DNA from: Agromyces luteolus
Lineage (GTDB): Bacteria > Actinomycetota > Actinomycetes > Actinomycetales > Microbacteriaceae
Length of the DNA: 64,000 nucleotides
Reading direction: 5' to 3'
Assembly: GCF_009729855.1 (NCBI RefSeq)
Contig: NZ_WODA01000025.1
Span: 1-64,000 of the forward strand
Of this stretch, positions 1 to 64,000 are shown in pieces. The notes beneath the pieces were generated by a model. It was given only the letters and a program-made list of their open reading frames with translations, had not been told where the DNA came from and did not search any database. Each line of letters starts with the position of its first letter. The first letter of the stretch is position 1. The translations under genes and the position numbers were made by a program.

Positions 1-471
1 GGTGCCGATGATCTCGGTCACGAGGTTCCACCCGTACGAGCGGATGGCGGGACCGGTCGAGAAGACGCCGAGCTTGTTGGCCGCCTGCGGCTCCTCGTCG
101 AAGTGCTGCTTGTAGGCCAGCCACACGATGATCGCACCGAGGATCGCGCCGATCAGCTGCGCACCGATGTACGTGAGCACCGACAGCGCGTCGACCGGGA
201 CGGTGGTGCCGAGCGCGGCGTTGCCGAACTCGGTGGCCCCGTTGGCGACGAGCCCCAGGGTGACGGCGGGGTTGATGTGCGCACCGGACGCATAGGCCAC
301 GACGACACCGGAGAAGACCGCGAGGCCCCAGCCGATGTTCACCAACAGGAACCCGCCGTTGTAGCCCTTCGTCTTGACGAGGGCGACGTTCGCGACGACT
401 CCGCAACCGAGCAGCACGAGCATCGCCGTGCCGACGAGTTCGGAGAGGAACAACACTCCGAGATTGTCCAC
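1..471 (-). CDS. glpF: MIP-family glycerol uptake facilitator (partial)
   Basis: This is an aquaglyceroporin that lets glycerol and other small polyols cross the cytoplasmic membrane. It reads from a GTG at 471 to the window edge, so only the first 157 residues are visible. The first NPA box appears as [10 protein letters not shown] near residue 60, which is the hallmark of the MIP pore, and hydrophobic helices lie on both sides of it. A purine-rich AGGATGGAAGG sits about 5 nt before the GTG. The gene is divergent from dhaK, 222 bp away, which suggests shared control of glycerol or dihydroxyacetone use. The selectivity-filter residues of the second half lie outside the window, so an aquaporin-like specificity cannot be excluded. 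Confidence 0.9.
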
Positions 472-613
472 GTTGACCTTCCATCCTTTTCGCCGTGCCC
501 GAGGGGCCGCGCCCCAGGGCGGATCAGCGCCCACCCTACTCGCGTGGCGGAGATGCGCGGAAGGGCGCGCGGGAATCATCGGACAGCCCTTTCATCGGCG
601 GGCCGCGCCGGAG

Positions 614-619
614 TAGTTT
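614..619 (+). promoter_or_regulatory. possible -10 element of the dha operon
   Basis: TAGTTT lies 75 nt before the dhaK start, with a weak TTCATC 17 nt upstream of it. A perfect 12-bp palindrome, GTCGACGTCGAC (637-648), would lie just downstream of the transcription start. It is an operator candidate. This is inferred from sequence only. Confidence 0.35.
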
Positions 620-693
620 TGCGTGGGGAGTGCCGCGTCGACGTCGACAGGCGACGTGCCGGACGCGCGCGGCCGAGGGGAAGGGACGTTTCC

Positions 694-1695
<1,002 letters not shown>

Positions 1696-1706
1696 GGGCG
1701 GCCGAG

Positions 1707-2354
1707 GTGGGATTGGACATCACCTGGGCGGTGGACTGGGTCAGGCGCGGAGCCGAGACGCTCTCGGAGCACCGGGTCGAGCTGATCACGCTCGACCGCG
1801 AGATCGGCGACGGCGACCACGGCGAGAACATGGATCGCGGCTTCCAGGCGGTCCTGCCGAAGCTCGACGACCTCCCCGCGGGATCGACCCCGGCCGACGT
1901 GCTGAAGCTCGTCGCGACGACCCTGATCTCGACGGTCGGCGGCGCGGCCGGACCGCTGTACGGCACGGCGTTCCTCAAGGGATCCGCAGCGATCGCCGGC
2001 GAGTCGTCGATCGACGCCGCCGGCGTCGTGTCGCTGCTCGAGGCGTCGCGCGACGGCATCGTGGCGAGGGGGAAGGCCGAGTCCGGCGACAAGACGATGG
2101 TCGACGCGTGGACGCCGGCGGTCGATGCGGCGCGCGCAGCGGCCGATGGAGGAGCGAGCGCTGCTGAGACGCTTCGGGTCGCGGCGGATGCCGCGGCCGC
2201 CGGCTCCGACGCGACGATCCCGCTCGTCGCCCGCAAGGGCCGTGCGAGCTACCTCGGCGAACGCTCGGCCGGTCATCGCGACCCCGGCGCGCAATCGACG
2301 GCGTACCTCCTCGAGGCGGCGGCCGCGGCCGCATCCAACGGGACCAGTGCCTGA
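1707..2354 (+). CDS. dhaL: dihydroxyacetone kinase ADP-binding subunit DhaL
   Basis: DhaL carries a tightly bound ADP that is recharged by DhaM and transfers the phosphate to the dihydroxyacetone on DhaK. The metal-binding motif GDGDHGENM is at residues 34-42, followed by the Gly/Ala-rich nucleotide segment TVGGAAGPLYG. The length of about 215 residues is typical. The GTG at 1707 is 11 nt after the dhaK stop. TTG at 1713, with GAGGTGGGA directly before it, and GTG at 1683 are alternative in-frame starts, so the first few residues are uncertain. The C-terminus is alanine-rich. Confidence 0.94.
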   Translation: MGLDITWAVDWVRRGAETLSEHRVELITLDREIGDGDHGENMDRGFQAVLPKLDDLPAGSTPADVLKLVATTLISTVGGAAGPLYGTAFLKGSAAIAGESSIDAAGVVSLLEASRDGIVARGKAESGDKTMVDAWTPAVDAARAAADGGASAAETLRVAADAAAAGSDATIPLVARKGRASYLGERSAGHRDPGAQSTAYLLEAAAAAASNGTSA

Positions 2355-2355
2355 G

Positions 2356-3069
2356 ATGGCGGATGGAGGGCGCATCGGGATCGTCGTCGTCTCGCACTCC
2401 GAGCAGCTGGCCGCGGGCGTCGTGGAGCTCGCGCACCAGATGGCGCCGAACGTGCGCATCGAACCCGCGGGCGGCACGGACGACGGCCGCATCGGAACGA
2501 GCTTCGAGCTCGTGACGGCTGCCATCGGTGCGGCGGATGCCGGTACCGGCGTGGTCGTCCTGTGCGATCTCGGGTCCGCCATCCTCACCGCCGAGACGGC
2601 GATGGACTTCCTCGACGAGGACCAGCGGGAGCGGGTGCGCATCGCGGACGCGCCGCTGGTGGAGGGAGCGGTCGCGGCATCCGTCGCTGCGGAGTCGGGC
2701 GACCCGCTGGAGACCGTCGTTCGCGCGGCGGAGTCCGCCGGCGGGGGAGGGGCGGCGCCCGGAGCGCCTGCGGGCGGACTCGGCGAGGGACCGGCCGACG
2801 TCGGCACCTCAGGGCGGATCAGCCGCCGGATCACGCTGACGAACTCAGACGGGCTCCACGCGCGACCGGCCGCCGAGCTCGTGAAACTGGCGAGCACCTT
2901 CTCCCAGCGCGTGACCGTGAACGGGATCGATGCCAAGAGCCTGCTCGCGATCATGGCGCTCGGACTCGTGAAGGGAGACGAGGTCGAGATCGCGACCGAC
3001 GACGCCGCCGGCGCCGGCGCGGTCGACGCGATCGCGGACCTCGCCTCGAGCGGATTCGGCGAGCACTGA
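2356..3069 (+). CDS. dhaM: PTS-dependent phosphoryl donor DhaM (EIIA-HPr fusion)
   Basis: DhaM passes phosphate from the PTS to the ADP on DhaL. Residues 1-125 are an EIIA-Man-like domain with the active histidine at about 14 (VSHSEQ). Residues 128-152 form a flexible Gly/Ala/Pro linker. Residues 157-237 are an HPr domain with LHARPAAEL and the active histidine at 168. There is no EI domain, so enzyme I from elsewhere must phosphorylate it; some DhaM proteins, such as that of E. coli, carry an EI-like part. The ATG at 2356 follows the dhaL stop by 1 nt. GTG at 2347 is an alternative overlapping start. It ends the operon. Confidence 0.94.
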   Translation: MADGGRIGIVVVSHSEQLAAGVVELAHQMAPNVRIEPAGGTDDGRIGTSFELVTAAIGAADAGTGVVVLCDLGSAILTAETAMDFLDEDQRERVRIADAPLVEGAVAASVAAESGDPLETVVRAAESAGGGGAAPGAPAGGLGEGPADVGTSGRISRRITLTNSDGLHARPAAELVKLASTFSQRVTVNGIDAKSLLAIMALGLVKGDEVEIATDDAAGAGAVDAIADLASSGFGEH

Positions 3070-3186
3070 CGACGGAGGGATGCGGGCGCGGCGGCGGCGC
3101 CCGCATCCCGACTGCCGATCTGCCTGGAACCGAATTGGATAGCAGCACTCTCCATATTGCGCTCGCACGGACCGCAACGCCCGGAG

Positions 3187-3192
3187 TACCAT
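3187..3192 (+). promoter_or_regulatory. leaderless-type -10 element
   Basis: TACCAT is followed by 7 nt and then the ATG at 3200, matching the TANNNT pattern repeated through the window. Confidence 0.5.
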
Positions 3193-3199
3193 CGGCGCC

Positions 3200-3529
3200 A
3201 TGGCACGCGAAGAGGCGGGCCACGGCGAGGGGAACGCGTTCACCAGGTTCTTCGACCGGGTGGACCGGGTCATGACCCCAGCGTTCGAGTCGCCGCGGAT
3301 GGCCCCGGAGGAACCCGACGACCGCAGTCAGTCGGGGGAGAAGCCGTGTCCGCTCTGCGGACACCCGATGTTCGAGCACCGCATCGACGAGTCGACACCG
3401 AATGTCCTGCTCGAATGCCCGACCGACGTCCGACTCCCGGAGCCCGCCGCCAGCGGGCCGCTGAACGAGTTCGGCATGCCCGCGAGCGAGGAACGCGTGG
3501 AGAAGCTCAGGCGGAACGAACGCGCCTGA
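3200..3529 (+). CDS. hypothetical protein with a CPLCG motif
   Basis: I do not recognise this 109-residue soluble protein. The middle holds CPLCGHPMFEHRID followed about 18 residues later by LLECPT. Three cysteines and two histidines so spaced resemble a small zinc ribbon. The N-terminus is charged and the C-terminus is rich in Glu and Arg, with no signal peptide or membrane segment. A TACCAT hexamer 7 nt before the ATG suggests a leaderless transcript of its own. It stands alone between the dha operon and a convergent gene. GC-rich third positions support coding. Confidence 0.75.
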   Translation: MAREEAGHGEGNAFTRFFDRVDRVMTPAFESPRMAPEEPDDRSQSGEKPCPLCGHPMFEHRIDESTPNVLLECPTDVRLPEPAASGPLNEFGMPASEERVEKLRRNERA

Positions 3530-3535
3530 ACGATC

Positions 3536-3551
3536 ACTCCCACGGGGGAGT
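3536..3551. terminator. weak hairpin after the 3200-3529 gene
   Basis: ACTCCC and GGGAGT form a 6-bp stem with a 4-nt loop just after the stop codon. No T-run follows, so its role as a terminator is doubtful. Confidence 0.3.
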
Positions 3552-3606
3552 CATGCCGGCGGGCGGCCATGCCTGCGCGCTCGGCTCATGATGAACCGGG
3601 TGGAAC

Positions 3607-3654
3607 GTGAAGTCGCTTCACGGCTCGGGCGTGAACCGACATAATGTGCATTAT
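3607..3654. repeat. two adjacent perfect inverted repeats between convergent genes
   Basis: GTGAAG-TCG-CTTCAC (3607-3621) is followed 19 nt later by ATAATG-TG-CATTAT (3641-3654). The second is AT-rich, which is unusual here, and it overlaps the end of the small leftward gene at 3651. They could be operators or a weak terminator. If the 3651-3920 gene is not real, 3530-3953 would be a 424-bp non-coding stretch whose only visible structure is these repeats and the hairpin at 3536. Confidence 0.5.
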
Positions 3655-3920
3655 CGGCGCACATCGATCGGGGCCGTACGCAGGGAGCCGTCGGCCACCC
3701 GCCGGTATCGGTCAGTCGCGCACTCCACGGTCTCGCGCGCCGGTCGACCGTCAGCTGGAGGCCGCCGGATCGCGTTCGGCGACGGCTCCGCCACCGCGTA
3801 CGACGTCGGCTCGGCCGATGCGGCTTCGTTCGATGAGGCCGATCGAGCGGATGCCTCCGCGGTCGCGAGATCGCGCGCGTAGACCGCTCCGCCGGCTTCG
3901 TAAGCCGAATGCAGGCACAT
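3651..3920 (-). CDS. small hypothetical protein downstream of the UvrA-like gene
   Basis: An 89-residue reading frame starts at an ATG (3920) with a good GGAGG 5 nt upstream, 33 bp after the UvrA-like gene and on the same strand. GC-rich third codon positions support coding. The protein is Ala/Glu/Arg-rich, has two cysteines, and shows no domain, signal peptide or membrane helix that I recognise. If real, it is the last gene of the AraC-VOC-UvrA-like operon. The strong ribosome site is the main reason to report it; a chance open frame in GC-rich DNA is the alternative. Confidence 0.45.
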   Translation of the reverse strand: MCLHSAYEAGGAVYARDLATAEASARSASSNEAASAEPTSYAVAEPSPNAIRRPPADGRPARETVECATDRYRRVADGSLRTAPIDVRR

Positions 3921-3953
3921 GTCGTTCCTCCGGACTGGATAGGGGTGGGGGTA

Positions 3954-6338
<2,385 letters not shown>

Positions 6339-6340
6339 CG

Positions 6341-6760
6341 TCAGCCGACCTGCTGGATCCGGATCATGTTGCCCGCCGGGTCCCGGAAGGCGCAGTCGCG
6401 CAGGCCGTACGGCTGGTCGACGGGCTCCTGCACCACCTCGGCGCCGGCGGCCTCGAGGGTCGCGAACGTCGCGTCGAGGTCGGTCGCCGCGAGGTTCACG
6501 CCGAAGTAGCTGCCCTTCGCGATGATCTCGAGGAGCGCGTTCCGATCGTCGTCGGTCATGCCCGGGCCGACACCCGGCGGGTGCAGCACGATCGCCGTGT
6601 CGGGCTGGTCGGCGGGACCGACGGTGATCCACCGCATGCCCTCGTACCCGACGTCGTTGCGGACCTCGAACCCGAGCACGTCGCGGTAGAAGGCGAGCGA
6701 CGCGTCGGGGTCGAGGTGCGGGAGGAAGCTGGAGTGGATGGTGAGGCTCATGGAGGTCAC
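6341..6760 (-). CDS. VOC (glyoxalase/bleomycin resistance) family protein
   Basis: This 139-residue single-domain protein has the paired beta-alpha-beta-beta-beta units of the vicinal-oxygen-chelate fold. It begins LPHLDPDASLAFYRDVLGF and ends CAFRDPAGNMIRIQQ, as in glyoxalases and drug-binding resistance proteins. The substrate cannot be told from sequence. The GTG at 6760 has GGGGA 4 nt upstream; ATG at 6751 is an alternative start without a visible Shine-Dalgarno. It lies between an AraC regulator (1-nt gap) and the UvrA-like gene (2-nt gap), so the three should be co-translated, perhaps as a drug-sequestering partner. Confidence 0.9.
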   Translation of the reverse strand: MTSMSLTIHSSFLPHLDPDASLAFYRDVLGFEVRNDVGYEGMRWITVGPADQPDTAIVLHPPGVGPGMTDDDRNALLEIIAKGSYFGVNLAATDLDATFATLEAAGAEVVQEPVDQPYGLRDCAFRDPAGNMIRIQQVG

Positions 6761-6761
6761 G

Positions 6762-7205
6762 CTATCCCCGGCCGCCGACGCCCGCTTCTCGATTCCTGAC
6801 CGGCTTCGTCACCTGCTTCGCCACGCACGGCAGCATCCCGAGCGTCTCGCCGGCGTACCGCTCCCGGTAGACGCTCGGCGGCACGCCGACGAGCTCGGCG
6901 AAGCGCGTGCTGAACGTGCCGAGCGACGAGCACCCGACCTCGAAGCACACCTCGGTCACCGTGAGGTCGCCCCGGCGGAGCAGCGCCATCGCGCGCTCGA
7001 TGCGACGCGTCATGAGGTAGGAGTACGGCGACTCGCCGAACGCCGCGCGGAACCGCCGGCTCAGGTGCCCCGACGACATGTTCGCCCCTCGCGCGAGCGC
7101 CTCGACGTCGAGCGGCCGCGCGTACTCGCGATCGATGCGATCGCGCACCCGGCGCAGCACCACGAGGTCGCGGACGGCGTCCGGGTCGGCGGTTCGGCTG
7201 CTCAC
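6762..7205 (-). CDS. AraC-family transcriptional regulator
   Basis: A 147-residue protein consisting almost only of the AraC double helix-turn-helix domain. ARGANMSSGHLSRRFRAAFG is the first helix-turn-helix and VCFEVGCSSLGTFSTRFAEL the second. It lacks the usual ligand-binding domain, so its signal is unknown. The GTG start has GGTGGGAG about 10 nt upstream. It heads the operon with the VOC and UvrA-like genes and presumably controls it. Short AraC regulators beside VOC genes are common in actinobacteria. Confidence 0.92.
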   Translation of the reverse strand: MSSRTADPDAVRDLVVLRRVRDRIDREYARPLDVEALARGANMSSGHLSRRFRAAFGESPYSYLMTRRIERAMALLRRGDLTVTEVCFEVGCSSLGTFSTRFAELVGVPPSVYRERYAGETLGMLPCVAKQVTKPVRNREAGVGGRG

Positions 7206-7294
7206 GAGCGCGATGCTCCCACCTCATGGCGGACAAGTCCAGCGGTCCGCTGCCGGAGGGTCCTTGGTTCCCCTCCGGCCTCGTGGTGCGGTGC

Positions 7295-7300
7295 CAGAAT
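7295..7300 (+). promoter_or_regulatory. leaderless-type -10 element
   Basis: CAGAAT lies 6 nt before the ATG at 7307. The same CAGAAT-GG-N4-ATG layout precedes the SGNH hydrolase at 43412. Confidence 0.55.
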
Positions 7301-7306
7301 GGCGCC

Positions 7307-8152
7307 ATGGACTCGGGCAAGGTCGCGTTCGTCCTCGGGGGCGGCGGGGTGCTCGGCGCCGTGCAGGTCGGCATGCTCCGCGCGGTGCTCGAACGCGGCA
7401 TCCGCCCCGACCTCGTGGTCGGCACGTCGATCGGCGCGATCAACGGGGCGATCATCGCCGCCGACGTCGATCGGAGCCTGGAGCGGCTCGAGGCGGCCTG
7501 GAGCTCGAAGGAGGCGCGCGCGATCACCAGCGGCGTCGGCCTCCGGCTCGGTCGCGCACACGTGATGTCGACCGAGCCGCTGCGCCGGATGCTCGTCCAC
7601 GGGCTCGGCGGGGCCACCGAGTTCGAGGACCTGGACGTGGCGTTCCGGTGCTGCGCCGCCAGCGTCGAGCGAGCGGCCGAGCACTGGTTCGATTCCGGCC
7701 CGCTCGTGCCGGCCGTGCTCGCATCCGCGGCGCTGCCCGGCCTCTTCCCGGCGGTGCGGATCGGCGAGGAGCACTTCATCGACGGCGGCATCGTGAACTC
7801 GATCCCGGTCGGGCAGGCCGCCGACGCCGGCGCGACGGACATCTACGTGATGCAGGTCGGACGGATCGAGCACGCGCTGACCCCGCCGCGCAACCAGTTC
7901 GACAACGCCCGTGTCGCGTTCGAGATCTCCCGCCGGCACCGCTTCGCCCGCGACCGCGCCGCACTCACCGAGGGCACTCGCCTGCACGTGCTCCCGACCG
8001 GGACCTCATCGGCCAAGGAGAACCGGATCTCGCGCAACCTCTCCCCCGCCGCCCTCCGGCGCCGGATGGCGACCGCGCACGGCGCCGCATCCGCCTACCT
8101 GGACCGCGAGGACGAGCACCGCGGCGGCGCGCCGGACCGGGCCGCGGACTGA
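7307..8152 (+). CDS. patatin-like phospholipase
   Basis: This 281-residue serine lipase-family protein probably cleaves acyl esters of phospholipids or similar lipids. The oxyanion loop GGGGVLGAV is at 11-19, the nucleophile Ser41 lies in GTSIG, and the dyad Asp159 is in DGG. No signal peptide is present, so it should be cytoplasmic or membrane-peripheral. I chose the ATG at 7307 because the patatin fold begins at once and because a CAGAAT -10 box lies 6 nt upstream. An in-frame upstream extension to 7226 is unlike the family. It overlaps the acyltransferase by 1 nt, suggesting coupled lipid remodelling. Confidence 0.92.
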   Translation: MDSGKVAFVLGGGGVLGAVQVGMLRAVLERGIRPDLVVGTSIGAINGAIIAADVDRSLERLEAAWSSKEARAITSGVGLRLGRAHVMSTEPLRRMLVHGLGGATEFEDLDVAFRCCAASVERAAEHWFDSGPLVPAVLASAALPGLFPAVRIGEEHFIDGGIVNSIPVGQAADAGATDIYVMQVGRIEHALTPPRNQFDNARVAFEISRRHRFARDRAALTEGTRLHVLPTGTSSAKENRISRNLSPAALRRRMATAHGAASAYLDREDEHRGGAPDRAAD

Positions 8153-9228
8153 TGCGGCTCCCGCCGAAGTGGGTGCGCCGCGGCATCCTCGCGCCGCTCG
8201 TCATCGTGCTCGCGCTCGTCGTCGTCGCGCTGCTCCCCGCCTGGCTGACGATCGCGCTGATCGTCTCGATCTTCGTGGAACCGCGGCTGCGGACCCCTCG
8301 GCTGCTCGTCATGGTCGCGGTCTACCTGCTCTGGGACGCCGCGGCGATCGTGGTGCTCTTCGTGCTCTGGATCGCCTCGGGGTTCGGATGGCGCATCCGC
8401 TCGCCCGGCTTCCAGCACGCCCACTACCGGTTCGTCGCGCGGATGCTCGGGTTCCTGTTCTGGAACGCGCACTGGGTGCTGCGCCTCGACATCGACGTCC
8501 GCGTCCCGGAGGGATTCCACGACGACGACCAACCCCGCGTGATCGCGAGCCGGCACGCGGGCCCCGGCGACTCGTTCATCCTGATCCACGCCGTGCTCAA
8601 CTGGTTCGACCGGTCGCCGCGCATCGTGCTGAAGGACACCATGCAGTGGGACCCGGCCGTCGACGTGGTGCTCAATCGACTGCCGAACCGCTTCATCGCC
8701 CCGCCGCCCGTCGCGGGCAGGGCCGGACGAGCGGCTCGGACCGGTGCGGGCGACGGGCACGGGACACGCGGCTCGCGGACCGCTCCGACGGTCCCCCTGA
8801 CCGAGCGCATCAGCGAACTCGCGAGCGACATGGGCGAGCGCGACGCGCTCGTGATCTTCCCCGAGGGCGGCAACTTCACCCCGGAACGACGGGCACGGGC
8901 CATCGACCGGTTGCGGGCGGCCGGGCTCACGTCCGCGGCCGAACGCGCCGCGCGCCTCATGAACGTCATGGCGCCGCGGCCGGCCGGGCTGTTCGCGGCG
9001 CTCGACGCGGCGCCGCACGCCGACGTCTTCCTCGTCGCGCACACCGGCCTGGACCGCATCCGCACGGTCGGCGACGTCTGGCGCGAACTGCCCACCGACA
9101 AGACGATCACGATGCAGATCTGGAACGTGCGGCGCGCCGACATCCCCGACGACCACGACGACCGCACGGACTGGCTCATGGGCCAGTGGGAGCGGATCGA
9201 CGGATGGATCGAGGCCCGCCGCGCCTGA
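8152..9228 (+). CDS. membrane 1-acylglycerol-3-phosphate acyltransferase-like protein
   Basis: A PlsC-like acyltransferase of 358 residues, probably using acyl-CoA or acyl-ACP to acylate a lysophospholipid-type acceptor. Two or more hydrophobic helices fill residues 12-80. The catalytic HX4D motif is HAGPGD at 135-140, and FPEGGNF (236-242) stands where most members have FPEGTR. A 30-residue low-complexity Arg/Gly/Thr insertion (185-215) separates the two. The ATG overlaps the patatin stop (TGATG). Patatin plus acyltransferase suggests a deacylation-reacylation pair, though the acceptor is unknown. Confidence 0.87.
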   Translation: MRLPPKWVRRGILAPLVIVLALVVVALLPAWLTIALIVSIFVEPRLRTPRLLVMVAVYLLWDAAAIVVLFVLWIASGFGWRIRSPGFQHAHYRFVARMLGFLFWNAHWVLRLDIDVRVPEGFHDDDQPRVIASRHAGPGDSFILIHAVLNWFDRSPRIVLKDTMQWDPAVDVVLNRLPNRFIAPPPVAGRAGRAARTGAGDGHGTRGSRTAPTVPLTERISELASDMGERDALVIFPEGGNFTPERRARAIDRLRAAGLTSAAERAARLMNVMAPRPAGLFAALDAAPHADVFLVAHTGLDRIRTVGDVWRELPTDKTITMQIWNVRRADIPDDHDDRTDWLMGQWERIDGWIEARRA

Positions 9229-9367
9229 CCCGCCCCGGAGATGCCGGACACGCCCGGACATGCGCGACACGCCGGGAGCGGGACCAACGGCTCCCCCGTC
9301 CGGCCCGCCGCTGGGAATAGCCTGAACGCGAGCGCGCGCCGCTCCGGGTGCGCCGGAAGGAGTTGCC

Positions 9368-9976
9368 ATGTCCTCCCCGCAGTCCAACAGCATGTTCGCG
9401 GCGTTCGCCTTCGACTCGGCCGAACTCACGAAGTCGGCGGTGAACTCGATCCGGATCGCCCTCGGCGTCTCCGGGGTCATCGCCCTGATCATCGGCGTCT
9501 TCATCACGTTCTGGCCGAAGGACTCGGCCGTCGTGCTGACGGTGATGCTCGCGATCTACTTCCTGATCGCCGGGCTCGCCTACGTCGGCATCGGCATCTT
9601 CTCGAGGTCGATCTCGGGCGGCGCCAGGGCCCTCGACATCATCCTCGGCGTCCTGTTCCTCTTCGGGGCGGTCGTCATGTTCGCCAACCCGACCGAGAGC
9701 GCCGTCGTCATCGGCATCTTCCTCGGGATCCTCGTCGGCGTCCTCTGGATCGTCGAGGGCGTGGTCGCGCTCGCGCAGTCCGGCAACTCGTCGTCGAGGG
9801 CGTGGAGCATCTTCTTCGGCATCCTGAGCATCCTTGCGGGCATCGTGCTGCTGTTCTCGCCGCTCTGGGGCATCGTCATCCTGTTCTGGGTGACGGGCAT
9901 CGCGCTCATCGTGCTCGGCATCGTGCAGATCGTCCGGGCGTTCACGTTCGGCCGCGGCATGCAGTTGTCGTCGTGA
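9368..9976 (+). CDS. HdeD/DUF308-family membrane protein
   Basis: This 202-residue integral membrane protein has about six hydrophobic helices arranged as three pairs and a soluble N-terminus of roughly 25 residues, as in the HdeD acid-resistance/DUF308 family. The biochemical role is not established in actinobacteria. The ATG follows a strong GGAAGGAG Shine-Dalgarno, and TAGCCT near 9316 may be its -10 element. It is monocistronic: a strong terminator hairpin at 10001-10035 follows. Confidence 0.85.
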   Translation: MSSPQSNSMFAAFAFDSAELTKSAVNSIRIALGVSGVIALIIGVFITFWPKDSAVVLTVMLAIYFLIAGLAYVGIGIFSRSISGGARALDIILGVLFLFGAVVMFANPTESAVVIGIFLGILVGVLWIVEGVVALAQSGNSSSRAWSIFFGILSILAGIVLLFSPLWGIVILFWVTGIALIVLGIVQIVRAFTFGRGMQLSS

Positions 9977-10000
9977 CGCGCTGATCCCCCCGACACGCCG

Positions 10001-10035
10001 CGAGGGCGGGACCGGTCCGACCGGTCCCGCCCTCG
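10001..10035. terminator. bidirectional terminator hairpin
   Basis: A perfect 16-bp stem (CGAGGGCGGGACCGGT pairing with 10020-10035) closes a CCG loop between the convergent HdeD-like and SDR genes. No T-run follows, as is usual in high-GC actinobacteria. Confidence 0.88.
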
Positions 10036-10070
10036 TCGTGCGCGTCCGCGAGCAGGACGCGCGTCGCGGA

Positions 10071-10838
10071 TCAGCCCTCCGGCGCGAACCCCGAGACGTC
10101 TCCCACGTAGCGCGTGTGCTCGGCCGGGATCGGGTCGACGGCGGCCGACGCGACCTCGGCGGCGAACTCCGCGACGTTGTAGAGCTTGCCGGCGTCCTCC
10201 TTGCGGGCGGCGATCGCACCGGGGTTCGCGCGCTCGAGGAGCGTCGCCGTGATGGTGCCCTCGATCATGTCGCCGGACACGACGACGAACTCGACGCCCT
10301 TCGCGTCGAACTCCGGCAGCTTCGCACGGAGGGCGTCCTCGCCGGCGCGCTTCGAGAGGGCGACGGGCTCGTACTCCGGCATCGTCGGCGTGGTGCGGAT
10401 GAAGTGCGCCTGGTGGCTCGTCACGAACACGATGCGGGCGCCGTCCGCCAGGTGCGGGAGCGCGTTGTCGACGACGTTGACCTGCGCGTCGCGGTTCAGC
10501 CGCATCGCATAGTCCTCGCCCATCCCGGTCTCCATGCCGCCCGATGCGTTGAGCACGAGCACGTCGACCGGGCCGAGCTCGGCGACGGCGCGCTCGAACA
10601 TGGCCTGCACCGACGACGCATCCGTCAGGTCGGCGCCGACCGCGATCGCCCGGCCGCCGGCCGCGGTGATCTCGTTCACGATCTTCTCCGCGCGCGGCGC
10701 CTTGCTGCGGTAGTTGACGACGACCGCGGCGCCGGCCTCGGCGAGGTAGCGGGCGGTGTCCGCGCCGATGCCGCGGGACGATCCCGTGACGAGGGCGACG
10801 CGGCCGTCGAGCGATCCGGGGGCGAGCGGGTTGGTCAC
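10071..10838 (-). CDS. short-chain dehydrogenase/reductase-like protein lacking the catalytic Tyr
   Basis: A 255-residue Rossmann-fold protein with the NAD(P) motif TGSSRGIG (18-25) and an NASG motif near 97-100. Ser141 (VTSHQAHF) fits the catalytic serine. The lysine of the active site is Lys163 in VALSKRAGEDAL, but the residue four before it, normally Tyr of YxxxK, is Val159. The nearest Tyr is 156. It may use Tyr156, or be a binding or regulatory protein. The GTG start has GAGGAG 8 nt upstream. Substrate unknown. Confidence 0.88.
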   Translation of the reverse strand: MTNPLAPGSLDGRVALVTGSSRGIGADTARYLAEAGAAVVVNYRSKAPRAEKIVNEITAAGGRAIAVGADLTDASSVQAMFERAVAELGPVDVLVLNASGGMETGMGEDYAMRLNRDAQVNVVDNALPHLADGARIVFVTSHQAHFIRTTPTMPEYEPVALSKRAGEDALRAKLPEFDAKGVEFVVVSGDMIEGTITATLLERANPGAIAARKEDAGKLYNVAEFAAEVASAAVDPIPAEHTRYVGDVSGFAPEG

Positions 10839-10964
10839 GTTTGGGCTCCTCGAGTGGTGCGGATGTCGCGGGCGCGCGCTGCACGCCGCACCGAGACTAC
10901 CAACTCCCCCACCGGCGCCCCGAGCGCTGATAGGTTGAAAAGCGGGGGCCCGAAGGAGACCAAG

Positions 10965-11438
10965 TTGGATGTTCTGACCCAGTACGCGTGGATCGCCTGG
11001 CTCGTCCTGATCCTCGTCTTCGCCACCATCGAGGTGTTCACCCTCGAGATGACCTTCCTCATGCTGGCCCTCGGAAGCGTCGCGGGCCTGCTCTCGGGGC
11101 TCACCGGCATCCCCTGGTGGGCTCAGTTCATCGTGGCGGCCGTCGTCGCGGTCGCGCTCATCCTGACGTTGCGACCATCGCTCCTGCGGATGCTGCGCCG
11201 GGGCGCCGATCCGGCGCGGAGCAACGTCGACGCACTCATCGGCGCCTCCGGCACGGTCGTGCGCACGGTCGGGCCCGCGGGCGGCCAGGTCCGCCTCGAG
11301 AACGGGGACGTCTGGACGGCACGGCTCTCACCGGTGACGGAGCAGGCGGATGTCGCCGTGGGCGAGCACGTGCTCGTCACCGGCATCGACGGGGCGACGG
11401 CGGTCGTCGTCCCGATGGAGAGGAGCACCCAGGCGTGA
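10965..11438 (+). CDS. NfeD-family membrane protein
   Basis: This 157-residue protein has two or three N-terminal hydrophobic helices (about 6-70) and a C-terminal OB-fold (about 90-157), as in short NfeD proteins that partner SPFH/stomatin proteins in membrane microdomains. The TTG start at 10965 has GAAGGAGA with a 5-nt spacer. Its stop overlaps the start of the stomatin-like gene (GTGA), the classic arrangement for this pair. It lacks the protease domain of long NfeD. Confidence 0.9.
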   Translation: MDVLTQYAWIAWLVLILVFATIEVFTLEMTFLMLALGSVAGLLSGLTGIPWWAQFIVAAVVAVALILTLRPSLLRMLRRGADPARSNVDALIGASGTVVRTVGPAGGQVRLENGDVWTARLSPVTEQADVAVGEHVLVTGIDGATAVVVPMERSTQA

Positions 11439-12394
11439 ACGACGTCGGACCCATCATCGCCCTGATCGTCGTCGTCGCGATCGCGATCTTCGCGATCGTG
11501 GTGATCGCGAAGTCGATCCGGATCATCCCGCAGGCCTACGCCGGCGTCGTCGAGCGGCTGGGGCGCTACCACAAGACCCTCACGCCGGGACTCAACCTCC
11601 TCATCCCGTTCATCGACCGCCTGCTCCCGCTCGTCGACATGCGCGAGCAGGTCGTCTCGTTCCCGCCGCAGCCGGTCATCACCGAGGACAACCTGGTGGT
11701 CTCGATCGACACGGTCGTCTACTTCCAGGTCACCGACGCACGTGCCGCGACGTACGAGATCAACAACTACCTCGGCGCGGTCGAGCAGCTGACGACGACG
11801 ACGCTCAGGAACGTCGTCGGCGGACTGAACCTCGAAGAGGCGCTCACGAGCCGCGACAACATCAACGGCCAGCTCCGCATCGTCCTCGACGAGGCGACCG
11901 GCAAGTGGGGCATCCGCGTCTCCCGCGTCGAGCTCAAGGCGATCGACCCGCCCCTCTCCATCCAGGACTCGATGGAGAAGCAGATGCGCGCCGAGCGCGA
12001 CCGCCGTGCGGCGATCCTCACCGCCGAGGGCACGAAGCAGTCCGCGATCCTCGAGGCCGAGGGTTCGAGGCAGGCCGCCATCCTCAAGGCGGAGGGTGAC
12101 GCGAAGGCCGCCGTGCTCCGCGCACAGGGTGAGGCCGAGGCGATCCTCACGGTGTTCGACGCCATCCACAAGGGCGATCCCGACCCGAAGCTGCTCGGCT
12201 ACCAGTACCTCCAGATGCTCCCGCAGCTCGCGGAGGGCGCCTCGAACAAGCTCTGGATCGTCCCGAGCGAGCTCACCGAGGCGCTGAAGGGAATCGGGCG
12301 CGCGTTCACCCCGAACGGCGCCGCCGACGGAACCGGCGGTTCCGGCCCCGCCTCACCCGGCGGCACGACCTCGCGCCCCGGCTTCCCCGGCTGA
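11435..12394 (+). CDS. SPFH/stomatin/band 7 family protein
   Basis: A 319-residue membrane-anchored scaffold. One hydrophobic helix (about 5-28) is followed by the band-7 domain (RIIPQAYAGVVERLGRYHKT onward) and a long alanine/glutamate coiled coil with repeats of AILxAEG (about 190-235). The C-terminus is Gly/Pro-rich and disordered. It probably oligomerises on the inner face of the membrane with the NfeD protein encoded just upstream (4-nt overlap). Homologues relate to QmcA and FloA, but the cargo is unknown. Confidence 0.93.
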   Translation: MNDVGPIIALIVVVAIAIFAIVVIAKSIRIIPQAYAGVVERLGRYHKTLTPGLNLLIPFIDRLLPLVDMREQVVSFPPQPVITEDNLVVSIDTVVYFQVTDARAATYEINNYLGAVEQLTTTTLRNVVGGLNLEEALTSRDNINGQLRIVLDEATGKWGIRVSRVELKAIDPPLSIQDSMEKQMRAERDRRAAILTAEGTKQSAILEAEGSRQAAILKAEGDAKAAVLRAQGEAEAILTVFDAIHKGDPDPKLLGYQYLQMLPQLAEGASNKLWIVPSELTEALKGIGRAFTPNGAADGTGGSGPASPGGTTSRPGFPG

Positions 12395-12399
12395 CCCGG

Positions 12400-13152
12400 T
12401 TGGCCGCCGGCTGGTTCGATCCGCCAGCGCCGCGTGTCCTCGCGCACCGCGGGCTCGCGCTGGAGGCGCCCGAGAACACGCTCGCCGCGTTCGAGGCCGC
12501 CATCCGGGCGGGCGCGCGGTACCTGGAGACCGACATCCACCCGAGCGCCGACGGTGCAGCGGTGCTGGCGCACGACCCGACGCTGCGGCGAGTCGCCGGT
12601 CGACCCGAGGCGGTCTCCGACCTGTCGATCGACGAACTCCGAGCCGTCGACCTCGGCGGCGGTCACGGGTTCGGCACGCTCGATGAGTTGCTCCACGCGT
12701 TCCCCGAAGCCCGCCTGAACATCGACGTCAAGACGGATGCCGCGGCCGCGCCGACCATCGAGTCGGTCCGGCGAGCGGGCGCGGCCGGACGGGTCCTCCT
12801 CACCGCCTTCTCGGACGCGCGGCGACGACGACTCGCCGCGGCGGTGCCCGACTCGGTCACGTCGGCCGGTCGCGCCTCCGTGCTGCGCGCCCTCGCGGCA
12901 TCCCGCAGCCGGAGTGCGAGCGCGATGCGTCGCGGCGTGGCGGGAGCGCGCGCCCTGCAGATCCCCGAGCGCGTCGGGCGGCTCCGGATCCTCTCGAGCG
13001 CGCTCCTCGAGACGGCGCACGCGGCCGGGCTCGAGGTGCACGTGTGGACCGTCAACGACGAGGAGGACATGCGGCGCCTCCTCGCCCTCGGCGTCGACGG
13101 ACTCGTGACCGATCGTGCCGACCTGGCGCTGCGGGTCGTCGCGGGAACCTGA
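12400..13152 (+). CDS. glycerophosphodiester phosphodiesterase family protein
   Basis: This 250-residue TIM-barrel enzyme should hydrolyse glycerophosphodiesters to glycerol 3-phosphate and an alcohol. Near the N-terminus is AHRG (His16), followed by PENT, the metal-site ETDI (about 44-47) and the second histidine in AHDPTLRR. The C-terminal VHVWTVNDEEDM and GVDGLVTDRADL are typical. The TTG start at 12400 is 6 nt after the stomatin stop. It has no signal peptide, so it is cytoplasmic. A shortened middle (Arg/Ser-rich, about 155-185) may reflect a degenerate loop. Confidence 0.9.
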   Translation: MAAGWFDPPAPRVLAHRGLALEAPENTLAAFEAAIRAGARYLETDIHPSADGAAVLAHDPTLRRVAGRPEAVSDLSIDELRAVDLGGGHGFGTLDELLHAFPEARLNIDVKTDAAAAPTIESVRRAGAAGRVLLTAFSDARRRRLAAAVPDSVTSAGRASVLRALAASRSRSASAMRRGVAGARALQIPERVGRLRILSSALLETAHAAGLEVHVWTVNDEEDMRRLLALGVDGLVTDRADLALRVVAGT

Positions 13153-13199
13153 GCGTTCCCCGGCAAAACCTCAGGCGGCGGGAAGAAGATGCCCAGCTT

Positions 13200-13224
13200 G
13201 ATCGTCTATACCTGATTGACGATC
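13200..13224. promoter_or_regulatory. inverted repeat in the rbpA leader
   Basis: GATCGTC and GACGATC are separated by 11 nt and end directly before the rbpA ribosome site (GAGAGGAG, 13225-13232). It may be an operator or an RNA hairpin affecting translation. A GGAAG (13181) - 18 nt - GTC layout upstream weakly resembles SigR/SigH promoters. Confidence 0.4.
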
Positions 13225-13238
13225 GAGAGGAGTACGCC

Positions 13239-13604
13239 ATGGCGGACCGGAGCCTTCGAGGCATGCGTATCGGCGCCCAGAGCCTGCAGAGCGAGGACGG
13301 CGTGATCTTCGCCGACCGCGCGGACTACACCTACCGCTGCGAGACGTGCGGTCGCGACACCGTGATGACCTTCTCGACCGAGGCCGAGCTTCCGGAGGAG
13401 TGGGAGTGCCGCCACTGCGGCAACTCCGCCGTGCTCCTCGTCGACTCGAAGCCCGTCGAGATCGATCGCTCGGGTGAGAAGGTCGCCCGTACCCACTGGG
13501 ACATGCTGCTCGAGCGCCGCACGCGCGCCGAGCTCGAGGAGATCCTCGAGGAGCGACTGCAGTACCTGCGGGCCCGTCGCGGCCAGCAGAAGATCGGCGC
13601 CTAG
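13239..13604 (+). CDS. rbpA: RNA polymerase-binding protein RbpA
   Basis: RbpA is the actinobacterial RNA polymerase accessory protein that binds the primary sigma factor and stabilises open complexes. The 121 residues show the family N-terminus (RGMRIGAQSLQ), a core with CETCGRD and ECRHCG cysteine pairs, and the C-terminal sigma-interaction region RTHWDMLLERR. The ATG has GAGAGGAG 7 nt upstream. The stop codon shares the tetranucleotide CTAG with the stop of the convergent lnt gene, leaving no room for a terminator between them. Confidence 0.96.
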   Translation: MADRSLRGMRIGAQSLQSEDGVIFADRADYTYRCETCGRDTVMTFSTEAELPEEWECRHCGNSAVLLVDSKPVEIDRSGEKVARTHWDMLLERRTRAELEEILEERLQYLRARRGQQKIGA

Positions 13605-15280
13605 ACCTCCAGCGCAGCCTCCCGCCCGGCCCCGGACCTCGTCCGGCGCCGGGCGTTCCGCTGTGCCGCGATCCCCGACCAGGCGAGGCCCGCGATCGAG
13701 CCGAGCGCGATCAGGAGCGGCACGACGCCCCCGAGGACGACCGACGGCGTGAGCCCGGTGCGCAGTTCGACGTCGGTGACCATCGCGCCGGACTCGTAGG
13801 CCGGCAGCGCATCGATGGTCTGCCCGGAGGGGTCGATCACCTGGCTCGTGCCGACCGTCGAGATGTTCACCACCGAGCGACCGGTCTCGATCGCCCGCAG
13901 GCGCGCGATCGCGAGTTGCTGCTGGTTCTCGTCGGTGCCGCGGAAGTCGGCGTTGTTCGTCTGGAGCATGTAGAGCTCCGCGCCGTCGCGCGCACCCTCC
14001 CAGATCAGCTCGTCGTAGATCACGTCGAAGCAGATGGCGAGCCCCGTGATCGTGTCGCCGAGGTCGAACACCGGCGGCTCGGTTCCCGGCGAGTACCCTC
14101 GCTGGACGAGGCCGGTGAGCTCCGGCACGAGCGCGTCGTAGAACCACCGGTCGGGGATGTACTCGCCGAACGGCACCGGGTTGCGCTTGGCGAAGCGGTC
14201 GACGGCGCCCTCACGGGCCTCCCACAGCAGCGAGGTGTTGTAGAAGCGCTCGTCACCCTCCGCGCCGTCGACGGTGACCGTGTTCAGGATGACGGGCGCG
14301 TCGAGTTCCTCGGACAGCTCGTCGAAGACGCGCGCGACCGACGGACTGCGCGTCGGGTCGATGTCGGACCCGCCCTCGGGCCAGAGCAGCACGTCGACCT
14401 CCTCGTCGAGCACCGGTTCGGTCGCCTCGAGCTGGGAACGGAGCACGTCGCCCTGCTCGCGCCGGTCGAAGTACCCCGCCGGCCCGTTCCCCTGCACGCT
14501 GGCGACGCGGAGGTCGCCGGACGGCCTCGTCGGGAACGCGGGCATCGCGACGGCCACGACGAGCAGTGCGGCGACGGGGATCGCGCTGCGGAGGTCGCGC
14601 CATCCGCGCACCCTGAGCCACTCGATGAGCCCGGCCGTCAGCGCGACCATCACGAACCCGAGGCCGGACGACCCGATCCACGACACGACCGGTGCGAACG
14701 GACTCTCCGACTGGCTGAGCGCGGCGCGCCCCCACGGGAACCCGCCGTACGGGAACGTGCCGGTCACGGTCTCCCGCAGGACCCAGAGGCCGGCCACCAG
14801 CGCCGGGAGCGCGATGAGTCGCAGCCAGCGGGAGCGGCCCGCCTGCGGGACCCATCGGTACGCCAGCGTGATGAGGACGGCGCCGCCGGCGACGAAGAGC
14901 GCCTCGAGGATGGACAACGCCAGCCACGGGATCGGACCGAGGTAGAGCGAGGTCCACGAGACGTGGGAGAGGTAGAACGCGAGGCCGAAGGCGAGCCCGA
15001 CGTGGAACGCCGAGAGCAGCGAACGGCCGATGAGCGGGACGAGCGCCATGGCGATGCCGGCGAACGCGAGCGGCCAGACGCCGGCGCCCGGGAAGCCGAG
15101 GTCGTAGACGAATCCGCCCAGCGCGGACACGATGAGGGCGGCCCACAGCGGCAGGACCGGGCGCGGTCCACGACCGTCCGGGGACGGGGCGCCCGGCTCG
15201 CTCGTCCGACCCGACGCGTCCGCCTTCGCGTCGCCGGCCGATCGGTCCTGCGCCGCGGTGGCCGCGGACTCCGCGCTCAC
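13601..15280 (-). CDS. lnt: apolipoprotein N-acyltransferase
   Basis: Lnt adds the third acyl chain to the N-terminal cysteine of lipoproteins. Six or more membrane helices fill residues 45-245, followed by a nitrilase domain with the catalytic triad Glu302 (WPEGG), Lys365 (KRNPVPFGEY) and Cys417 (AICFDVIYDEL). Total length is 559. The GTG start overlaps the helY stop by 4 nt (GTGA). The first 40 residues are disordered. At least one probable substrate, the FKBP lipoprotein, is encoded in the same leftward block. Its end overlaps the rbpA stop codon. Confidence 0.94.
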   Translation of the reverse strand: MSAESAATAAQDRSAGDAKADASGRTSEPGAPSPDGRGPRPVLPLWAALIVSALGGFVYDLGFPGAGVWPLAFAGIAMALVPLIGRSLLSAFHVGLAFGLAFYLSHVSWTSLYLGPIPWLALSILEALFVAGGAVLITLAYRWVPQAGRSRWLRLIALPALVAGLWVLRETVTGTFPYGGFPWGRAALSQSESPFAPVVSWIGSSGLGFVMVALTAGLIEWLRVRGWRDLRSAIPVAALLVVAVAMPAFPTRPSGDLRVASVQGNGPAGYFDRREQGDVLRSQLEATEPVLDEEVDVLLWPEGGSDIDPTRSPSVARVFDELSEELDAPVILNTVTVDGAEGDERFYNTSLLWEAREGAVDRFAKRNPVPFGEYIPDRWFYDALVPELTGLVQRGYSPGTEPPVFDLGDTITGLAICFDVIYDELIWEGARDGAELYMLQTNNADFRGTDENQQQLAIARLRAIETGRSVVNISTVGTSQVIDPSGQTIDALPAYESGAMVTDVELRTGLTPSVVLGGVVPLLIALGSIAGLAWSGIAAQRNARRRTRSGAGREAALEV

Positions 15281-17706
15281 GCGGCCGCCCCGTACGCGAC
15301 GACCCCGCGCCGGACGGCGTCGATCGCCGCACGCGCCGCGGCGCCGAGTTCGGCATCGGCCACGATCGAGACCTGGTCGAGCAGGTCGACGACCTGCTTC
15401 GACAACCGCACGAAGTCGCCGGCGGCGAGCTCGGTGTCGGCCAGCACCTGGGCGAGCCCGGCGCCGCGGGCCCACGCGTGCATCGCCGTCGCGAGCGCGG
15501 GCGAGGGCTGCTCGCTGCCGGGCAGCCGGTGGTCGCGCTCGACGTCGTCGAGTTCGCTCCAGGCGTTGAGCGTGCGCTCGAACGCCTCGCGGAACCCGCC
15601 CTTCGGAAGCCGGTACTGCACGCCGCGGTCGTCGCGACGCGGTTCGTACACGAGCGCGGCCGCCATCGCGGCGACGGACGGCACGTCGAGGCCGTCCCAC
15701 AGCCCGCGCCGGAGCGCCTCCGCGACGAGCAGGTCGCGTTCGCCGTAGATGCGCTTGAGCGTGCGACCCGCCGCCGTTGAGGCGAGGCCCCCCGTGCCGT
15801 CGCGCTCCAGGTAGCCGAGTTCCTCGAGCACCTCGGCGACGCGGTCGAACCGCTTCGCGACCTGCCCGGTGCGGGATCGGATCTGCCGGGAGAGGTCGTC
15901 GTGTTCGCGCTTCAGGCGCCACCACCGCTCGGCCCACCGCGCGTGCTGCTCGCGCTCCGCGCATCCGTGGCACGCGTGTGCGCGCAGGCGCTTGCGTTCG
16001 GCGCCGAGCTCGCGTTGCAGCCGCTCGCGCTGCGCGTGCGTGGGGTTGCCCTTCGAGGACTGCCGCTCGAGGTCGCCGATGCGTCGCCGGATGGCAGCGT
16101 ACTCGCCGAAGTCGCCGAGGTGGCAGCGCATGGCTTCCTCGTACCCGGCCATCGACTCCTCCTGCTTGCGGAGCGTTCGGGCGAGGTCGACCACTGCGCG
16201 GTCCGCCTGGAACTGCGCGAACGAGAGCTCGAGGATCTGCCGGGTGCGCTCACGGCCGAACTGGTCGACGAGGTTGACGGCCATATTGTAGGTCGGCGTG
16301 AAGCTCGAGTTCAGCGGATAGCTCCGTCGTGAGGCGAGCGAGGCCACCGCCTCGGGGTCGAGGCCGTCGACCCACTGGATCACCGAGTGCCCCTCGATGT
16401 CGATCCCCCGGCGTCCCGCACGTCCGGTGAGCTGGGTGTACTCCCCCGGCGTGATCGGGACGCGCGCCTCGCCGTTGAACTTCTCGAGCTTCTCCAGCAC
16501 GACCGAGCGCGCGGGCATGTTCACGCCGAGGGCGAGCGTCTCGGTCGCGAACACGACCTTCAGGAGCTTGCGCTGGAAGAGGTCCTCGACGATCTCCTTG
16601 AACGTCGGGAGCATGCCCGCGTGGTGCGCGGCGACGCCGCGCTGCAATCCTTCGATCCACTCCCAGTAGCCGAGCACCGCGAGGTCGTCGTCGCGCAGCA
16701 TACGCGCGCGCTCCTCGACGATCGCGCGGATCTCCGCTCGCTCCTCGGCGTCGGTGAGGCGGATGCCGCTGCGCAGCACCTGTCGCACCGCCTGGTCACA
16801 CCCGGCGCGCGAGAAGATGAAGAAGATGGCCGGCAGCAGGTGCTTGCCGCTCAGGAGCTCCACGACCGCCGAGCGCTCCGCTCGCCCTCCCCCGGGCGCC
16901 GGCTTGTGGTAGCGGCCGCGGTCGCTGCCGCGACGACCGCGCTGCGAGCGGCCGCCGATCGACCGGCCGCCGGCGCGGGCGAGCCGCTGCAGCTCCGAGT
17001 TCACGCGATGCGTCGCCGCCTGGCCCGACGAGTCGAACAGGTCGATGAGCTTCGACCCCACGAGCACGTGCTGCTCGAGCGGCACGGGCCGCTGCTCCGA
17101 GACGATGACGTCGGTGTCGCCGCGCACCGCCTGCAGCCAGTCCCCGAACTCCTCGGCGTTCGACACGGTCGCGCTCAGCGAGACGAGTCGGACGTGCTCC
17201 GGGAGGTGGATGATGACCTCCTCCCAGACCGCGCCCCGGAACCGGTCGGCGAGGTAGTGGACCTCGTCCATGACCACGAACGAGAGCCGCTCCAGGAGCG
17301 GCGAGTCGGCGTAGAGCATGTTGCGGAGGACCTCGGTGGTCATCACCACGATCCGGGCGCCGGCGTTGATGTTCGTGTCGCCGGTCAGCAGGCCCACGTT
17401 CTTCGAGCCCCAGGCCTCCACGAACTCCTGGTACTTCTGGTTCGACAGCGCCTTGATGGGCGTCGTGTAGAAGACCTTCTCGTCGGCACCGTGCATCGCG
17501 AGGTGCACCGCGAACTCGGCGACGGCGGTCTTGCCGGCGCCGGTCGGCGCTGCGACGAGCACGCTCCGCCCCTCGTCGAGCGAGGCGCAGGCCGCCCGCT
17601 GGAACGGGTCGAGGTCGAACGAGAGGTTCGCTGCGAACTCCTGCAGCCGGGGTTGCCGGCGCTGCTGCCGGGACAGTGCGTAGCGTTCCGCCGGCGAGAG
17701 GCTCAT
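15277..17706 (-). CDS. helY: HelY-type DEAD/DExH RNA helicase
   Basis: A superfamily 2 helicase of about 809 residues, related to yeast Ski2/Mtr4 and mycobacterial HelY. The N-terminal ATPase shows the Q-like DPFQ, Walker A APTGAGKT (53-60), TTPIKALSNQ, DEVH (147-150) and SAT. The second RecA lobe holds the ARSVVLEKLEKF and QLTGRAGRRG motifs. The C-terminal DSHCT-like domain is helical, with two closely spaced cysteines near CHGC. A basic Arg/Gly insertion lies around 245-275. I chose the ATG at 17706 with GGAGG before it; GTG at 17709 is adjacent. It follows tatC, as in mycobacteria. Confidence 0.93.
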   Translation of the reverse strand: MSLSPAERYALSRQQRRQPRLQEFAANLSFDLDPFQRAACASLDEGRSVLVAAPTGAGKTAVAEFAVHLAMHGADEKVFYTTPIKALSNQKYQEFVEAWGSKNVGLLTGDTNINAGARIVVMTTEVLRNMLYADSPLLERLSFVVMDEVHYLADRFRGAVWEEVIIHLPEHVRLVSLSATVSNAEEFGDWLQAVRGDTDVIVSEQRPVPLEQHVLVGSKLIDLFDSSGQAATHRVNSELQRLARAGGRSIGGRSQRGRRGSDRGRYHKPAPGGGRAERSAVVELLSGKHLLPAIFFIFSRAGCDQAVRQVLRSGIRLTDAEERAEIRAIVEERARMLRDDDLAVLGYWEWIEGLQRGVAAHHAGMLPTFKEIVEDLFQRKLLKVVFATETLALGVNMPARSVVLEKLEKFNGEARVPITPGEYTQLTGRAGRRGIDIEGHSVIQWVDGLDPEAVASLASRRSYPLNSSFTPTYNMAVNLVDQFGRERTRQILELSFAQFQADRAVVDLARTLRKQEESMAGYEEAMRCHLGDFGEYAAIRRRIGDLERQSSKGNPTHAQRERLQRELGAERKRLRAHACHGCAEREQHARWAERWWRLKREHDDLSRQIRSRTGQVAKRFDRVAEVLEELGYLERDGTGGLASTAAGRTLKRIYGERDLLVAEALRRGLWDGLDVPSVAAMAAALVYEPRRDDRGVQYRLPKGGFREAFERTLNAWSELDDVERDHRLPGSEQPSPALATAMHAWARGAGLAQVLADTELAAGDFVRLSKQVVDLLDQVSIVADAELGAAARAAIDAVRRGVVAYGAAA

Positions 17707-17718
17707 CACCCCTCCAGC

Positions 17719-18528
17719 CTAGACAGCGTCGCCGAACTCCAACTGATTGCGCTTGGCGACGCGACGGTCGTGCAGGTACGCGATCCCGTAGGCGGCGAAG
17801 TACAGCCCGATCATGGGGATGGCGAGCATGAACATCGAGACCACGTCGGCCGACGGGGTGGCGAACGCGGTGAACAGCACGATCACGAGGACCGCGATCC
17901 GCCACGACTTGATGATCCCCGCCGCACTCAGGATGCCCGCGAAGTTCAGCAGGACGATGAAGACGGGCACGACGAACGCGATGCCGATGGCGACGACGAG
18001 CTTCAGGACGAAGTCGATGTACTCCTTCGCGGTCAGCAGCGTCTCCGCGCCCTCGGGCACGAACCCGGTCATCAGCTTCACGATGTTGGGGAGCACGAAC
18101 CAGCCGGCGGCGCAGCCCGCGAAGAAGAGCGGGATCGCGGTCGCGAAGAACGCGAACGTGTACTTGCGCTCGCGCGTGTTCAGGCCGGGCACCAGGAACG
18201 CGAAGATCTGGTAGAGCCAGACCGGCGCCGAGATGACGATGCCGAGCGTGAACGCGATCTGCAGGCGCAGGTCGAACGCGCTGGAGATCGTCGGGAAGAT
18301 GATGCCCGTGGACGCGGCGTCAGCGCCCTGCTGCGCCTCGACGACGAGGTTGACCGGCTCCTGGATCGCCTGCCACACGAACGCGTCGGTCAGCCACCAG
18401 CCGACGGCCATGCCGACGACGATGGCGATCGCGGACCGGAAGAGGCGCTTGCGCAACTCGACGAGGTGCGCGCCGAGCGACATCCGCTTCTCGCGGTTCT
18501 TCTCCCCGCGATCCTTCACCGCGGTCAT
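17719..18528 (-). CDS. tatC: Sec-independent protein translocase TatC
   Basis: TatC is the receptor of the twin-arginine translocase and recognises RR signal peptides of folded proteins. The 269 residues hold six membrane helices. The conserved N-terminal cytoplasmic segment LVELRKRL, the FxxPGL-like loop (FLVPGLNTRE) and TPSADVVSM of the fifth helix are family marks. The ATG at 18528 lies 5 nt after the tatA stop; an ATG at 18483 (MSLGAHL) is another possible start. It forms a unit with tatA and helY. Confidence 0.95.
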   Translation of the reverse strand: MTAVKDRGEKNREKRMSLGAHLVELRKRLFRSAIAIVVGMAVGWWLTDAFVWQAIQEPVNLVVEAQQGADAASTGIIFPTISSAFDLRLQIAFTLGIVISAPVWLYQIFAFLVPGLNTRERKYTFAFFATAIPLFFAGCAAGWFVLPNIVKLMTGFVPEGAETLLTAKEYIDFVLKLVVAIGIAFVVPVFIVLLNFAGILSAAGIIKSWRIAVLVIVLFTAFATPSADVVSMFMLAIPMIGLYFAAYGIAYLHDRRVAKRNQLEFGDAV

Positions 18529-18533
18529 GCGGC

Positions 18534-18815
18534 TCAGGCGCTCGGGCCGGAGTCCGCGCGCTTCGGCTGCTCGACCTGGGCGGGCGTCGTCGACGCGGGC
18601 GCCGACGTGGTCGACGAGGCGGGTGCCTCGGTGCTCGCCGCTGCGCCGTCCTTGGCGTCGGCGTCGTCTCCGTCGGAGCGGACCTCGCTCTTGAGGATCT
18701 TCATCGACTGGCCCAGGCTCCGCGCGAGTGCGGGAAGCTTCGGCGCACCGAACAGCAGCAGGATCACCAGGAGGATGATCAGCGCGTGCCAACCGGTGAA
18801 GGCGTTTCCAAACAT
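18534..18815 (-). CDS. tatA: twin-arginine translocase subunit TatA
   Basis: A 93-residue TatA/E subunit that forms the variable-size Tat pore. One membrane helix at 9-22, a Gly hinge in FGAPKLP, an amphipathic helix (24-45), then a charged and Ala/Ser/Thr-rich disordered tail. The ATG at 18815 has no clear Shine-Dalgarno. It precedes tatC by 5 nt and follows pafC by 63 bp. No tatB-like gene is nearby. Confidence 0.94.
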
Positions 18816-18878
18816 AGGTGTTCGTCCATTCTGGCGGGATGGTGCGGCCAGTCTACCTGCTCGCGTGAGGGGTCGCCC

Positions 18879-19898
18879 TCACACCTCCGCTTCGATCGGA
18901 TCACGATCGGACAGGTCGTCCGGGTACGCCGCGAGGCCCGCCTCCGCCCACGCGGCGACGACCTCGCGCGCCTCCTTCGGGGCGACCACGGTCACGAGTC
19001 CGGGCAGGCCGGTGACGAGGCGCTTGAGGCCGTGCACGTGCGCGAGGCGCAGGGTCACCCGCAGCCGCCCGCCGACCTCGGTCGACGTGGAGTCGGCCAG
19101 GTAGTCGGCGAGCAGGGGCAGGCTCTCCGGCGCGACGTCGACCACGATCTCGAGGTCGTCGGGCGAGGCCTGGAAGAGCGTCTCCGGGATCACCCGGCCG
19201 GTGTGGTCGGCGATCGGCTCGTCCGTGATGCTCAGCCCGCTCATCCGGTCGATGCGGAAGTTGCGCACGTCCTCGCGGTGCTGGTCGTACGCCTGCAGGT
19301 ACCAGTCGGCCCCGAGGGAGGCGATCCGCAGGGGGTCGACGCGACGTCGCCGGTGCTCTCCGCGCGCATTGAGGTAGTCGAACTCGAGCCGGCGACCGGA
19401 TGCCACCGCCCGGCGCACCTCGGCGAGGGTCTCGTCGACGGCCTCCTCGGCCACCGCGATTCGGCTCGGCTCGCCCGAGGCGCCGGCGCGGAGCTTCTCG
19501 GTGAGTGCGGCGAGCGATGCGCTGTCGGCGTTCTCGGGCGCTGCGGAGAGGTACCGGAGGCCCGCGATGAGCGCGGCCGCCTCGCGGGCGGAGAGCTTCG
19601 GGGCGTCGTCGATCGCGACGTGGTGGACGATGACGATGACGTCGTCGTCCTCGAAGGCGTCCCAGTCGATGTCGAACAGGTCGTTCGGCTGGTACGTGCC
19701 GGTCGCGCCGGGCAGCCCGGAGGTCGCGATGAGCATCACCGCGTCGCGGATCTCCTGCTCGCCCACGCCGAAGTGGGCGGCCGCATCGGCGACGTCGACG
19801 ACCCGCTGCTCGAGCAGGTAGGGCACGAGCGAGAGCAGGAAGACGAGCTTGTCGGGCGCGCGGAGTCCTGCCGGCCGCCGCGGCGGGCGAGCGCTCAT
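18879..19898 (-). CDS. pafC: WYL-domain regulator PafC
   Basis: This 339-residue protein is one half of the PafBC heterodimer, which activates the LexA-independent DNA-damage response in actinobacteria. An N-terminal winged helix (about 15-75) is followed by a WYL domain, here with WYLQAYD near 215, and a C-terminal WCX extension. The ATG overlaps the pafB stop by 4 nt. The pupylation genes that usually sit near pafBC are not in the neighbourhood. The first residues are Pro/Arg-rich. Confidence 0.93.
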   Translation of the reverse strand: MSARPPRRPAGLRAPDKLVFLLSLVPYLLEQRVVDVADAAAHFGVGEQEIRDAVMLIATSGLPGATGTYQPNDLFDIDWDAFEDDDVIVIVHHVAIDDAPKLSAREAAALIAGLRYLSAAPENADSASLAALTEKLRAGASGEPSRIAVAEEAVDETLAEVRRAVASGRRLEFDYLNARGEHRRRRVDPLRIASLGADWYLQAYDQHREDVRNFRIDRMSGLSITDEPIADHTGRVIPETLFQASPDDLEIVVDVAPESLPLLADYLADSTSTEVGGRLRVTLRLAHVHGLKRLVTGLPGLVTVVAPKEAREVVAAWAEAGLAAYPDDLSDRDPIEAEV

Positions 19899-20926
19899 GC
19901 CGCGCCTCCCGTGCGGTGCGCCGCGGCCACCGTCGCGAGCCGCGCCCGCACGGCGTCGCGCAGCGATGCGGGTGCGAGCACGCGAACCTCGGGTCCGTAC
20001 GAGGCGAGCTCGTCGGCGAAGACGACCTCGTCGGTGTAGTGCAGGCGGATGACGCCGGCGTCGTCGTCGGCCTGCACGGCGCGCTTGCCCAGCCGCACCT
20101 CCGCGTCGGACCCGGCGCTCACGACGAGATCGGCCGTGTTCGCGAGCCGGAGCGCCTGGAGGTCGGCGAGCACGCGGTCCTGCACGTCCGAGGGCGGTGC
20201 GTCGAACGGGGCACCGGCCAGCGCCTTCACGTCGCCCACGATTCGGGAGAGGAGGAACGTTCGCGGTCCCGCCGCGTCGACGTCGCGCCCGTGCAGGTGC
20301 CAGCGGCCCTCGTGGAGGACCACCGCGTACGGCTCGACCGTGCGCAGGCGCGGCGCCTGCTCGCCCGGCTTGAGGTAGTGGAACCGGACCCGCTGCCGCT
20401 TGTCGAGCGCCTGGCGGAGCGGTTCGAACGCGGCATCCCGCACCCGGAGCCGCGGCGCGTAGCCGATCACCGGCTCGCGCGGCTCGATGCCGAGCGACCG
20501 GAGCTTCGTGAGCGCGCGCTGCGAGTCGGACGAGAGCGAGGCCTCGCGCCACACCTCGGCCGCGAGGCCGAGGAGCGCGAGCTCGTCGGGCGTGAACCGC
20601 ACGTCGACGGGAAGGTCGTACTCGCCCTTCGGGATGCGGTACCGGAGCGCCTGGTTGTCGCCCGGCCGGTCCGGGGATTCGACCGTCTCGAGCGGGATGC
20701 CGAGGTCGCGGATGTCGTCCTTGTCGCGCTCGAACTGCCGCTCGAGGTTGGCGTTGCCGCCGCGCGGGTCGTACCGCTCGGCGTAGCCGCGGACGGTCGA
20801 GAGGATGTCGGACTTCAGCAGTCCGGCCTCGGTCGCGAGCAGTGCGAGGACGAGGCTGAACAGCCGGTCCTCGACCGGGATCCGAGACTCCCCCGCGGGC
20901 TTGGATGACGCCACGTCAGCGATCAT
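19895..20926 (-). CDS. pafB: WYL-domain regulator PafB
   Basis: PafB, 343 residues, pairs with PafC and, by analogy with mycobacteria, activates recombination and repair promoters carrying RecA-NDp-type elements. It has an N-terminal helix-turn-helix (VEDRLFSLVLALL onward), a WYL-like beta-barrel with GRWHLHGRDVDA where WYL proteins have WYLxAxD, and a WCX tail. The tryptophan-leucine change from WYL to WHL matches many PafB proteins. The ATG at 20926 lacks a Shine-Dalgarno. It is followed at once by pafC. Confidence 0.93.
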   Translation of the reverse strand: MIADVASSKPAGESRIPVEDRLFSLVLALLATEAGLLKSDILSTVRGYAERYDPRGGNANLERQFERDKDDIRDLGIPLETVESPDRPGDNQALRYRIPKGEYDLPVDVRFTPDELALLGLAAEVWREASLSSDSQRALTKLRSLGIEPREPVIGYAPRLRVRDAAFEPLRQALDKRQRVRFHYLKPGEQAPRLRTVEPYAVVLHEGRWHLHGRDVDAAGPRTFLLSRIVGDVKALAGAPFDAPPSDVQDRVLADLQALRLANTADLVVSAGSDAEVRLGKRAVQADDDAGVIRLHYTDEVVFADELASYGPEVRVLAPASLRDAVRARLATVAAAHRTGGAA

Positions 20927-20963
20927 ACTGAAGCGCCCGGGGCGGCATGGCGGCCGCCCCGCC

Positions 20964-21908
20964 TCACACGACGCCGAGGATGTCGATCACGAAGAAGAGC
21001 GTCGATCCGGCCGGGATGCCGGCCTGCTCGGCATCGCCGTAGCCGTCCTCCGGAGCGATCACGACGCCGACCTGCGAGCCGACCTGCTGGCCGATGAGGG
21101 CCTCGGCGAAGCCCGGGATCACCTGCGAGCCGGAGCCCTCGCTCACGATGAACGATGCGGGCGCGCCGCTCTCCCAGCTCGAGTCGAACACGGTGTTGTC
21201 GTCCCAGAGCACGCCCGTGTAGTGCACGACGACCCGGTCGCCGTCCTCGACCGTCTCGCCGGAGCCCTGCTTCAGGACCTCGACCTCGGTCGTCTCGAAC
21301 GGCTCGCGGTCGGGCACCGTGATGCCGGGGCGCCCGTCGGGCGCGGTGACGACGGCCGGGAAGCCGTCGCGCGTGATGCGCGGGGAGCCGTTCGCCTTCG
21401 GGAGGAACGCCTCCTGCACGTCGAAGACCACGACGAGGCTGTCGTCGGCGCCGATGCCGAGCCCGGCGTTGCCCGCATCGCCGAAGCCGTCCTCCGGCGG
21501 GATGACGACCACGACGCGCGAACCCTCACGCGCACAGCTCAGCCCGGTGCGGAGACCGGTCAGGGTGTTCGCCCCGAGCACGACCGGGAGCGGGTCCTGG
21601 TCGCCGAAGCCCTGCGGCTCCTGGATCTCCTCGCCCGTCGTCCCGTTGTAGACGGCGAGCCCCACGAGCGCCTGCTGGCCGTCGACGAGGTAGTCGCCCT
21701 CGCCCTCGACGAGCTCGGTGCACTGCGTGGCGTCGGGCACGAGCGGAGTCGGGAAGTCGACGCGCGGCGTCTCGCCGAAGTCGCCGCGGACCTCGACGAG
21801 GTCGGACGAGGCGCCGGGCTCCGCCTGCGGCTCGGGCGCCGAGGCGCAGCCCGTCAGGGCGAGGGCGACGGCGGTCGCGGTGGCGGTGAGTGCGAGCGGG
21901 AGGCGCAC
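20964..21908 (-). CDS. tandem-FKBP peptidyl-prolyl isomerase lipoprotein
   Basis: A 314-residue exported lipoprotein. The signal peptide ends in a lipobox, LTGC, near residue 19-22. Two FKBP domains follow. The first (about 75-165) is diverged. The second (about 220-314) is canonical, with VVVHYTGVLWDDNTVFDSSW, VIPGFAEALIG and PEDGYG. It should catalyse proline isomerisation on proteins outside the membrane. The GTG at 21908 has GAGGA close upstream; the frame also opens farther upstream but without a signal-peptide shape. It lies just before pafB, as in relatives. Confidence 0.92.
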   Translation of the reverse strand: MRLPLALTATATAVALALTGCASAPEPQAEPGASSDLVEVRGDFGETPRVDFPTPLVPDATQCTELVEGEGDYLVDGQQALVGLAVYNGTTGEEIQEPQGFGDQDPLPVVLGANTLTGLRTGLSCAREGSRVVVVIPPEDGFGDAGNAGLGIGADDSLVVVFDVQEAFLPKANGSPRITRDGFPAVVTAPDGRPGITVPDREPFETTEVEVLKQGSGETVEDGDRVVVHYTGVLWDDNTVFDSSWESGAPASFIVSEGSGSQVIPGFAEALIGQQVGSQVGVVIAPEDGYGDAEQAGIPAGSTLFFVIDILGVV

Positions 21909-21948
21909 GGATCCTCGTTTCGTCTCGGGTGGAACGGGCGCAGACAGC

Positions 21949-22965
21949 CTAGTCGGCGTCGGCGGGGTCGGTGGTGGGCTCGGCGCCGCCGTCGCCGCGC
22001 GAACTCCGAGCAGCGGCATCCGCTGCCCTGGCGCGCTTGCGGAGGACCTTGTCGCTGACGTTGCGTTCGCCGAGCGCGCCGGGCGTCCACGCCTCGACGT
22101 CCTCGTCGCTGAACTCGGTCTTCGACGGGCGGCGCTTGAGTTCGGGGAGGATCGTGTCGGGCGCGAGCCGGCGGGCCGTGAGCAGGAAGCCCGTGTGCGC
22201 GATCATGCGGTGGTCGGGCCGGACCGCGAGGCCCTGCACGTGCCATCCGCGCACCATCGTCTCGTTCGCCACGGGCTCGGTGTACCAGCCGGTCGCGCGG
22301 ATCGCCTCCGCGACGCGGGAGAGCTGCGTCACGGTCGCGACGTAGCAGAGCAGCACGCCGCCGGGCTTCAGCGCCGTCGAGACGACGTCGATGCACTCCC
22401 ACGGGGCGAGCATGTCGAGCACGACGCGGTCGACGGATGCCGGCTCGGCCTGCTCCGGGAGCGCATCGGCGAGGTCGCCGAGCGTGATCGACCAGTTCGC
22501 CGGGTCGTCGCCGTGGAAGGTCGCGACGTTGCCGCGGGCGACGTCGGCGAACTCCTCGCGCCGCTCGAACGACATGAGGCGGCCGGCCGGGCCGATCGCG
22601 CGGAGCAGCCAGAGCGAGAGCGCGCCCGAGCCCACGCCCGCCTCGACGACGGTCGCGCCGGGGAAGACGTCGGCCTGCGCGAGGATCTGCACCGCGTCCT
22701 TCGGGTACACGATCGCCGCGCCGCGCGGCATCGACATCACGAAGTCGCCGAGCAGCGGGCGGAGCGCCAGGTACTCGACGCCGACCGCGTTCGCGACGAC
22801 CGAGCCGTCGGGCAGGCCGATGATCTCGTCGTGCCCGATCGCTCCCTTGTGGGAGTGGAAGACCTTGCCCGGTTCGAGCGTGATGGTGTGCATCCGCCCC
22901 TTCGGGCCCGTGAGCTGGACGCGGTCGCCGACGCGGAACGGCCCGCTCGCCTCGCCGCGGCTCAC
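21949..22965 (-). CDS. trmI: tRNA (adenine-58-N1)-methyltransferase TrmI
   Basis: TrmI methylates N1 of A58 in the T-loop of tRNAs. The 338 residues have a small N-terminal beta domain and a Rossmann domain with the S-adenosylmethionine motif VVEAGVGSGALS (106-117), then DRVVLDMLAPWE. The C-terminus is a basic, low-complexity tail of about 50 residues absent from shorter relatives. The GTG overlaps the stop of the HAD gene by 4 nt. In many actinobacteria this gene borders the Pup-proteasome locus; here the FKBP gene follows directly. Confidence 0.94.
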   Translation of the reverse strand: MSRGEASGPFRVGDRVQLTGPKGRMHTITLEPGKVFHSHKGAIGHDEIIGLPDGSVVANAVGVEYLALRPLLGDFVMSMPRGAAIVYPKDAVQILAQADVFPGATVVEAGVGSGALSLWLLRAIGPAGRLMSFERREEFADVARGNVATFHGDDPANWSITLGDLADALPEQAEPASVDRVVLDMLAPWECIDVVSTALKPGGVLLCYVATVTQLSRVAEAIRATGWYTEPVANETMVRGWHVQGLAVRPDHRMIAHTGFLLTARRLAPDTILPELKRRPSKTEFSDEDVEAWTPGALGERNVSDKVLRKRARAADAAARSSRGDGGAEPTTDPADAD

Positions 22966-23636
22966 GCGCTCGCCCACTTGGTCGTCGCGACCTCGACGAG
23001 GTCGTCGAGCGTGCGGCCGTCGAGGCTCTCCCAGACGACGTCGGACGGCGCCTCGTCGAGCGAGAGCATATGCGGGACGCCGATCACCACGGCGCCGGCC
23101 GCGGTCGCCGACGCGAGACCGGTCGGCGAGTCCTCGATCGCGACGCAGTCGGCGATGTCGACGCCGAGGCGGCCGGCGGCGGCGAGGTAGGGCTCGGGGT
23201 GCGGCTTCGGGGCGGCGACCTCGTCGCCGGTGACGAGCTCGTCGAACGCGGCGAACGGGATGGCGCCGACGACGTCCTCGGCCATCGACCGGATCGACAT
23301 CGTCACGAGCGCGGTGGGCACGCCCGCGTCGCGGAGCTGCTTCAGGAGCGCCTGCGCCCCGGGCTGCCACGGCACGCCGTGCTGGGCGAGCTGCTCGCGC
23401 ACGCGCTCGGTGAGCCGCTCGACGATCGCGTCGGCGGGGAGCTCGACGCCGGCGCGGCGGAACACCTCCGCGGCGTCCCAGAGACCCATGCCGACCATCT
23501 GCAGCGCATCGTCGTGGGTCCAGGTCCGGCCGAACTCTTCGACGAGCTCGATCTCGGCCCGCATCCAGTACGGCTCGGTATCGACGAGGGTGCCGTCCAT
23601 GTCCCAGAGGACGGCGGCGGGAAGGCGCTTGGTCAC
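22962..23636 (-). CDS. HAD-superfamily phosphatase (phosphoglycolate/beta-phosphoglucomutase-like)
   Basis: A HAD hydrolase of 224 residues with motif I DMDGTLVD (Asp12, Asp14), motif II in ALVTMS, motif III lysine in KPHPEPY and motif IV IEDSPTG. The cap is helical (subclass C1). The substrate, probably a sugar phosphate, cannot be assigned. I chose the GTG at 23636 because a TAGAAT -10 hexamer lies 8 nt upstream, implying a leaderless mRNA; GTG at 23657 would lie within or before that promoter. It starts the leftward HAD-trmI unit. Confidence 0.88.
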   Translation of the reverse strand: MTKRLPAAVLWDMDGTLVDTEPYWMRAEIELVEEFGRTWTHDDALQMVGMGLWDAAEVFRRAGVELPADAIVERLTERVREQLAQHGVPWQPGAQALLKQLRDAGVPTALVTMSIRSMAEDVVGAIPFAAFDELVTGDEVAAPKPHPEPYLAAAGRLGVDIADCVAIEDSPTGLASATAAGAVVIGVPHMLSLDEAPSDVVWESLDGRTLDDLVEVATTKWASA

Positions 23637-23644
23637 AACGGGCG

Positions 23645-23650
23645 ATTCTA
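23645..23650 (-). promoter_or_regulatory. leaderless-type -10 element
   Basis: TAGAAT on the minus strand ends 8 nt before the GTG at 23636. A possible plus-strand -10 (TATTGT, 23662-23667) for the divergent PAC2 gene lies beside it. Confidence 0.55.
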
Positions 23651-23713
23651 TCGGCACGGCCTATTGTTGAGATGGGTCCGGAGGTTCCGGGCCCGGGAAG
23701 CGGGGCGGACCGA

Positions 23714-24622
23714 GTGCATCAGCCGACCGGGTTCGAGGGCGGACGACTCCTCGTCGTGGCATTCGAGGGATGGAACGACGCCGGTGAGGCGGCCACCGGA
23801 GCCGCCCGGCTCCTGGCGGAACGGCTGGGGCTCGTCGAGATCGCCGCCGTGGATCCCGAGCTCTACTTCGACTACCAGTTCACGCGGCCGACGATCGAGT
23901 CCGCGCCCGACGGCACGCGACGCCTCAGCTGGCCCGGCGCCGCGATCCTCGGCCCGAGCGGCGAACCGCGTCCCGACGACGACGAGGTCGTCACCGGCCC
24001 CGGCGCCGACCGGCTGCACGTGCTCCTCGGCGCGGAACCCGCGCGCACCTGGAAGGGCTTCGCCGCCGAGCTCATCGACGCGGCGCTCACCGCCGACATC
24101 GAGGGCATCGTGCTCCTCGGCGCGATGCTCGCCGACGCCCCCCACACCCGGCCCCTCTCCGTCTTCGCGTCGAGCGAGAACCCCGAGGTCCGTGCCGCGC
24201 TCGGCGTCGACCGCTCGTCCTACGAAGGGCCGGTCGGCATCCTCAGCGTCATCGCCGACCAGGCCGAGCGGGTCGGCATCCCCACGGTGTCGCTCTGGGC
24301 GTCGGTGCCGCACTACGTGCACAACGCGCCCTCGCCGAAGGCCGTGCTCGCGCTGCTCGGCAAGGTCGAGGAGCTCACCGGCCTCAGCATCCCCCGCGGC
24401 TCGCTCGAGGACGAGGCGAAGGCCTGGGAGTCGAGCGTCGACGCGCTCGCCGCCGACGACGAGGAGATGGCCGGGTACATCACCCAGCTGGAGCAGGCCC
24501 GCGACGCGGTCGACGCGCCCGAGGCATCCGGCGAGGCCATCGCCCAGGAGTTCGAGCGCTACCTGCGCCGGCGCGGGGACCAGCCCGGCGGGGGCCCCTG
24601 GCGTCCGCGCGACGGCGGCTGA
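23714..24622 (+). CDS. PAC2-family protein
   Basis: This 302-residue protein belongs to the PAC2 family (proteasome assembly chaperone-like), which is widespread in actinobacteria and of unclear function. The N-terminal LVVAFEGWNDAGEAAT and GxMLADxPHxRP segments are family hallmarks. The C-terminus is acidic, then Arg/Gly/Pro-rich. I chose the GTG at 23714 with GGGGCGGA upstream. An ATG at 23672 is possible but would lie only 4 nt from a TATTGT -10 candidate. Divergent from the HAD gene. Confidence 0.85.
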   Translation: MHQPTGFEGGRLLVVAFEGWNDAGEAATGAARLLAERLGLVEIAAVDPELYFDYQFTRPTIESAPDGTRRLSWPGAAILGPSGEPRPDDDEVVTGPGADRLHVLLGAEPARTWKGFAAELIDAALTADIEGIVLLGAMLADAPHTRPLSVFASSENPEVRAALGVDRSSYEGPVGILSVIADQAERVGIPTVSLWASVPHYVHNAPSPKAVLALLGKVEELTGLSIPRGSLEDEAKAWESSVDALAADDEEMAGYITQLEQARDAVDAPEASGEAIAQEFERYLRRRGDQPGGGPWRPRDGG

Positions 24623-24665
24623 CGAGGCATCCGCCCGACCGATCGCGGGCTCGACCGCCCGCCGA

Positions 24666-25487
24666 TCAGAACGGCTCGAGGACGCCCGCGCCGAGCAGCA
24701 CGAACACGGTCGTGCCGAGCGCGATGCGGTAGATCACGAACGGCAGGAAGCTGTGCCGTGAGATCCACCTCATGAAGAAGGCGATCACGAGGATCGCGAC
24801 CACGAAGGCCACGACGGTCGCCGCGGCGGTCTCGAGCGGACCGTAGACCGCCGGCTCGCCCCAGCTCTTGAAGAGCTGGTAGAAGCCCGAGCCGAACACC
24901 GCCGGGATCGCGAGGAGGAACGCGTACCGCGCGGCGGCGGCGCGCTCGTAGCCGAGCAGCAGTCCCATGGTGATCGTGCCGCCCGAGCGCGAGACGCCCG
25001 GGATGAGCGCGAGCGACTGCGCGAGCCCGAAGTAGACGCCGTGAGGGTAGGTCAGGTCCTCGAGCTTGCGGCGCTTCGCGCCCGCCCAGTCGGCGAGGCC
25101 GAGCACGATGCCGAACACGATGAGCATCGTCGCGACGACGTAGAGCGAGCGGAAGACCGTCTCGATCTGGTCCTGGAAGAGCAGCCCGAGCACGACGATC
25201 GGGATCGAGCCGAGGATGATGAGCCACCCCATGCGCGCGTCGGGGTCGTTCCGCGGCACGCGGCCGAACAGGGCGCCGAACCACTGGCGGATGATCCGCA
25301 CGATGTCGCGCCAGAAGAAGACGACGACCGCGGCCTCGGTGCCGAGCTGCGTGATCGCGGTGAACGCCGCACCCGGGTCCGCCGCGTTGGGCAGGAACTC
25401 CCCGAGGATGCGCAGGTGCGCGCTCGAGGAGATCGGCAGGAACTCGGTGAGTCCCTGCACCAGGCCGAGGATCAGGGCTTCGAACAA
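24666..25487 (-). CDS. uppP: undecaprenyl-diphosphatase UppP
   Basis: UppP (BacA) removes one phosphate from undecaprenyl diphosphate, regenerating the lipid carrier for peptidoglycan and other envelope polymers. The 273-residue protein has about eight membrane helices and the two conserved motifs: [13 protein letters not shown] (about 13-25) with the catalytic glutamate, and PGVSRSGGT near 180. The start is TTG at 25487, preceded by GGAAGG about 8 nt away. It follows the M20 peptidase gene by 70 bp on the same strand. Overproduction gives bacitracin tolerance in other bacteria. Confidence 0.95.
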
Positions 25488-25557
25488 GTGGGCATCGCCT
25501 TCCGCCCCTCGACGCGAAGGGCACGGGACCGTCGTGGTCGGGAACGAATGGGCGCGA

Positions 25558-26910
25558 TCAGTACGCCAGGAGCAGGTCCCTCAGGACCCGCCTACCGAAG
25601 ACTAGTGCGTCGAGCGGCACGCGCTCGTCCACGCCGTGGAACATCGCAGGGAAGTCGAGGCCGTCGGGCAGCCGGAGCGGCGCGAAGCCGTACCCGTCGA
25701 TGCCGAGGCGCGACAGCGACTTGTTGTCGGTGCCGCCGCTCAGCAGGTACGGGAACACCGTCGCCTCGGGATCGTGCTCGTGCAGGGCGGTCGTGACGGC
25801 GTCCACGAGCGGCCCGCGGGTCGGCGCCTCGAGGCCGACGTCCTGGTGCACGATCTGGATCTCGATGTCGGGGCCGATCAGCTCGGCGACCTCGGCGAGG
25901 ACCGCGTCCTCCTCCCCCGGCAGCGTGCGGATGTCGACGAGCGCCTCCGCACGGTCGGGGATGACGTTGTGCTTGTAGCCCGCCTGCAGCAGCGTCGGGT
26001 TCGACGTCGTGCGGAGGGTCGCGGTGATGAACCCCGACGCCGATCCGGTCGCGAGGGCCAGCTCGTCGGGCGAGACCTGCTCCGGGTCGACGCCGAGGGC
26101 GCCGGCGATCGCCGCGAGCAGTTCGCGCGTCGTCCCCGTCAGCCGGATCGGCCACTCGCGCCGGCCGATCCGCGCGATCGCCTCGGCGAGCTTCGTGACG
26201 GCGTTGTCGCGGACGAGCCGAGAGCCGTGCGCGGCCGTGCCGTGCGCGACGAGCCGCACCCAGATCAGCGACTTCTCCCCCGTCTGGAGCAGGTAGGCGC
26301 GCTGCCCGCCGACGGTGATCGAGTACCCGCCGACCTCGCTGATCGCCTCGGTCGCGCCGGCGAAGAGCTCGGGGTGCTGGTCGACGAGCCAGCTCGCGCC
26401 GTAGAGACCGCCGGCCTCCTCGTCGGCGAAGAAGCCGAGGACCAGCTCGCGCTCCGGAAGGCGCCCGTCGGCGAGGATGTCGCCGACGGCCGTGAGGATC
26501 ATGGCGTCCATGTCCTTCATGTCCACCGCGCCGCGGCCCCACAGCATGCCGTCGCGGATCTCGCCGGCGAACGGGTCGACGCTCCAGTTCCGGGGATCGG
26601 CCGGCACGACGTCGAGGTGGCCGTGGAGCACCAGCGCGGGCTTGTCGGGGTTCGCACCCGGGACGCGGGCGACGACGTTCGCACGGCGCGGGGCCGACTC
26701 GTGCATCACCGGGTCGAGTCCCATCGCGCGCAGGCGCGCCTCGACGTACTCGGCGGCCTCGCGCTCGCCGTTCGAGCGGCCCTCGCCGTGGTTCGTCGTG
26801 TCGAACCGGATGAGATCGCGCGCGATGATCGCGGTCTCGTCGAGTTCGGGCGCGGGCTCGCGCCCGGGCGCGGGCACGGGCTCGGGGGTCGTCGGGAGCG
26901 TCTCGGCCAT
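25558..26910 (-). CDS. M20-family metallopeptidase
   Basis: A dizinc M20 peptidase or acylase of about 450 residues, cytoplasmic. LHGHLDVVP and DMKD hold the first metal ligands and the base is in ADEEAGG. The dimerisation insert lies around 190-320. The C-terminal metal histidine is in FHGVDERV. It is close to dipeptidase and succinyl-diaminopimelate desuccinylase-like members; the exact substrate is unknown. The ATG at 26910 has TAGCGT 7 nt upstream, and a GTG lies at 26919. It may share a transcript with uppP. Confidence 0.92.
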
Positions 26911-26917
26911 GCGGTCC

Positions 26918-26923
26918 ACGCTA
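26918..26923 (-). promoter_or_regulatory. leaderless-type -10 element
   Basis: TAGCGT on the minus strand, then 7 nt, then the ATG at 26910 of the M20 peptidase gene. Confidence 0.5.
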
Positions 26924-27092
26924 TCGCGAGGGTTCGACGGGTGAGCCGCGACGGATGCCGCGGGACGGCTTCCCGGGCGTGACCGGCGCCGCCGCTCGCC
27001 GACCGGTCCAGGCGGCCTCCGTGTGGTCAGCGGGCCCCGGAAACCGTGCTAGTGTCTTCTACGGCCGCTGAGCGATCGGAGGCCGAGGCAAC

Positions 27093-27177
27093 GCGCGGGT
27101 GGCGGAATTGGCAGACGCGCTAGCTTGAGGTGCTAGTGCCCGGATAGGGCGTGGGGGTTCAAGTCCCCCCTCGCGCA
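27093..27177 (+). tRNA. tRNA-Leu (anticodon GAG)
   Basis: An 85-nt class II tRNA. The acceptor GCGCGGG pairs with CTCGCGC at the 3' end (one G-U). The anticodon arm is 27120-27136 with GAG at 27127-27129. A variable arm follows, and the T-loop is TTCAAGT within a G/C-rich stem. The discriminator base is A and CCA is not encoded. A terminator hairpin follows 9 nt later. Confidence 0.97.
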
Positions 27178-27185
27178 CGCGTTGT

Positions 27186-27219
27186 CGAGAAGGCCGGATC
27201 TTCGGATCCGGCCTTCTCG
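27186..27219 (+). terminator. tRNA-Leu terminator with a UUCG tetraloop
   Basis: A perfect 15-bp stem (27186-27200 with 27205-27219) closed by TTCG, followed by CGTTTAA. UUCG loops are exceptionally stable. It ends tRNA transcription before the SOS cassette. Confidence 0.92.
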
Positions 27220-27318
27220 CGTTTAACGCACGGCCCTGCGGGATGGGTCGGGATCGGCGGGGGCTGACGCGACCCCCGCTCGGGGGTGTGGACGCGTGGC
27301 ATCCGCGACTTGCCTCAT

Positions 27319-27334
27319 TCGAACATGTGTTCGA
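27319..27334. promoter_or_regulatory. LexA (SOS) box of the mutasome operon
   Basis: TCGAACATGTGTTCGA is an exact match to the actinobacterial LexA consensus TCGAAC-N4-GTTCGA. It lies 17 nt before the imuA' start, so bound LexA should block transcription until DNA damage triggers RecA. Confidence 0.93.
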
Positions 27335-27350
27335 ACATTGAGGGGTGACG

Positions 27351-28109
27351 ATGACCGCTCCCCGAGCCGCGACCGACGGCGCGATCGCCCCCGATCCGGC
27401 GCCGGCCGCGCGGCTCGAGCGGGTCGAGGAGCTGCAGGCGCGCATCCGCGGCATGCAGGCCGCGAGGCTCGACACGCGAGCCGTGCCCACGCACCCGGCG
27501 CTCGCGAGCGTGCTGCCGGGCGGAGCGCTCCGCGAGGGTGCGATCGTGCAGGTCGAGGGCTCGATCACACTGCTCATGGCCGCGCTCGCCGGGCCGTCGC
27601 GGAGCGGTCGCTGGGTCGCGGTCGCGGGCATCCCCGAGTTCGGCGTCGAAGCGGCGGCGCGATTCGGCGTCGACCTGGAGCGCCTCGTGCTCGTACCCGA
27701 TCCCGGTCGGCAGTGGCTGACGGTCGCCGCGGCTCTCGCCGACGTGATCCCCGTGGTCGCGGTCCGGCCTGCGGGACGGCTCGCGCCGGCCGAGGCGTCG
27801 CGGTTCGCGGCCCGGCTGCGGCAGCGCGGCGCGCTGCTGCTCGTCGACGGCGACTGGCCGGGCAGCGATGCCCGGCTCGAGCTCGAGCGGAGCGACTGGA
27901 CCGGCCTCGGGCACGGGCACGGGCACCTCGCGGAGCGCGAGGTCGTCGTGCGGGTCACGGGACGCGGGGAGGTCGGCCGGGGGGCCCGGCGGCGCCTGCG
28001 GCTCCCGGCGGGCGACCTCGGGTTCGCCGCGGTCGACGAGACGGGCGCGGCCGCGGCATCCGCACCCGGCATCGTGCACCGGCCCGACTTCGCGGCGAGG
28101 GCCTCGTGA
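27351..28109 (+). CDS. imuA': ImuA'-like mutasome accessory protein
   Basis: The first gene of the SOS mutasome operon encodes a 252-residue RecA-like accessory protein. The fold pattern (GALREGAIVQVEG, VAVAGIPEFGVEAA, ALLLVDGDWPG) matches RecA/SulA-like ImuA' of actinobacteria; a clear Walker A is missing, as in that group. In mycobacteria ImuA' is essential for DnaE2-dependent mutagenesis and binds ImuB. The ATG at 27351 has TTGAGGGG 6 nt upstream; GTG at 27345 is too close to it. Its stop overlaps the imuB start. Confidence 0.85.
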   Translation: MTAPRAATDGAIAPDPAPAARLERVEELQARIRGMQAARLDTRAVPTHPALASVLPGGALREGAIVQVEGSITLLMAALAGPSRSGRWVAVAGIPEFGVEAAARFGVDLERLVLVPDPGRQWLTVAAALADVIPVVAVRPAGRLAPAEASRFAARLRQRGALLLVDGDWPGSDARLELERSDWTGLGHGHGHLAEREVVVRVTGRGEVGRGARRRLRLPAGDLGFAAVDETGAAAASAPGIVHRPDFAARAS

Positions 28110-29698
28110 GCACGGGCGTGCGCACCATCGTGCTCTGGTGCCCCGACTGGCCGGTGCTCGCCGCGTGCCGCGAGCACGGCATCGATCCCGCGCTGCCGGT
28201 CGCGCTCACCGAGAAGGGGATCGTGCACTCGTGCTCGCCCGCGGCCCGGCGCGACGGCGTGACGCGCGGGCTGCGGCTGCGCGAGGCGCAGTACCGCTCG
28301 ACCGCGCTCGCGGTCCTGGAGTACGACGCCGCACTCGACCACCGCGCGTTCGAGCCGGTCGTGAAAGGGGTCGAGGCGATCGTCCCGGGCGTGCAGGTGC
28401 TGCGGCCCGGCGCGCTGGCGATGCGGGCGCGCGGCCCGGTCCGGTACTACGGCGGTGAGGATGCCGCGGCGCGGGCGCTCCTCGAGGCGGCCGCGGGGCT
28501 CGGCGTCGCGGGTGCGCGCGTGGGCATCGCCGACGGGCCGTTCGCCGCCGAGCAGGCGGCTCGGGCTGCGGGCGCCGCGCGCGCGGCGGGCGCGGCGGGC
28601 GCGGCGGGCGCCACGGGAGCGCCGGGCGCGGTGTTCGCGGTCCCGCCGGGCGAGTCGGCCGGCTTCCTCGCGCCGCTGCCGGTCTCGCTGGTGACCGATG
28701 CGCGCACGACGACCCTGCTGCACCGGCTGGGCGTCCGCAGCCTCGGCGAGTTCGCGGCGCTGCCCGACGACGACGTGCGGCGGCGCTTCGGTGCGGCCGG
28801 CGCGTTCGCGCACGACCGGGCCGCCGGGCGCGAGCGGTCGCGCGTGGCGCCGCGGACTCCCCCGCCCGACTTCGAGGCCCTGCAGCACTTCGAGCCGCCG
28901 CTCGATCGCATCGACCAGCTCGCGTTCGCGTTCCGCGTGCGGGCCGAGGAGTTCATCGAGCGGATGCGCGCCGTGCGGCTCGTGTGCACGGGCATCCGCG
29001 TCGAACTCGACGACGAGCGCGGCGGCCACTCGAGCCGCAGCTGGCTGCACCCGCACTGGTTCACGCCGGCGGATGTGGTCGACCGCGTGCGGTGGCAGCT
29101 GCAGGGGTCGGACACGGCCGACGCGGGGCTCGAATCCGCGATCGTGCGCCTGCGGATCGTGCCCGAACGCGTCGACTCGACCGGGAACCACGAGGAGGGC
29201 CTCTGGGGCGGCGGCCGCGACGAACGCGTGCATCACGGGCTCACGCGCGTGCAGAGCATGCTCGGCCACGAGGGCGTGGTCACGGCGGCGATCGGCGGGG
29301 GGCGCATGCTCGCCGACCGGCAGGTGCTCGTGCCGTGGGGCGACCGGGCGCCGGAGCGCGTCGCGGCCGAGGCGCCCTGGCCGGGGAGCCTGCCCGCGCT
29401 CGCGCCCGCGAGCGTGTTCCGCGAGCGACTGCCGGTCGCGCTCGTCGACGCCGAGGCCGCATCCGTGGCGGTCGACGCGCGCGGCGCGATCTCGGCGCCG
29501 CCGGCCTCGTTCGCGGTCGGCGGCAGGCATCCGGCGGCCGTGCGCGCCTGGGCGGGCCCGTGGCCCGTGGTGGAGCGCTGGTGGGACGCCGAACGCGCCC
29601 GCCGCGTGCACCGTTTCCAGGTGGTCGACCACGACGGCTGCGCGTGGCTGCTCGTGCGCGACGGCGAGGGCTGGTGGGCCGAGGCGAGGTACGACTGA
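28106..29698 (+). CDS. imuB: ImuB-type Y-family polymerase-like protein (catalytically dead)
   Basis: A 530-residue DNA polymerase IV/V-like protein. It keeps the Y-family outline: palm, thumb with LHRLGVRSLGEFAALP helix-hairpin-helix, and little-finger domain. The acidic catalytic residues are absent: CPDWP stands near the N-terminus in place of the DxD motif, and no SxDE motif is seen near 90-110. This matches ImuB, which acts as an adaptor linking DnaE2 and the beta clamp. An Ala/Gly-rich stretch (about 152-178) is encoded by a 9-bp tandem repeat. The GTG overlaps imuA' by 4 nt. Confidence 0.92.
   Translation: MSTGVRTIVLWCPDWPVLAACREHGIDPALPVALTEKGIVHSCSPAARRDGVTRGLRLREAQYRSTALAVLEYDAALDHRAFEPVVKGVEAIVPGVQVLRPGALAMRARGPVRYYGGEDAAARALLEAAAGLGVAGARVGIADGPFAAEQAARAAGAARAAGAAGAAGATGAPGAVFAVPPGESAGFLAPLPVSLVTDARTTTLLHRLGVRSLGEFAALPDDDVRRRFGAAGAFAHDRAAGRERSRVAPRTPPPDFEALQHFEPPLDRIDQLAFAFRVRAEEFIERMRAVRLVCTGIRVELDDERGGHSSRSWLHPHWFTPADVVDRVRWQLQGSDTADAGLESAIVRLRIVPERVDSTGNHEEGLWGGGRDERVHHGLTRVQSMLGHEGVVTAAIGGGRMLADRQVLVPWGDRAPERVAAEAPWPGSLPALAPASVFRERLPVALVDAEAASVAVDARGAISAPPASFAVGGRHPAAVRAWAGPWPVVERWWDAERARRVHRFQVVDHDGCAWLLVRDGEGWWAEARYD
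28583..28609 (+). repeat. 9-bp tandem repeat inside imuB
   Basis: Three perfect copies of GCGGCGGGC encode Ala/Gly repeats in an ImuB loop. Diverged copies lie on both sides (about 28565-28630). Its length may vary among strains through slippage. Confidence 0.85.
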
Positions 29699-32600
29699 TG
29701 GGCTGGAACAACCCCGAGATCCCGTGGTCCGAGCTCGAGCGGCGGCTCTCCGACCGGCAGCGGCCGGGCAGCGGACCCGGAGCGACGACCGGGCGCTCGA
29801 CGGTGCTGGGCGACGGCGGCGACAGTCCCGCCTGGAGCCGGAAGCGGCATCCGTACCGACCGCCCGAGGCGGACGACCCGCCGGCCGGCTCGCAGGCCGG
29901 ACCCGTCGTGCCGTACGCCGAGCTGCACGCGCACTCGACGTTCAGCTTCCTCGACGGCGCGTCGGGGCCCGAGAAGCTCGTGGAGGAGGCGCACCGGCTG
30001 GGGCTCACCGGGCTCGCGATCACCGACCACGACGGCTTCTACGGCATCGTGCGCTTCGCCGAGGCCGCCGAGGCGTACCCCGAGCTCGAGACCGTGTACG
30101 GCGCCGAGCTGTCGTTCGGGCTCACCGAGCCGCAGATGGGCGCGGCCGACCCCGAGGGCGACCACCTGCTCGTGCTCGCCGCGCGCGAGGAGGGCTACCA
30201 CCGGCTGGCGTCGGCGATCACCGCGGGCCAGCTCGCGGGCGGCGAGAAGGGCCGTCCGGTCTACGACCTCGAGGACCTGGCGGCGCGCGCCGAGGGACAC
30301 TGGGTCGTCTCGACGGGGTGCCGCAAGGGCGCGGTGCGCCGGGCGCTCGCGGGCGAGGGCGGGGCGGATGCCGCGTGGCGCGAGCTCGACCGGCTCGTCG
30401 CGCTGTTCGGCCGCGACCACGTGGTCGTCGAGCTCACCGACCACGGCGACCCGCTCGACCAGGTGCGCAACGACGCGCTCGCGGAGCTCGCGGCCCGCGC
30501 GCGCGTCCCCGTGCTCGCGACGAACGCCGTGCACTACGCGACGCCCGGCGAGCACCGGCTCGCCTCCGCGCTCGCCGCGGTGCGGGCGCGGCGCAGCCTC
30601 GACGAGCTCGACGGCTGGCTGCCGGCGACCGACGGGCTGCACCTGCGATCGGGCGCCGAGATGCTCGCGCGGTTCGACCGGTACCCCGGGGCCGTCGAGC
30701 ACTCGGTGGTGCTCGCGCGCGACCTGTCGTTCCGGCTGCGCAGCGCTCGCCCGCGCCTGCCCCGGCAGGAGGTGCCCGACGGGCACACGCCCATGTCGTG
30801 GCTGCGCGAGCTCGCCTGGCAGGGCGCCGAGCGACGCTACCCGGGCCTGCCCGAGCACGTGCGCGAGCGCCTCGCGAAGGAGCTCGGCGTGATCGAGCAG
30901 AAGGACTTCCCCGGGTACTTCCTGATCGTGCACGACCTCGTGCAGGAGGCGCGGCGCCGCGGCATCCTCTGCCAGGGTCGGGGGTCGGCGGCGAACTCGG
31001 CGGTCTGCTACGTGCTCGACATCACCGGGGTCGACTCGATCTACTACGAGCTGCCGTTCGAGCGATTCCTGTCGTCGCTGCGCGACGAGGAGCCCGACAT
31101 CGACGTCGACTTCGACTCCGACCGGCGCGAGGAGATCATCCAGTACGTCTACGGGAAGTACGGCCGCCACAACGCCGCGCAGGTCGCGAACGTGATCAGC
31201 TACCGGCCGAAGGGCGCGGTGCGCGACATGGCGAAGGCGCTCGGCTACTCGACCGGGCAGCAGGACGCCTGGTCGCGCCAGGTCGAGCGCTGGGGGTCGG
31301 TCGTCGAGACCGACGACCACGACATCCCCGACTCCGTGATCGAGCTCGCGGAGCAGCTACTGACCTTCCCTCGGCACCTCGGCATCCACTCGGGCGGCAT
31401 GGTGCTCACCGACCGGCCCGTCGGCGAGGTGTGCCCCATCGAGCACGCCCGCATGGAGCACCGCACCGTGCTGCAGTGGGACAAGGACGACTGCGCCTGG
31501 ATGGGCCTCGTGAAGTTCGACCTGCTCGGCCTCGGCATGCTCGCGGCGCTGCAGTACACCTTCGACCTCGTGCGCGAGCACACGGGCGAGGAGTGGGAGC
31601 TCGCGACGATCCCGAAGGAGGAGCCCGCCGTCTACGACATGCTGTGCCGGGCCGACTCGATCGGGGTGTTCCAGGTCGAGTCGCGCGCGCAGATGGGCAC
31701 GCTCCCCCGGCTGCAGCCGCGCTGCTTCTACGACCTCGTCGTCGAGATCGCGCTCATCCGCCCGGGTCCGGTGCAGGGCGGAGCGGTGCACCCGTACATC
31801 CGCCGCCGCACCGGCGAGGAGCAGGTCGCCTACCTGCACCCGAAGCTCGAGCCCGTGCTGCGGCGCACGCTCGGCGTGCCGCTCTTCCAGGAGCAGCTCA
31901 TGCAGATGGCGGTCGCGGTCGGCGACTGCGACGCGGCCGACGCCGACCTGCTGCGCCGTGCGATGGGCTCCAAGCGCGGCGTCGAGAAGATCGAGCGGCT
32001 GCGCGCGAAGCTCTACGCCGGCATGGAGCGCAACGGCATCGACCCCGAGACCGCCGACGCGATCTACGCCAAGATCGAGGCGTTCGCGAACTTCGGCTTC
32101 GCCGAGAGCCACGCCATCAGCTTCGGCCTGCTCGTCTACGCGAGTTCGTGGCTGAAGCTGCACTACCCGGCGGCGTTCCTCGCGGCGCTGCTGCGCGCCC
32201 AGCCCATGGGCTTCTACTCGCCGCACACGCTCACGGCCGACGCGCGCCGGCACGGGGTCGAGCTGCTCCGGCCCGACCTCGCGCGCTCGGGTGTGCACGC
32301 CGGGCTCGAGGCGCCGGCCGCCGATGCGAGGGGCGCCGATGAGACGGCGACGGATGCCGCGGCGGGGGCGCGCGGCATCCGTCGCCCCACCGGCAGGCCG
32401 GCCTGCGCCGATGGCGCCCAGCCGCCCGTCGGGCCGTTCGACCGCGAGGCACCCGACCGCTCGGCGGAGCACCGCCGCGACGGCGCGTTCGCGGTGCGCC
32501 TCGGGCTCGCCGACGTCACCTCGATCGGCGCGAAGGTCGCCGAGCGGATCATCGCCGAACGCGACGCGCACGGCCCGTACCGCGACATGGCCGACCTGTC

Positions 32601-33192
32601 CCGTCGCGCCGACCTCGACGCGACCCAGCTCGAGGCGCTCGCCGCGGCGGGCGCGTTCGAGTGCTTCGACCTGCAGCCGCGGCAGGCGCTCTGGCTCGCG
32701 GGCGAGGCGGCGCAGGACCGCGCCGACTACCTGCCGGGAGCGGTCGTCGTGGTGCAGCCTCCGCTGCTGCCGATGCTGAACGACGCCGAGCAGGTCGTCT
32801 ACGACCTGTGGGCGACGGGCATCTCGCCCGACGACCACCCGATCCGGCACGTGCGGGAGCTCCTGGACGCACGCGGCGTGGTGCGCATCGACCTGCTGCA
32901 CGGGGCGGAATCGGGCCGCCGCATCGAGGTCGGCGGGGTCGTCACGCACCGGCAGCGACCGGCGACCGCGAGCGGCATCACGTTCATGAACCTCGAAGAC
33001 GAATCGGGCACGCTCAACGTGATCGCGAGCGTCGGCGTCTGGACGAGGTACCGCCGCATCGCCAGGGAAGCGCCCGCGATGGTCGTGCGCGGCATCCTCG
33101 AACGCTCGCGCGAGGGGGTCGTGAACCTCGTGGCCGACCGGTTCGAGCCGCTCACCGTGTCGACGACGAACCGCTCGCGCGACTTTCGCTGA
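29698..33192 (+). CDS. dnaE2: error-prone DNA polymerase III alpha subunit DnaE2
   Basis: The catalytic subunit of the SOS mutasome, 1164 residues. After a disordered 75-residue N-terminus comes a PHP domain (ELHAHSTFSFLDG, ITDHDGFYG), the polymerase core with the catalytic aspartates in PDIDVDFDS (about 466-474) and KFDLLGLGML (about 606), tandem helix-hairpin-helix near 950, and an OB-fold (about 1070-1125). It has the DnaE2-type shortened C-terminus. The ATG overlaps the imuB stop by 1 nt. A low-complexity insert (about 870-915) is rich in Ala/Asp/Arg. Expected to be induced through the LexA box at 27319. Confidence 0.96.
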   Translation: MGWNNPEIPWSELERRLSDRQRPGSGPGATTGRSTVLGDGGDSPAWSRKRHPYRPPEADDPPAGSQAGPVVPYAELHAHSTFSFLDGASGPEKLVEEAHRLGLTGLAITDHDGFYGIVRFAEAAEAYPELETVYGAELSFGLTEPQMGAADPEGDHLLVLAAREEGYHRLASAITAGQLAGGEKGRPVYDLEDLAARAEGHWVVSTGCRKGAVRRALAGEGGADAAWRELDRLVALFGRDHVVVELTDHGDPLDQVRNDALAELAARARVPVLATNAVHYATPGEHRLASALAAVRARRSLDELDGWLPATDGLHLRSGAEMLARFDRYPGAVEHSVVLARDLSFRLRSARPRLPRQEVPDGHTPMSWLRELAWQGAERRYPGLPEHVRERLAKELGVIEQKDFPGYFLIVHDLVQEARRRGILCQGRGSAANSAVCYVLDITGVDSIYYELPFERFLSSLRDEEPDIDVDFDSDRREEIIQYVYGKYGRHNAAQVANVISYRPKGAVRDMAKALGYSTGQQDAWSRQVERWGSVVETDDHDIPDSVIELAEQLLTFPRHLGIHSGGMVLTDRPVGEVCPIEHARMEHRTVLQWDKDDCAWMGLVKFDLLGLGMLAALQYTFDLVREHTGEEWELATIPKEEPAVYDMLCRADSIGVFQVESRAQMGTLPRLQPRCFYDLVVEIALIRPGPVQGGAVHPYIRRRTGEEQVAYLHPKLEPVLRRTLGVPLFQEQLMQMAVAVGDCDAADADLLRRAMGSKRGVEKIERLRAKLYAGMERNGIDPETADAIYAKIEAFANFGFAESHAISFGLLVYASSWLKLHYPAAFLAALLRAQPMGFYSPHTLTADARRHGVELLRPDLARSGVHAGLEAPAADARGADETATDAAAGARGIRRPTGRPACADGAQPPVGPFDREAPDRSAEHRRDGAFAVRLGLADVTSIGAKVAERIIAERDAHGPYRDMADLSRRADLDATQLEALAAAGAFECFDLQPRQALWLAGEAAQDRADYLPGAVVVVQPPLLPMLNDAEQVVYDLWATGISPDDHPIRHVRELLDARGVVRIDLLHGAESGRRIEVGGVVTHRQRPATASGITFMNLEDESGTLNVIASVGVWTRYRRIAREAPAMVVRGILERSREGVVNLVADRFEPLTVSTTNRSRDFR

Positions 33193-33292
33193 CCGTCGAT
33201 CGCCACGCGCCCGCTGCGGCGGTGGCGAGCCGGCGATACGCTGGCGATGGCCCGGACACGCGACGCGGACGCCGCGCGAGGGGGTGGCCCAT

Positions 33293-34453
33293 GTGACCGG
33301 ATCGGCACGGGAACCGCTGTTCACGCGCGCGTTCATCGCGCTCTCGATCGCCGAACTGGCGTACTTCACGGCGGTCGGACTCGCGCTCTTCGCGCTGCCC
33401 CTGTACGTCACCGGGCCGGTCGGCGGCGACGAGGCGTCGGCCGGCCTCGCCGTCGGCGTGTTCGCGGTCTCGGCCCTCGTGCTCAGACCGTTCGCCGGGC
33501 GCGCATCCGACCGGTTCGGCCGTCGACCGATGCTCGTCGGCGGAGCCCTGATCGCAGCCGCCTCGCTCCTCCTGCTCACGGTGACGGACCAGCTCGTCGT
33601 GATCGTCGCACTGCGACTGCTCGCGGGCGTCGCGGAGGCCGCCTTCTTCGTGGCAGGCTTCGCCGCCCTGGCCGACCTCGCTCCCGCCTCGCGCATGGGC
33701 GAGGCGCTGTCGTACAACTCGCTCGGGCTCTACCTCGGCATCGCCTTCGGACCCCTCGTCGGGCAGGCCCTGCTCGAGGCGGCCGGCTTCCGCGCGGTCT
33801 GGCTCGGCGGCACCGCGCTCGCCGTGCTCGCCGTGGGGCTCGCGCTCCTCGTCGGCGAGACGAGGACCGCCCGGCCCGAGGTCGGCGGCCGCATCCGGAT
33901 CATCCACCGCCCGGCGATCCCGGTGTCGATCGGCTTCCTGAGCTCGCTCGCGGCCGTCGGCGGCTTCATCGCGTTCGCGACGCTCTGGGCCGAACGCATC
34001 GACCTCCCCTCGCCGAGCATCGCCCTCTTCGCGTACGGCACCGTCGTGGTCGTGTGCCGCATCGCCTTCGCGCGGGTCCCCGACCGGCTTCCGTCGCTGC
34101 CCCTGGCCGCGGCGTCGCTCGTGGTCATCGGGATCGGCCTGGTCATCGCCGCCGCGTGGCAGGACTGGGTCGGGCTGCTCGTCGGCGTCGTCGTCATGGG
34201 CGTGGGCATCACCTTCACGACCCCCGCCTTCTTCGCCGCCGTCTTCGCGACCGCCTCACCGTCCGAGCGCGGTGTCGCCTCGGGCACCGCGAGCGCCGCG
34301 CTCGACCTGGGGCTCGGCATCGGACCGATCGCGCTCGGGCTCGTCGCGGCGCCGTTCGGCATCCCCTGGGCGTTCGCGCTCGCCGCCGGCATCGCCTTCG
34401 CCGGCGCGGCGTGGACCGCCGGCCTGGTGCGACGGGCCCCGGCACGCACGTGA
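33293..34453 (+). CDS. MFS transporter
   Basis: A 12-helix major facilitator of about 386 residues, probably an exporter. Motif A appears as GRASDRFGRRPM between helices 2 and 3. RLLAGVAEAAFF lies in helix 4, and YNSLGLYLGIAFGPLVGQ in helix 5 resembles the drug-exporter motif C. The GTG at 33293 has GAGGGGG with a 7-nt spacer; GTG at 33284 is too close to it. TACGCT at 33237-33242 may be its own promoter, though read-through from the SOS operon 100 bp upstream is possible. Substrate unknown. Confidence 0.87.
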   Translation: MTGSAREPLFTRAFIALSIAELAYFTAVGLALFALPLYVTGPVGGDEASAGLAVGVFAVSALVLRPFAGRASDRFGRRPMLVGGALIAAASLLLLTVTDQLVVIVALRLLAGVAEAAFFVAGFAALADLAPASRMGEALSYNSLGLYLGIAFGPLVGQALLEAAGFRAVWLGGTALAVLAVGLALLVGETRTARPEVGGRIRIIHRPAIPVSIGFLSSLAAVGGFIAFATLWAERIDLPSPSIALFAYGTVVVVCRIAFARVPDRLPSLPLAAASLVVIGIGLVIAAAWQDWVGLLVGVVVMGVGITFTTPAFFAAVFATASPSERGVASGTASAALDLGLGIGPIALGLVAAPFGIPWAFALAAGIAFAGAAWTAGLVRRAPART

Positions 34454-34500
34454 GTCCCCGTCCGCCGCCGTGTCGGCGCGGGCCGCCGCGATCGATTCGC

Positions 34501-34506
34501 TAGCCT
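34501..34506 (+). promoter_or_regulatory. leaderless-type -10 element
   Basis: TAGCCT lies 6 nt before the GTG start of the DUF3097 gene at 34513. Confidence 0.55.
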
Positions 34507-34512
34507 CGCCGG

Positions 34513-35385
34513 GTGCCCCCAGCCTCGAATGACCGATTCGGCCCCGACCGCTACGGCCAGGACGTGCTCTCCGGCGACTGGCGCGCCGCCGGCCGACGCG
34601 CGATCCCGGAGGTCCCGGCGACCCGCGACCTGGTGGTCGAGCTCGCGGCCGACGGATACTGCGGCGCCGTGGTCGCCGTCGAGAAGCAGACCGTGATCCT
34701 CGAAGACCGCCACGGGCGCACGCGGATGTTCCCGCTCGGCCACGGCTTCCTCGTCGAGGGCGAGCCCGTGCGCCTCGTCGCGCCGAGGGCGACCGCGCCG
34801 CAGGGGCGAGTCCGCACCGCGTCCGGGTCGTACGCGGTCGAGCCCGGTCGTCCGGCGAAGGTCGCCCTGCCGAGCCGCATCTTCGTCGAGGGCCGGCACG
34901 ACGCCGAGCTCGTCGAGAAGATCTGGGGCGCCGACCTGCGGGTCGAGGGCGTCGTCGTCGAGTACCTCGAGGGCGTCGACGACCTTGCCGGGATCCTCGA
35001 CGAGTTCGGGCCGGGACCGGGTCGGCGAGTCGGCGTGCTCGTCGACCACCTCGTCGCAGGGTCGAAGGAGCAGCGCATCGCCGACGCCGTCATGCGCGGG
35101 CGCCATCGCGGTCACGTGCTCGTGGTGGGCCATCCGTTCATCGACGTCTGGCAGGGCGTGAAGCCCGCCCGCGTCGGACGTGAGGCGTGGCCGGTGATCC
35201 CCCGCGGAACGTCGTGGAAGCACGGCGTGTGCGCGGCGTTCGGCTGGCCGCACGCCGACCAAGCCGACATCGCCCGCGCCTGGCAGCGCATCCTCGGTCA
35301 GGTGCGCGGCTACGGCGACCTGGAGCCCGCGCTCCTCGGCCGGGTCGAGGAGCTCATCGACTTCGTCACCGCTCCGGAGGGTTGA
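34513..35385 (+). CDS. DUF3097 protein
   Basis: A 290-residue soluble protein of the actinobacteria-restricted DUF3097 family. It opens with YGQDVLSGDWR, then a small beta-barrel-like part (about 45-100), then a toprim-like region: RIFVEGRHDAELVEKIWG supplies the acidic glutamate, and VGVLVDHLV the aspartate. It may therefore act on nucleic acids, but no function is established. The GTG at 34513 has TAGCCT 6 nt upstream, implying a leaderless mRNA. It stands alone. Confidence 0.92.
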   Translation: MPPASNDRFGPDRYGQDVLSGDWRAAGRRAIPEVPATRDLVVELAADGYCGAVVAVEKQTVILEDRHGRTRMFPLGHGFLVEGEPVRLVAPRATAPQGRVRTASGSYAVEPGRPAKVALPSRIFVEGRHDAELVEKIWGADLRVEGVVVEYLEGVDDLAGILDEFGPGPGRRVGVLVDHLVAGSKEQRIADAVMRGRHRGHVLVVGHPFIDVWQGVKPARVGREAWPVIPRGTSWKHGVCAAFGWPHADQADIARAWQRILGQVRGYGDLEPALLGRVEELIDFVTAPEG

Positions 35386-35415
35386 CCCGCCGCCGGATGC
35401 CCGCCGCCGGATGCG

Positions 35416-35449
35416 GGCTACCGGCTACCGGCTACCGGCTACCGGCTAC
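35416..35449. repeat. GGCTACC tandem heptamer array
   Basis: Nearly five perfect copies of a 7-bp unit occupy the gap between two convergent genes and reach the stop codon of the leftward gene (35446). Directly before it, CCGCCGCCGGATGC occurs twice. Slippage-prone; no hairpin terminator is visible here. Confidence 0.9.
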
Positions 35450-36564
35450 GCGATGGTCGCCCCGAACGCGAGGCCGAGTACGTACGTGACGGCCGCGGCG
35501 CCCAGGCCGATCGCGAGCTGGCGCATCGCGCGCTTCAGCGGCGGCGCCCCGGAGAGCAGGCCGACGGTCGCACCGGTCAGGAGCAGGGCGATGCCGACGA
35601 GGACGGTCGCCGTGACGATGGCGGCGAGTCCCGACATCCCGAACACCCACGGCAGGACCGGGATCAGCGCGCCCGACGCGAAGAAAAGGAAGCTCGAGAT
35701 CGCCGCGCTCATGCCGGTGCCGACGGCCTCGTCGTCGTGTTCGAGCGTGCCGATCGCGTCGGTGGGCGCCGGCTGCCGTTCGGCGGCCTGCACGCGCGCG
35801 AGCACGAGCGCCGCCTGGTCGACCGCCTCGTCCTGGGCCATCCCCCGCGCGCGGTAGACGAGTGCGAGCTCGTTGGCGTCGAGGTCGAGGTCGCCGAGCG
35901 CGTCGCGCGCACCGGGGTCGGGGGCGGATGCCTCGAGCAGTTCGCGCTGCGAACGGACCGAGACGTACTCCCCCGCGCCCATCGACAGGGCGCCCGCGAG
36001 GAGTCCCGCGATGCCCGTGAAGAGCACGACCGGGGCGGGGACCCCGGTCGCGCCGATGCCGAGCACGAGGGCGAGGTTGGAGACGAGCCCGTCGTTCGCC
36101 CCGAAGACGGCGGCGCGGAACGTGCCGGCCAGGCGGCGCCGTCCCCGGGCGGCGAGGCCCCGGACGACTTCGCCGTGGATGCGCTCGTCGGCGGCCATCG
36201 CCGCGGTCGCGTGCGGGTCGGTCGAGTAGGGCGAGCGGGCCTCCGCGCGTTGCGCGAGCGCGAGCACGAAGATCGAGCCGAACCGGCGTGCGAGCGCGCC
36301 CAGCATCCGGGTGCGGACGTCCGCCCGCGGGATGCCCGACTCGTCGCCGCCGAGGAGCCGCAGCCAGTGCGCCTCGTGGCGTCCCTCGGCGGCGGCGAGG
36401 GCGAGCAGGATCTCGCGCTCCTCGCCGTCGCGTCGCGCGGCGAGCTCCCGGTAGACGGCGGCCTCGGCGCGTTCGTCGGCGAGGTAGCGTCGCCACCGGT
36501 CGCGGTCGGCTGCGGTGCCCCGCTGCTGCCCGTCGGGCTGGCGCGTCGCGTCGTCGGCGGTCAT
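35446..36564 (-). CDS. ferritin-like/VIT-family fusion (MbfA-like iron or manganese exporter)
   Basis: A 372-residue membrane protein. Residues 25-150 form a ferritin-like helical domain with metal ligands in DERAEAAVYREL, EGRHEAHW and DERIHGEV. Residues 155-372 are a CCC1/VIT1 transporter with GANDGLVSNLALVLGI, LSMGAGEYVSVRSQ and five membrane helices. This architecture matches MbfA, which exports iron and protects from peroxide in alpha-proteobacteria; manganese is another possible cargo. The ATG has GGAG about 10 nt upstream. It ends in a tandem-repeat region. Confidence 0.92.
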   Translation of the reverse strand: MTADDATRQPDGQQRGTAADRDRWRRYLADERAEAAVYRELAARRDGEEREILLALAAAEGRHEAHWLRLLGGDESGIPRADVRTRMLGALARRFGSIFVLALAQRAEARSPYSTDPHATAAMAADERIHGEVVRGLAARGRRRLAGTFRAAVFGANDGLVSNLALVLGIGATGVPAPVVLFTGIAGLLAGALSMGAGEYVSVRSQRELLEASAPDPGARDALGDLDLDANELALVYRARGMAQDEAVDQAALVLARVQAAERQPAPTDAIGTLEHDDEAVGTGMSAAISSFLFFASGALIPVLPWVFGMSGLAAIVTATVLVGIALLLTGATVGLLSGAPPLKRAMRQLAIGLGAAAVTYVLGLAFGATIA

Positions 36565-36758
36565 GGTGTCTGCTCCATCGGTGCGCAGGCCCCGTGCCGC
36601 GGTGCGTCGGCGGTGTCGGGCGCCTGCGTCGTCGCGAGTGTCGGCCCGGTCGGGCCGTCCGAAAGGCTAGCGGCGCGGATGCCGCAGCGTCATGCCGTGC
36701 GGCCGGATTGGCAGCATTTCGGATCGCCGAACGGTGCGGCGCACCCGGCCCGGGTCGC

Positions 36759-37235
36759 TCAGCCGACGAGCTTCTGCCAGCCGTCGCCCTCGGCGTGCTC
36801 GAAGATGAGGTTCGTCTCGGTGTGGGCGACGGCCGGGTGGCCGGTGAGGTGGGCGAGCACGAATTCGCGCAGTTCCTCCGCGTCGCGGGCGGCGACGTGG
36901 AGCAGGTAGTCCTCTGCGCCCGCCATGTGGAACACGCCGATGACCCCAGGCAGGTGCGGCACGGCGTTGCGGAAGGCGTCGATCTCGCTGCGGTCGTGCT
37001 TGACCAGCCGGATCGCGATGAGCGCCTGCAGCGAGACGCCGAGCGAGACGAGGTCGACGTCGACGCGGTAGCCGCGGACCGTCCCGAGGCTCTGCAGACG
37101 ACGAAGCCGAAGCGACACCGTGGACTCCGCCACGCCCACCTCGGCCGCGAGCGCCGCGCCCGAGGCCCGAGCGTTCTTCGAGAGGGCGGTGAGGAGGGCC
37201 CGATCGACGCGGTCGAGTTCCGCTTTCTGCGCCAT
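36759..37235 (-). CDS. Lrp/AsnC-family regulator
   Basis: A 158-residue Lrp-type regulator: an N-terminal helix-turn-helix (GAALAAEVGVAESTVSLRLRRL, about 26-47) and a C-terminal RAM effector domain ending in LIFEHAEG. It is divergent from the PLP lyase, 108 bp away, the same layout as MdeR beside methionine gamma-lyase mdeA in Pseudomonas. It probably controls that gene in response to an amino acid. The ATG at 37235 has GGAAGGAT about 9 nt upstream. Confidence 0.92.
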   Translation of the reverse strand: MAQKAELDRVDRALLTALSKNARASGAALAAEVGVAESTVSLRLRRLQSLGTVRGYRVDVDLVSLGVSLQALIAIRLVKHDRSEIDAFRNAVPHLPGVIGVFHMAGAEDYLLHVAARDAEELREFVLAHLTGHPAVAHTETNLIFEHAEGDGWQKLVG

Positions 37236-37331
37236 GGTCGAGATCCTTCCGATGAGCGATGCAGGTTCTGCGCCAATTCTCACCGAATCGCAAGCATCTT
37301 CGCAAGACACCCATACTGGTGACAGATTCTG

Positions 37332-37337
37332 TAACCT
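37332..37337 (+). promoter_or_regulatory. leaderless-type -10 element
   Basis: TAACCT lies 6 nt before the ATG at 37344. GTGACAGATTCTG just upstream may bear on Lrp control. Confidence 0.58.
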
Positions 37338-37343
37338 GCTCGC

Positions 37344-38579
37344 ATGCTGACATCGTCGTCGAATCTCGAGACCCGTGCCGTCCACGCTGGAATGGAGGGG
37401 GTGCGCGAGCAGGGCTCCCACGTTCCCACCATCGATCTTTCCACGACGAACCCGCTCGGCGACGTCGAGAACGGCGGAATGTCCTACGAGGAGCTCGCGA
37501 CGGGCGGCTGCCTCACCGAGGGTCGCTCGGCGGTGTACCAGCGTCTCTGGCACCCGGGCGTCGCGCGGTTCGAGACCGCGCTCGCCGACCTCGAGGGCGC
37601 CGACGGCTCGGTCGCCTTCGCGAGCGGAATGGCCGCGCTCGCCGCGACGCTCATCGCCGCCACGACCGCGGGCACGCCGCACGTCGTCGCGGTGCGCCCG
37701 CTGTACGGCGGCAGCGACCACGTGCTCGAGAGCGGCCTGCTCGGCACGAGCGTCACCTGGACCGACGTCGACGGCATCCCCGCGGCCATCCGCCCCGACA
37801 CCGGTCTCGTGATCGTCGAGACGCCCGCGAACCCGACGCTCGAGCTCCTCGACCTGCGGCGGGTGGCGGATGCCGCGGGCAGTGTGCCGCTCCTCGTCGA
37901 CAACACCTTCGCGACCCCCGTGCTCCAGCGTCCGATCGAGCACGGCGCGACCCTCGTGCTGCACAGCGCGACCAAGTACCTCGGCGGACACGGCGACGCC
38001 ATGGGCGGCGTCGTCGCCGGCCCGATCGAATGGATCGAGCGCCTGCGCCGGGTGCGCGCCCTGACCGGCGGCCTGCTGCACCCGATGGGTGCGTACCTGC
38101 TCCACCGCGGCATCCGCACCCTGCCCGTGCGCGTACGCGCGCAGCAGGAGACCGCCGGCGAGCTCGCACGTCGCCTCGAGGCGCACCCCGCGGTCGCGCG
38201 CGTGCGCTACCCCGGCCTGCCCGGCCAGGACCCGCAGGGCCTCCTCGGCCGCCAGCTCGCCGGGCCCGGCTCGATCATCGCGATCGAACTGGCGGGCGGG
38301 TACGACGCGGCCTGCCGGTTCACCGAGGCATGCCGGCTCGTGACCCACGCGGTCTCGCTCGGCGGTGTCGACTCGCTCGTGCAGCACCCCGCGTCGCTCA
38401 CGCACCGGCCCGTCGCGGCGAACGCCAAGCCCGACGCCGGCGTCGTGCGCCTCTCGATCGGGCTGGAGCACGTCGACGACCTCACGGCCGACCTCATGGC
38501 CGCGCTCGACGCCGCGGCGGACGCTCAGGACCTCGGTCGCTCGTCGGAGCTCGCCGCGCCCGCGGACGCGCTGGGCTGA
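37344..38579 (+). CDS. Cys/Met metabolism PLP-dependent lyase (methionine gamma-lyase or cystathionine gamma-synthase type)
   Basis: A fold-type I PLP enzyme of 411 residues. The cofactor lysine lies in LHSATKYLGGHGD (about 210-222). YGGSDHVLESGL binds cofactor phosphate and tyrosine, and SLGGVDSLVQHPASLTH is the C-terminal signature. Members cleave or form C-S bonds of methionine, homocysteine or cystathionine, and sequence alone does not fix which. The Lrp neighbour favours amino-acid catabolism. The ATG fits a leaderless transcript (TAACCT, 6 nt). The last 55 bp overlap the convergent DHA2 transporter. Confidence 0.92.
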   Translation: MLTSSSNLETRAVHAGMEGVREQGSHVPTIDLSTTNPLGDVENGGMSYEELATGGCLTEGRSAVYQRLWHPGVARFETALADLEGADGSVAFASGMAALAATLIAATTAGTPHVVAVRPLYGGSDHVLESGLLGTSVTWTDVDGIPAAIRPDTGLVIVETPANPTLELLDLRRVADAAGSVPLLVDNTFATPVLQRPIEHGATLVLHSATKYLGGHGDAMGGVVAGPIEWIERLRRVRALTGGLLHPMGAYLLHRGIRTLPVRVRAQQETAGELARRLEAHPAVARVRYPGLPGQDPQGLLGRQLAGPGSIIAIELAGGYDAACRFTEACRLVTHAVSLGGVDSLVQHPASLTHRPVAANAKPDAGVVRLSIGLEHVDDLTADLMAALDAAADAQDLGRSSELAAPADALG

Positions 38580-39934
38580 CCCGACGGGGTCGGGTTCCGG
38601 ATGCCGATCCAGGACACGACGCCGCCGACGAGGAGGAGCGCGGCCGTCACGACGGCCACGCGGCGGTAGCCCTCGACGTCGAGGGTGCCCGCGACGATCG
38701 CGCCGATCGAGGCCACCGACACGAGCCCCGCGATGCGGGCGACGGCGTTGTTCACGGCGGAGCCGATGCCCGCGCGCGACGGGTCGACGGCGCCGAGGAT
38801 CGCCGAGGTCAGCGGGGCGACCGTCATCGCCATCCCGAGCCCGACCACGACCATGCCCGGGAACACCTGCCACCAGTACTGGACCGGGACGTCGACGACG
38901 ACCGTCATCAGGTAGCCGACGCCGACGACGATCGGCCCGGCGGTCATGAAGAGCCGCGGCCCGAACTTCCCGCCGAGCGTGCCGAACCAGGAGCCGAGGA
39001 TGACGAGCATCGCCGTCGGCGGCAGCGTGGCGAGGCCGGCGATGGTCGCCGGGAATCCGCCGACCTCCTGGAGGAAGATCGGCAGCGCGAAGAGGCCGAG
39101 CATGAACGCGGCGTAGATGAACCAGGTCGCGAGGTTGCCCGCGGCGAAGTTGCGCGCGCGGAACAACGACAGGGGCAGCATCGGCGTCGGCGCCCGCCGC
39201 TCCCACATCACGAAGGCGACGAGCGAGACGACTCCGACGGCCGCCGGGAGGAAGACGAGCGGATCGGCCCAGCCGAGCCGGCCCTGCTCGATGAGCGCGA
39301 ACACCGTGCCGCCGAGCCCCACGACGCCGAGCGCGGCGCCGAGCCAGTCGACCCGGGCGCGGTCGGGGTTCGGGTCGTCGCGGCCGAGCGGATGCAGCAT
39401 GACGAGCGCCATCGCGATGGGCAGCACGTTGATCGCGAACACGAGCCGCCACGACACGAGATCGACGAACGCCCCGCCGAGGATCGGCCCGATGAGGAAG
39501 GCGCTCGTGGTCCACGCCGTCCACCGTCCGATCGCGCGCGCCTGCTCGGCCCGCGGGAAGTTCGCGATGATGAGCGCGAGTGAGCTCGGCACGAGCAGCG
39601 CCCCTGCCGCGCCCTGGAAGGCGCGCGCCACGACCAGCACCGCGCCGTCGAGGGCGATCGCGCACGCGATCGAGGTGATGCCGAAGCCGACCAGTCCGAT
39701 GCGCAGGATCCTGAGCCGGCCGAACGAGTCGGAGAGCGACCCGGCGAGGAGGATCAGCGACCCGAGCGTCAGCAGGTAGGCGTCGACCGCCCACTGCTGG
39801 AGCGTCAGGCCGCCCCCGAGCTCGGACTCGATCGCCGGCAGGGCGATGTTGATGACCGCGCCGTCGAGGAACGCGATGAACGCCACGACGATCGCGACGA
39901 CGAGCACACGCGTCCGGCGGTCCATGCGCGCCAT
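38525..39934 (-). CDS. DHA2-family MFS multidrug transporter
   Basis: A 469-residue drug:proton antiporter with about 14 membrane helices, as in QacA/EmrB-like DHA2 proteins. Motifs: LDGAVINIALPAI in helix 1, motif A as LAGSLSDSFGRLRIL, RAFQGAAGALLVPSSLALI, and motif C GPILGGAFVDLVSWR. The ATG at 39934 has no strong Shine-Dalgarno. No regulator is adjacent. It overlaps the PLP lyase tail to tail by 55 bp, so the two transcripts have complementary ends. Confidence 0.9.
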   Translation of the reverse strand: MARMDRRTRVLVVAIVVAFIAFLDGAVINIALPAIESELGGGLTLQQWAVDAYLLTLGSLILLAGSLSDSFGRLRILRIGLVGFGITSIACAIALDGAVLVVARAFQGAAGALLVPSSLALIIANFPRAEQARAIGRWTAWTTSAFLIGPILGGAFVDLVSWRLVFAINVLPIAMALVMLHPLGRDDPNPDRARVDWLGAALGVVGLGGTVFALIEQGRLGWADPLVFLPAAVGVVSLVAFVMWERRAPTPMLPLSLFRARNFAAGNLATWFIYAAFMLGLFALPIFLQEVGGFPATIAGLATLPPTAMLVILGSWFGTLGGKFGPRLFMTAGPIVVGVGYLMTVVVDVPVQYWWQVFPGMVVVGLGMAMTVAPLTSAILGAVDPSRAGIGSAVNNAVARIAGLVSVASIGAIVAGTLDVEGYRRVAVVTAALLLVGGVVSWIGIRNPTPSGQPSASAGAASSDERPRS

Positions 39935-39983
39935 GCTACGCCGGGCCTCCGCCGGCGTCGGCGGCCCGGTGGCCCGACGCCGA

Positions 39984-41819
39984 TCAGCGTCCGGAGAGCC
40001 GCTTCCGCAGCATCTCGATGCGCGACTGGAGCTGCGTCACGGTCGCCTGGGCGACCTCGGGCCCGCCGCACGCGCGTCGCAGCTCGGCGTGCACGAGCGA
40101 GTGCGCCTGCCCCGTCTGGCGGGCGTACAGCCCGACGAGGCTGTTCAGCAGCGAGCGCTGCTCCTTCAACGTGCGGTACAGCGCGACCGGCTCGGCCCGT
40201 TCCTCGGCGCCGTCGCCGCCGTCGGACTCGTCCGCGGCCAGTGCGTGCCTGCGCCGGTCCGACGCGCGACGCGCCTGGCGTGCCTGGCGGTGGCGCAGGA
40301 GCTCGTGGACCTGCTCGGGCTCGAGGATGCCGGGGATGCCGATGAAGTCGAGCTCCTCGTCGCTGCCCGGCTCGGCGAACGTGCCGAAGTCGGTGCCGTC
40401 GAAGACGACGCGGTCGAACGTCGCGTCGGACCCGAGCGCCTGCCAGGTGAACTCGTCCTGGAGCTCGTCCGACCCCGTCTCCTCGCGGTTGGCGGCCTCG
40501 AGCAGACCGTCGTCGAGACCGGGCTCGTCGTCGCCGTCGCCGCTGCGCCGGTCGAGGGCGTGGTCGCGCTGGCGCTCGAGCTCGCCGGCGAGCGCCATGA
40601 GCACGGGCACGTTCGGGAGGAACACCGATGCCGTCTCGCCGCGGCGGCGCGCGCGCACGAACCGGCCGATCGCCTGCGCGAAGAACAGCGGGGTCGACGA
40701 GCTCGTCGCGTACACGCCCACCGCGAGGCGCGGCACGTCGACGCCCTCGGACACCATGCGCACTGCGACCATCCACCGGCTCGTGCCCTCCGAGAACTCC
40801 TCGATCCGGGCGGACGCCTCCTTCTCGTCGGAGAGCACCACGGTGACCTTCTCGCCGCACACGCGCTCGAGGATCTCGGCGTAGGCGCGAGCAGTCGACT
40901 GGTCGGTCGCGATCACGAGGCCACCTGCGTCGGGGATCGCGTGCCGCACCTCGCTGAGCCGCCGGTCGGCGGCCTGAAGCACGGACGGGATCCACTCCCC
41001 CGTCGGCTCGAGCGCGGTGCGCCACGCGGCCGAGTGGATGTCCTTCGTCGCGTCCTCGCCGAGGCACGCCTCCATCTCGTCGCCCGCCTTCGTGCGCCAG
41101 CGCATGCTGCCGGCGTAGACCATGAAGAGCACGGGGCGCACGACGCCGTCCTGCAGCGCCCGGCCGTAGCCGTAGTCGTAGTCGGTCCGGGAGACGCGGA
41201 CGCCCTGCTCGTCCGGGGCGTAGTCGACGAACGGGATGGGTGCGGTGTCGCTGCGGAAGGGCGTGCCGGTGAGCGAGAGCCGCCGGGTCGCGGGCTCGAA
41301 CGCCTCGCGGATCGCGTCGCCCCACGAGAGCGTGTCGCCCCCGTGGTGGACTTCGTCGAGGATCACGAGCGAGCGGCCCGAGAGCGTCAGCTCGCGGTGC
41401 AGCGCGGGCCGGACGGCGACCTGCGCGTACGTCACGGCGACGCCGTGGAAGTGCCGGGCGGACCGGCCGTGGGCGTTCCGGAACCCGGGATCGAGCCGGA
41501 TGCCGACGCGCGCAGCAGCATCCGCCCACTGCCGCTTCAGGTGGTCGGTGGGCGCGACGACCGTGATGCGGTCGATCGTGCGCCTGGCGCGGAGCTCGGC
41601 GGCGAGTCGCAGCGCGAAGGTCGTCTTGCCGGCACCGGGCGTCGCGGCCGCGAGGAAGTCGCGCGGCTCGGAGGCGAAGTACCGCTCGAGCGCCTCGGCC
41701 TGCCAGGCGCGGAGCTTCGACGCGGTTCCCCACGGCGCGCGGGCCGGGAACGAGGGCGAGAGGTGTTCGGCGGCCGAGGTGCCGGGCAGGTGACTGCCGG
41801 TGGGGGTCGCGTTGCTCAC
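39984..41819 (-). CDS. superfamily 2 DEAD/DEAH-box helicase
   Basis: A 611-residue SF2 helicase-like ATPase. LRAWQAEALERY resembles the Q motif, Walker A is ATPGAGKTT (about 58-66), motif Ia VVAPTDHLKRQW, motif II DEVHHG and motif III SLTGTPF. The second lobe has MVSEGVDVPRLAVGVYAT and QAIGRFVRARR. The C-terminal 170 residues are acidic then coiled. It resembles type III restriction/RAD25-like helicases, but no nuclease or methylase is nearby. The GTG at 41819 has TACAGT 8 nt upstream within a palindrome. The role is probably DNA repair or RNA processing. Confidence 0.88.
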   Translation of the reverse strand: MSNATPTGSHLPGTSAAEHLSPSFPARAPWGTASKLRAWQAEALERYFASEPRDFLAAATPGAGKTTFALRLAAELRARRTIDRITVVAPTDHLKRQWADAAARVGIRLDPGFRNAHGRSARHFHGVAVTYAQVAVRPALHRELTLSGRSLVILDEVHHGGDTLSWGDAIREAFEPATRRLSLTGTPFRSDTAPIPFVDYAPDEQGVRVSRTDYDYGYGRALQDGVVRPVLFMVYAGSMRWRTKAGDEMEACLGEDATKDIHSAAWRTALEPTGEWIPSVLQAADRRLSEVRHAIPDAGGLVIATDQSTARAYAEILERVCGEKVTVVLSDEKEASARIEEFSEGTSRWMVAVRMVSEGVDVPRLAVGVYATSSSTPLFFAQAIGRFVRARRRGETASVFLPNVPVLMALAGELERQRDHALDRRSGDGDDEPGLDDGLLEAANREETGSDELQDEFTWQALGSDATFDRVVFDGTDFGTFAEPGSDEELDFIGIPGILEPEQVHELLRHRQARQARRASDRRRHALAADESDGGDGAEERAEPVALYRTLKEQRSLLNSLVGLYARQTGQAHSLVHAELRRACGGPEVAQATVTQLQSRIEMLRKRLSGR

Positions 41820-41825
41820 TCTGCA

Positions 41826-41837
41826 GCACTGTAGTGC
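41826..41837. promoter_or_regulatory. palindrome over the helicase -10 element
   Basis: GCACT-GT-AGTGC is a perfect inverted repeat that contains the minus-strand TACAGT, which lies 8 nt before the GTG at 41819. A repressor bound here would block this leaderless promoter. Confidence 0.45.
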
Positions 41838-41871
41838 AGCCGACCGACACGGATGACTCGTCCGCGGGCCG

Positions 41872-42510
41872 TCACGCGAACGCGGCCGCCACGACCGGGC
41901 GCAGGATCCGATACGCCTCGCGAGGTGGGACGCGCGCGAAGGGTTCGAGCCTCAGGATGTATCGGCTGAAGATCAGCCCGATGATGACCTGCACCGCGGC
42001 GTGGGCTCGAGCGCGGGCTCGAGGGTCCGGAAGCTGTTCGGCCAGGGCATCCACGACCTCGTGCTCGATGTACTCGCGGAACGAGCGCAGGAGCTCCGGA
42101 TCCGTCATCGCGGATTCGATGAACGCCCGCATGGACGAACTCGACGCGGGATCCTCCCAGGTCAGCAGCACCGCTCGGAGGAGGCGATCGGCGACCCGCG
42201 CCGGGTCGCCGCCGACCGCACCTCGTGCGACGCGCGCAGGTCGGAGTTCGAGCGCGAACGCCGCGGCGAAGAGATCGCCCTTGGAACCGAAGTAGTAGCT
42301 GACGAGCGCGACGTCGACATCGGATGTGGAGGCGATCGCCCGCATCGTCGCCCCGCGATACCCGCGTTCGACGAACGCGGCGCGCGCTTCACTCAGGATG
42401 CGCTCGCGACGACTCGGGCCGCCTCGTGCCGGGCGCCCTCGCCGTTTATTCATCAGCGCCCCGTGTTGTGCGCTCGCATCGTCCGCAATGCTCGGCCTCG
42501 CCCGGTCCAT
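41872..42510 (-). CDS. TetR-family transcriptional regulator
   Basis: A TetR repressor of about 212 residues with the N-terminal helix-turn-helix in ATMRAIASTSDVDVALVSYYFGSKGDLF and a helical ligand domain (LLRAVLLTWEDP, YIEHEVVDALAEQL) like the TetR_C group that follows PaaR-type regulators. The ATG at 42510 has TATCGT 7 nt upstream (leaderless). An ATG at 42453, with GGGGCG upstream, is the alternative and gives a more usual length of 193. It is divergent from the unknown gene at 42585, with TGAATTCA over its start as a possible operator. Confidence 0.9.
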   Translation of the reverse strand: MDRARPSIADDASAQHGALMNKRRGRPARGGPSRRERILSEARAAFVERGYRGATMRAIASTSDVDVALVSYYFGSKGDLFAAAFALELRPARVARGAVGGDPARVADRLLRAVLLTWEDPASSSSMRAFIESAMTDPELLRSFREYIEHEVVDALAEQLPDPRARARAHAAVQVIIGLIFSRYILRLEPFARVPPREAYRILRPVVAAAFA

Positions 42511-42517
42511 GAATTCA

Positions 42518-42523
42518 ACGATA
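42518..42523 (-). promoter_or_regulatory. leaderless-type -10 element
   Basis: TATCGT on the minus strand ends 7 nt before the ATG at 42510. The 8-bp palindrome TGAATTCA (42510-42517) lies between them. Confidence 0.5.
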
Positions 42524-42584
42524 TTGCCACCCGTGCTCGCTCGGATCCACCCTTGAGTCCTACGACGATGGAGAGGTGCCCACG

Positions 42585-43367
42585 ATGAACGCTGAGATTC
42601 ACACATCCTGGACGACTGCTCGCCTGGTCGAGCCGTCCACGAACGGCTTCCTGTTCGTCGGGATCAGCTCCGGCCGATGGCCGATTCCGCCTGCCGTGCC
42701 GTCCAAGCGACGTCGCGCCGCCCTGGGCCGGTTGCACCGGCTGCGGGCGCTGTTCGCCACCGTCGATGGCGTGCGACGCGCCGACGTGTTCCGCGCGACG
42801 CTGGTGCCGCCCGGCACCAGTCGCGGGTTCGAGGGGCAGTACGCCGATCGGGCCGTGTACGACGCCGTGCTGTTGGTGGAGACCGGCTCGGTGGACGACG
42901 CCGCTGCGCTGGCCGCCCACCCCGCCGTGACCGCGCTCGGGGAGGAGTTCCCGACCCGGTTGACGTTCGCCGCGAGGAACGTGCGCCGGATCGGCCCGGT
43001 GGACCACGAGCGCCCCGGCGTGTTCCTGTTCAACTACTTCACCGCCGACGACGTCGCCGGCAACCTGCACGCCTGGCAGTACACCGCGGGCTGGTTCCAG
43101 GACGAGACCGCCCTCGACAACTCGACCGTCCTGGAGCCGCTCGACGGGGCGAGCTTCACGGTCGTGAACCACTGCCGGTGGGACCACTACCGGGACATCG
43201 TTCCCGCGCTCGTCACCCGGCGCAGTTTCCGGACCTTCGTGCTGCGCACGTTCGCCGACCACCGAGTCGCGCCGAGGCCGGTCCTCTACGCGCTCGACCG
43301 ATCGCGGCGCACGCCCGCACGGCCGACGGTCGACGGCGCGACGCCCGAGCGGCGCGCGCGTGGATGA
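42585..43367 (+). CDS. unrecognised protein, possibly tandem dimeric alpha/beta-barrel domains
   Basis: I do not recognise this 260-residue protein. It reads as two halves, each with a ferredoxin-like beta-alpha-beta pattern: RADVFRATLVPP with YDAVLLVETGSVDDAAAL, then VFLFNYFTA with FTVVNHCRWDHYRDIVPAL. The second half holds the striking WQYTAGWFQDETALDN and HCRWDHY motifs, reminiscent of antibiotic-biosynthesis-monooxygenase/EthD barrels, which bind aromatic or heme-like ligands. No signal peptide. The ATG follows GGAGAGG by 8 nt. A divergent TetR gene suggests it is induced by a small molecule. Confidence 0.82.
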   Translation: MNAEIHTSWTTARLVEPSTNGFLFVGISSGRWPIPPAVPSKRRRAALGRLHRLRALFATVDGVRRADVFRATLVPPGTSRGFEGQYADRAVYDAVLLVETGSVDDAAALAAHPAVTALGEEFPTRLTFAARNVRRIGPVDHERPGVFLFNYFTADDVAGNLHAWQYTAGWFQDETALDNSTVLEPLDGASFTVVNHCRWDHYRDIVPALVTRRSFRTFVLRTFADHRVAPRPVLYALDRSRRTPARPTVDGATPERRARG

Positions 43368-43399
43368 GGTGCCCTGGCGATCGCCGGCGGGCGCACGTG

Positions 43400-43405
43400 C
43401 AGAAT
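43400..43405 (+). promoter_or_regulatory. leaderless-type -10 element
   Basis: CAGAAT followed by GGAGGC and then the ATG at 43412. GGAGG is too close to the ATG to act as a Shine-Dalgarno. Confidence 0.55.
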
Positions 43406-43411
43406 GGAGGC

Positions 43412-44215
43412 ATGGTCACCCAGCAGCATCCCTGGTCGAGATATGTCGCGATCGGCGACTCGTTCACGGAGGGCATCGGGGACCCCGAGCCCGGCGTACC
43501 GGGCGGCCACCGCGGCTGGGCCGACCGCGTCGCGGAGGTGCTCTCGCAGGGCGCCGACGACTTCGCGTACGCGAACCTCGCGATCCGCGGCCGGCTCATC
43601 CAGCAGATCATCGACGAGCAGGTCGAGCCCGCCGTCGAGCTGCGACCGGACCTCATCACGATCTCGGCGGGCGGCAACGACGTCATCCGTCCGCGCACCG
43701 ACCCCGACGAGATCTCGGCGCGGTTCGAGTACGCGATCGAGCGCCTCGCACGCGACCGGGCGACGATCGTCATCTTCACCGGCGTCGACGTCGGCTTCTC
43801 CCCCGTGTTCCGCGGCATCCGCGGCAAGGTCGCGATCTACAACGAGAACCTCCGCGCGATCGCGCAGAAGCACGACTGCCTCGTGGCCGACCAGTGGGCG
43901 CTCGCCGAGATCCAGGACGAGCGCATGTGGGACCGCGACCGCCTCCACCTGAACTCGCTCGGCCACCACACCGTGGCCCGGATGGTGCTGCAGGCGCTCA
44001 ACGTGGAGAACGACCTCGAGCCGATGAAGCCCGAGCCGCTGCCCGAGCGCTCGTGGCGCGAGGCCCGCACCGAGGACCTCTCGTGGGCGCGCGAGTACCT
44101 CGTTCCGTGGGTGATCCGCCGCATCCGGCACCAGTCGTCGGGCGACCTCGTCACGCCGAAGCGGCCGGCGGCCGGGCCGTACTCGTCGCGCCCGGAGTCG
44201 ACGCCAGGCGGCTGA
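43412..44215 (+). CDS. SGNH/GDSL-family hydrolase
   Basis: A 267-residue esterase-like enzyme with all SGNH blocks: Ser in AIGDSFTEG (about 11-19), Gly, Asn in SAGGND (about 87-92), and the catalytic Asp-His pair in DRLHLNSLGH (about 177-186). No signal peptide, so it is cytoplasmic, perhaps acting on acyl or acetyl esters. The C-terminal 60 residues are outside the fold and basic. The ATG with a CAGAAT -10 box 6 nt upstream suggests a leaderless mRNA. Confidence 0.92.
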   Translation: MVTQQHPWSRYVAIGDSFTEGIGDPEPGVPGGHRGWADRVAEVLSQGADDFAYANLAIRGRLIQQIIDEQVEPAVELRPDLITISAGGNDVIRPRTDPDEISARFEYAIERLARDRATIVIFTGVDVGFSPVFRGIRGKVAIYNENLRAIAQKHDCLVADQWALAEIQDERMWDRDRLHLNSLGHHTVARMVLQALNVENDLEPMKPEPLPERSWREARTEDLSWAREYLVPWVIRRIRHQSSGDLVTPKRPAAGPYSSRPESTPGG

Positions 44216-44263
44216 CCCGGCGCCCCGACCGAGCCCGGCGACCCGCCGAGCCCACCGCGCCGC

Positions 44264-45571
44264 TCAGCCGGCGGGCGGTTCGGCGACGACGCCCTCGTCG
44301 AGCGCGCCCGGGTTCGACAGGCGCCACCACGCGCCGGGGTCCTCGAGCGCGCCGTCGACCACGAGCGGGACCTCGATCACCTGCGAGCCGGCCGTGACCG
44401 TCGCGGTCCCGACCTCCGCACCGTCGGCGACGAGGCGGAGGGCGTCGGCCCGGACGGCGACGTCGACGGGCGTGTCCGACCAGACCACGACCGTCGCCCC
44501 CTCGGTCGCCCTCGCCTCGGCGGCGTCGCCCCACGGCGTCGCGTACGCGGCGAGGGGCCGCCCGGCCTCGAGCGCGACGACCTCGTGGAACCCCGGTCCG
44601 ATCGAGTCGACCAGTCCGGCCACGGCCTCGCGCACGACCGCGTGCGTGTCGCCGCCGAGCACGACGCCGACCAGGGTGACGGATGCCTCGCCCACCGCGA
44701 CGTCGGCGGAGAACAGCAGGTTCGCCGCGTCATCCGTCGTCCCCGTCTTGATGCCGTCGATCCCGTGCGTGCCCAGCAGGCGGTTCGAGTTCTTGATCGT
44801 GCCGAGTTCCGGGATGGCGACCGACTGCGTGGCGACGATCTCGGCCAGCGTCGGGTTCTCGAGGGCGATCTCGCCGAGTCGGACGAGATCGGCGGCCGTG
44901 CTGACGTCGTCGAGCGAGAGCCCGCTCGTGTCGACCACGCGGGTCTCGGTGAGTTCGTGCGCGGCGAGCCAGTCGGTCGCCCGCGCGAGGTAGGCGTCGA
45001 CCGAGCCGAACGCCCAGTTCGCGATCGAGATGCTGTAGTTGTTGCCCGAGGGCAGCATCATCGCCTCGAGGCTCTCCTTCAGCGAGAGCTCGGAGCCCGC
45101 GACGACCGGCGCGACCGACCCGTTCTGCGCGATCATGTCCCAGTAGATGTCGATGTCGGCGTCCGTGTACGCGATCTGCGGGCCCCCCTCGCCCTCGGGG
45201 ATGGGGTGCTCCTCGAGCACGACGAGCGCGGTGACGACCTTCGCGATGCTGGCCATCGGCATCGGCGTGTCCTCGCCGCCCGCGGCCATGAGGCCGTCGA
45301 AGCCGACCGCACCGACCGCCCAGGTGCCGAAGCCCGGCTGGTCGACGGCCTGCGCCTCGGCGACGAGGGGCGCCGGGTCGTCGATCGCGGGCTCGGCGAC
45401 CGGGATCGGCGCGCCGAGCGCCGACGACGTGTAGATCCCGCCGCCGACGAGCAGGCCGAGCAGGACCGTGAGGATGGCGACCGCGACGATCCGTCGCCGC
45501 CGGTACACCGCGGCCGACGGTTTCGAGGGTCGCGTCGGGGCGGGCGGGGCCGGGTCGAGCGTGCGAGACAT
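44264..45571 (-). CDS. D-alanyl-D-alanine carboxypeptidase (penicillin-binding protein, S11)
   Basis: A 435-residue peptidoglycan-trimming enzyme. A membrane anchor (about 32-55) follows a Pro-rich cytoplasmic tail. The S11 motifs are ASIAK (Ser-x-x-Lys, about 108-112), SGN in PSGNNYS, and KTG in GIKTGTTDD. It should remove the terminal D-Ala of pentapeptides outside the membrane. The C-terminal 100 residues form a beta-rich domain. The ATG has TATCCT 7 nt upstream. It is convergent with the SGNH gene. Confidence 0.92.
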   Translation of the reverse strand: MSRTLDPAPPAPTRPSKPSAAVYRRRRIVAVAILTVLLGLLVGGGIYTSSALGAPIPVAEPAIDDPAPLVAEAQAVDQPGFGTWAVGAVGFDGLMAAGGEDTPMPMASIAKVVTALVVLEEHPIPEGEGGPQIAYTDADIDIYWDMIAQNGSVAPVVAGSELSLKESLEAMMLPSGNNYSISIANWAFGSVDAYLARATDWLAAHELTETRVVDTSGLSLDDVSTAADLVRLGEIALENPTLAEIVATQSVAIPELGTIKNSNRLLGTHGIDGIKTGTTDDAANLLFSADVAVGEASVTLVGVVLGGDTHAVVREAVAGLVDSIGPGFHEVVALEAGRPLAAYATPWGDAAEARATEGATVVVWSDTPVDVAVRADALRLVADGAEVGTATVTAGSQVIEVPLVVDGALEDPGAWWRLSNPGALDEGVVAEPPAG

Positions 45572-45578
45572 CCGTTGC

Positions 45579-45584
45579 AGGATA
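45579..45584 (-). promoter_or_regulatory. leaderless-type -10 element
   Basis: TATCCT on the minus strand, then GCAACGG, then the ATG at 45571 of the carboxypeptidase gene. Confidence 0.55.
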
Positions 45585-45594
45585 CCCAGCCGAC

Positions 45595-46392
45595 CTATGC
45601 GAGCGCGTACAGCGCCACGGCGGCGGCCGCTGCGACGTTCAGCGAGTCGACGCCGTGCGCCATCGGGATCGTCACGATGGCGTCGGCGGCGGCGAGCGCC
45701 TGCCGGGAGAGGCCGTCGCCCTCGGCGCCGAGCACGAGCGCGAGCCGCTCGGGCGGGTCGGCGGCGAGCTCCCGCAGCGTGACGGCGTCGTCGGCGAGTG
45801 CGAGGGCCGCGACCCGGAAGCCGTGCGCGGTGAGCAACTCGCGCGCCTCGGTCCATTCGGGCAGGCGGGTCCACGGCACCTGGAACACCGTGCCCATGCT
45901 CACGCGGACGCTCCGCCGGTAGAGCGGGTCGGCGCATCGCGGCGTCACCAGTACGGCGTCCGCGCCGAGCGCCGCGACCGACCGCAGGATCGCGCCGACG
46001 TTCGTGTGGTCGACGATGTCCTCGAGGATGACGACGCGCCGGGCATCCGCGAGGAGGGCGGCGGGGTCGGGCAGCTCCGGCCGTTCGAACGCGGCGAGCG
46101 CGCCGCGGTGCACGCGGTACCCGGTGATGGCCTCGAGACCGGCGGGGTCGGCGAGGTGCACGGGGATGTCGAACGGCGCCAGGTGCGGCTCGAGGTCGGC
46201 GAGCCACTTCTCCTCCATGAGCACCGAGCGCGGCGTGCAGCCGGCCGCGATCGCGCGACGGATGACCTTGGCCGACTCGGCGATGAAGACGCCCCGCTCG
46301 GGCTCGGTGATGCTGCGGAGCGCGACGTCCGTGAGCCTGGCGTAGTCCGCGACGGCGTCGGATGTCGCGTCCGTGACGTGTTCGATGCGCAT
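45595..46392 (-). CDS. SpoU/TrmH-family RNA 2'-O-methyltransferase
   Basis: A 265-residue SPOUT methyltransferase that should 2'-O-methylate rRNA or tRNA. After an N-terminal substrate-binding domain (about 10-95), the knot holds motif 1 in DHTNVGAILRSVAALG, motif 2 in LVLGAEGDGLS and motif 3 in IPMAHGVDSLNVAAAAAVALY. The precise target is not evident. The ATG at 46392 has GGGAGGA 4 nt upstream. The carboxypeptidase gene follows but has its own promoter. Confidence 0.93.
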   Translation of the reverse strand: MRIEHVTDATSDAVADYARLTDVALRSITEPERGVFIAESAKVIRRAIAAGCTPRSVLMEEKWLADLEPHLAPFDIPVHLADPAGLEAITGYRVHRGALAAFERPELPDPAALLADARRVVILEDIVDHTNVGAILRSVAALGADAVLVTPRCADPLYRRSVRVSMGTVFQVPWTRLPEWTEARELLTAHGFRVAALALADDAVTLRELAADPPERLALVLGAEGDGLSRQALAAADAIVTIPMAHGVDSLNVAAAAAVALYALA

Positions 46393-46446
46393 GGGTCCTC
46401 CCGGGTCGGCGCGCCCTCCGGAAACATCCCGGAAAAGCCGCATGTC

Positions 46447-46452
46447 TAGAAT
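46447..46452 (+). promoter_or_regulatory. -10 element of the sirtuin gene
   Basis: TAGAAT lies 26 nt before the GTG at 46479. Unlike the leaderless cases, an SD-like GAAGGGAG falls between them. Confidence 0.5.
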
Positions 46453-46478
46453 CGCAGCACCGTCGAAGGGAGACGCGC

Positions 46479-47321
46479 GTGGTCACAGGGCTCGAGGCAC
46501 CGGCGCCGTCCGACGTGCTGCTCGACGAGGCGATCGGCCTCATGCGCGGGTCGCGCGTGGCCGTGCTGACGGGCGCCGGTGTGAGCACCGACTCGGGCAT
46601 CCCCGACTACCGCGGACAGGGTGCGCCGGTGCGCACGCCCATGAAGATGCAGACGTTCGTCGCGTCGGCGGCGGCGCGGAAGCGCTACTGGGCGGGCAGC
46701 CACCTCGGCTGGCGGACCTTCGGCACGGCGCAGCCGAACGACGGGCACCGCGCGCTCGCGCGGCTCGAGGAGTCGGGCGTCGTGTCCGGGGTCGTCACGC
46801 AGAACGTCGACGGCCTGCACCGCCGGGCGGGCAGCTCCCACGTCGTCGAGCTGCACGGCGCGTCCGACCGCGTGGTGTGCCTGTCGTGCGGCCAGGTGTT
46901 CGCCCGGCAGTCCGTCGCGGACCGCCTGGCCGAGCTGAACCCGCACATCGACCTCGACGTGGCGATCCGGCCGGCGCCCGACGGCGACGTCGAGGTCGAC
47001 GACGTGGAGTCGATGGTGATCCCGGCCTGCACGGTGTGCGGCGGCACGCTGAAGCCCGACGTGGTGTTCTTCGGCGAGTTCGTTCCGACGCCGGTGTACC
47101 GGCAGGCGGCGGCGCTCGTGCAGCGCGCGGACGTGCTGCTCGTGGCCGGTTCGTCGCTCGTCGTGAACTCCGGGGTGCGCCTGCTCGAGATCGCCCGGCG
47201 TCGACGGGTGCCGATCGTGGTCGTGAACCGGGGGATCACGAAGGGCGACAGCCGCGCGACGGTGAAGCTCGACGCGGGAGCGACCGAGACGCTCACGGCG
47301 ATGGCAGCAGCGCTCGCCTGA
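46479..47321 (+). CDS. Sir2-family NAD-dependent deacylase
   Basis: A 280-residue sirtuin that removes acyl groups from lysines using NAD. GAGVSTDSGIPDYRG (about 33-46) and TQNVDGLH bind NAD, and the catalytic histidine is in VELHGA. The zinc site has two pairs, CLSCG and CTVCGG, spaced by about 60 residues. SSLVVNSG and VVVNRG close the Rossmann fold. It lacks the Ala-x-x-x-Tyr-x-x-Arg desuccinylase pattern as far as I can see. The GTG has GAAGGGAG upstream. Confidence 0.94.
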   Translation: MVTGLEAPAPSDVLLDEAIGLMRGSRVAVLTGAGVSTDSGIPDYRGQGAPVRTPMKMQTFVASAAARKRYWAGSHLGWRTFGTAQPNDGHRALARLEESGVVSGVVTQNVDGLHRRAGSSHVVELHGASDRVVCLSCGQVFARQSVADRLAELNPHIDLDVAIRPAPDGDVEVDDVESMVIPACTVCGGTLKPDVVFFGEFVPTPVYRQAAALVQRADVLLVAGSSLVVNSGVRLLEIARRRRVPIVVVNRGITKGDSRATVKLDAGATETLTAMAAALA

Positions 47322-47341
47322 GGCGAGCCCGAACGCGGGGT

Positions 47342-47377
47342 GAGTCGGCCAGCGCGAGTCGGCCGGCGCGAGTCGGC
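47342..47377. repeat. 14-bp direct repeat between convergent genes
   Basis: GAGTCGGCC(A/G)GCGC occurs twice in full and once in part between the sirtuin gene and the convergent glycosyltransferase. No stable hairpin is visible. Confidence 0.75.
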
Positions 47378-48478
47378 TCAGCGCCGCCCGCGCGAGTGGG
47401 CCGCGCGGCGGTTGGTCCCGCCGACCTCGGTGAGCACCTCGAGCAGTCGCTCCGCCGACGCGCTCCAGGTGAAGCGCCGCGCGACGTCGACGGATGCCGC
47501 GGACCGCCGTTCCCACTCCCCGGGCTCGTCGAGCGCGGCGATCGCGCGAGCCGCGGCATCCGCGTCGTCGACCGCGAAGTAGGTCGCCGCCTCGCCGCCG
47601 ATCTCGCGGAAGATCGGGATGTCGCTCACGACGACCGGCGTGCCGAGGCGCATGGCCTCGACGAGCGGGATCCCGAAGCCCTCGGCCTTAGACGCGGTGA
47701 CGAGTGCGGTCGCCCGGGCGAGCACCGCCGCGTACTCCTCGTCGGTCGCCCCGTCGTGGAAGACGAGGCGCGCCTCGGGTGCGATGCGCGTGAGGCGCCG
47801 CCGCTGCTCGTCGCTGACGCGGCTCATCAGGTGCAGCTCGTGGTCGGGCAGCTGCGCGACCGCGCGCACGAGCGTCTCGACGCCCTTGTACGACATGAAC
47901 GAGCCCATGTAGACGAGCCGGCCCCCCTCGGGACGCGCACGCGGCAGGTCGGGTGCGCCGATCTCGTCGGCGGCGTTCCGGACGACCGTCAGGGGCCGCT
48001 TCGTGAGGTGGTGCTTCCGGATGAGGCCGGCGCTCGTCTCGGACACGGTGACGACCGCGTCGGCCCGGTTCAGCAGCATCCGCTGCGGCCACCACATGAG
48101 GTGGTACAGCCGCCACAGCACGCGCACGAACGCGGGCAGGTCGCGCGGCGGGGTGCGGTTCTCGTAGTAGATGAGATCGTGCAGCGTGAGGACGAGGCCG
48201 TAGTCGCGGCCCCACGAGCCCATGGTCTGCATGGGCGAGAAGACCACGTCGGGCCGGAGCTTGCGGACCTGCCGGGCGACCCACGGCTCGCGCACGCTCG
48301 TCGGCCCGCTGACCATCTCCCACGGCAGCGCGGGCAGCTTGTCGAGCTGTCGATGGTCGCTGATGAGCATGGTGAGCGGATGCCGCTTCGCGAGCTCCGC
48401 GACGATGCCCGCGGTGAACCGGCTGATGCCGTCGTGGTGGTCGATGCGGACGTACCGGCAGTCGACGACGAGCCTCAC
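47378..48478 (-). CDS. GT4-family glycosyltransferase
   Basis: A GT-B retaining glycosyltransferase of 366 residues. The N-lobe starts VVDCRYVRIDHHDGISRFT. The C-lobe carries YMGSFMSYKGVETLV and the nucleotide-sugar motif in SKAEGFGIPLVEAMRLGTPVV, with E-x7-E type glutamates. Likely a mannosyl- or glucosyltransferase for envelope glycans; the acceptor is unknown. The GTG overlaps the stop of the alpha/beta hydrolase by 4 nt. No signal peptide. Confidence 0.92.
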   Translation of the reverse strand: MRLVVDCRYVRIDHHDGISRFTAGIVAELAKRHPLTMLISDHRQLDKLPALPWEMVSGPTSVREPWVARQVRKLRPDVVFSPMQTMGSWGRDYGLVLTLHDLIYYENRTPPRDLPAFVRVLWRLYHLMWWPQRMLLNRADAVVTVSETSAGLIRKHHLTKRPLTVVRNAADEIGAPDLPRARPEGGRLVYMGSFMSYKGVETLVRAVAQLPDHELHLMSRVSDEQRRRLTRIAPEARLVFHDGATDEEYAAVLARATALVTASKAEGFGIPLVEAMRLGTPVVVSDIPIFREIGGEAATYFAVDDADAAARAIAALDEPGEWERRSAASVDVARRFTWSASAERLLEVLTEVGGTNRRAAHSRGRR

Positions 48479-49383
48479 GCCCGCTCACCCTCGACGAACA
48501 CGCGGATGTGGCCCGCCGCCTCGCCGGGCGTCTCGTAGTGGATCAGGTGGCCGACGTCGGGGATGACGGCGAGCGTCGCGTCCTCGAAGAGTGGCCGCAG
48601 TCGGTACTGCGCCTCGATCGGCGTGACGTCGTCGTCCTCCGCGACGACGAGCAGCGTCGGGGTGGCGATGCCGGGCGCGTACTCGCGGACGTCGTGCCCG
48701 ACGGATGCCTCGAACGCCTGCAGCACGGCGTCGCGGTCGTCGAACGCGGAGAAGTACCGGTCGTGCTGGTCGTGGATGAACCGGCGCAGCTCGGGGTCGC
48801 GGGTCTTCGCCATGGTGACGCTCATGACGCGCACGATGGCGCCGTTGCGGAGCAGCGCGAAGCCCGCCCGCTCGGGGAGCGCCGCCGCGGCGCGGTAGTA
48901 GGCGACCGCGAGCCTCGTCATGATCGCACGCGGGCCCTCGAGGGCGGGCGCGCCGATCGGGTTGAGCAGGATGAGCCGGTCGGGTGCGAGGCCGGATGCC
49001 ACCGCGGCGCTCGTGACGATCGAACCGAAGGAGTGGCCGAGCAGGGTCCATCCGCCGGTTCGCGCCGCGGCATCCGTCACCCCCGCGGCGTCGATGAAGG
49101 CGACGAGCCAGTCGGCGTACGCGTCGATGTCGTGCGGGCGGCCCGCGAACGCGGCCGAGGCGCCGAATCCGGGCAGGTCGGGGATGAGCACGCGGTAGCC
49201 GGGGAGCTTCGCCACGATCGGCTCGAGGCCGTGGTGGTCGCCGCGGAAGCCGTGCACGGCGACGATGACGGGGGCGTCCTCCGGGCCGTACTCCCACCAG
49301 GCGGTCTCGCTGCCCAGCACGGGGGCGCGGTGCTCGCGGACGGGGATCCGCTCGAGGTCGGCGGCGTACGGTGAGGCGATCAT
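48475..49383 (-). CDS. alpha/beta-fold hydrolase
   Basis: A 302-residue alpha/beta hydrolase. The oxyanion motif VHGFRG, nucleophile in LLGHSFGS (about 123), acid in VVAEDDDVTP and histidine in DVGHLIHYE make a full triad. Substrate unknown. The ATG at 49383 has TAGGAT 7 nt upstream on the minus strand; ATG at 49392 is inside that element. It is co-transcribed with the downstream glycosyltransferase (4-nt overlap). Confidence 0.92.
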   Translation of the reverse strand: MIASPYAADLERIPVREHRAPVLGSETAWWEYGPEDAPVIVAVHGFRGDHHGLEPIVAKLPGYRVLIPDLPGFGASAAFAGRPHDIDAYADWLVAFIDAAGVTDAAARTGGWTLLGHSFGSIVTSAAVASGLAPDRLILLNPIGAPALEGPRAIMTRLAVAYYRAAAALPERAGFALLRNGAIVRVMSVTMAKTRDPELRRFIHDQHDRYFSAFDDRDAVLQAFEASVGHDVREYAPGIATPTLLVVAEDDDVTPIEAQYRLRPLFEDATLAVIPDVGHLIHYETPGEAAGHIRVFVEGERA

Positions 49384-49390
49384 CCCCAGC

Positions 49391-49396
49391 ATCCTA
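49391..49396 (-). promoter_or_regulatory. leaderless-type -10 element
   Basis: TAGGAT on the minus strand ends 7 nt before the ATG at 49383. The divergent exonuclease promoter (49432) lies 36 bp away. Confidence 0.55.
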
Positions 49397-49431
49397 CGGC
49401 GCGCCACCTGAGCGCTGTCGGAGGCCGCCGA

Positions 49432-49437
49432 TACCGT
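49432..49437 (+). promoter_or_regulatory. leaderless-type -10 element
   Basis: TACCGT lies 7 nt before the ATG at 49445. Confidence 0.52.
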
Positions 49438-49444
49438 GACCGGC

Positions 49445-50146
49445 ATGGAGCCCTCCCCCGTCGCATCCTGGGCCGACACCCTCGCGGTGTTCGACCTCGA
49501 GACCACCGGCATCGACATCGACACGTGCCGCATCGTGACCGCCCACGTCGGCGTGATCGGGTCGGATGGCGCGGTGCTCGAGCAACGCGAGTGGCTCGTC
49601 GATCCCGGCGTCGAGATCCCGACGGCGGCGACCCTGATCCACGGCGTGTCGACCGAGCGCGCGCGCCTCGAGGGGCGACCGGCGGCACAGGCGGTCGCCG
49701 AGATCATCGACGCGCTGCGGGATGCCGCGGCGCGCGGCTTCCCGATCGTCGCGTACAACGCCGCCTACGACCTCTCGGTGCTCCACCGTGAGGCCGAGCG
49801 CTACGCGCACGAGGCCTTCCGCGGCCCCGGGTTCGTGATCGACCCGCTGGTGATCGACAAGGCCGTCGACCGCTTCCGGCGCGGCAAGCGCACGCTCACG
49901 GCGGCGTGCGAGCACTACGGGGTCGAGCTCACCGCGGCGCACGACGCCGGTGCCGACGCGATCGCCGCCGGTCGGGTGGCGCAGGCCATCGCCCGCTCGT
50001 TCCCCGAGCTCGCCGCGACCGCGATCGCCGAACTGCACGCCAGCCAGGTCGACTGGTCGCGCGAGCAGGCCGAGAGCTACCAGGAGTGGCGCCGCATGAA
50101 CGGCGAGCCCGGGTTCACGACCTCGGGAGCCTGGCCGCTCCGCTGA
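49445..50146 (+). CDS. DnaQ-like 3'-5' exonuclease
   Basis: A 233-residue DEDDh exonuclease. ExoI motif FDLETTG (about 16-22) gives the first acidic pair, NAAYDLSVL is ExoII, and HDAGADAI is ExoIII with the histidine. It resembles the epsilon subunit and oligoribonuclease-like proteins; the partner is unknown. I chose the ATG at 49445 because TACCGT lies 7 nt upstream, whereas GTG at 49436 overlaps that element. The C-terminus (SREQAESYQEWRR) is typical of the actinobacterial group. Confidence 0.92.
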   Translation: MEPSPVASWADTLAVFDLETTGIDIDTCRIVTAHVGVIGSDGAVLEQREWLVDPGVEIPTAATLIHGVSTERARLEGRPAAQAVAEIIDALRDAAARGFPIVAYNAAYDLSVLHREAERYAHEAFRGPGFVIDPLVIDKAVDRFRRGKRTLTAACEHYGVELTAAHDAGADAIAAGRVAQAIARSFPELAATAIAELHASQVDWSREQAESYQEWRRMNGEPGFTTSGAWPLR

Positions 50147-50199
50147 GCGCGGGCCGGAAGTCCGTCGCGCCGTCGCGTGCGACGTGGGAGTCTTGAGCC

Positions 50200-50682
50200 A
50201 TGTCGGATCGACCGCCCGTCCGCTCAGCGACCGACGCGCTCATCGAGGCGAGCGCGCTCTGGATCCTCGGCGACAGCCCGCCCGGCTTCCTCGTCGATGC
50301 GGCCGTCGAGGCGACCGTCGCGGGGCTCGACTCCCCCGCACTGCACGAGCTCGCCGGCATGTCCGACGCGGATTCGCCGTGGGATCTCCGGGAGGCGCTC
50401 GGCCGTGCGCTCGTCGAACTCGGCGCGGGCGTGCCCGACCCGCGGGAGCCCGCCACGCTCCTGCTCGCGCTCCGCGAGCTCGCCGCGCAGTTCCTCCACG
50501 AGCGCATCTCGATCCGCGAACTCGTCGACCGGGCACGCTCCGTGATCGACGAGGGCGCGGAGACGCCCGACGAGGCGGCGGTGCTCCTCGCCGCGGGCGA
50601 GGCCCTCGACGCCGGCCGCATCACGGCGCACCAGGCGCAGCTCGATGCGCTGGACTGGGCGGCGGGGCTCACCCGGGCCTGA
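50200..50682 (+). CDS. hypothetical helical protein
   Basis: I do not recognise this 160-residue protein. It is acidic and predicted mostly helical, with repeated aliphatic heptads (ALIEASALWILG, ATLLLALRELAAQFLHERI, AAVLLAAGEALDAG) and no cysteines, signal peptide or membrane segment. The ATG has GAGTCT 6 nt upstream, a variant of the leaderless -10. It is 53 bp after the exonuclease and ends before a strong terminator. GC-rich wobble positions support coding. Confidence 0.8.
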   Translation: MSDRPPVRSATDALIEASALWILGDSPPGFLVDAAVEATVAGLDSPALHELAGMSDADSPWDLREALGRALVELGAGVPDPREPATLLLALRELAAQFLHERISIRELVDRARSVIDEGAETPDEAAVLLAAGEALDAGRITAHQAQLDALDWAAGLTRA

Positions 50683-50700
50683 CATGGGAATGACCCGGGC

Positions 50701-50742
50701 ACGACGAAGGGGCGGACGACCGAAGTCGCCCGCCCCTGTCGT
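50701..50742. terminator. bidirectional terminator hairpin
   Basis: A long stem: ACGAC/GTCGT outside, then GGGGCGG-A-CGAC pairing with GTCG-C-CCGCCCC around a CGAA loop, with one A-C mismatch. It separates the 50200 gene from convergent rpmE2. Confidence 0.85.
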
Positions 50743-50750
50743 GGAGCGTC

Positions 50751-50999
50751 TTACGCGCCGAAGCCCTTGAAGCGCTTGTTGAACTTCTCGACGCGGCCGG
50801 CCGAGTCCATGATGCGCTGCTTGCCCGTGTAGAACGGGTGCGAGGCCGACGAGATCTCGACGTCGATCACCGGGTAGGTCTCGCCGTCGAGCTCGATGGT
50901 CTTGTCGCTGGTCACCGTCGAGCGGGTGAGGAACGTCTCGCCCGAGGCGAGGTCGCGGAAGACGACGGCGTTGTACTCGGGGTGGATGTCGGTCTTCAT
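50751..50999 (-). CDS. rpmE2: 50S ribosomal protein L31 type B
   Basis: An 82-residue L31 without the zinc-binding CxxC motifs, thus the C-minus type B paralogue. [10 protein letters not shown] and [12 protein letters not shown] are family marks. In Streptomyces and others this form replaces zinc-binding L31 when zinc is scarce and is repressed by Zur. The ATG has AAGGA 6 nt upstream and a leader of about 70 nt from a TAGAAT -10. A 10-bp palindrome lies at the likely start of transcription. Confidence 0.95.
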
Positions 51000-51062
51000 G
51001 AGAATCCTTGCTTGATCGGATGTGGGGTCGCCCCGCCTCGAGGGCAGGGAAGCGTGTCGGCC

Positions 51063-51083
51063 TTTGGCCAAAACACGATTCTA
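51063..51083 (-). promoter_or_regulatory. rpmE2 promoter with a palindrome at +1
   Basis: TAGAAT (minus strand, 51078-51083) is followed 5 nt later by the perfect palindrome TTTGGCCAAA (51063-51072), which would straddle the transcription start. It could be an operator. It does not clearly match the AT-rich Zur box. Confidence 0.5.
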
Positions 51084-51106
51084 GCAGAGGCGATCGCCTC
51101 GGTGCG

Positions 51107-51895
51107 TCACCGGGCGGCGCGTGCCGTGTAGCGGCCGTCGCGCTCGGTGAGCTCGATCGGCATGGCGAAGGTGTCGCTCAGCGTCTCGGAGGTGAGCGCC
51201 TCGGCGATCGGCCCCGCCGCGCGGATCGCGCCGTCGGCGAGGAGCAGCGCGTGCGTGAAGCCCTCGGGGATCTCCTCCACGTGGTGGGTCACCATGACGA
51301 TCGCCGGCGACGACTTCGACGAGGCGTAGCCGCCGAGGAGCGCCACGAGCTCCTCCCGCGCCCCGAGGTCGAGGCTCGCGGCCGGCTCGTCGAGCAGCAG
51401 CAGCTCGGGGTCGGTCATGACCGACCGCGCGATCTGCACGCGCTTCTGCTCGCCGTCGGAGAGGCTGCCGAACCGGCGCTCGGCGAAGCCGTCGAGGCCC
51501 CACTCCTTCAGCACGCGCTGCGCGCGCCGGTCGTCGATCGACTCGTACTCCTCGTTCCACCGGCCGGTGACCGAGTAGGCCGCGGTGAGCACCGTGTTCA
51601 GCACGCTCTCGTTCCGCGGGATGAGCCGGGCCATCGCCGTCGAGGCGAAGCCGATCATCGGGCGCAGCTCGAAGACGTCGACCTTGCCGAGCGCCTCCTG
51701 CAGCACCTCGACGGAGCCCCTGGTGGGGTGCATCGCGGCCGCGGCGATCTGCAGCAGCGTCGTCTTGCCCGCCCCGTTGGGGCCGAGGATCACCCACCGC
51801 TCGTCGGAGTCCACGTTCCAGTCGATGCCGTCGAGGATCGTGTTCGCATCGCGAACCACCGAGACATTCTGGAACTGCAGGACCGTAGACGCCAT
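51107..51895 (-). CDS. ABC transporter ATP-binding protein
   Basis: A stand-alone 262-residue ABC ATPase: Walker A GPNGAGKT (38-45), signature LSDGEQKR (diverged from LSGGQ), Walker [12 protein letters not shown] and switch histidine in VTHHVEEIP. It resembles ATPases such as ModF/YlmA type with no linked permease gene here, so its partner is unknown. The ATG has both GGAG and a TAGGCT hexamer 7 nt upstream. Expressed leftward toward rpmE2, 107 bp away. Confidence 0.9.
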
Positions 51896-51902
51896 GGTCT
51901 CC

Positions 51903-51908
51903 AGCCTA
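51903..51908 (-). promoter_or_regulatory. leaderless-type -10 element (or SD-led start)
   Basis: TAGGCT on the minus strand, then GGAGACC, then the ATG at 51895. GGAG makes an SD-led start an alternative. Confidence 0.42.
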
Positions 51909-51946
51909 GTGGGACTCGGGAGACCGGCCCGCGCACGCGGCGCCCG

Positions 51947-53137
51947 TCACCGACCGGCGAGCACGCGCTCGTAGAGCGCGCGCGTGTCGGCCGCGATCGC
52001 CCCCCACGCGAAGTGCTCCTCGGCACGCCGACGGCCCGCCGCGCCCATCTCCCGGGCCCGCTCGGGGTCGGCCACGACGCGCTCGAGCGCCGCGGCGAGG
52101 TCGGCCACGAAGCGGTCGGGATCCAGGGGGGTGCCGGTGCCGTCGTCGTGCTGCTCGATCGGCACGAGCACGCCCGTGACGCCGTCGTCGACGACCTCCG
52201 GGATGCCGCCGGTCGCCGTGCCCACGACCGCCGCGCCGCACGCCATCGCCTCGAGGTTCACGATGCCGAGCGGTTCGTACACCGACGGGCAGACGAAGCA
52301 GGTCGCCGCGGTGAGCAGGGCCGTGAGCTCGCTCCGCGGCAGGTGCCGATCGATCCACACGACGCCCTGGCGGGTCGCCGCGAGCTCGTCGACGAGGCCC
52401 GAGACCTCGGCCATGATCTCCGGGGTGTCGGGCGCCCCCGCGCAGAGGACGAGCTGCACGTCGTCGGGCAGGGAGCGCGCCGCGCGCAGCAGGTACGGCA
52501 GGCCCTTCTGCCGCGTGATCCGGCCGACGAAGACGATCGACGGGCGGTCGGGGTCGAGGCCGAGGGACCGCGCGAGGTCGGCGTCGTCGTTCGCATGCCA
52601 GTCGGTCAGGTCGATGCCGTTGTAGACGACCGAGACCTTCGCCGGGTCGATGTCCGGATAGGAACGGAGGATGTCGCGTCGCATCCCGTCGCTCACCGCG
52701 ATCACCGCGTCGGCGTCCTCGAACGCCGTGCGCTCGACCCAGCTCGACACGCGGTAGCCGCCGCCGAGCTGCTCGGCCTTCCACGGCCGGAGCGGCTCGA
52801 GGCTGTGCGCGGTGACGACGTGCGGCGTGCCGTGCAGCGCCTTGGCGGTGAAGCCGGCGAAGTTCGCGTACCAGGTGTGCGAGTGCACGAGGTCGGCCCC
52901 CGCGGCATCCTGCGCCATCAGCAGGTCGACGCCCATCGTCGACAGCGCCGCGTTGGCGCCCGCGAACTCGGCCGGCGTCGCGTACGCGGTCGTGCCCGCC
53001 TCCTCGCGCGGGGCGCCGAAGCAGCGCACCTGCACGTCGATGTCGCGACGCAGCGCGCGGACGAGCTCGGCGACGTGCACGCCGGCGCCTCCGTAGATCT
53101 CGGGCGGGTATTCGCGCGTGAGCAGGTCGACTCGCAT
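51947..53137 (-). CDS. glgA: glycogen synthase / ADP-glucose-dependent alpha-glucan (maltose-1-P) synthase
   Basis: A GT-B glucosyltransferase of 396 residues, the short actinobacterial Glg[20 protein letters not shown] binds the nucleotide, HSHTWYAN and [11 protein letters not shown] lie in the N-lobe, and [19 protein letters not shown] is the E-x7-E region. The mycobacterial orthologue (GlgM, Rv1212c) makes maltose 1-phosphate from ADP-glucose for the GlgE route, so this may do the same. Divergent from glgC by 78 bp. TAACGT lies 6 nt before the ATG. Confidence 0.93.
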
Positions 53138-53143
53138 GCGGCA

Positions 53144-53149
53144 ACGTTA
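53144..53149 (-). promoter_or_regulatory. leaderless-type -10 element of glgA
   Basis: TAACGT on the minus strand ends 6 nt before the glgA ATG at 53137. Confidence 0.58.
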
Positions 53150-53203
53150 GCCCCAGTCGGTCACGGGCCGTCAACCACCTGTCGTCGGCGGCGTCCGGCT
53201 GAC

Positions 53204-53209
53204 TACGCT
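53204..53209 (+). promoter_or_regulatory. leaderless-type -10 element of glgC
   Basis: TACGCT, then GGGCAC, then the glgC ATG at 53216. The two divergent glg promoters are 54 bp apart and may share an operator. Confidence 0.58.
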
Positions 53210-53215
53210 GGGCAC

Positions 53216-54463
53216 ATGGCTACGCGGAAGATCTTCGGAATCGTGCTCGCGGGCGGCGAGGGCAAGCGCCTCATGCCCCTGACCGAGGACCGGGCCAAGC
53301 CGGCGGTGCCGTTCGGGGGTCAGTACCGCCTGATCGACTTCGCGCTGTCGAACCTCATCAACTCGGGTCTCCAGCAGATCGTCGTCCTGACCCAGTACAA
53401 GTCGCACAGCCTCGACCGGCACGTGTCCCAGACCTGGCGCCTCGACGGCATGCTCGGCTCGTACGTGGCATCCGTGCCGGCCCAGCAGCGCCTCGGCAAG
53501 CGCTGGTTCTCGGGTTCGGCCGACGCGATCCTGCAGAGCCTCAATCTCATCTACGACGAGCAGCCCGACATCATCGTCGTGGTCGGCGCCGACCACGTCT
53601 ACCGCATGGACTTCAGCCAGATGATCCAGGCGCACATCGATTCCGGCGCCGATGCGACGGTCGCCGCCATCCGCCAGCCGATCTCGCTCGCGAACCAGTT
53701 CGGCGTCATCGAGATCGACCCGAAGTCGCCCGACCGCATCCACCGCTTCCTCGAGAAGCCGAGCGACCCCGAGGGCCTGCCCGACTCCCCCGGCGAGGTG
53801 CTCGCCTCGATGGGCAACTACGTCTTCAACGCCGACGCGCTGATCGACGCCGTGCTGCGCGACGGCGAGCGCACCGACTCCAGCCACGACATGGGCGGCG
53901 ACATCATCCCCGCGTTCGTGTCGCAGGGCAACGCCGGCGTCTACGACCTCAAGGGCAACGACGTCCCCGGCTCCACCGACCGCGACCGCTACTACTGGCG
54001 CGACGTGGGAACGATCGACTCGTTCTTCGAGGCCCACCAGGACCTCATCTCGGTGCTGCCCGTGTTCAACCTGTACAACCAGGAGTGGCCGATCTTCAGC
54101 CAGCAGGTCAACTCGCCGCCCGCGAAGTTCACGCGCGACGCGCGCGGTTCGCTCGGCACCGTCATCGACTCGATCGTCTCGCTCGGCTCGGTGATCTCGG
54201 GCGCGCACGTCGAGCGCAGCGTGCTCGGTCCGTGGGCGATCGTCGGCTCGGGTGCGAACGTGTCCGACTCGATCCTGTTCGACCGCGCCCGCATCGAGGC
54301 GGGCGCCACGGTGCGGCGCGCCATCCTCGACAAGGAGGTCGTGGTCGAGGCGGGCGCGCACATCGGCGTCGACCGTGCGGAGGACCGCGCGCGCGGCTTC
54401 GTCGTCACCGACAGCGGCATCACCGTCGTGGGCAAGGGGTCCCACGTGCGGAAGCACGCGTGA
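53216..54463 (+). CDS. glgC: glucose-1-phosphate adenylyltransferase
   Basis: GlgC makes ADP-glucose, the committed donor for glycogen and glucan synthesis. The 415 residues begin with the nucleotide loop [23 protein letters not shown], then [15 protein letters not shown], the metal site [11 protein letters not shown] and substrate residues in [10 protein letters not shown]. The C-terminus is a left-handed beta-helix ([23 protein letters not shown]). Regulation by fructose 1,6-bisphosphate is usual for the family. Its stop overlaps the serB start by 4 nt. Confidence 0.97.
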
Positions 54464-55122
54464 GTCGCGGCACCACCGGCCGTGAGGGCGGCCTCCTCGT
54501 CGTGCTCGACGCCGACTCGACCCTGATCCGCGAGGAGGCGATCGAGTTGCTCGCCGAGGCTGCGGGCAGCCTCGAGCACGTCGCCGCGGTGACCGAGCGC
54601 GCGATGCGGGGCGAGCTCGACTTCGCCGCGAGCCTGCGCGAACGCGTCGCGACGCTCGCCGGGCTCCCGGTCGCCGAGGTGCTCGCCGCGCGCGAGCGTC
54701 TCACGCCCACGCCCGGCGTGCAGGAACTGATCGACGGCGTGCATTCTGCGGGCGGGCGCGTCGGCGTCGTGTCCGGCGGCTTCCACGAGCTGCTCGATCC
54801 GCTCGCCGAGCGCCTCGGGCTCGACCACTGCCGGGCGAACCGGCTCGAGGTCGACGGCGATCGGCTCACCGGCCGCGTGCTCGGCGACATCGTCGACGCG
54901 GAGGCCAAGCGGCGCTCGCTCGAGGAGTGGGCCGCGGCATCCGGCACCCCGCTCTCCCGGACGATCGCGGTCGGCGACGGCGCCAACGACCTGCGCATGC
55001 TGGATCGGGCGGCGCTCGGCGTCGCGTTCTGCGCGAAGCCCGTCGTGCGGGCGCAGGCGGATGTCGCGATCGACCGCGTCGACCTCAGCGGGGTGCTCGC
55101 GCTCGCGGGACTGCGCGGCTGA
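54460..55122 (+). CDS. serB: phosphoserine phosphatase
   Basis: A HAD phosphatase that completes serine synthesis by hydrolysing phosphoserine. The 220-residue protein has motif [14 protein letters not shown] (Asp17, Asp19), motif [11 protein letters not shown], Lys in DAEAKRR and motif [13 protein letters not shown]. It lacks the N-terminal ACT domains of some actinobacterial SerB proteins. The GTG overlaps glgC by 4 nt, so the two are co-translated although their pathways differ. Confidence 0.93.
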
Positions 55123-55187
55123 GCTCGTATCCCCGGTGCGGGCTGGGAGTCGCATCCGAACCCCACGCGGCACCCGCTGGTCGTGCT

Positions 55188-55193
55188 TAGCCT
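55188..55193 (+). promoter_or_regulatory. leaderless-type -10 element
   Basis: TAGCCT, then GAACCC, then the ATG at 55200. TAGCCTGAAC also occurs upstream of the HdeD-like gene. Confidence 0.58.
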
Positions 55194-55199
55194 GAACCC

Positions 55200-56153
55200 A
55201 TGACCAGCCGCAACGTCGCACGCTTGTCCGCCGTCGGCGCGTTCGCCGCGCTCCTGCTCGTCTCGGTCGCCTCGCCGGCCGTGGCGGGACCGCACTCGTC
55301 GGCCGGCGGTGGTGCGGTCGAATCGGTGATCCACCTGCCCGACGGTTTCCAGCCGGAGGGGGTCGCGATCGCGCCGGGCGGCACCGCGTACTTCGGCTCG
55401 CTCGCCGACGGCGACATCTACGCCGCCGACCTGCGGAGCGGCGAGAGCGAGGTCGTCAGCGAAGGCCCGGGAACGCCATCGGTGGGCCTGGACCTCGACC
55501 CGAAGGGGCGTCTCTTCGTCGCGGGTGGTGACGCGGGCGATGCGCGGGTCATCGACACGGCGACGGGCGAGGTCCTGGCGTCCTACCAGCTCACCGACGC
55601 GTCCGGGTTCATCAACGACGTCATCGTGACCCGGGATGCCGCGTGGTTCACCAACAGCTTCGCGGCGGAGCTCTACCGGCTCCCGCTCGGCCCGGGCGGA
55701 GCGCTGCCCGACGCCGACGACGTCGAGACGGTGCCGCTCGGCGGCGAGTGGGTGCAGCAGGGGTTCTTCAACGCGAACGGCATCGTGGCCACACCCGACC
55801 GTCAGGCGCTGCTCGTCATCCAGAGCTCGACCCAGACGCTCTACCGCGTCGATCCGGCGTCGGGCGATGCGACCGCGGTCGACCTCGGCGGCGCGAGCCT
55901 GCCGAACGGCGACGGGATGCTCGTCATCGGACGCACGCTCTACGTGGTCCAGAACCAGCTGAACCAGGTCGCCGAGATCCGGCTCGACCCGTCCGGCACG
56001 ACGGGCGAGGTCGTCGACGTCCTGACCGACCCGGACTTCGACGTGCCGACGACCGTCGACTCGTTCGGCGACGGGCTGTACCTGCCGAACGCGCGATTCG
56101 GGACTCCGGCGACGCCGACGACGCCGTACACGGCGGTCCGCATCGATCGCTGA
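55200..56153 (+). CDS. secreted SMP-30/gluconolactonase-like beta-propeller protein
   Basis: A 317-residue exported protein. The signal peptide ends in ASPAVAG near residue 30. The rest is a six-bladed beta-propeller with repeated LPDGFQPEGVAIAPGGTAYFG, VGLDLDPKGRLFVAGG and ANGIVATPDRQALLVIQ blades, like SMP-30/YvrE or superoxide-dismutase-associated propellers. It may bind metal or act on a lactone; no specific site is evident. TAGCCT lies 6 nt before the ATG. Placed between serB and fabG, it looks like an insertion in an otherwise conserved order. Confidence 0.88.
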   Translation: MTSRNVARLSAVGAFAALLLVSVASPAVAGPHSSAGGGAVESVIHLPDGFQPEGVAIAPGGTAYFGSLADGDIYAADLRSGESEVVSEGPGTPSVGLDLDPKGRLFVAGGDAGDARVIDTATGEVLASYQLTDASGFINDVIVTRDAAWFTNSFAAELYRLPLGPGGALPDADDVETVPLGGEWVQQGFFNANGIVATPDRQALLVIQSSTQTLYRVDPASGDATAVDLGGASLPNGDGMLVIGRTLYVVQNQLNQVAEIRLDPSGTTGEVVDVLTDPDFDVPTTVDSFGDGLYLPNARFGTPATPTTPYTAVRIDR

Positions 56154-56187
56154 CGTGCGGAGCCCGCTCGCGGCATCCGCTCCGGGT

Positions 56188-56898
56188 TCAGTGCCCCATG
56201 CCGAGGCCGCCGTCGACCGGGATGACGGCGCCCGAGATGTAGCCCGCGTCGTCGCCGGCGACCCACGCGACGACCTTCGCGACCTCCGACGGCGTCGCGA
56301 ACCGGCCCGCCGGGATGCTCTTCCGGTACTCGGCCTGCTGGGCCTCCGGGAGCGCGTCGGTCATGTCGGTCTCGATGAAGCCCGGCGCGATGACGTTGGC
56401 GGTGATGTTGCGGGCGCCGAGCTCTCGCGTGATCGAACGGGCCATGCCGACGAGGGCGGCCTTCGACGACGAGTAGTTGACCTGGCCGGCGCCGCCGTAC
56501 AGGCCGACGACGCTCGAGATGAGCACGATGCGGCCGAAGCGGGCCTTCAGCATGCCCTTCGAGGCGCGCTTCACGACGCGGAACGCGCCGGTGAGGTTGG
56601 TGTCGACGACGCTCGTGAACTCCTCCTCGCTCATGCGCATGAGGAGCGTGTCGCGCGTGATGCCCGCGTTCGCCACGAGGACCTCGACCGGGCCGAGTTC
56701 GGCCTCGATCTCGGAGAACGCCCGGTCGATCGACTCGGCGTCGGTGACGTCGGCGCGCACGGTGAGCGTGCCCGCGGGCCCGTCGCCCGAGCGCGCGGTC
56801 ACGGCCACCCGGTGGCCCTGCGCGACGAACTCCTCGGCGATCGCGTAGCCGATCCCCCGGTTGCCTCCGGTCACCAGCACCGTGCGGCTCGTGGTCAT
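56188..56898 (-). CDS. fabG: 3-oxoacyl-ACP reductase FabG (SDR)
   Basis: A 236-residue SDR with the intact motifs TGGNRGIG (about 10-17), NAGI (about 80-83), Ser in ISSVVG, and the Tyr-x-x-x-Lys site in VNYSSSKAALVG. EFVAQGHRVAVTARSG is near the cofactor phosphate site, favouring NADPH. It ends in PVDGGLGMGH, as in FabG proteins of fatty-acid synthesis. The ATG has GGAG about 7 nt upstream. It is divergent from DUF3099. Confidence 0.94.
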   Translation of the reverse strand: MTTSRTVLVTGGNRGIGYAIAEEFVAQGHRVAVTARSGDGPAGTLTVRADVTDAESIDRAFSEIEAELGPVEVLVANAGITRDTLLMRMSEEEFTSVVDTNLTGAFRVVKRASKGMLKARFGRIVLISSVVGLYGGAGQVNYSSSKAALVGMARSITRELGARNITANVIAPGFIETDMTDALPEAQQAEYRKSIPAGRFATPSEVAKVVAWVAGDDAGYISGAVIPVDGGLGMGH

Positions 56899-57086
56899 GG
56901 CGGGACTCCGTCTCTCTCGGGGGCTGTGCCGGCCGGCCCGCGGATTCCGGCGTGCTCGGCTCGAAGGGTGCGCGACGAGAGCGCGCGGCCCGTCCCAGCA
57001 TAGAGGTTGCCGAGTTCGCGGCATCCGTCGCCCCCAGCGGACGTAGGCTTGAGGGGAGGAGTGCGCCGCAGTCCACGGCGACCACC

Positions 57087-57509
57087 ATGAAGCACCAACC
57101 CCTGCAGTCGATCACGTCGCTGCCGCCGTCGCCCGAGGCGGAACGCCGTGCACGCATGATCAAGTACACGGTCATGATGTCGATCCGTGTCGCCTGCATC
57201 GTCGCACTGCTGTTCGTGCAGGGCTGGTGGCTGCTGGTGTTCGCGCTCGGCGCGGTGTTCCTGCCCTACTTCGCCGTCGTCGTCGCGAACGTGGCGACCA
57301 CGCGCCGGTCCGAGGTCGAGAGCCCCGGAGGGATCGTGCCGCTGCGCCGCGCGGACGGCGGGACGGACTGGACGACGGCCGACGCCGCGGGCGGCACCGA
57401 GCCGTCGACATCCGCGGACGCCGGCTCGACCGAGGGGCCCGGCGCTGCGCGTGAGCCCGACGCCCCGGCGGACGACCGCACGACCGACGACCGGGAGGAC
57501 GACCGGTGA
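57087..57509 (+). CDS. DUF3099 membrane protein
   Basis: A 140-residue protein of the actinobacterial DUF3099 family. The N-terminus QSITSLPPSPEAERRARMIKY is the family signature. Two membrane helices follow (about 30-72), and the last 65 residues are a disordered Asp/Thr/Ala-rich tail. Function unknown. TAGGCT at 57046-57051 may be the promoter, giving a leader of about 30 nt with no clear Shine-Dalgarno. Its stop overlaps the next gene by 4 nt, and SURF1 follows, hinting at a role near respiration. Confidence 0.9.
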   Translation: MKHQPLQSITSLPPSPEAERRARMIKYTVMMSIRVACIVALLFVQGWWLLVFALGAVFLPYFAVVVANVATTRRSEVESPGGIVPLRRADGGTDWTTADAAGGTEPSTSADAGSTEGPGAAREPDAPADDRTTDDREDDR

Positions 57510-57778
57510 TCGGCCTCTCCTCCGCCGCCCCGCAGGGCGGCTGCTCCCGCGCGGGATGCCGCGAGGGCGCGGCGTGGCGCATCGACTGGCGGAACCCGAA
57601 GATCCACTCGGAGGACCGCGTGAAGACCTGGCTCGCGTGCGACGATCACGTCGAGTACCTGCGCGACTTCCTCGCCTCGCGCTCGTTCCCGGTCCGGGTG
57701 GCGCCGTTCGAGGCGACGGATGCCGCGCCCGCGGCGCCGCTCGGCCGTGACGCGCGCTCGGGTGGTGAGGGCGCATGA
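57506..57778 (+). CDS. small conserved Cys/His protein
   Basis: A 90-residue soluble protein with CSRAGCREGAAWRIDWRNPKIH and WLACDDHVEYLRDFL. The C-x4-C ... C-x2-H spacing suggests a metal site, perhaps zinc. Such proteins are found between DUF3099 and SURF1 in related genomes, sometimes with the transferred name acetone carboxylase, for which I see no support. The GTG overlaps DUF3099, and its stop overlaps SURF1 by 4 nt, so all three are coupled. Confidence 0.88.
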   Translation: MIGLSSAAPQGGCSRAGCREGAAWRIDWRNPKIHSEDRVKTWLACDDHVEYLRDFLASRSFPVRVAPFEATDAAPAAPLGRDARSGGEGA

Positions 57779-58680
57779 ACCGCTGGCGGTTCCTCGCGTC
57801 GCCCCGCTGGGCGGGCTACCTCGCGCTCGTCATCGTCTTCGCGATCGCCTGCTCGGCGCTCGGCACCTGGCAGCTCAACCGCCGCGCCGAGGCGCTCGCC
57901 GAGGTCGCCCGCATCGACGCGAACTACGACGCCGTCCCGGTGCCGCTCGCCGAGGCCCTCCCCGACCCGGACGGATTCGACATCGACCAGCGCTGGCAGG
58001 TGGTCTCCGCCACGGGCGAGTACCTCGCGTCGGAGGAGGTCGTCGTGCGCAACCGACCGTACGGAGGCAGCACGGGCTTCGAGGTCATCACGCCGTTCCG
58101 CCTCGCCGACGGCACGGTGTTCATGGTCGATCGCGGCTGGATCCCGCAGGACTCGGATGGCCGTCCGTCGGAGGTCGCGGCGCCGCCCGCCGGCGAGGTC
58201 GAGATCACGGCGCGCCTCAAGGCGGGCGAAGGGCGGATCGCCGGCCGCACGTCCTCGGGCGCGGAACTCGCGACGATCGACCTCGACGAGTTCGCCGAGC
58301 GCGTCGACGCGCCCGCCTATACGGGCGCCTACGGCATCCTGATCCAGTCGGGCGCCACCGCGAGCGAACCGCCCGTCGCGCTCCCCAGGCCGGTGCGCGA
58401 CGAGGGTCCGCACCTCTCCTACGCGCTGCAGTGGTTCGTGTTCGCGCTGCTCGCGTTCATCGCGCTGGCCTGGTTCGCGAACCAGGAGCGAAAGGTGCTC
58501 GAGACGGATGCCGCGGGCGACGGCGCGGCGGACGCACACGCCCCGCGCGGGGCCGCGCCATCCGCTCACGAGGGGAACCGGGCGGAAGCGCGCCGGCCGA
58601 CCACCCCACGGCGCCCGGCGAAGGCGGATCGCAACCGGTCGGACGCGGACGTCGAGGACGAGATCCTCGACCGCCGCTAG
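57775..58680 (+). CDS. SURF1-family cytochrome oxidase assembly protein
   Basis: A 301-residue membrane protein with helices at about 13-31 and 220-240 and an extracytoplasmic domain between them. LGTWQLNRRAE after helix 1, VVVRNRPYGGSTGFEVITPF and VDRGWIP, and YALQWFVFALLAF in helix 2 are SURF1 signatures. It should help insert heme a into the aa3 oxidase. The C-terminal 60 residues are a disordered basic tail. Its stop shares CTAG with the stop of the convergent DUF2200 gene. Confidence 0.94.
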   Translation: MNRWRFLASPRWAGYLALVIVFAIACSALGTWQLNRRAEALAEVARIDANYDAVPVPLAEALPDPDGFDIDQRWQVVSATGEYLASEEVVVRNRPYGGSTGFEVITPFRLADGTVFMVDRGWIPQDSDGRPSEVAAPPAGEVEITARLKAGEGRIAGRTSSGAELATIDLDEFAERVDAPAYTGAYGILIQSGATASEPPVALPRPVRDEGPHLSYALQWFVFALLAFIALAWFANQERKVLETDAAGDGAADAHAPRGAAPSAHEGNRAEARRPTTPRRPAKADRNRSDADVEDEILDRR

Positions 58681-59045
58681 GCCTTCGCGGTCGCCGTGCC
58701 GCGCAGGATCGACGACATCTTCTTGCCGCGCGCGACCTCGTCGACGAGCTTGTCCATGTAGCGGATCTTCTGCATGAGCGGGTCCTCGATCTCCTCGACG
58801 CGCATGCCGCAGATCACGCCCGTGATGAGCGAGGCGTTCGGATTCATCTGCGGGGCGTCGGCGAAGAACGCCTCGAGGGTGCGCCCGTCGGCGATCGCCT
58901 CGTCGAGTCCGGCGTCGTCGTAGCCCGTGAGCCACGTGATGACCTGGTCGAGCTCGGCCCTGGTGTGGTCCTTCCGCTCGACCTTCTGCACGTACAGCGG
59001 GTAGATGCTGCCGAAGCTCATCCCGTAGATCCGGTGTCCGGCCAC
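58677..59045 (-). CDS. DUF2200 protein
   Basis: A 122-residue soluble protein that belongs to DUF2200. Family marks are HRIYGMSFGSIYPLYVQKVERK at the start and GVICGMRVEEIEDPLMQKIRYMDKLVDE near the end. Function unknown. The GTG at 59045 has GAGGAG 7 nt upstream. It ends within the shared CTAG of SURF1. No partner gene is apparent. Confidence 0.92.
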   Translation of the reverse strand: MAGHRIYGMSFGSIYPLYVQKVERKDHTRAELDQVITWLTGYDDAGLDEAIADGRTLEAFFADAPQMNPNASLITGVICGMRVEEIEDPLMQKIRYMDKLVDEVARGKKMSSILRGTATAKA

Positions 59046-59125
59046 GTGCGTCTCCTCTGGTCGAAATGGATCGTCCTCGTGGATTCCAGCCTACGTGGCC
59101 CCTCCCCCCAGGCACCGTTCGCGGC

Positions 59126-59131
59126 TAGGGT
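59126..59131 (+). promoter_or_regulatory. leaderless-type -10 element
   Basis: TAGGGT lies 8 nt before the ATG at 59140. Confidence 0.48.
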
Positions 59132-59139
59132 CGGCGGGT

Positions 59140-59856
59140 ATGGACATGCTCAGGGGGAAGGAGATCGCCGCGGCCGACCTCACCGACTGGCGCAAGCTGG
59201 CGCAGGGACTCCACGCCCGCTACCTGGTCGACGACTTCGGCGCCGGCGCACGGTTCGTGGTCGCGGTGGGCGAGGCGGGTGACTCGATCGGTCACCACCC
59301 GACCGTGTCGATCGGCGACGGCTGCGTCGATCTCGAGCTGGTCAGCGACGACGCCGTCTACCGCGACGACGAGGGCACCGAACACGTCGTCGAGTGGGTG
59401 ACCCGGCTGGACGTCGACCTCGCGCGACGGATCACCGGGATCGCCGCCGACCACGGGCTCGTCGCGGACCCGACCGCGGTCAGCGTCATCGAGCTGGGCC
59501 TCGACACGGCACGCTCCGCGACCATCGCCCCGGTGTGGGCGGCGCTGCTGACGGGGACCGCCGAGGCCCAGGGCCACGGCTCCCCCAGCGACGAGATCCG
59601 GGACGCCACCGGTCGGGTGCCGAACCTGTGGTTCGGCGACGCCGAGGAGGGCGACGAAGGCCGGACGCCGCGTCAGCGGTTCCACGTCGAGGTCTACGTG
59701 GCGCCCGAAGTGGCCGAGCAGCGCATCGCCGCCGCCGTCGCCGCAGGTGGGACGGTCGTCGACGACAGCGACGCCCCATCCCTCACCGTGATCGCCGACC
59801 AGGACGGCAACACGGGAGTCGTCTGCATCGACGCGTCGGCTGCACCCCTGAGCTGA
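59140..59856 (+). CDS. pterin-4a-carbinolamine dehydratase-like / VOC fusion protein
   Basis: A 238-residue two-domain protein. Residues 5-105 resemble 4a-hydroxytetrahydrobiopterin dehydratase: LHARYLVDDFGAGARFVVAV, GHHPTVSIG with the HHP motif at 52-54, and LARRITGIAADHGL. Residues 115-238 form a VOC-like domain ending VIADQDGNTGVVCID. Known members are mostly annotated only as VOC proteins. Pterin recycling is therefore an inference. No aromatic amino-acid hydroxylase gene is nearby. The ATG has TAGGGT 8 nt upstream; ATG at 59146 is also in frame. Confidence 0.87.
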   Translation: MDMLRGKEIAAADLTDWRKLAQGLHARYLVDDFGAGARFVVAVGEAGDSIGHHPTVSIGDGCVDLELVSDDAVYRDDEGTEHVVEWVTRLDVDLARRITGIAADHGLVADPTAVSVIELGLDTARSATIAPVWAALLTGTAEAQGHGSPSDEIRDATGRVPNLWFGDAEEGDEGRTPRQRFHVEVYVAPEVAEQRIAAAVAAGGTVVDDSDAPSLTVIADQDGNTGVVCIDASAAPLS

Positions 59857-59857
59857 A

Positions 59858-59897
59858 GCGCCGCCGGGACGCCCGTCGTCGACGGACGCCGCGGCGC
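59858..59897. terminator. imperfect terminator hairpin between convergent genes
   Basis: GCGCCGC pairs with GCGGCGC outside and CCGTC with GACGG around a GTC loop inside. It fills the gap between the PCD-VOC gene and the convergent VOC gene. Confidence 0.55.
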
Positions 59898-59898
59898 C

Positions 59899-60276
59899 TC
59901 AGCGCTCCTCGATCAGGGTGAGCAGGTTGCCGTCGGGGTCCACGAGATGCCCGGCCCGCAACCCCCAGCTCTGCGGTCGCACCTCGTGGAGACGGGGGAA
60001 CCCGTGGTCGGCGATCGGCACGCCCGCGGCGACGATGCTCGCCGCCAGCTCGTCGACGTCGGCGACGCGGATGGTGCAGCGACTCGCGCTCGTCGCCGGG
60101 TCGAGGTCGGGCGCGGGGAAGAACTCGAGCTGGAGCCGACCGCGTCGCAGGATCATCCACCCGTCGTCGCGGAAGCGTCTCGCGAACCCGAAGCGCGCGT
60201 AGAACCCCTCGGTGGCATCGAGATCCCGCGACGGGAGGTTCGGCACGGTGCGGTCGGAGACGCCTGCGACGGACAT
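59899..60276 (-). CDS. bleomycin-resistance-like VOC protein
   Basis: A 125-residue VOC protein that resembles Ble/bleomycin-binding proteins: VPNLPSRDLDATEGFYARFGF at the start, LQLEFFPAPDLDP, and LVDPDGNLLTLIEE at the end. Such dimers sequester glycopeptide-like antibiotics. Actual resistance cannot be claimed from sequence. The ATG has CACAAT 6 nt upstream on the minus strand. It is the third VOC domain protein in the window. Confidence 0.9.
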   Translation of the reverse strand: MSVAGVSDRTVPNLPSRDLDATEGFYARFGFARRFRDDGWMILRRGRLQLEFFPAPDLDPATSASRCTIRVADVDELAASIVAAGVPIADHGFPRLHEVRPQSWGLRAGHLVDPDGNLLTLIEER

Positions 60277-60282
60277 TCACGC

Positions 60283-60288
60283 ATTGTG
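60283..60288 (-). promoter_or_regulatory. leaderless-type -10 element
   Basis: CACAAT on the minus strand ends 6 nt before the ATG at 60276; it is like the CAGAAT variants at 7295 and 43400. Confidence 0.45.
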
Positions 60289-60346
60289 CCGTGCGATCGT
60301 CGCCACGTCCAGTCGTCGTGGCGCGTCATGGGCACCGTGACCTCCC

Positions 60347-60910
60347 TCATCGGGCACGCTCCAGGATGGTGAGGAGCACGCCGTCGCCGTACGTCGTGGC
60401 CTCGGTGAGCTTCCACACCGTGCGGTCGGGCATCTCCGTCCAGAGCCTGCGCCCGTGGCCGAGGAGCACCGGGAACGACATGAGGTGGATCTCGTCGACC
60501 AGGTCGGCCTAGAGCAGGCCCTGCGCGAGCCGGATGCTCCCCGCGACCGAGATGTCCCCGTCGACGCTCCGCCTGAGCTGCGCCACCTCGTCGACGAGGT
60601 CGCCGGAGAGCACCGTCGTGTTGTTCCACTCCGGCTCGCTGAGCGTGCTCGACACGACGAACTTGGGCATGCCGTTGTACTTCTCGGCGAGCTCGCCGTC
60701 GTAGTGCGGCCACGCGGACGCGAACCCTTCGTAGGTCGTGCGCCCGAGCAGCAGCGCCGAGGATCCGAGTGCCTCGTCCTCCTTGAACTTCTCGCCGTCG
60801 TCGCCGCGGTCGAACTCGAAGCTCCAGTTCGGGTACTTGAAGTCCTCGCCGCCGGGTGCCTCCACGACGCCGTCGAGCGAGATGAACTCGGTGAGCACGA
60901 TGCGTCCCAT
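60347..60910 (-). pseudogene. dihydrofolate reductase family protein interrupted by an in-frame TAG
   Basis: A RibD C-terminal/DHFR-like reductase: MGRIVLTEFISLDGVVEAPGG, LLLGRTTYEGFASAWP and GDISVAGSIRLAQGLL in the first 133 codons. Codon 134 is TAG (60509-60511). The same frame then continues as ADLVDEIHLMSFPVLLGHGRRLW and ends with TGA at 60347, so the full frame has the usual 187 codons. One base change from GAG or CAG would explain it. The ATG has a strong GAGGAGG and lies 1 nt after the hydrolase stop. A sequencing error is the alternative. The truncated product would lack the last strands and helix. Confidence 0.9.
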
Positions 60911-60911
60911 G

Positions 60912-61730
60912 TCAGTCCTCCTCGATGAAGCCGCGCAGCGCCGGCGCGAGCACGTCGGCGGTCGTGCTGTGGTTCTCACCGGGGACCGGCATCAGGGTCG
61001 CGGTCGGCAGGTGCTCGGCGACCGCCTGTGCACCGGCGGCCAGGTGCGGCCAGGTCTCGGTGCCGTGCATGACCAGCACCGGGATGTCGATGCGATCCCA
61101 GAGGTTCTCGCGCAGCGGCCGACCGGACATCGTGTCGCCGACCTGACGGCCGTCGTAGGCGATGGTCGGGGCGATCGCCTCGAGCATCGGCCAGAACTCG
61201 GTCCCGCGCATTCCGTCGACCATCTCGCCCGGCATCCCGGCGGCCTCGGTCATGAAGAGGGCGACGGCATCGCCCGGGCGACCCTCGACGACCGCGGCGT
61301 CGAGCTGCTCGACGTAGTCGGCCGGCAGCGGCGCGCGGGAGCCGTTCGCGACGACGGGCGGTTCGAACAGTGCGAGCCGTGCGATCGGAACGCCGGCCTG
61401 CGCGGCGTTCAGGGCCAGGAGCGCCCCGGAGGACCATCCGAAGACGGTCACCGGACGTCCGTCCGCGACCTCCGCGATGATCGCGGCGAGGTCGTCGAAC
61501 TCGCGCTCGACCGCATAGGGGGCCGTGTCGCCGCTGTCGCCGCGCCCGCGCCGGTCGTAGTTCACGACGCGGAACCGATCGGCGAGCAGTTCGGCGGTCG
61601 CCGCGTTCTCGGGGGTCGTGGCGCGGTACGCGGTCGCGCCGTCGATGATGATGATCGGGTCGCCGTCGCCCCAGGCGGAGTACGCGATGGTGGTTCCGTC
61701 GGCGGACGTGACGGTCGTGTTCTCGGACAA
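60912..61730 (-). CDS. alpha/beta hydrolase
   Basis: A 272-residue alpha/beta hydrolase with the nucleophile in FGWSSGAL (about 97-102), Asp near 215 in PVLVMHGTET and histidine in PGENHST. NYDRRGRGDSGDT is the strand 4 region. The substrate is unknown. The TTG start has GAGAGG 9 nt upstream. It lies between an AraC regulator and the broken reductase and should be co-transcribed with both; similar hydrolase-reductase pairs next to AraC genes occur in actinobacteria. Confidence 0.9.
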   Translation of the reverse strand: MSENTTVTSADGTTIAYSAWGDGDPIIIIDGATAYRATTPENAATAELLADRFRVVNYDRRGRGDSGDTAPYAVEREFDDLAAIIAEVADGRPVTVFGWSSGALLALNAAQAGVPIARLALFEPPVVANGSRAPLPADYVEQLDAAVVEGRPGDAVALFMTEAAGMPGEMVDGMRGTEFWPMLEAIAPTIAYDGRQVGDTMSGRPLRENLWDRIDIPVLVMHGTETWPHLAAGAQAVAEHLPTATLMPVPGENHSTTADVLAPALRGFIEED

Positions 61731-61782
61731 GGTCGTGAGCCTCTCTCGTCGGTTCGCGGGTGATCACCGCGATGGCTTCACG

Positions 61783-62505
61783 CTAGGTCCGTCCCGGGGC
61801 CTCGGGCTTGTACAGAAGCGACAGTGGATCGGTCGTCGCGGTCGTCGGCCGGAGCTGCGTGGCCGTGCGCCCGATGAACCGCTGCAGGGCTCGCGCCAGG
61901 TGAGGTTGGTCGTAGTATCCGAGCCGGTGCACGACGTCGAGCGGCGCGACCCCCTCGCCGAGCAGCACGGCGGCCTCGCGCGCCCGTTCGATCTGGCGGA
62001 TGGCGCCCTGGGTGAGTCCCGTCGTCGCGGCCACGCGGCGCTGCACGGAGCGGGACCCGACCCTGGCGATCCCGCCCCAGACGACCTCGTCGACCAGCGG
62101 ATCCCGCACGAGCACGCCGGATCGGACGAGCCGTTCCACGAACTGCTCCGCGTTGTCGAAGTCCGGGATCTCCCATTCCTCGCCCCGCAGCACGAACGCT
62201 CGCCCGGTGACGTGCGGACTCTCCACGCCGCCGTCGACGAGCTCCCCGATCGGCAGGTGCGGCATCGACGCGCCGTGCGCGAACGTTATCCCCAACGAGC
62301 GCGAGTCGTCCGTGACCTCGGCGATCGAGGCGGATGTCTCGGGCCCGCGCACCGCGGCGTGGACGACTCCGCGGTCCTCCCAGAACACGAGCTCCCAGTT
62401 CGACGTCGCGATCGACGTCATCCGCTCGACGCCCGACGTGCGCCCCTGCCAGACCCGCGCGATGTACGGCGAGTCGGACGACCGGTGGCTGCTCTCGATC
62501 GGCAC
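61783..62505 (-). CDS. AraC-family transcriptional regulator
   Basis: A regulator of about 240 residues. Residues 1-150 form a cupin-like sensor (SDSPYIARVWQGRTS, WELVFWEDRG) of the DUF6597 type. Residues 160-235 are an AraC double helix-turn-helix with RSVQRRVAATTGLTQGAIRQ and RLGYYDQPHLARALQRFIG. The GTG at 62505 has GAGGGTGGTGAG directly upstream; ATG at 62562 is a longer alternative. It precedes the hydrolase and broken reductase genes and likely controls them. The ligand is unknown. Confidence 0.88.
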   Translation of the reverse strand: MPIESSHRSSDSPYIARVWQGRTSGVERMTSIATSNWELVFWEDRGVVHAAVRGPETSASIAEVTDDSRSLGITFAHGASMPHLPIGELVDGGVESPHVTGRAFVLRGEEWEIPDFDNAEQFVERLVRSGVLVRDPLVDEVVWGGIARVGSRSVQRRVAATTGLTQGAIRQIERAREAAVLLGEGVAPLDVVHRLGYYDQPHLARALQRFIGRTATQLRPTTATTDPLSLLYKPEAPGRT

Positions 62506-62677
62506 CTCACCACCCTCGCACGAACCCGCCGGATCCGAACGGTTCGTGGCGGCGGTCTTCATCGGCGAATCGCGTTCGTCGACCTGGATCGCCCGCATGG
62601 CCACAGGCGATCGATCGATCCAGCGCGAACTCACGCGTCTCCACCCACCCGCGCGATTCCCCGCCCCGATGGCTGGA

Positions 62678-62683
62678 TACGAT
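62678..62683 (+). promoter_or_regulatory. leaderless-type -10 element
   Basis: TACGAT, then TCCGAC, then the ATG at 62690. Confidence 0.55.
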
Positions 62684-62689
62684 TCCGAC

Positions 62690-63139
62690 ATGGAATCCGA
62701 GATCGTGCTCGAGGAGACCGTGGCGTCTGATCCGCGCGTGCGTGGTCTCGTGGCCGAGCAGGAGGCCGAGGTGATGGCCCGCTACCACGAGACCGATCCC
62801 GGACCGGGCGCGTCGCCCGACAGCCCCGCCGTCGTGGCCATGGCCGACGACCGTCCAGTGGGGTGCGTTCTGGTGTCGTTCCATCGGGACTTCGCGGAGA
62901 TCAAGCGGATGTACGTCGCTCCGGCTTCGCGCGGCCGCGGGCTCAGCCGGTTGCTCCTCGAGCGAGCGGAAGTGATCGCTGCGGCACGCGGCGCGTTCGT
63001 CCTGCGACTGGAGACCGGACTGGCTCAGCCTGAGGCGATGGCCCTGTACAGCCGATCGGGCTATTCACCCATCCCCTGCTACGGCTACTGGAAGGACGAC
63101 CCGGATGTGCGCTGCTACGAGAAGTCGTTGACTTCGTGA
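62690..63139 (+). CDS. GNAT-family N-acetyltransferase
   Basis: A 149-residue GNAT. The acetyl-CoA motif A is IKRMYVAPASRGRGLSRLLLERAE (about 69-92), with the R-G-x-G-L signature, and LYSRSGYSPIPCYGYW is the C-terminal part. Substrate unknown; GNATs of this length acylate amines, drugs or protein N-termini. The ATG has TACGAT 6 nt upstream. It is divergent from the AraC gene. Confidence 0.92.
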   Translation: MESEIVLEETVASDPRVRGLVAEQEAEVMARYHETDPGPGASPDSPAVVAMADDRPVGCVLVSFHRDFAEIKRMYVAPASRGRGLSRLLLERAEVIAAARGAFVLRLETGLAQPEAMALYSRSGYSPIPCYGYWKDDPDVRCYEKSLTS

Positions 63140-63229
63140 GGCCGGTCATGACCCGGCCGAGCGCCGGCCGAGCTGGCGACCCCCGCCAACGCCGTCGCGG
63201 CATCCGTCTGGCGTGCGCGGGCGACGCTA

Positions 63230-63279
63230 CGACGCCCCCCTCCGTGCGACGTTCGCCGGCGTGCGTTGGAGGGGCGTCG
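63230..63279. terminator. possible long hairpin after the GNAT gene
   Basis: CGACGCCCC with CTCC and GGAGGGGCGTCG form a near-perfect 12-bp stem (two bulged C) around a 24-nt loop. It may end the GNAT transcript. The 175-bp gap holds nothing else I recognise except the -10 at 63302. Confidence 0.4.
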
Positions 63280-63301
63280 AGATCAGTGCGCCCGGAAGCC
63301 A

Positions 63302-63307
63302 TAGTCT
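63302..63307 (+). promoter_or_regulatory. leaderless-type -10 element
   Basis: TAGTCT, then GCCGAG, then the ATG at 63314. Confidence 0.55.
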
Positions 63308-63313
63308 GCCGAG

Positions 63314-63814
63314 ATGGCGCCCCGCCCCGAATGGAGCTCTGTCAAGACCACCAGTGCGCTCGCGGTGGGCGTCGCGCTCCTCGTGATCGGCGTTTGGGTT
63401 GCCACGCTTCTCACCCCGAGCCCTCAGCCGATGACCGTTGATGCGGCAGTTGCAGAGGTGGCGGCTCGGCTGGACCGGATCGAAGGAACCCTCCCCGAAG
63501 GATCCGTGCTCGACCGTTCGGAGACGGTGAAAGTAGAAGCGTGTCCGCTTCAGGGGCGAGGGGAACAGGCACGGATGCTGCGAGTGTTCGACGTCGACCC
63601 TGAGTTCGATCGAGTGACCTGGGCGCGGACGCTGGCGGATGAGTTCGCCGAGTCGGACGGGTGGGCGGTTCGCACCAAGGCGCTTGAAACTCGGGAGAAC
63701 CTCGAGATTCGCGTCGTCGGCCGCGACCTGCTCGTGGTCGACATCATCGCCCGAGGCGACACAGCCCAGGCTCGCATCACCCTGCGCTCCCTCAGCGAAT
63801 GCAGTGCCAGCTGA
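63314..63814 (+). CDS. membrane-anchored hypothetical protein
   Basis: I do not recognise this 166-residue protein. A short cytoplasmic N-terminus precedes one hydrophobic helix (about 15-34, ALAVGVALLVIGVWVATLL). The rest would be outside the membrane: a mixed alpha/beta domain with cysteines at about 77 (VEACPLQG) and 163 (SECSAS) that could form a disulfide. It has fewer GC-rich wobble positions than its neighbours, which hints at a different origin. TAGTCT lies 6 nt before the ATG. The next gene starts 10 nt after its stop. Confidence 0.8.
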   Translation: MAPRPEWSSVKTTSALAVGVALLVIGVWVATLLTPSPQPMTVDAAVAEVAARLDRIEGTLPEGSVLDRSETVKVEACPLQGRGEQARMLRVFDVDPEFDRVTWARTLADEFAESDGWAVRTKALETRENLEIRVVGRDLLVVDIIARGDTAQARITLRSLSECSAS

Positions 63815-63823
63815 TCCCGCCTG

Positions 63824-64000
63824 ATGAGTCAGTCCCGATCCTTCAGTCTCAGATCCGCCCGCAAGCCGGTCGCTCCAACGGCGCGTCCGGCTGCCGCTGA
63901 CAGCGTCTTCGGTTCCCCCGGAGTGGGACCGTCCACTGATCAGTCGCTGGCCGATGATTTCGGCGCGAGTGCGGACAGCATGCTCGTCAGCGAACCGATC
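63824..64000 (+). CDS. start of an unrecognised gene (partial)
   Basis: An open frame of 59 codons from the ATG at 63824 runs off the window end without a stop. It begins 10 nt after the preceding stop, so it could be the second gene of an operon. The visible product is Ser/Ala/Pro-rich with no domain or signal peptide. There is no clear Shine-Dalgarno. Codon use is less GC-biased, as in the gene before it. Confidence 0.45.
   Translation, partial: MSQSRSFSLRSARKPVAPTARPAAADSVFGSPGVGPSTDQSLADDFGASADSMLVSEPI

Follow-up and report, generated by a model that had tools for sequence, protein, structure and literature searches.

The locus studied here raises the question of what a single amber codon inside a well-kept reductase frame of the soil actinobacterium Agromyces luteolus stands for. 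The initial annotation had left it open whether the lesion is young, the assembly wrong or the codon read through. The window, by which we mean the whole analysed stretch of 64,000 nucleotides, forms the start of contig 18 in a draft genome of 3.9 Mb and 26 contigs. Translation of positions 60910-60347 on its minus strand gave 133 residues, a TAG (60511-60509), another 53 residues and a TGA (60349-60347), which make up 187 codons. The coordinates and lengths in the initial annotation, with a single TAG at codon 134 and a normal stop after 187 codons, were therefore correct; the gene strand (minus) had not been given there. Using the reductase frame minus its first codon as the read-through query, we found a match to the Pfam family RibD_C (PF01872) at 82.6 bits, against a cut-off of 24.1. 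The part 5′ of the stop (60512-60910) alone scored 37.7 bits over profile positions 3-148, and the 53-codon part 3′ of it (60350-60508) scored 30.7 bits over positions 150-197, both above the cut-off, so that family-like sequence does continue past the TAG as had been claimed. Judged by their profile scores, the matches of the frame and of each part are beyond chance, and because the two parts match RibD_C separately, the frame can be treated as one gene with a single stop. The gene thus resembles other RibD_C or DHFR-like reductases in the profile match of both parts, but differs from them in being broken at codon 134. No NCBIfam model matched the reductase, either whole or in parts. Translation initiation also appears preserved, as the annotation had it, with a GAGGAGG motif six bases upstream of the reductase ATG and the stop codon of the upstream hydrolase gene (60914-60912) one base before this ATG.

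We then compared the gene with its relatives. Among the matches listed, a close orthologue was present in four of 59 other Agromyces genomes, at 73-82% identity and in each case with no internal stop, and the next matches listed for the genus had 53% identity or less. In public genomes we located 47 reductase loci, mostly from actinobacteria, and the 19 best of these were aligned with three genus regions to give a set of 22 orthologues, among them the four close ones from Agromyces, leaving out 28 lower loci. All 22 are at least 186 residues long and carry a sense codon at the column of codon 134 (Ala in 17, Glu in 5), and none shares the TAG at this column, so that the stop of the window gene lies where these orthologues have a sense codon. 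When 299 genomes of the family were drawn, only the genome of the window itself matched at 1e-60; as the draw evidently lacked the four genus genomes that hold the gene, this count speaks of rarity rather than absence. Among the matches listed for the same genome, two more reductases of the family, on contigs 19 (C19, 46% identity) and 16 (C16, 41% identity), were open.

The sequence after the stop bears on the age of the lesion. Between the window gene and its sister in G046, dN/dS was about 0.24 (0.108/0.451) in the part 5′ of the stop and 0.30 (0.173/0.568) in the part 3′ of it. In control pairs among seven open relatives, dN was higher 3′ of the stop point in 21 of 21 cases; since open relatives also diverge more in this part, the lower 3′ identity of the window gene to its relatives is no sign of decay. 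With seven outgroups, we assigned four replacements in 133 codons before the stop and two in 48 codons after it to the window lineage, compared with eight before and four after the stop point in the G046 lineage. Moreover, none of the 66 columns (54 + 12) that are invariant in the other 22 orthologues was violated in the window gene. We thus saw no excess of changes, and no relaxed constraint, after the stop in this comparison of 48 codons (the last five being left out), whose power is low enough for mild relaxation to escape it; a very young lesion would not be expected to show such relaxation in any case. Because the 3′ part is free of decay, the codon comparison points to a lesion that is very young or to an error of base calling or assembly: a mutation here must be very recent, and the same lack of decay fits an assembly error equally well. 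Of the 53 single-base changes that would create a stop in the reductase gene, 39 give TAG, so that an amber codon is also the expected kind of lesion.

To describe the effect of the stop on the protein, we used predicted structures. The read-through model had a mean pLDDT of 88.4 and showed a helix (residues 126-134) and, after it, three strands (140-146, 166-174 and 178-185). Its best solved match, which was also the best by sequence, was PDB 8jsv, a DHFR-like enzyme of Leptospira interrogans, to which the model aligned over its own length with a TM score of 0.87-0.90 and 35-36% identity. The 133-residue product expected with normal termination ends at the close of helix 126-134 and lacks the three C-terminal strands, so that in the predicted models an essential part of the fold is removed. 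Its own model, though partial, was still fairly confident, having a mean pLDDT of 83.4, with residues 16-21 below 50. Because it ends at the helix and misses these three strands, the 133-residue product is most likely inactive, as far as the models can tell.

We next asked whether UAG has another meaning in this genome. Both release factors were identified, RF1 at 462.6 bits (cut-off 423.25) and RF2 at 464 bits (cut-off 370). The suppressor tRNA that the initial annotation had suggested looking for was not among the 45 tRNA genes found in the genome, none of which has a CTA anticodon, as assigned with ARAGORN, which read 44 of the genes in fetched loci and the last one in the window. A tRNA-Lys with the anticodon TTT was missing from the same 45 genes, in which Lys is represented by CTT only. 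Relaxing the tRNA search to E values of up to 10 brought in a single extra place, which at 15.6 bits fell short of the cut-off (29), and a T-arm pattern allowing one mismatch at most occurred at 94 places (45 forward, 49 reverse). We examined 31 stretches around part of the T-arm places outside the 45 genes, one of them spanning the 15.6-bit place, and ARAGORN reported a single gene in them, a 92-base Glu (TTC) tRNA in L178 that the covariance search had not listed and that is probably a false call. Neither a Lys-UUU nor a CTA tRNA was found by the looser search, by the T-arm pattern or in the 31 stretches. The Lys-UUU gene may have dropped out at an assembly gap or may not exist in this genome, and the tRNA inventory may accordingly be incomplete, which slightly weakens the negative result for a CTA tRNA. 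A search of the genome with a PylS C-terminal model gave no match at E 0.001, the model being noisy (controls gave signals in 13 of 14 genomes, one above the cut-off); pylT was covered by the tRNA search only. With no CTA tRNA found, RF1 present and no PylS match, recoding of UAG by a suppressor tRNA, by loss of RF1 or by the pyrrolysine machinery is unsupported.

The use of TAG elsewhere led to the same picture. TAG ends ten of 45 window ORFs, the interrupted reductase included, in a set chosen roughly by GC3 that missed the AraC frame. In relatives, TAG stands at the same gene end in four of four cases for the gene that converges on DUF2200, which we take to be SURF1-like, and in three of four for DUF2200. 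The two release factors, the TAG-ended ORFs and the TAG codons at the ends of these neighbours together show that UAG is an ordinary terminator in this genome. The RNA 3′ of the amber codon is not unusually folded (z +0.69; 155 of 200 shuffles equal or exceed its stability). The gap at Lys-UUU leaves the odds on read-through unchanged, since the relatives and the use of UAG as a terminator also fail to support it. The initial annotation had held TAG to be the stop least prone to chance read-through in high-GC actinobacteria lacking a suppressor; in its passages on leakiness, PMC7918605 names TGA as the leaky stop, citing E. coli, Salmonella and Bacillus.

The initial annotation had placed the reductase in an intact AraC operon. 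Upstream of it on the minus strand we identified an alpha/beta hydrolase gene (60912-61730; Pfam Abhydrolase_6), which is a conserved neighbour, and a gene for an AraC-family regulator (61783-62691), which scored 33.2 bits with HTH_18, slightly below the cut-off of 33.6, and showed 64-81% identity to the regulators beside full-cassette orthologues. The N-terminal stretch of the AraC ORF is unmatched in relatives, homology starting at residue 27-65 depending on the relative, and for this reason the true start is probably internal to the listed ORF. All four of the other Agromyces genomes with a close orthologue share the order AraC - hydrolase - reductase. This order was found at 13 loci and in four genus regions, out of 47 public loci and four genus regions (the G013 region being also locus L091). 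Three loci (L093, L095 and L096) have the hydrolase and the reductase with no AraC match, and two (L120 and L123) have an AraC match ahead of a more distant reductase with no hydrolase. The reductase belongs to a cassette of AraC regulator, alpha/beta hydrolase and reductase whose recurrence among actinobacteria is patchy. The window holds the same three genes in the same order as this cassette; its reductase is interrupted, whereas that of the actinobacterial relatives examined is open.

A block of some 6.3 kb, which runs from 59862 to about 66134 of the contig, contains the cassette; the part of it inside the window is 59862-64000. This block is missing at the site in all four relatives fetched (G012, G031, G025 and G011, chosen for the most similar DUF2200 neighbour), which match on both sides of it. 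On the left flank three of them match up to 59861-59862, and G012 matches to 59064 with a short further piece to 59201; on the right, all four match again from 66135-66148, with no match in between. They carry different and shorter DNA at the site, about 0.3 to 1.6 kb by match ends, and no close reductase orthologue was found elsewhere in these four among the matches listed. The block itself contains a bleomycin-binding-protein-like glyoxalase, the reductase, the hydrolase, the AraC regulator, a GNAT acetyltransferase, two ORFs with no Pfam match, a metallo-beta-lactamase-fold protein and a YoeB remnant. The site is one of variable content, and together with the patchy spread of the cassette this suggests that the cassette was acquired. 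The frames of the hydrolase and of AraC bear out the claim of an intact operon. The cassette as a whole, however, is part of a block that the four compared relatives lack at this site, so that it is unremarkable if one of its genes is lost. Of the other products in the block, the glyoxalase-fold protein (59899-60276, minus strand) resembles the bleomycin-binding proteins Ble-MBL (130.7 bits) and BLMT (126.3 bits), below the NCBIfam cut-offs of 250 and 210. At the right edge, an ORF (L161:3742-4149, minus strand; contig about 65742-66149) has a C-terminal match to YoeB_toxin, a bacterial toxin-antitoxin family; its last 52 residues match positions 29-80 of the 80 in the profile, and its N-terminal part is unmatched.

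Taken together, these results are best read as an ordinary and very recent inactivation or an assembly slip, and not as a new reading of the genetic code; of the options first proposed, these two fit the measurements, and read-through is unsupported. We consider it likely that a real nonsense mutation, of very recent origin, has struck an accessory reductase gene that the cell can do without. A full-length reductase would have arrived with the AraC / alpha-beta hydrolase / reductase cassette in the variable block, a later change would have turned codon 134 into TAG, and RF1 would terminate translation there to give the 133-residue product. That the TAG base is real we infer from one genome, and an error in sequencing or assembly, or a variant carried by a minority of the culture, with the real gene open, is an unlikely yet serious alternative. 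It agrees with a 3′ part kept as well as in open relatives, and a single codon is concerned in a 26-contig draft, for which the estimated completeness (99.99%) and contamination (0.05%) are uninformative on base quality. However, single-base consensus errors are uncommon in most short-read drafts. In addition, genuine in-frame stops are described as widespread in the sections of Belinky et al. (2021, PMC7918605) that deal with them.

A tolerated or regulated read-through of UAG, giving some full-length reductase beside the 133-residue product, seems quite improbable to us. The preserved frame, ribosome site and 3′ part would be expected under it, and many bacterial in-frame stops are argued, in the parts of PMC7918605 that bear on selection, to have dN/dS below 1, short persistence and maybe lower expression. 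Nevertheless, no UAG-reading tRNA was found among the 45, RF1 is present, PylS is unmatched, no aligned orthologue shares the stop, and the RNA 3′ of it lacks an unusual fold. It is very doubtful that the amber codon acts as a short-lived dampener of expression, whereby a low but useful level of UAG read-through, mediated by a near-cognate tRNA or by a suppressor that an assembly gap conceals, would keep a new reductase at low dose under continuing 3′ constraint. A functional short form of 133 residues is hardly credible: the 5′ part bears no excess of replacements and gives a partial confident model, but the three C-terminal strands are missing and every aligned orthologue has at least 186 residues.

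A genuine nonsense mutation of this kind belongs to a known class. For bacterial genes under constraint, single in-frame stops are reported, in the relevant sections of Belinky et al. (2021, PMC7918605), to be widespread and mostly short-lived, on the order of polymorphisms; there, frequent read-through is favoured, yet the vast majority are assumed to have no functional recoding. The window gene is like those described in these sections in having a single in-frame stop in an otherwise constrained sequence, which fits very short persistence, and it adds one member to the published class. It differs from the large-scale set, as defined in the same source, in that the set requires the same stop in at least two species and the window case comes from one genome only. 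As a further accessory gene with a young in-frame stop, it has little significance in itself, and may at most serve as an example that a clean frame past a stop marks a recent or artefactual lesion and not a codon that is read through. If the stop were truly read, it would be a case of native low-level UAG read-through in a high-GC actinobacterium with RF1 present and no suppressor tRNA found.

A further reductase-like gene was noticed outside the block. In two relatives, a distant RibD_C-like gene (L159:4991-5530 and L160:6420-6959), with 29-33% identity in the 5′ part, lies between SURF1 and DUF2200, a spot that is empty in the window. Here the SURF1-like gene (plus strand) and the DUF2200 gene (minus strand) converge, and their stop codons overlap in the sequence CTAG at 58677-58680.
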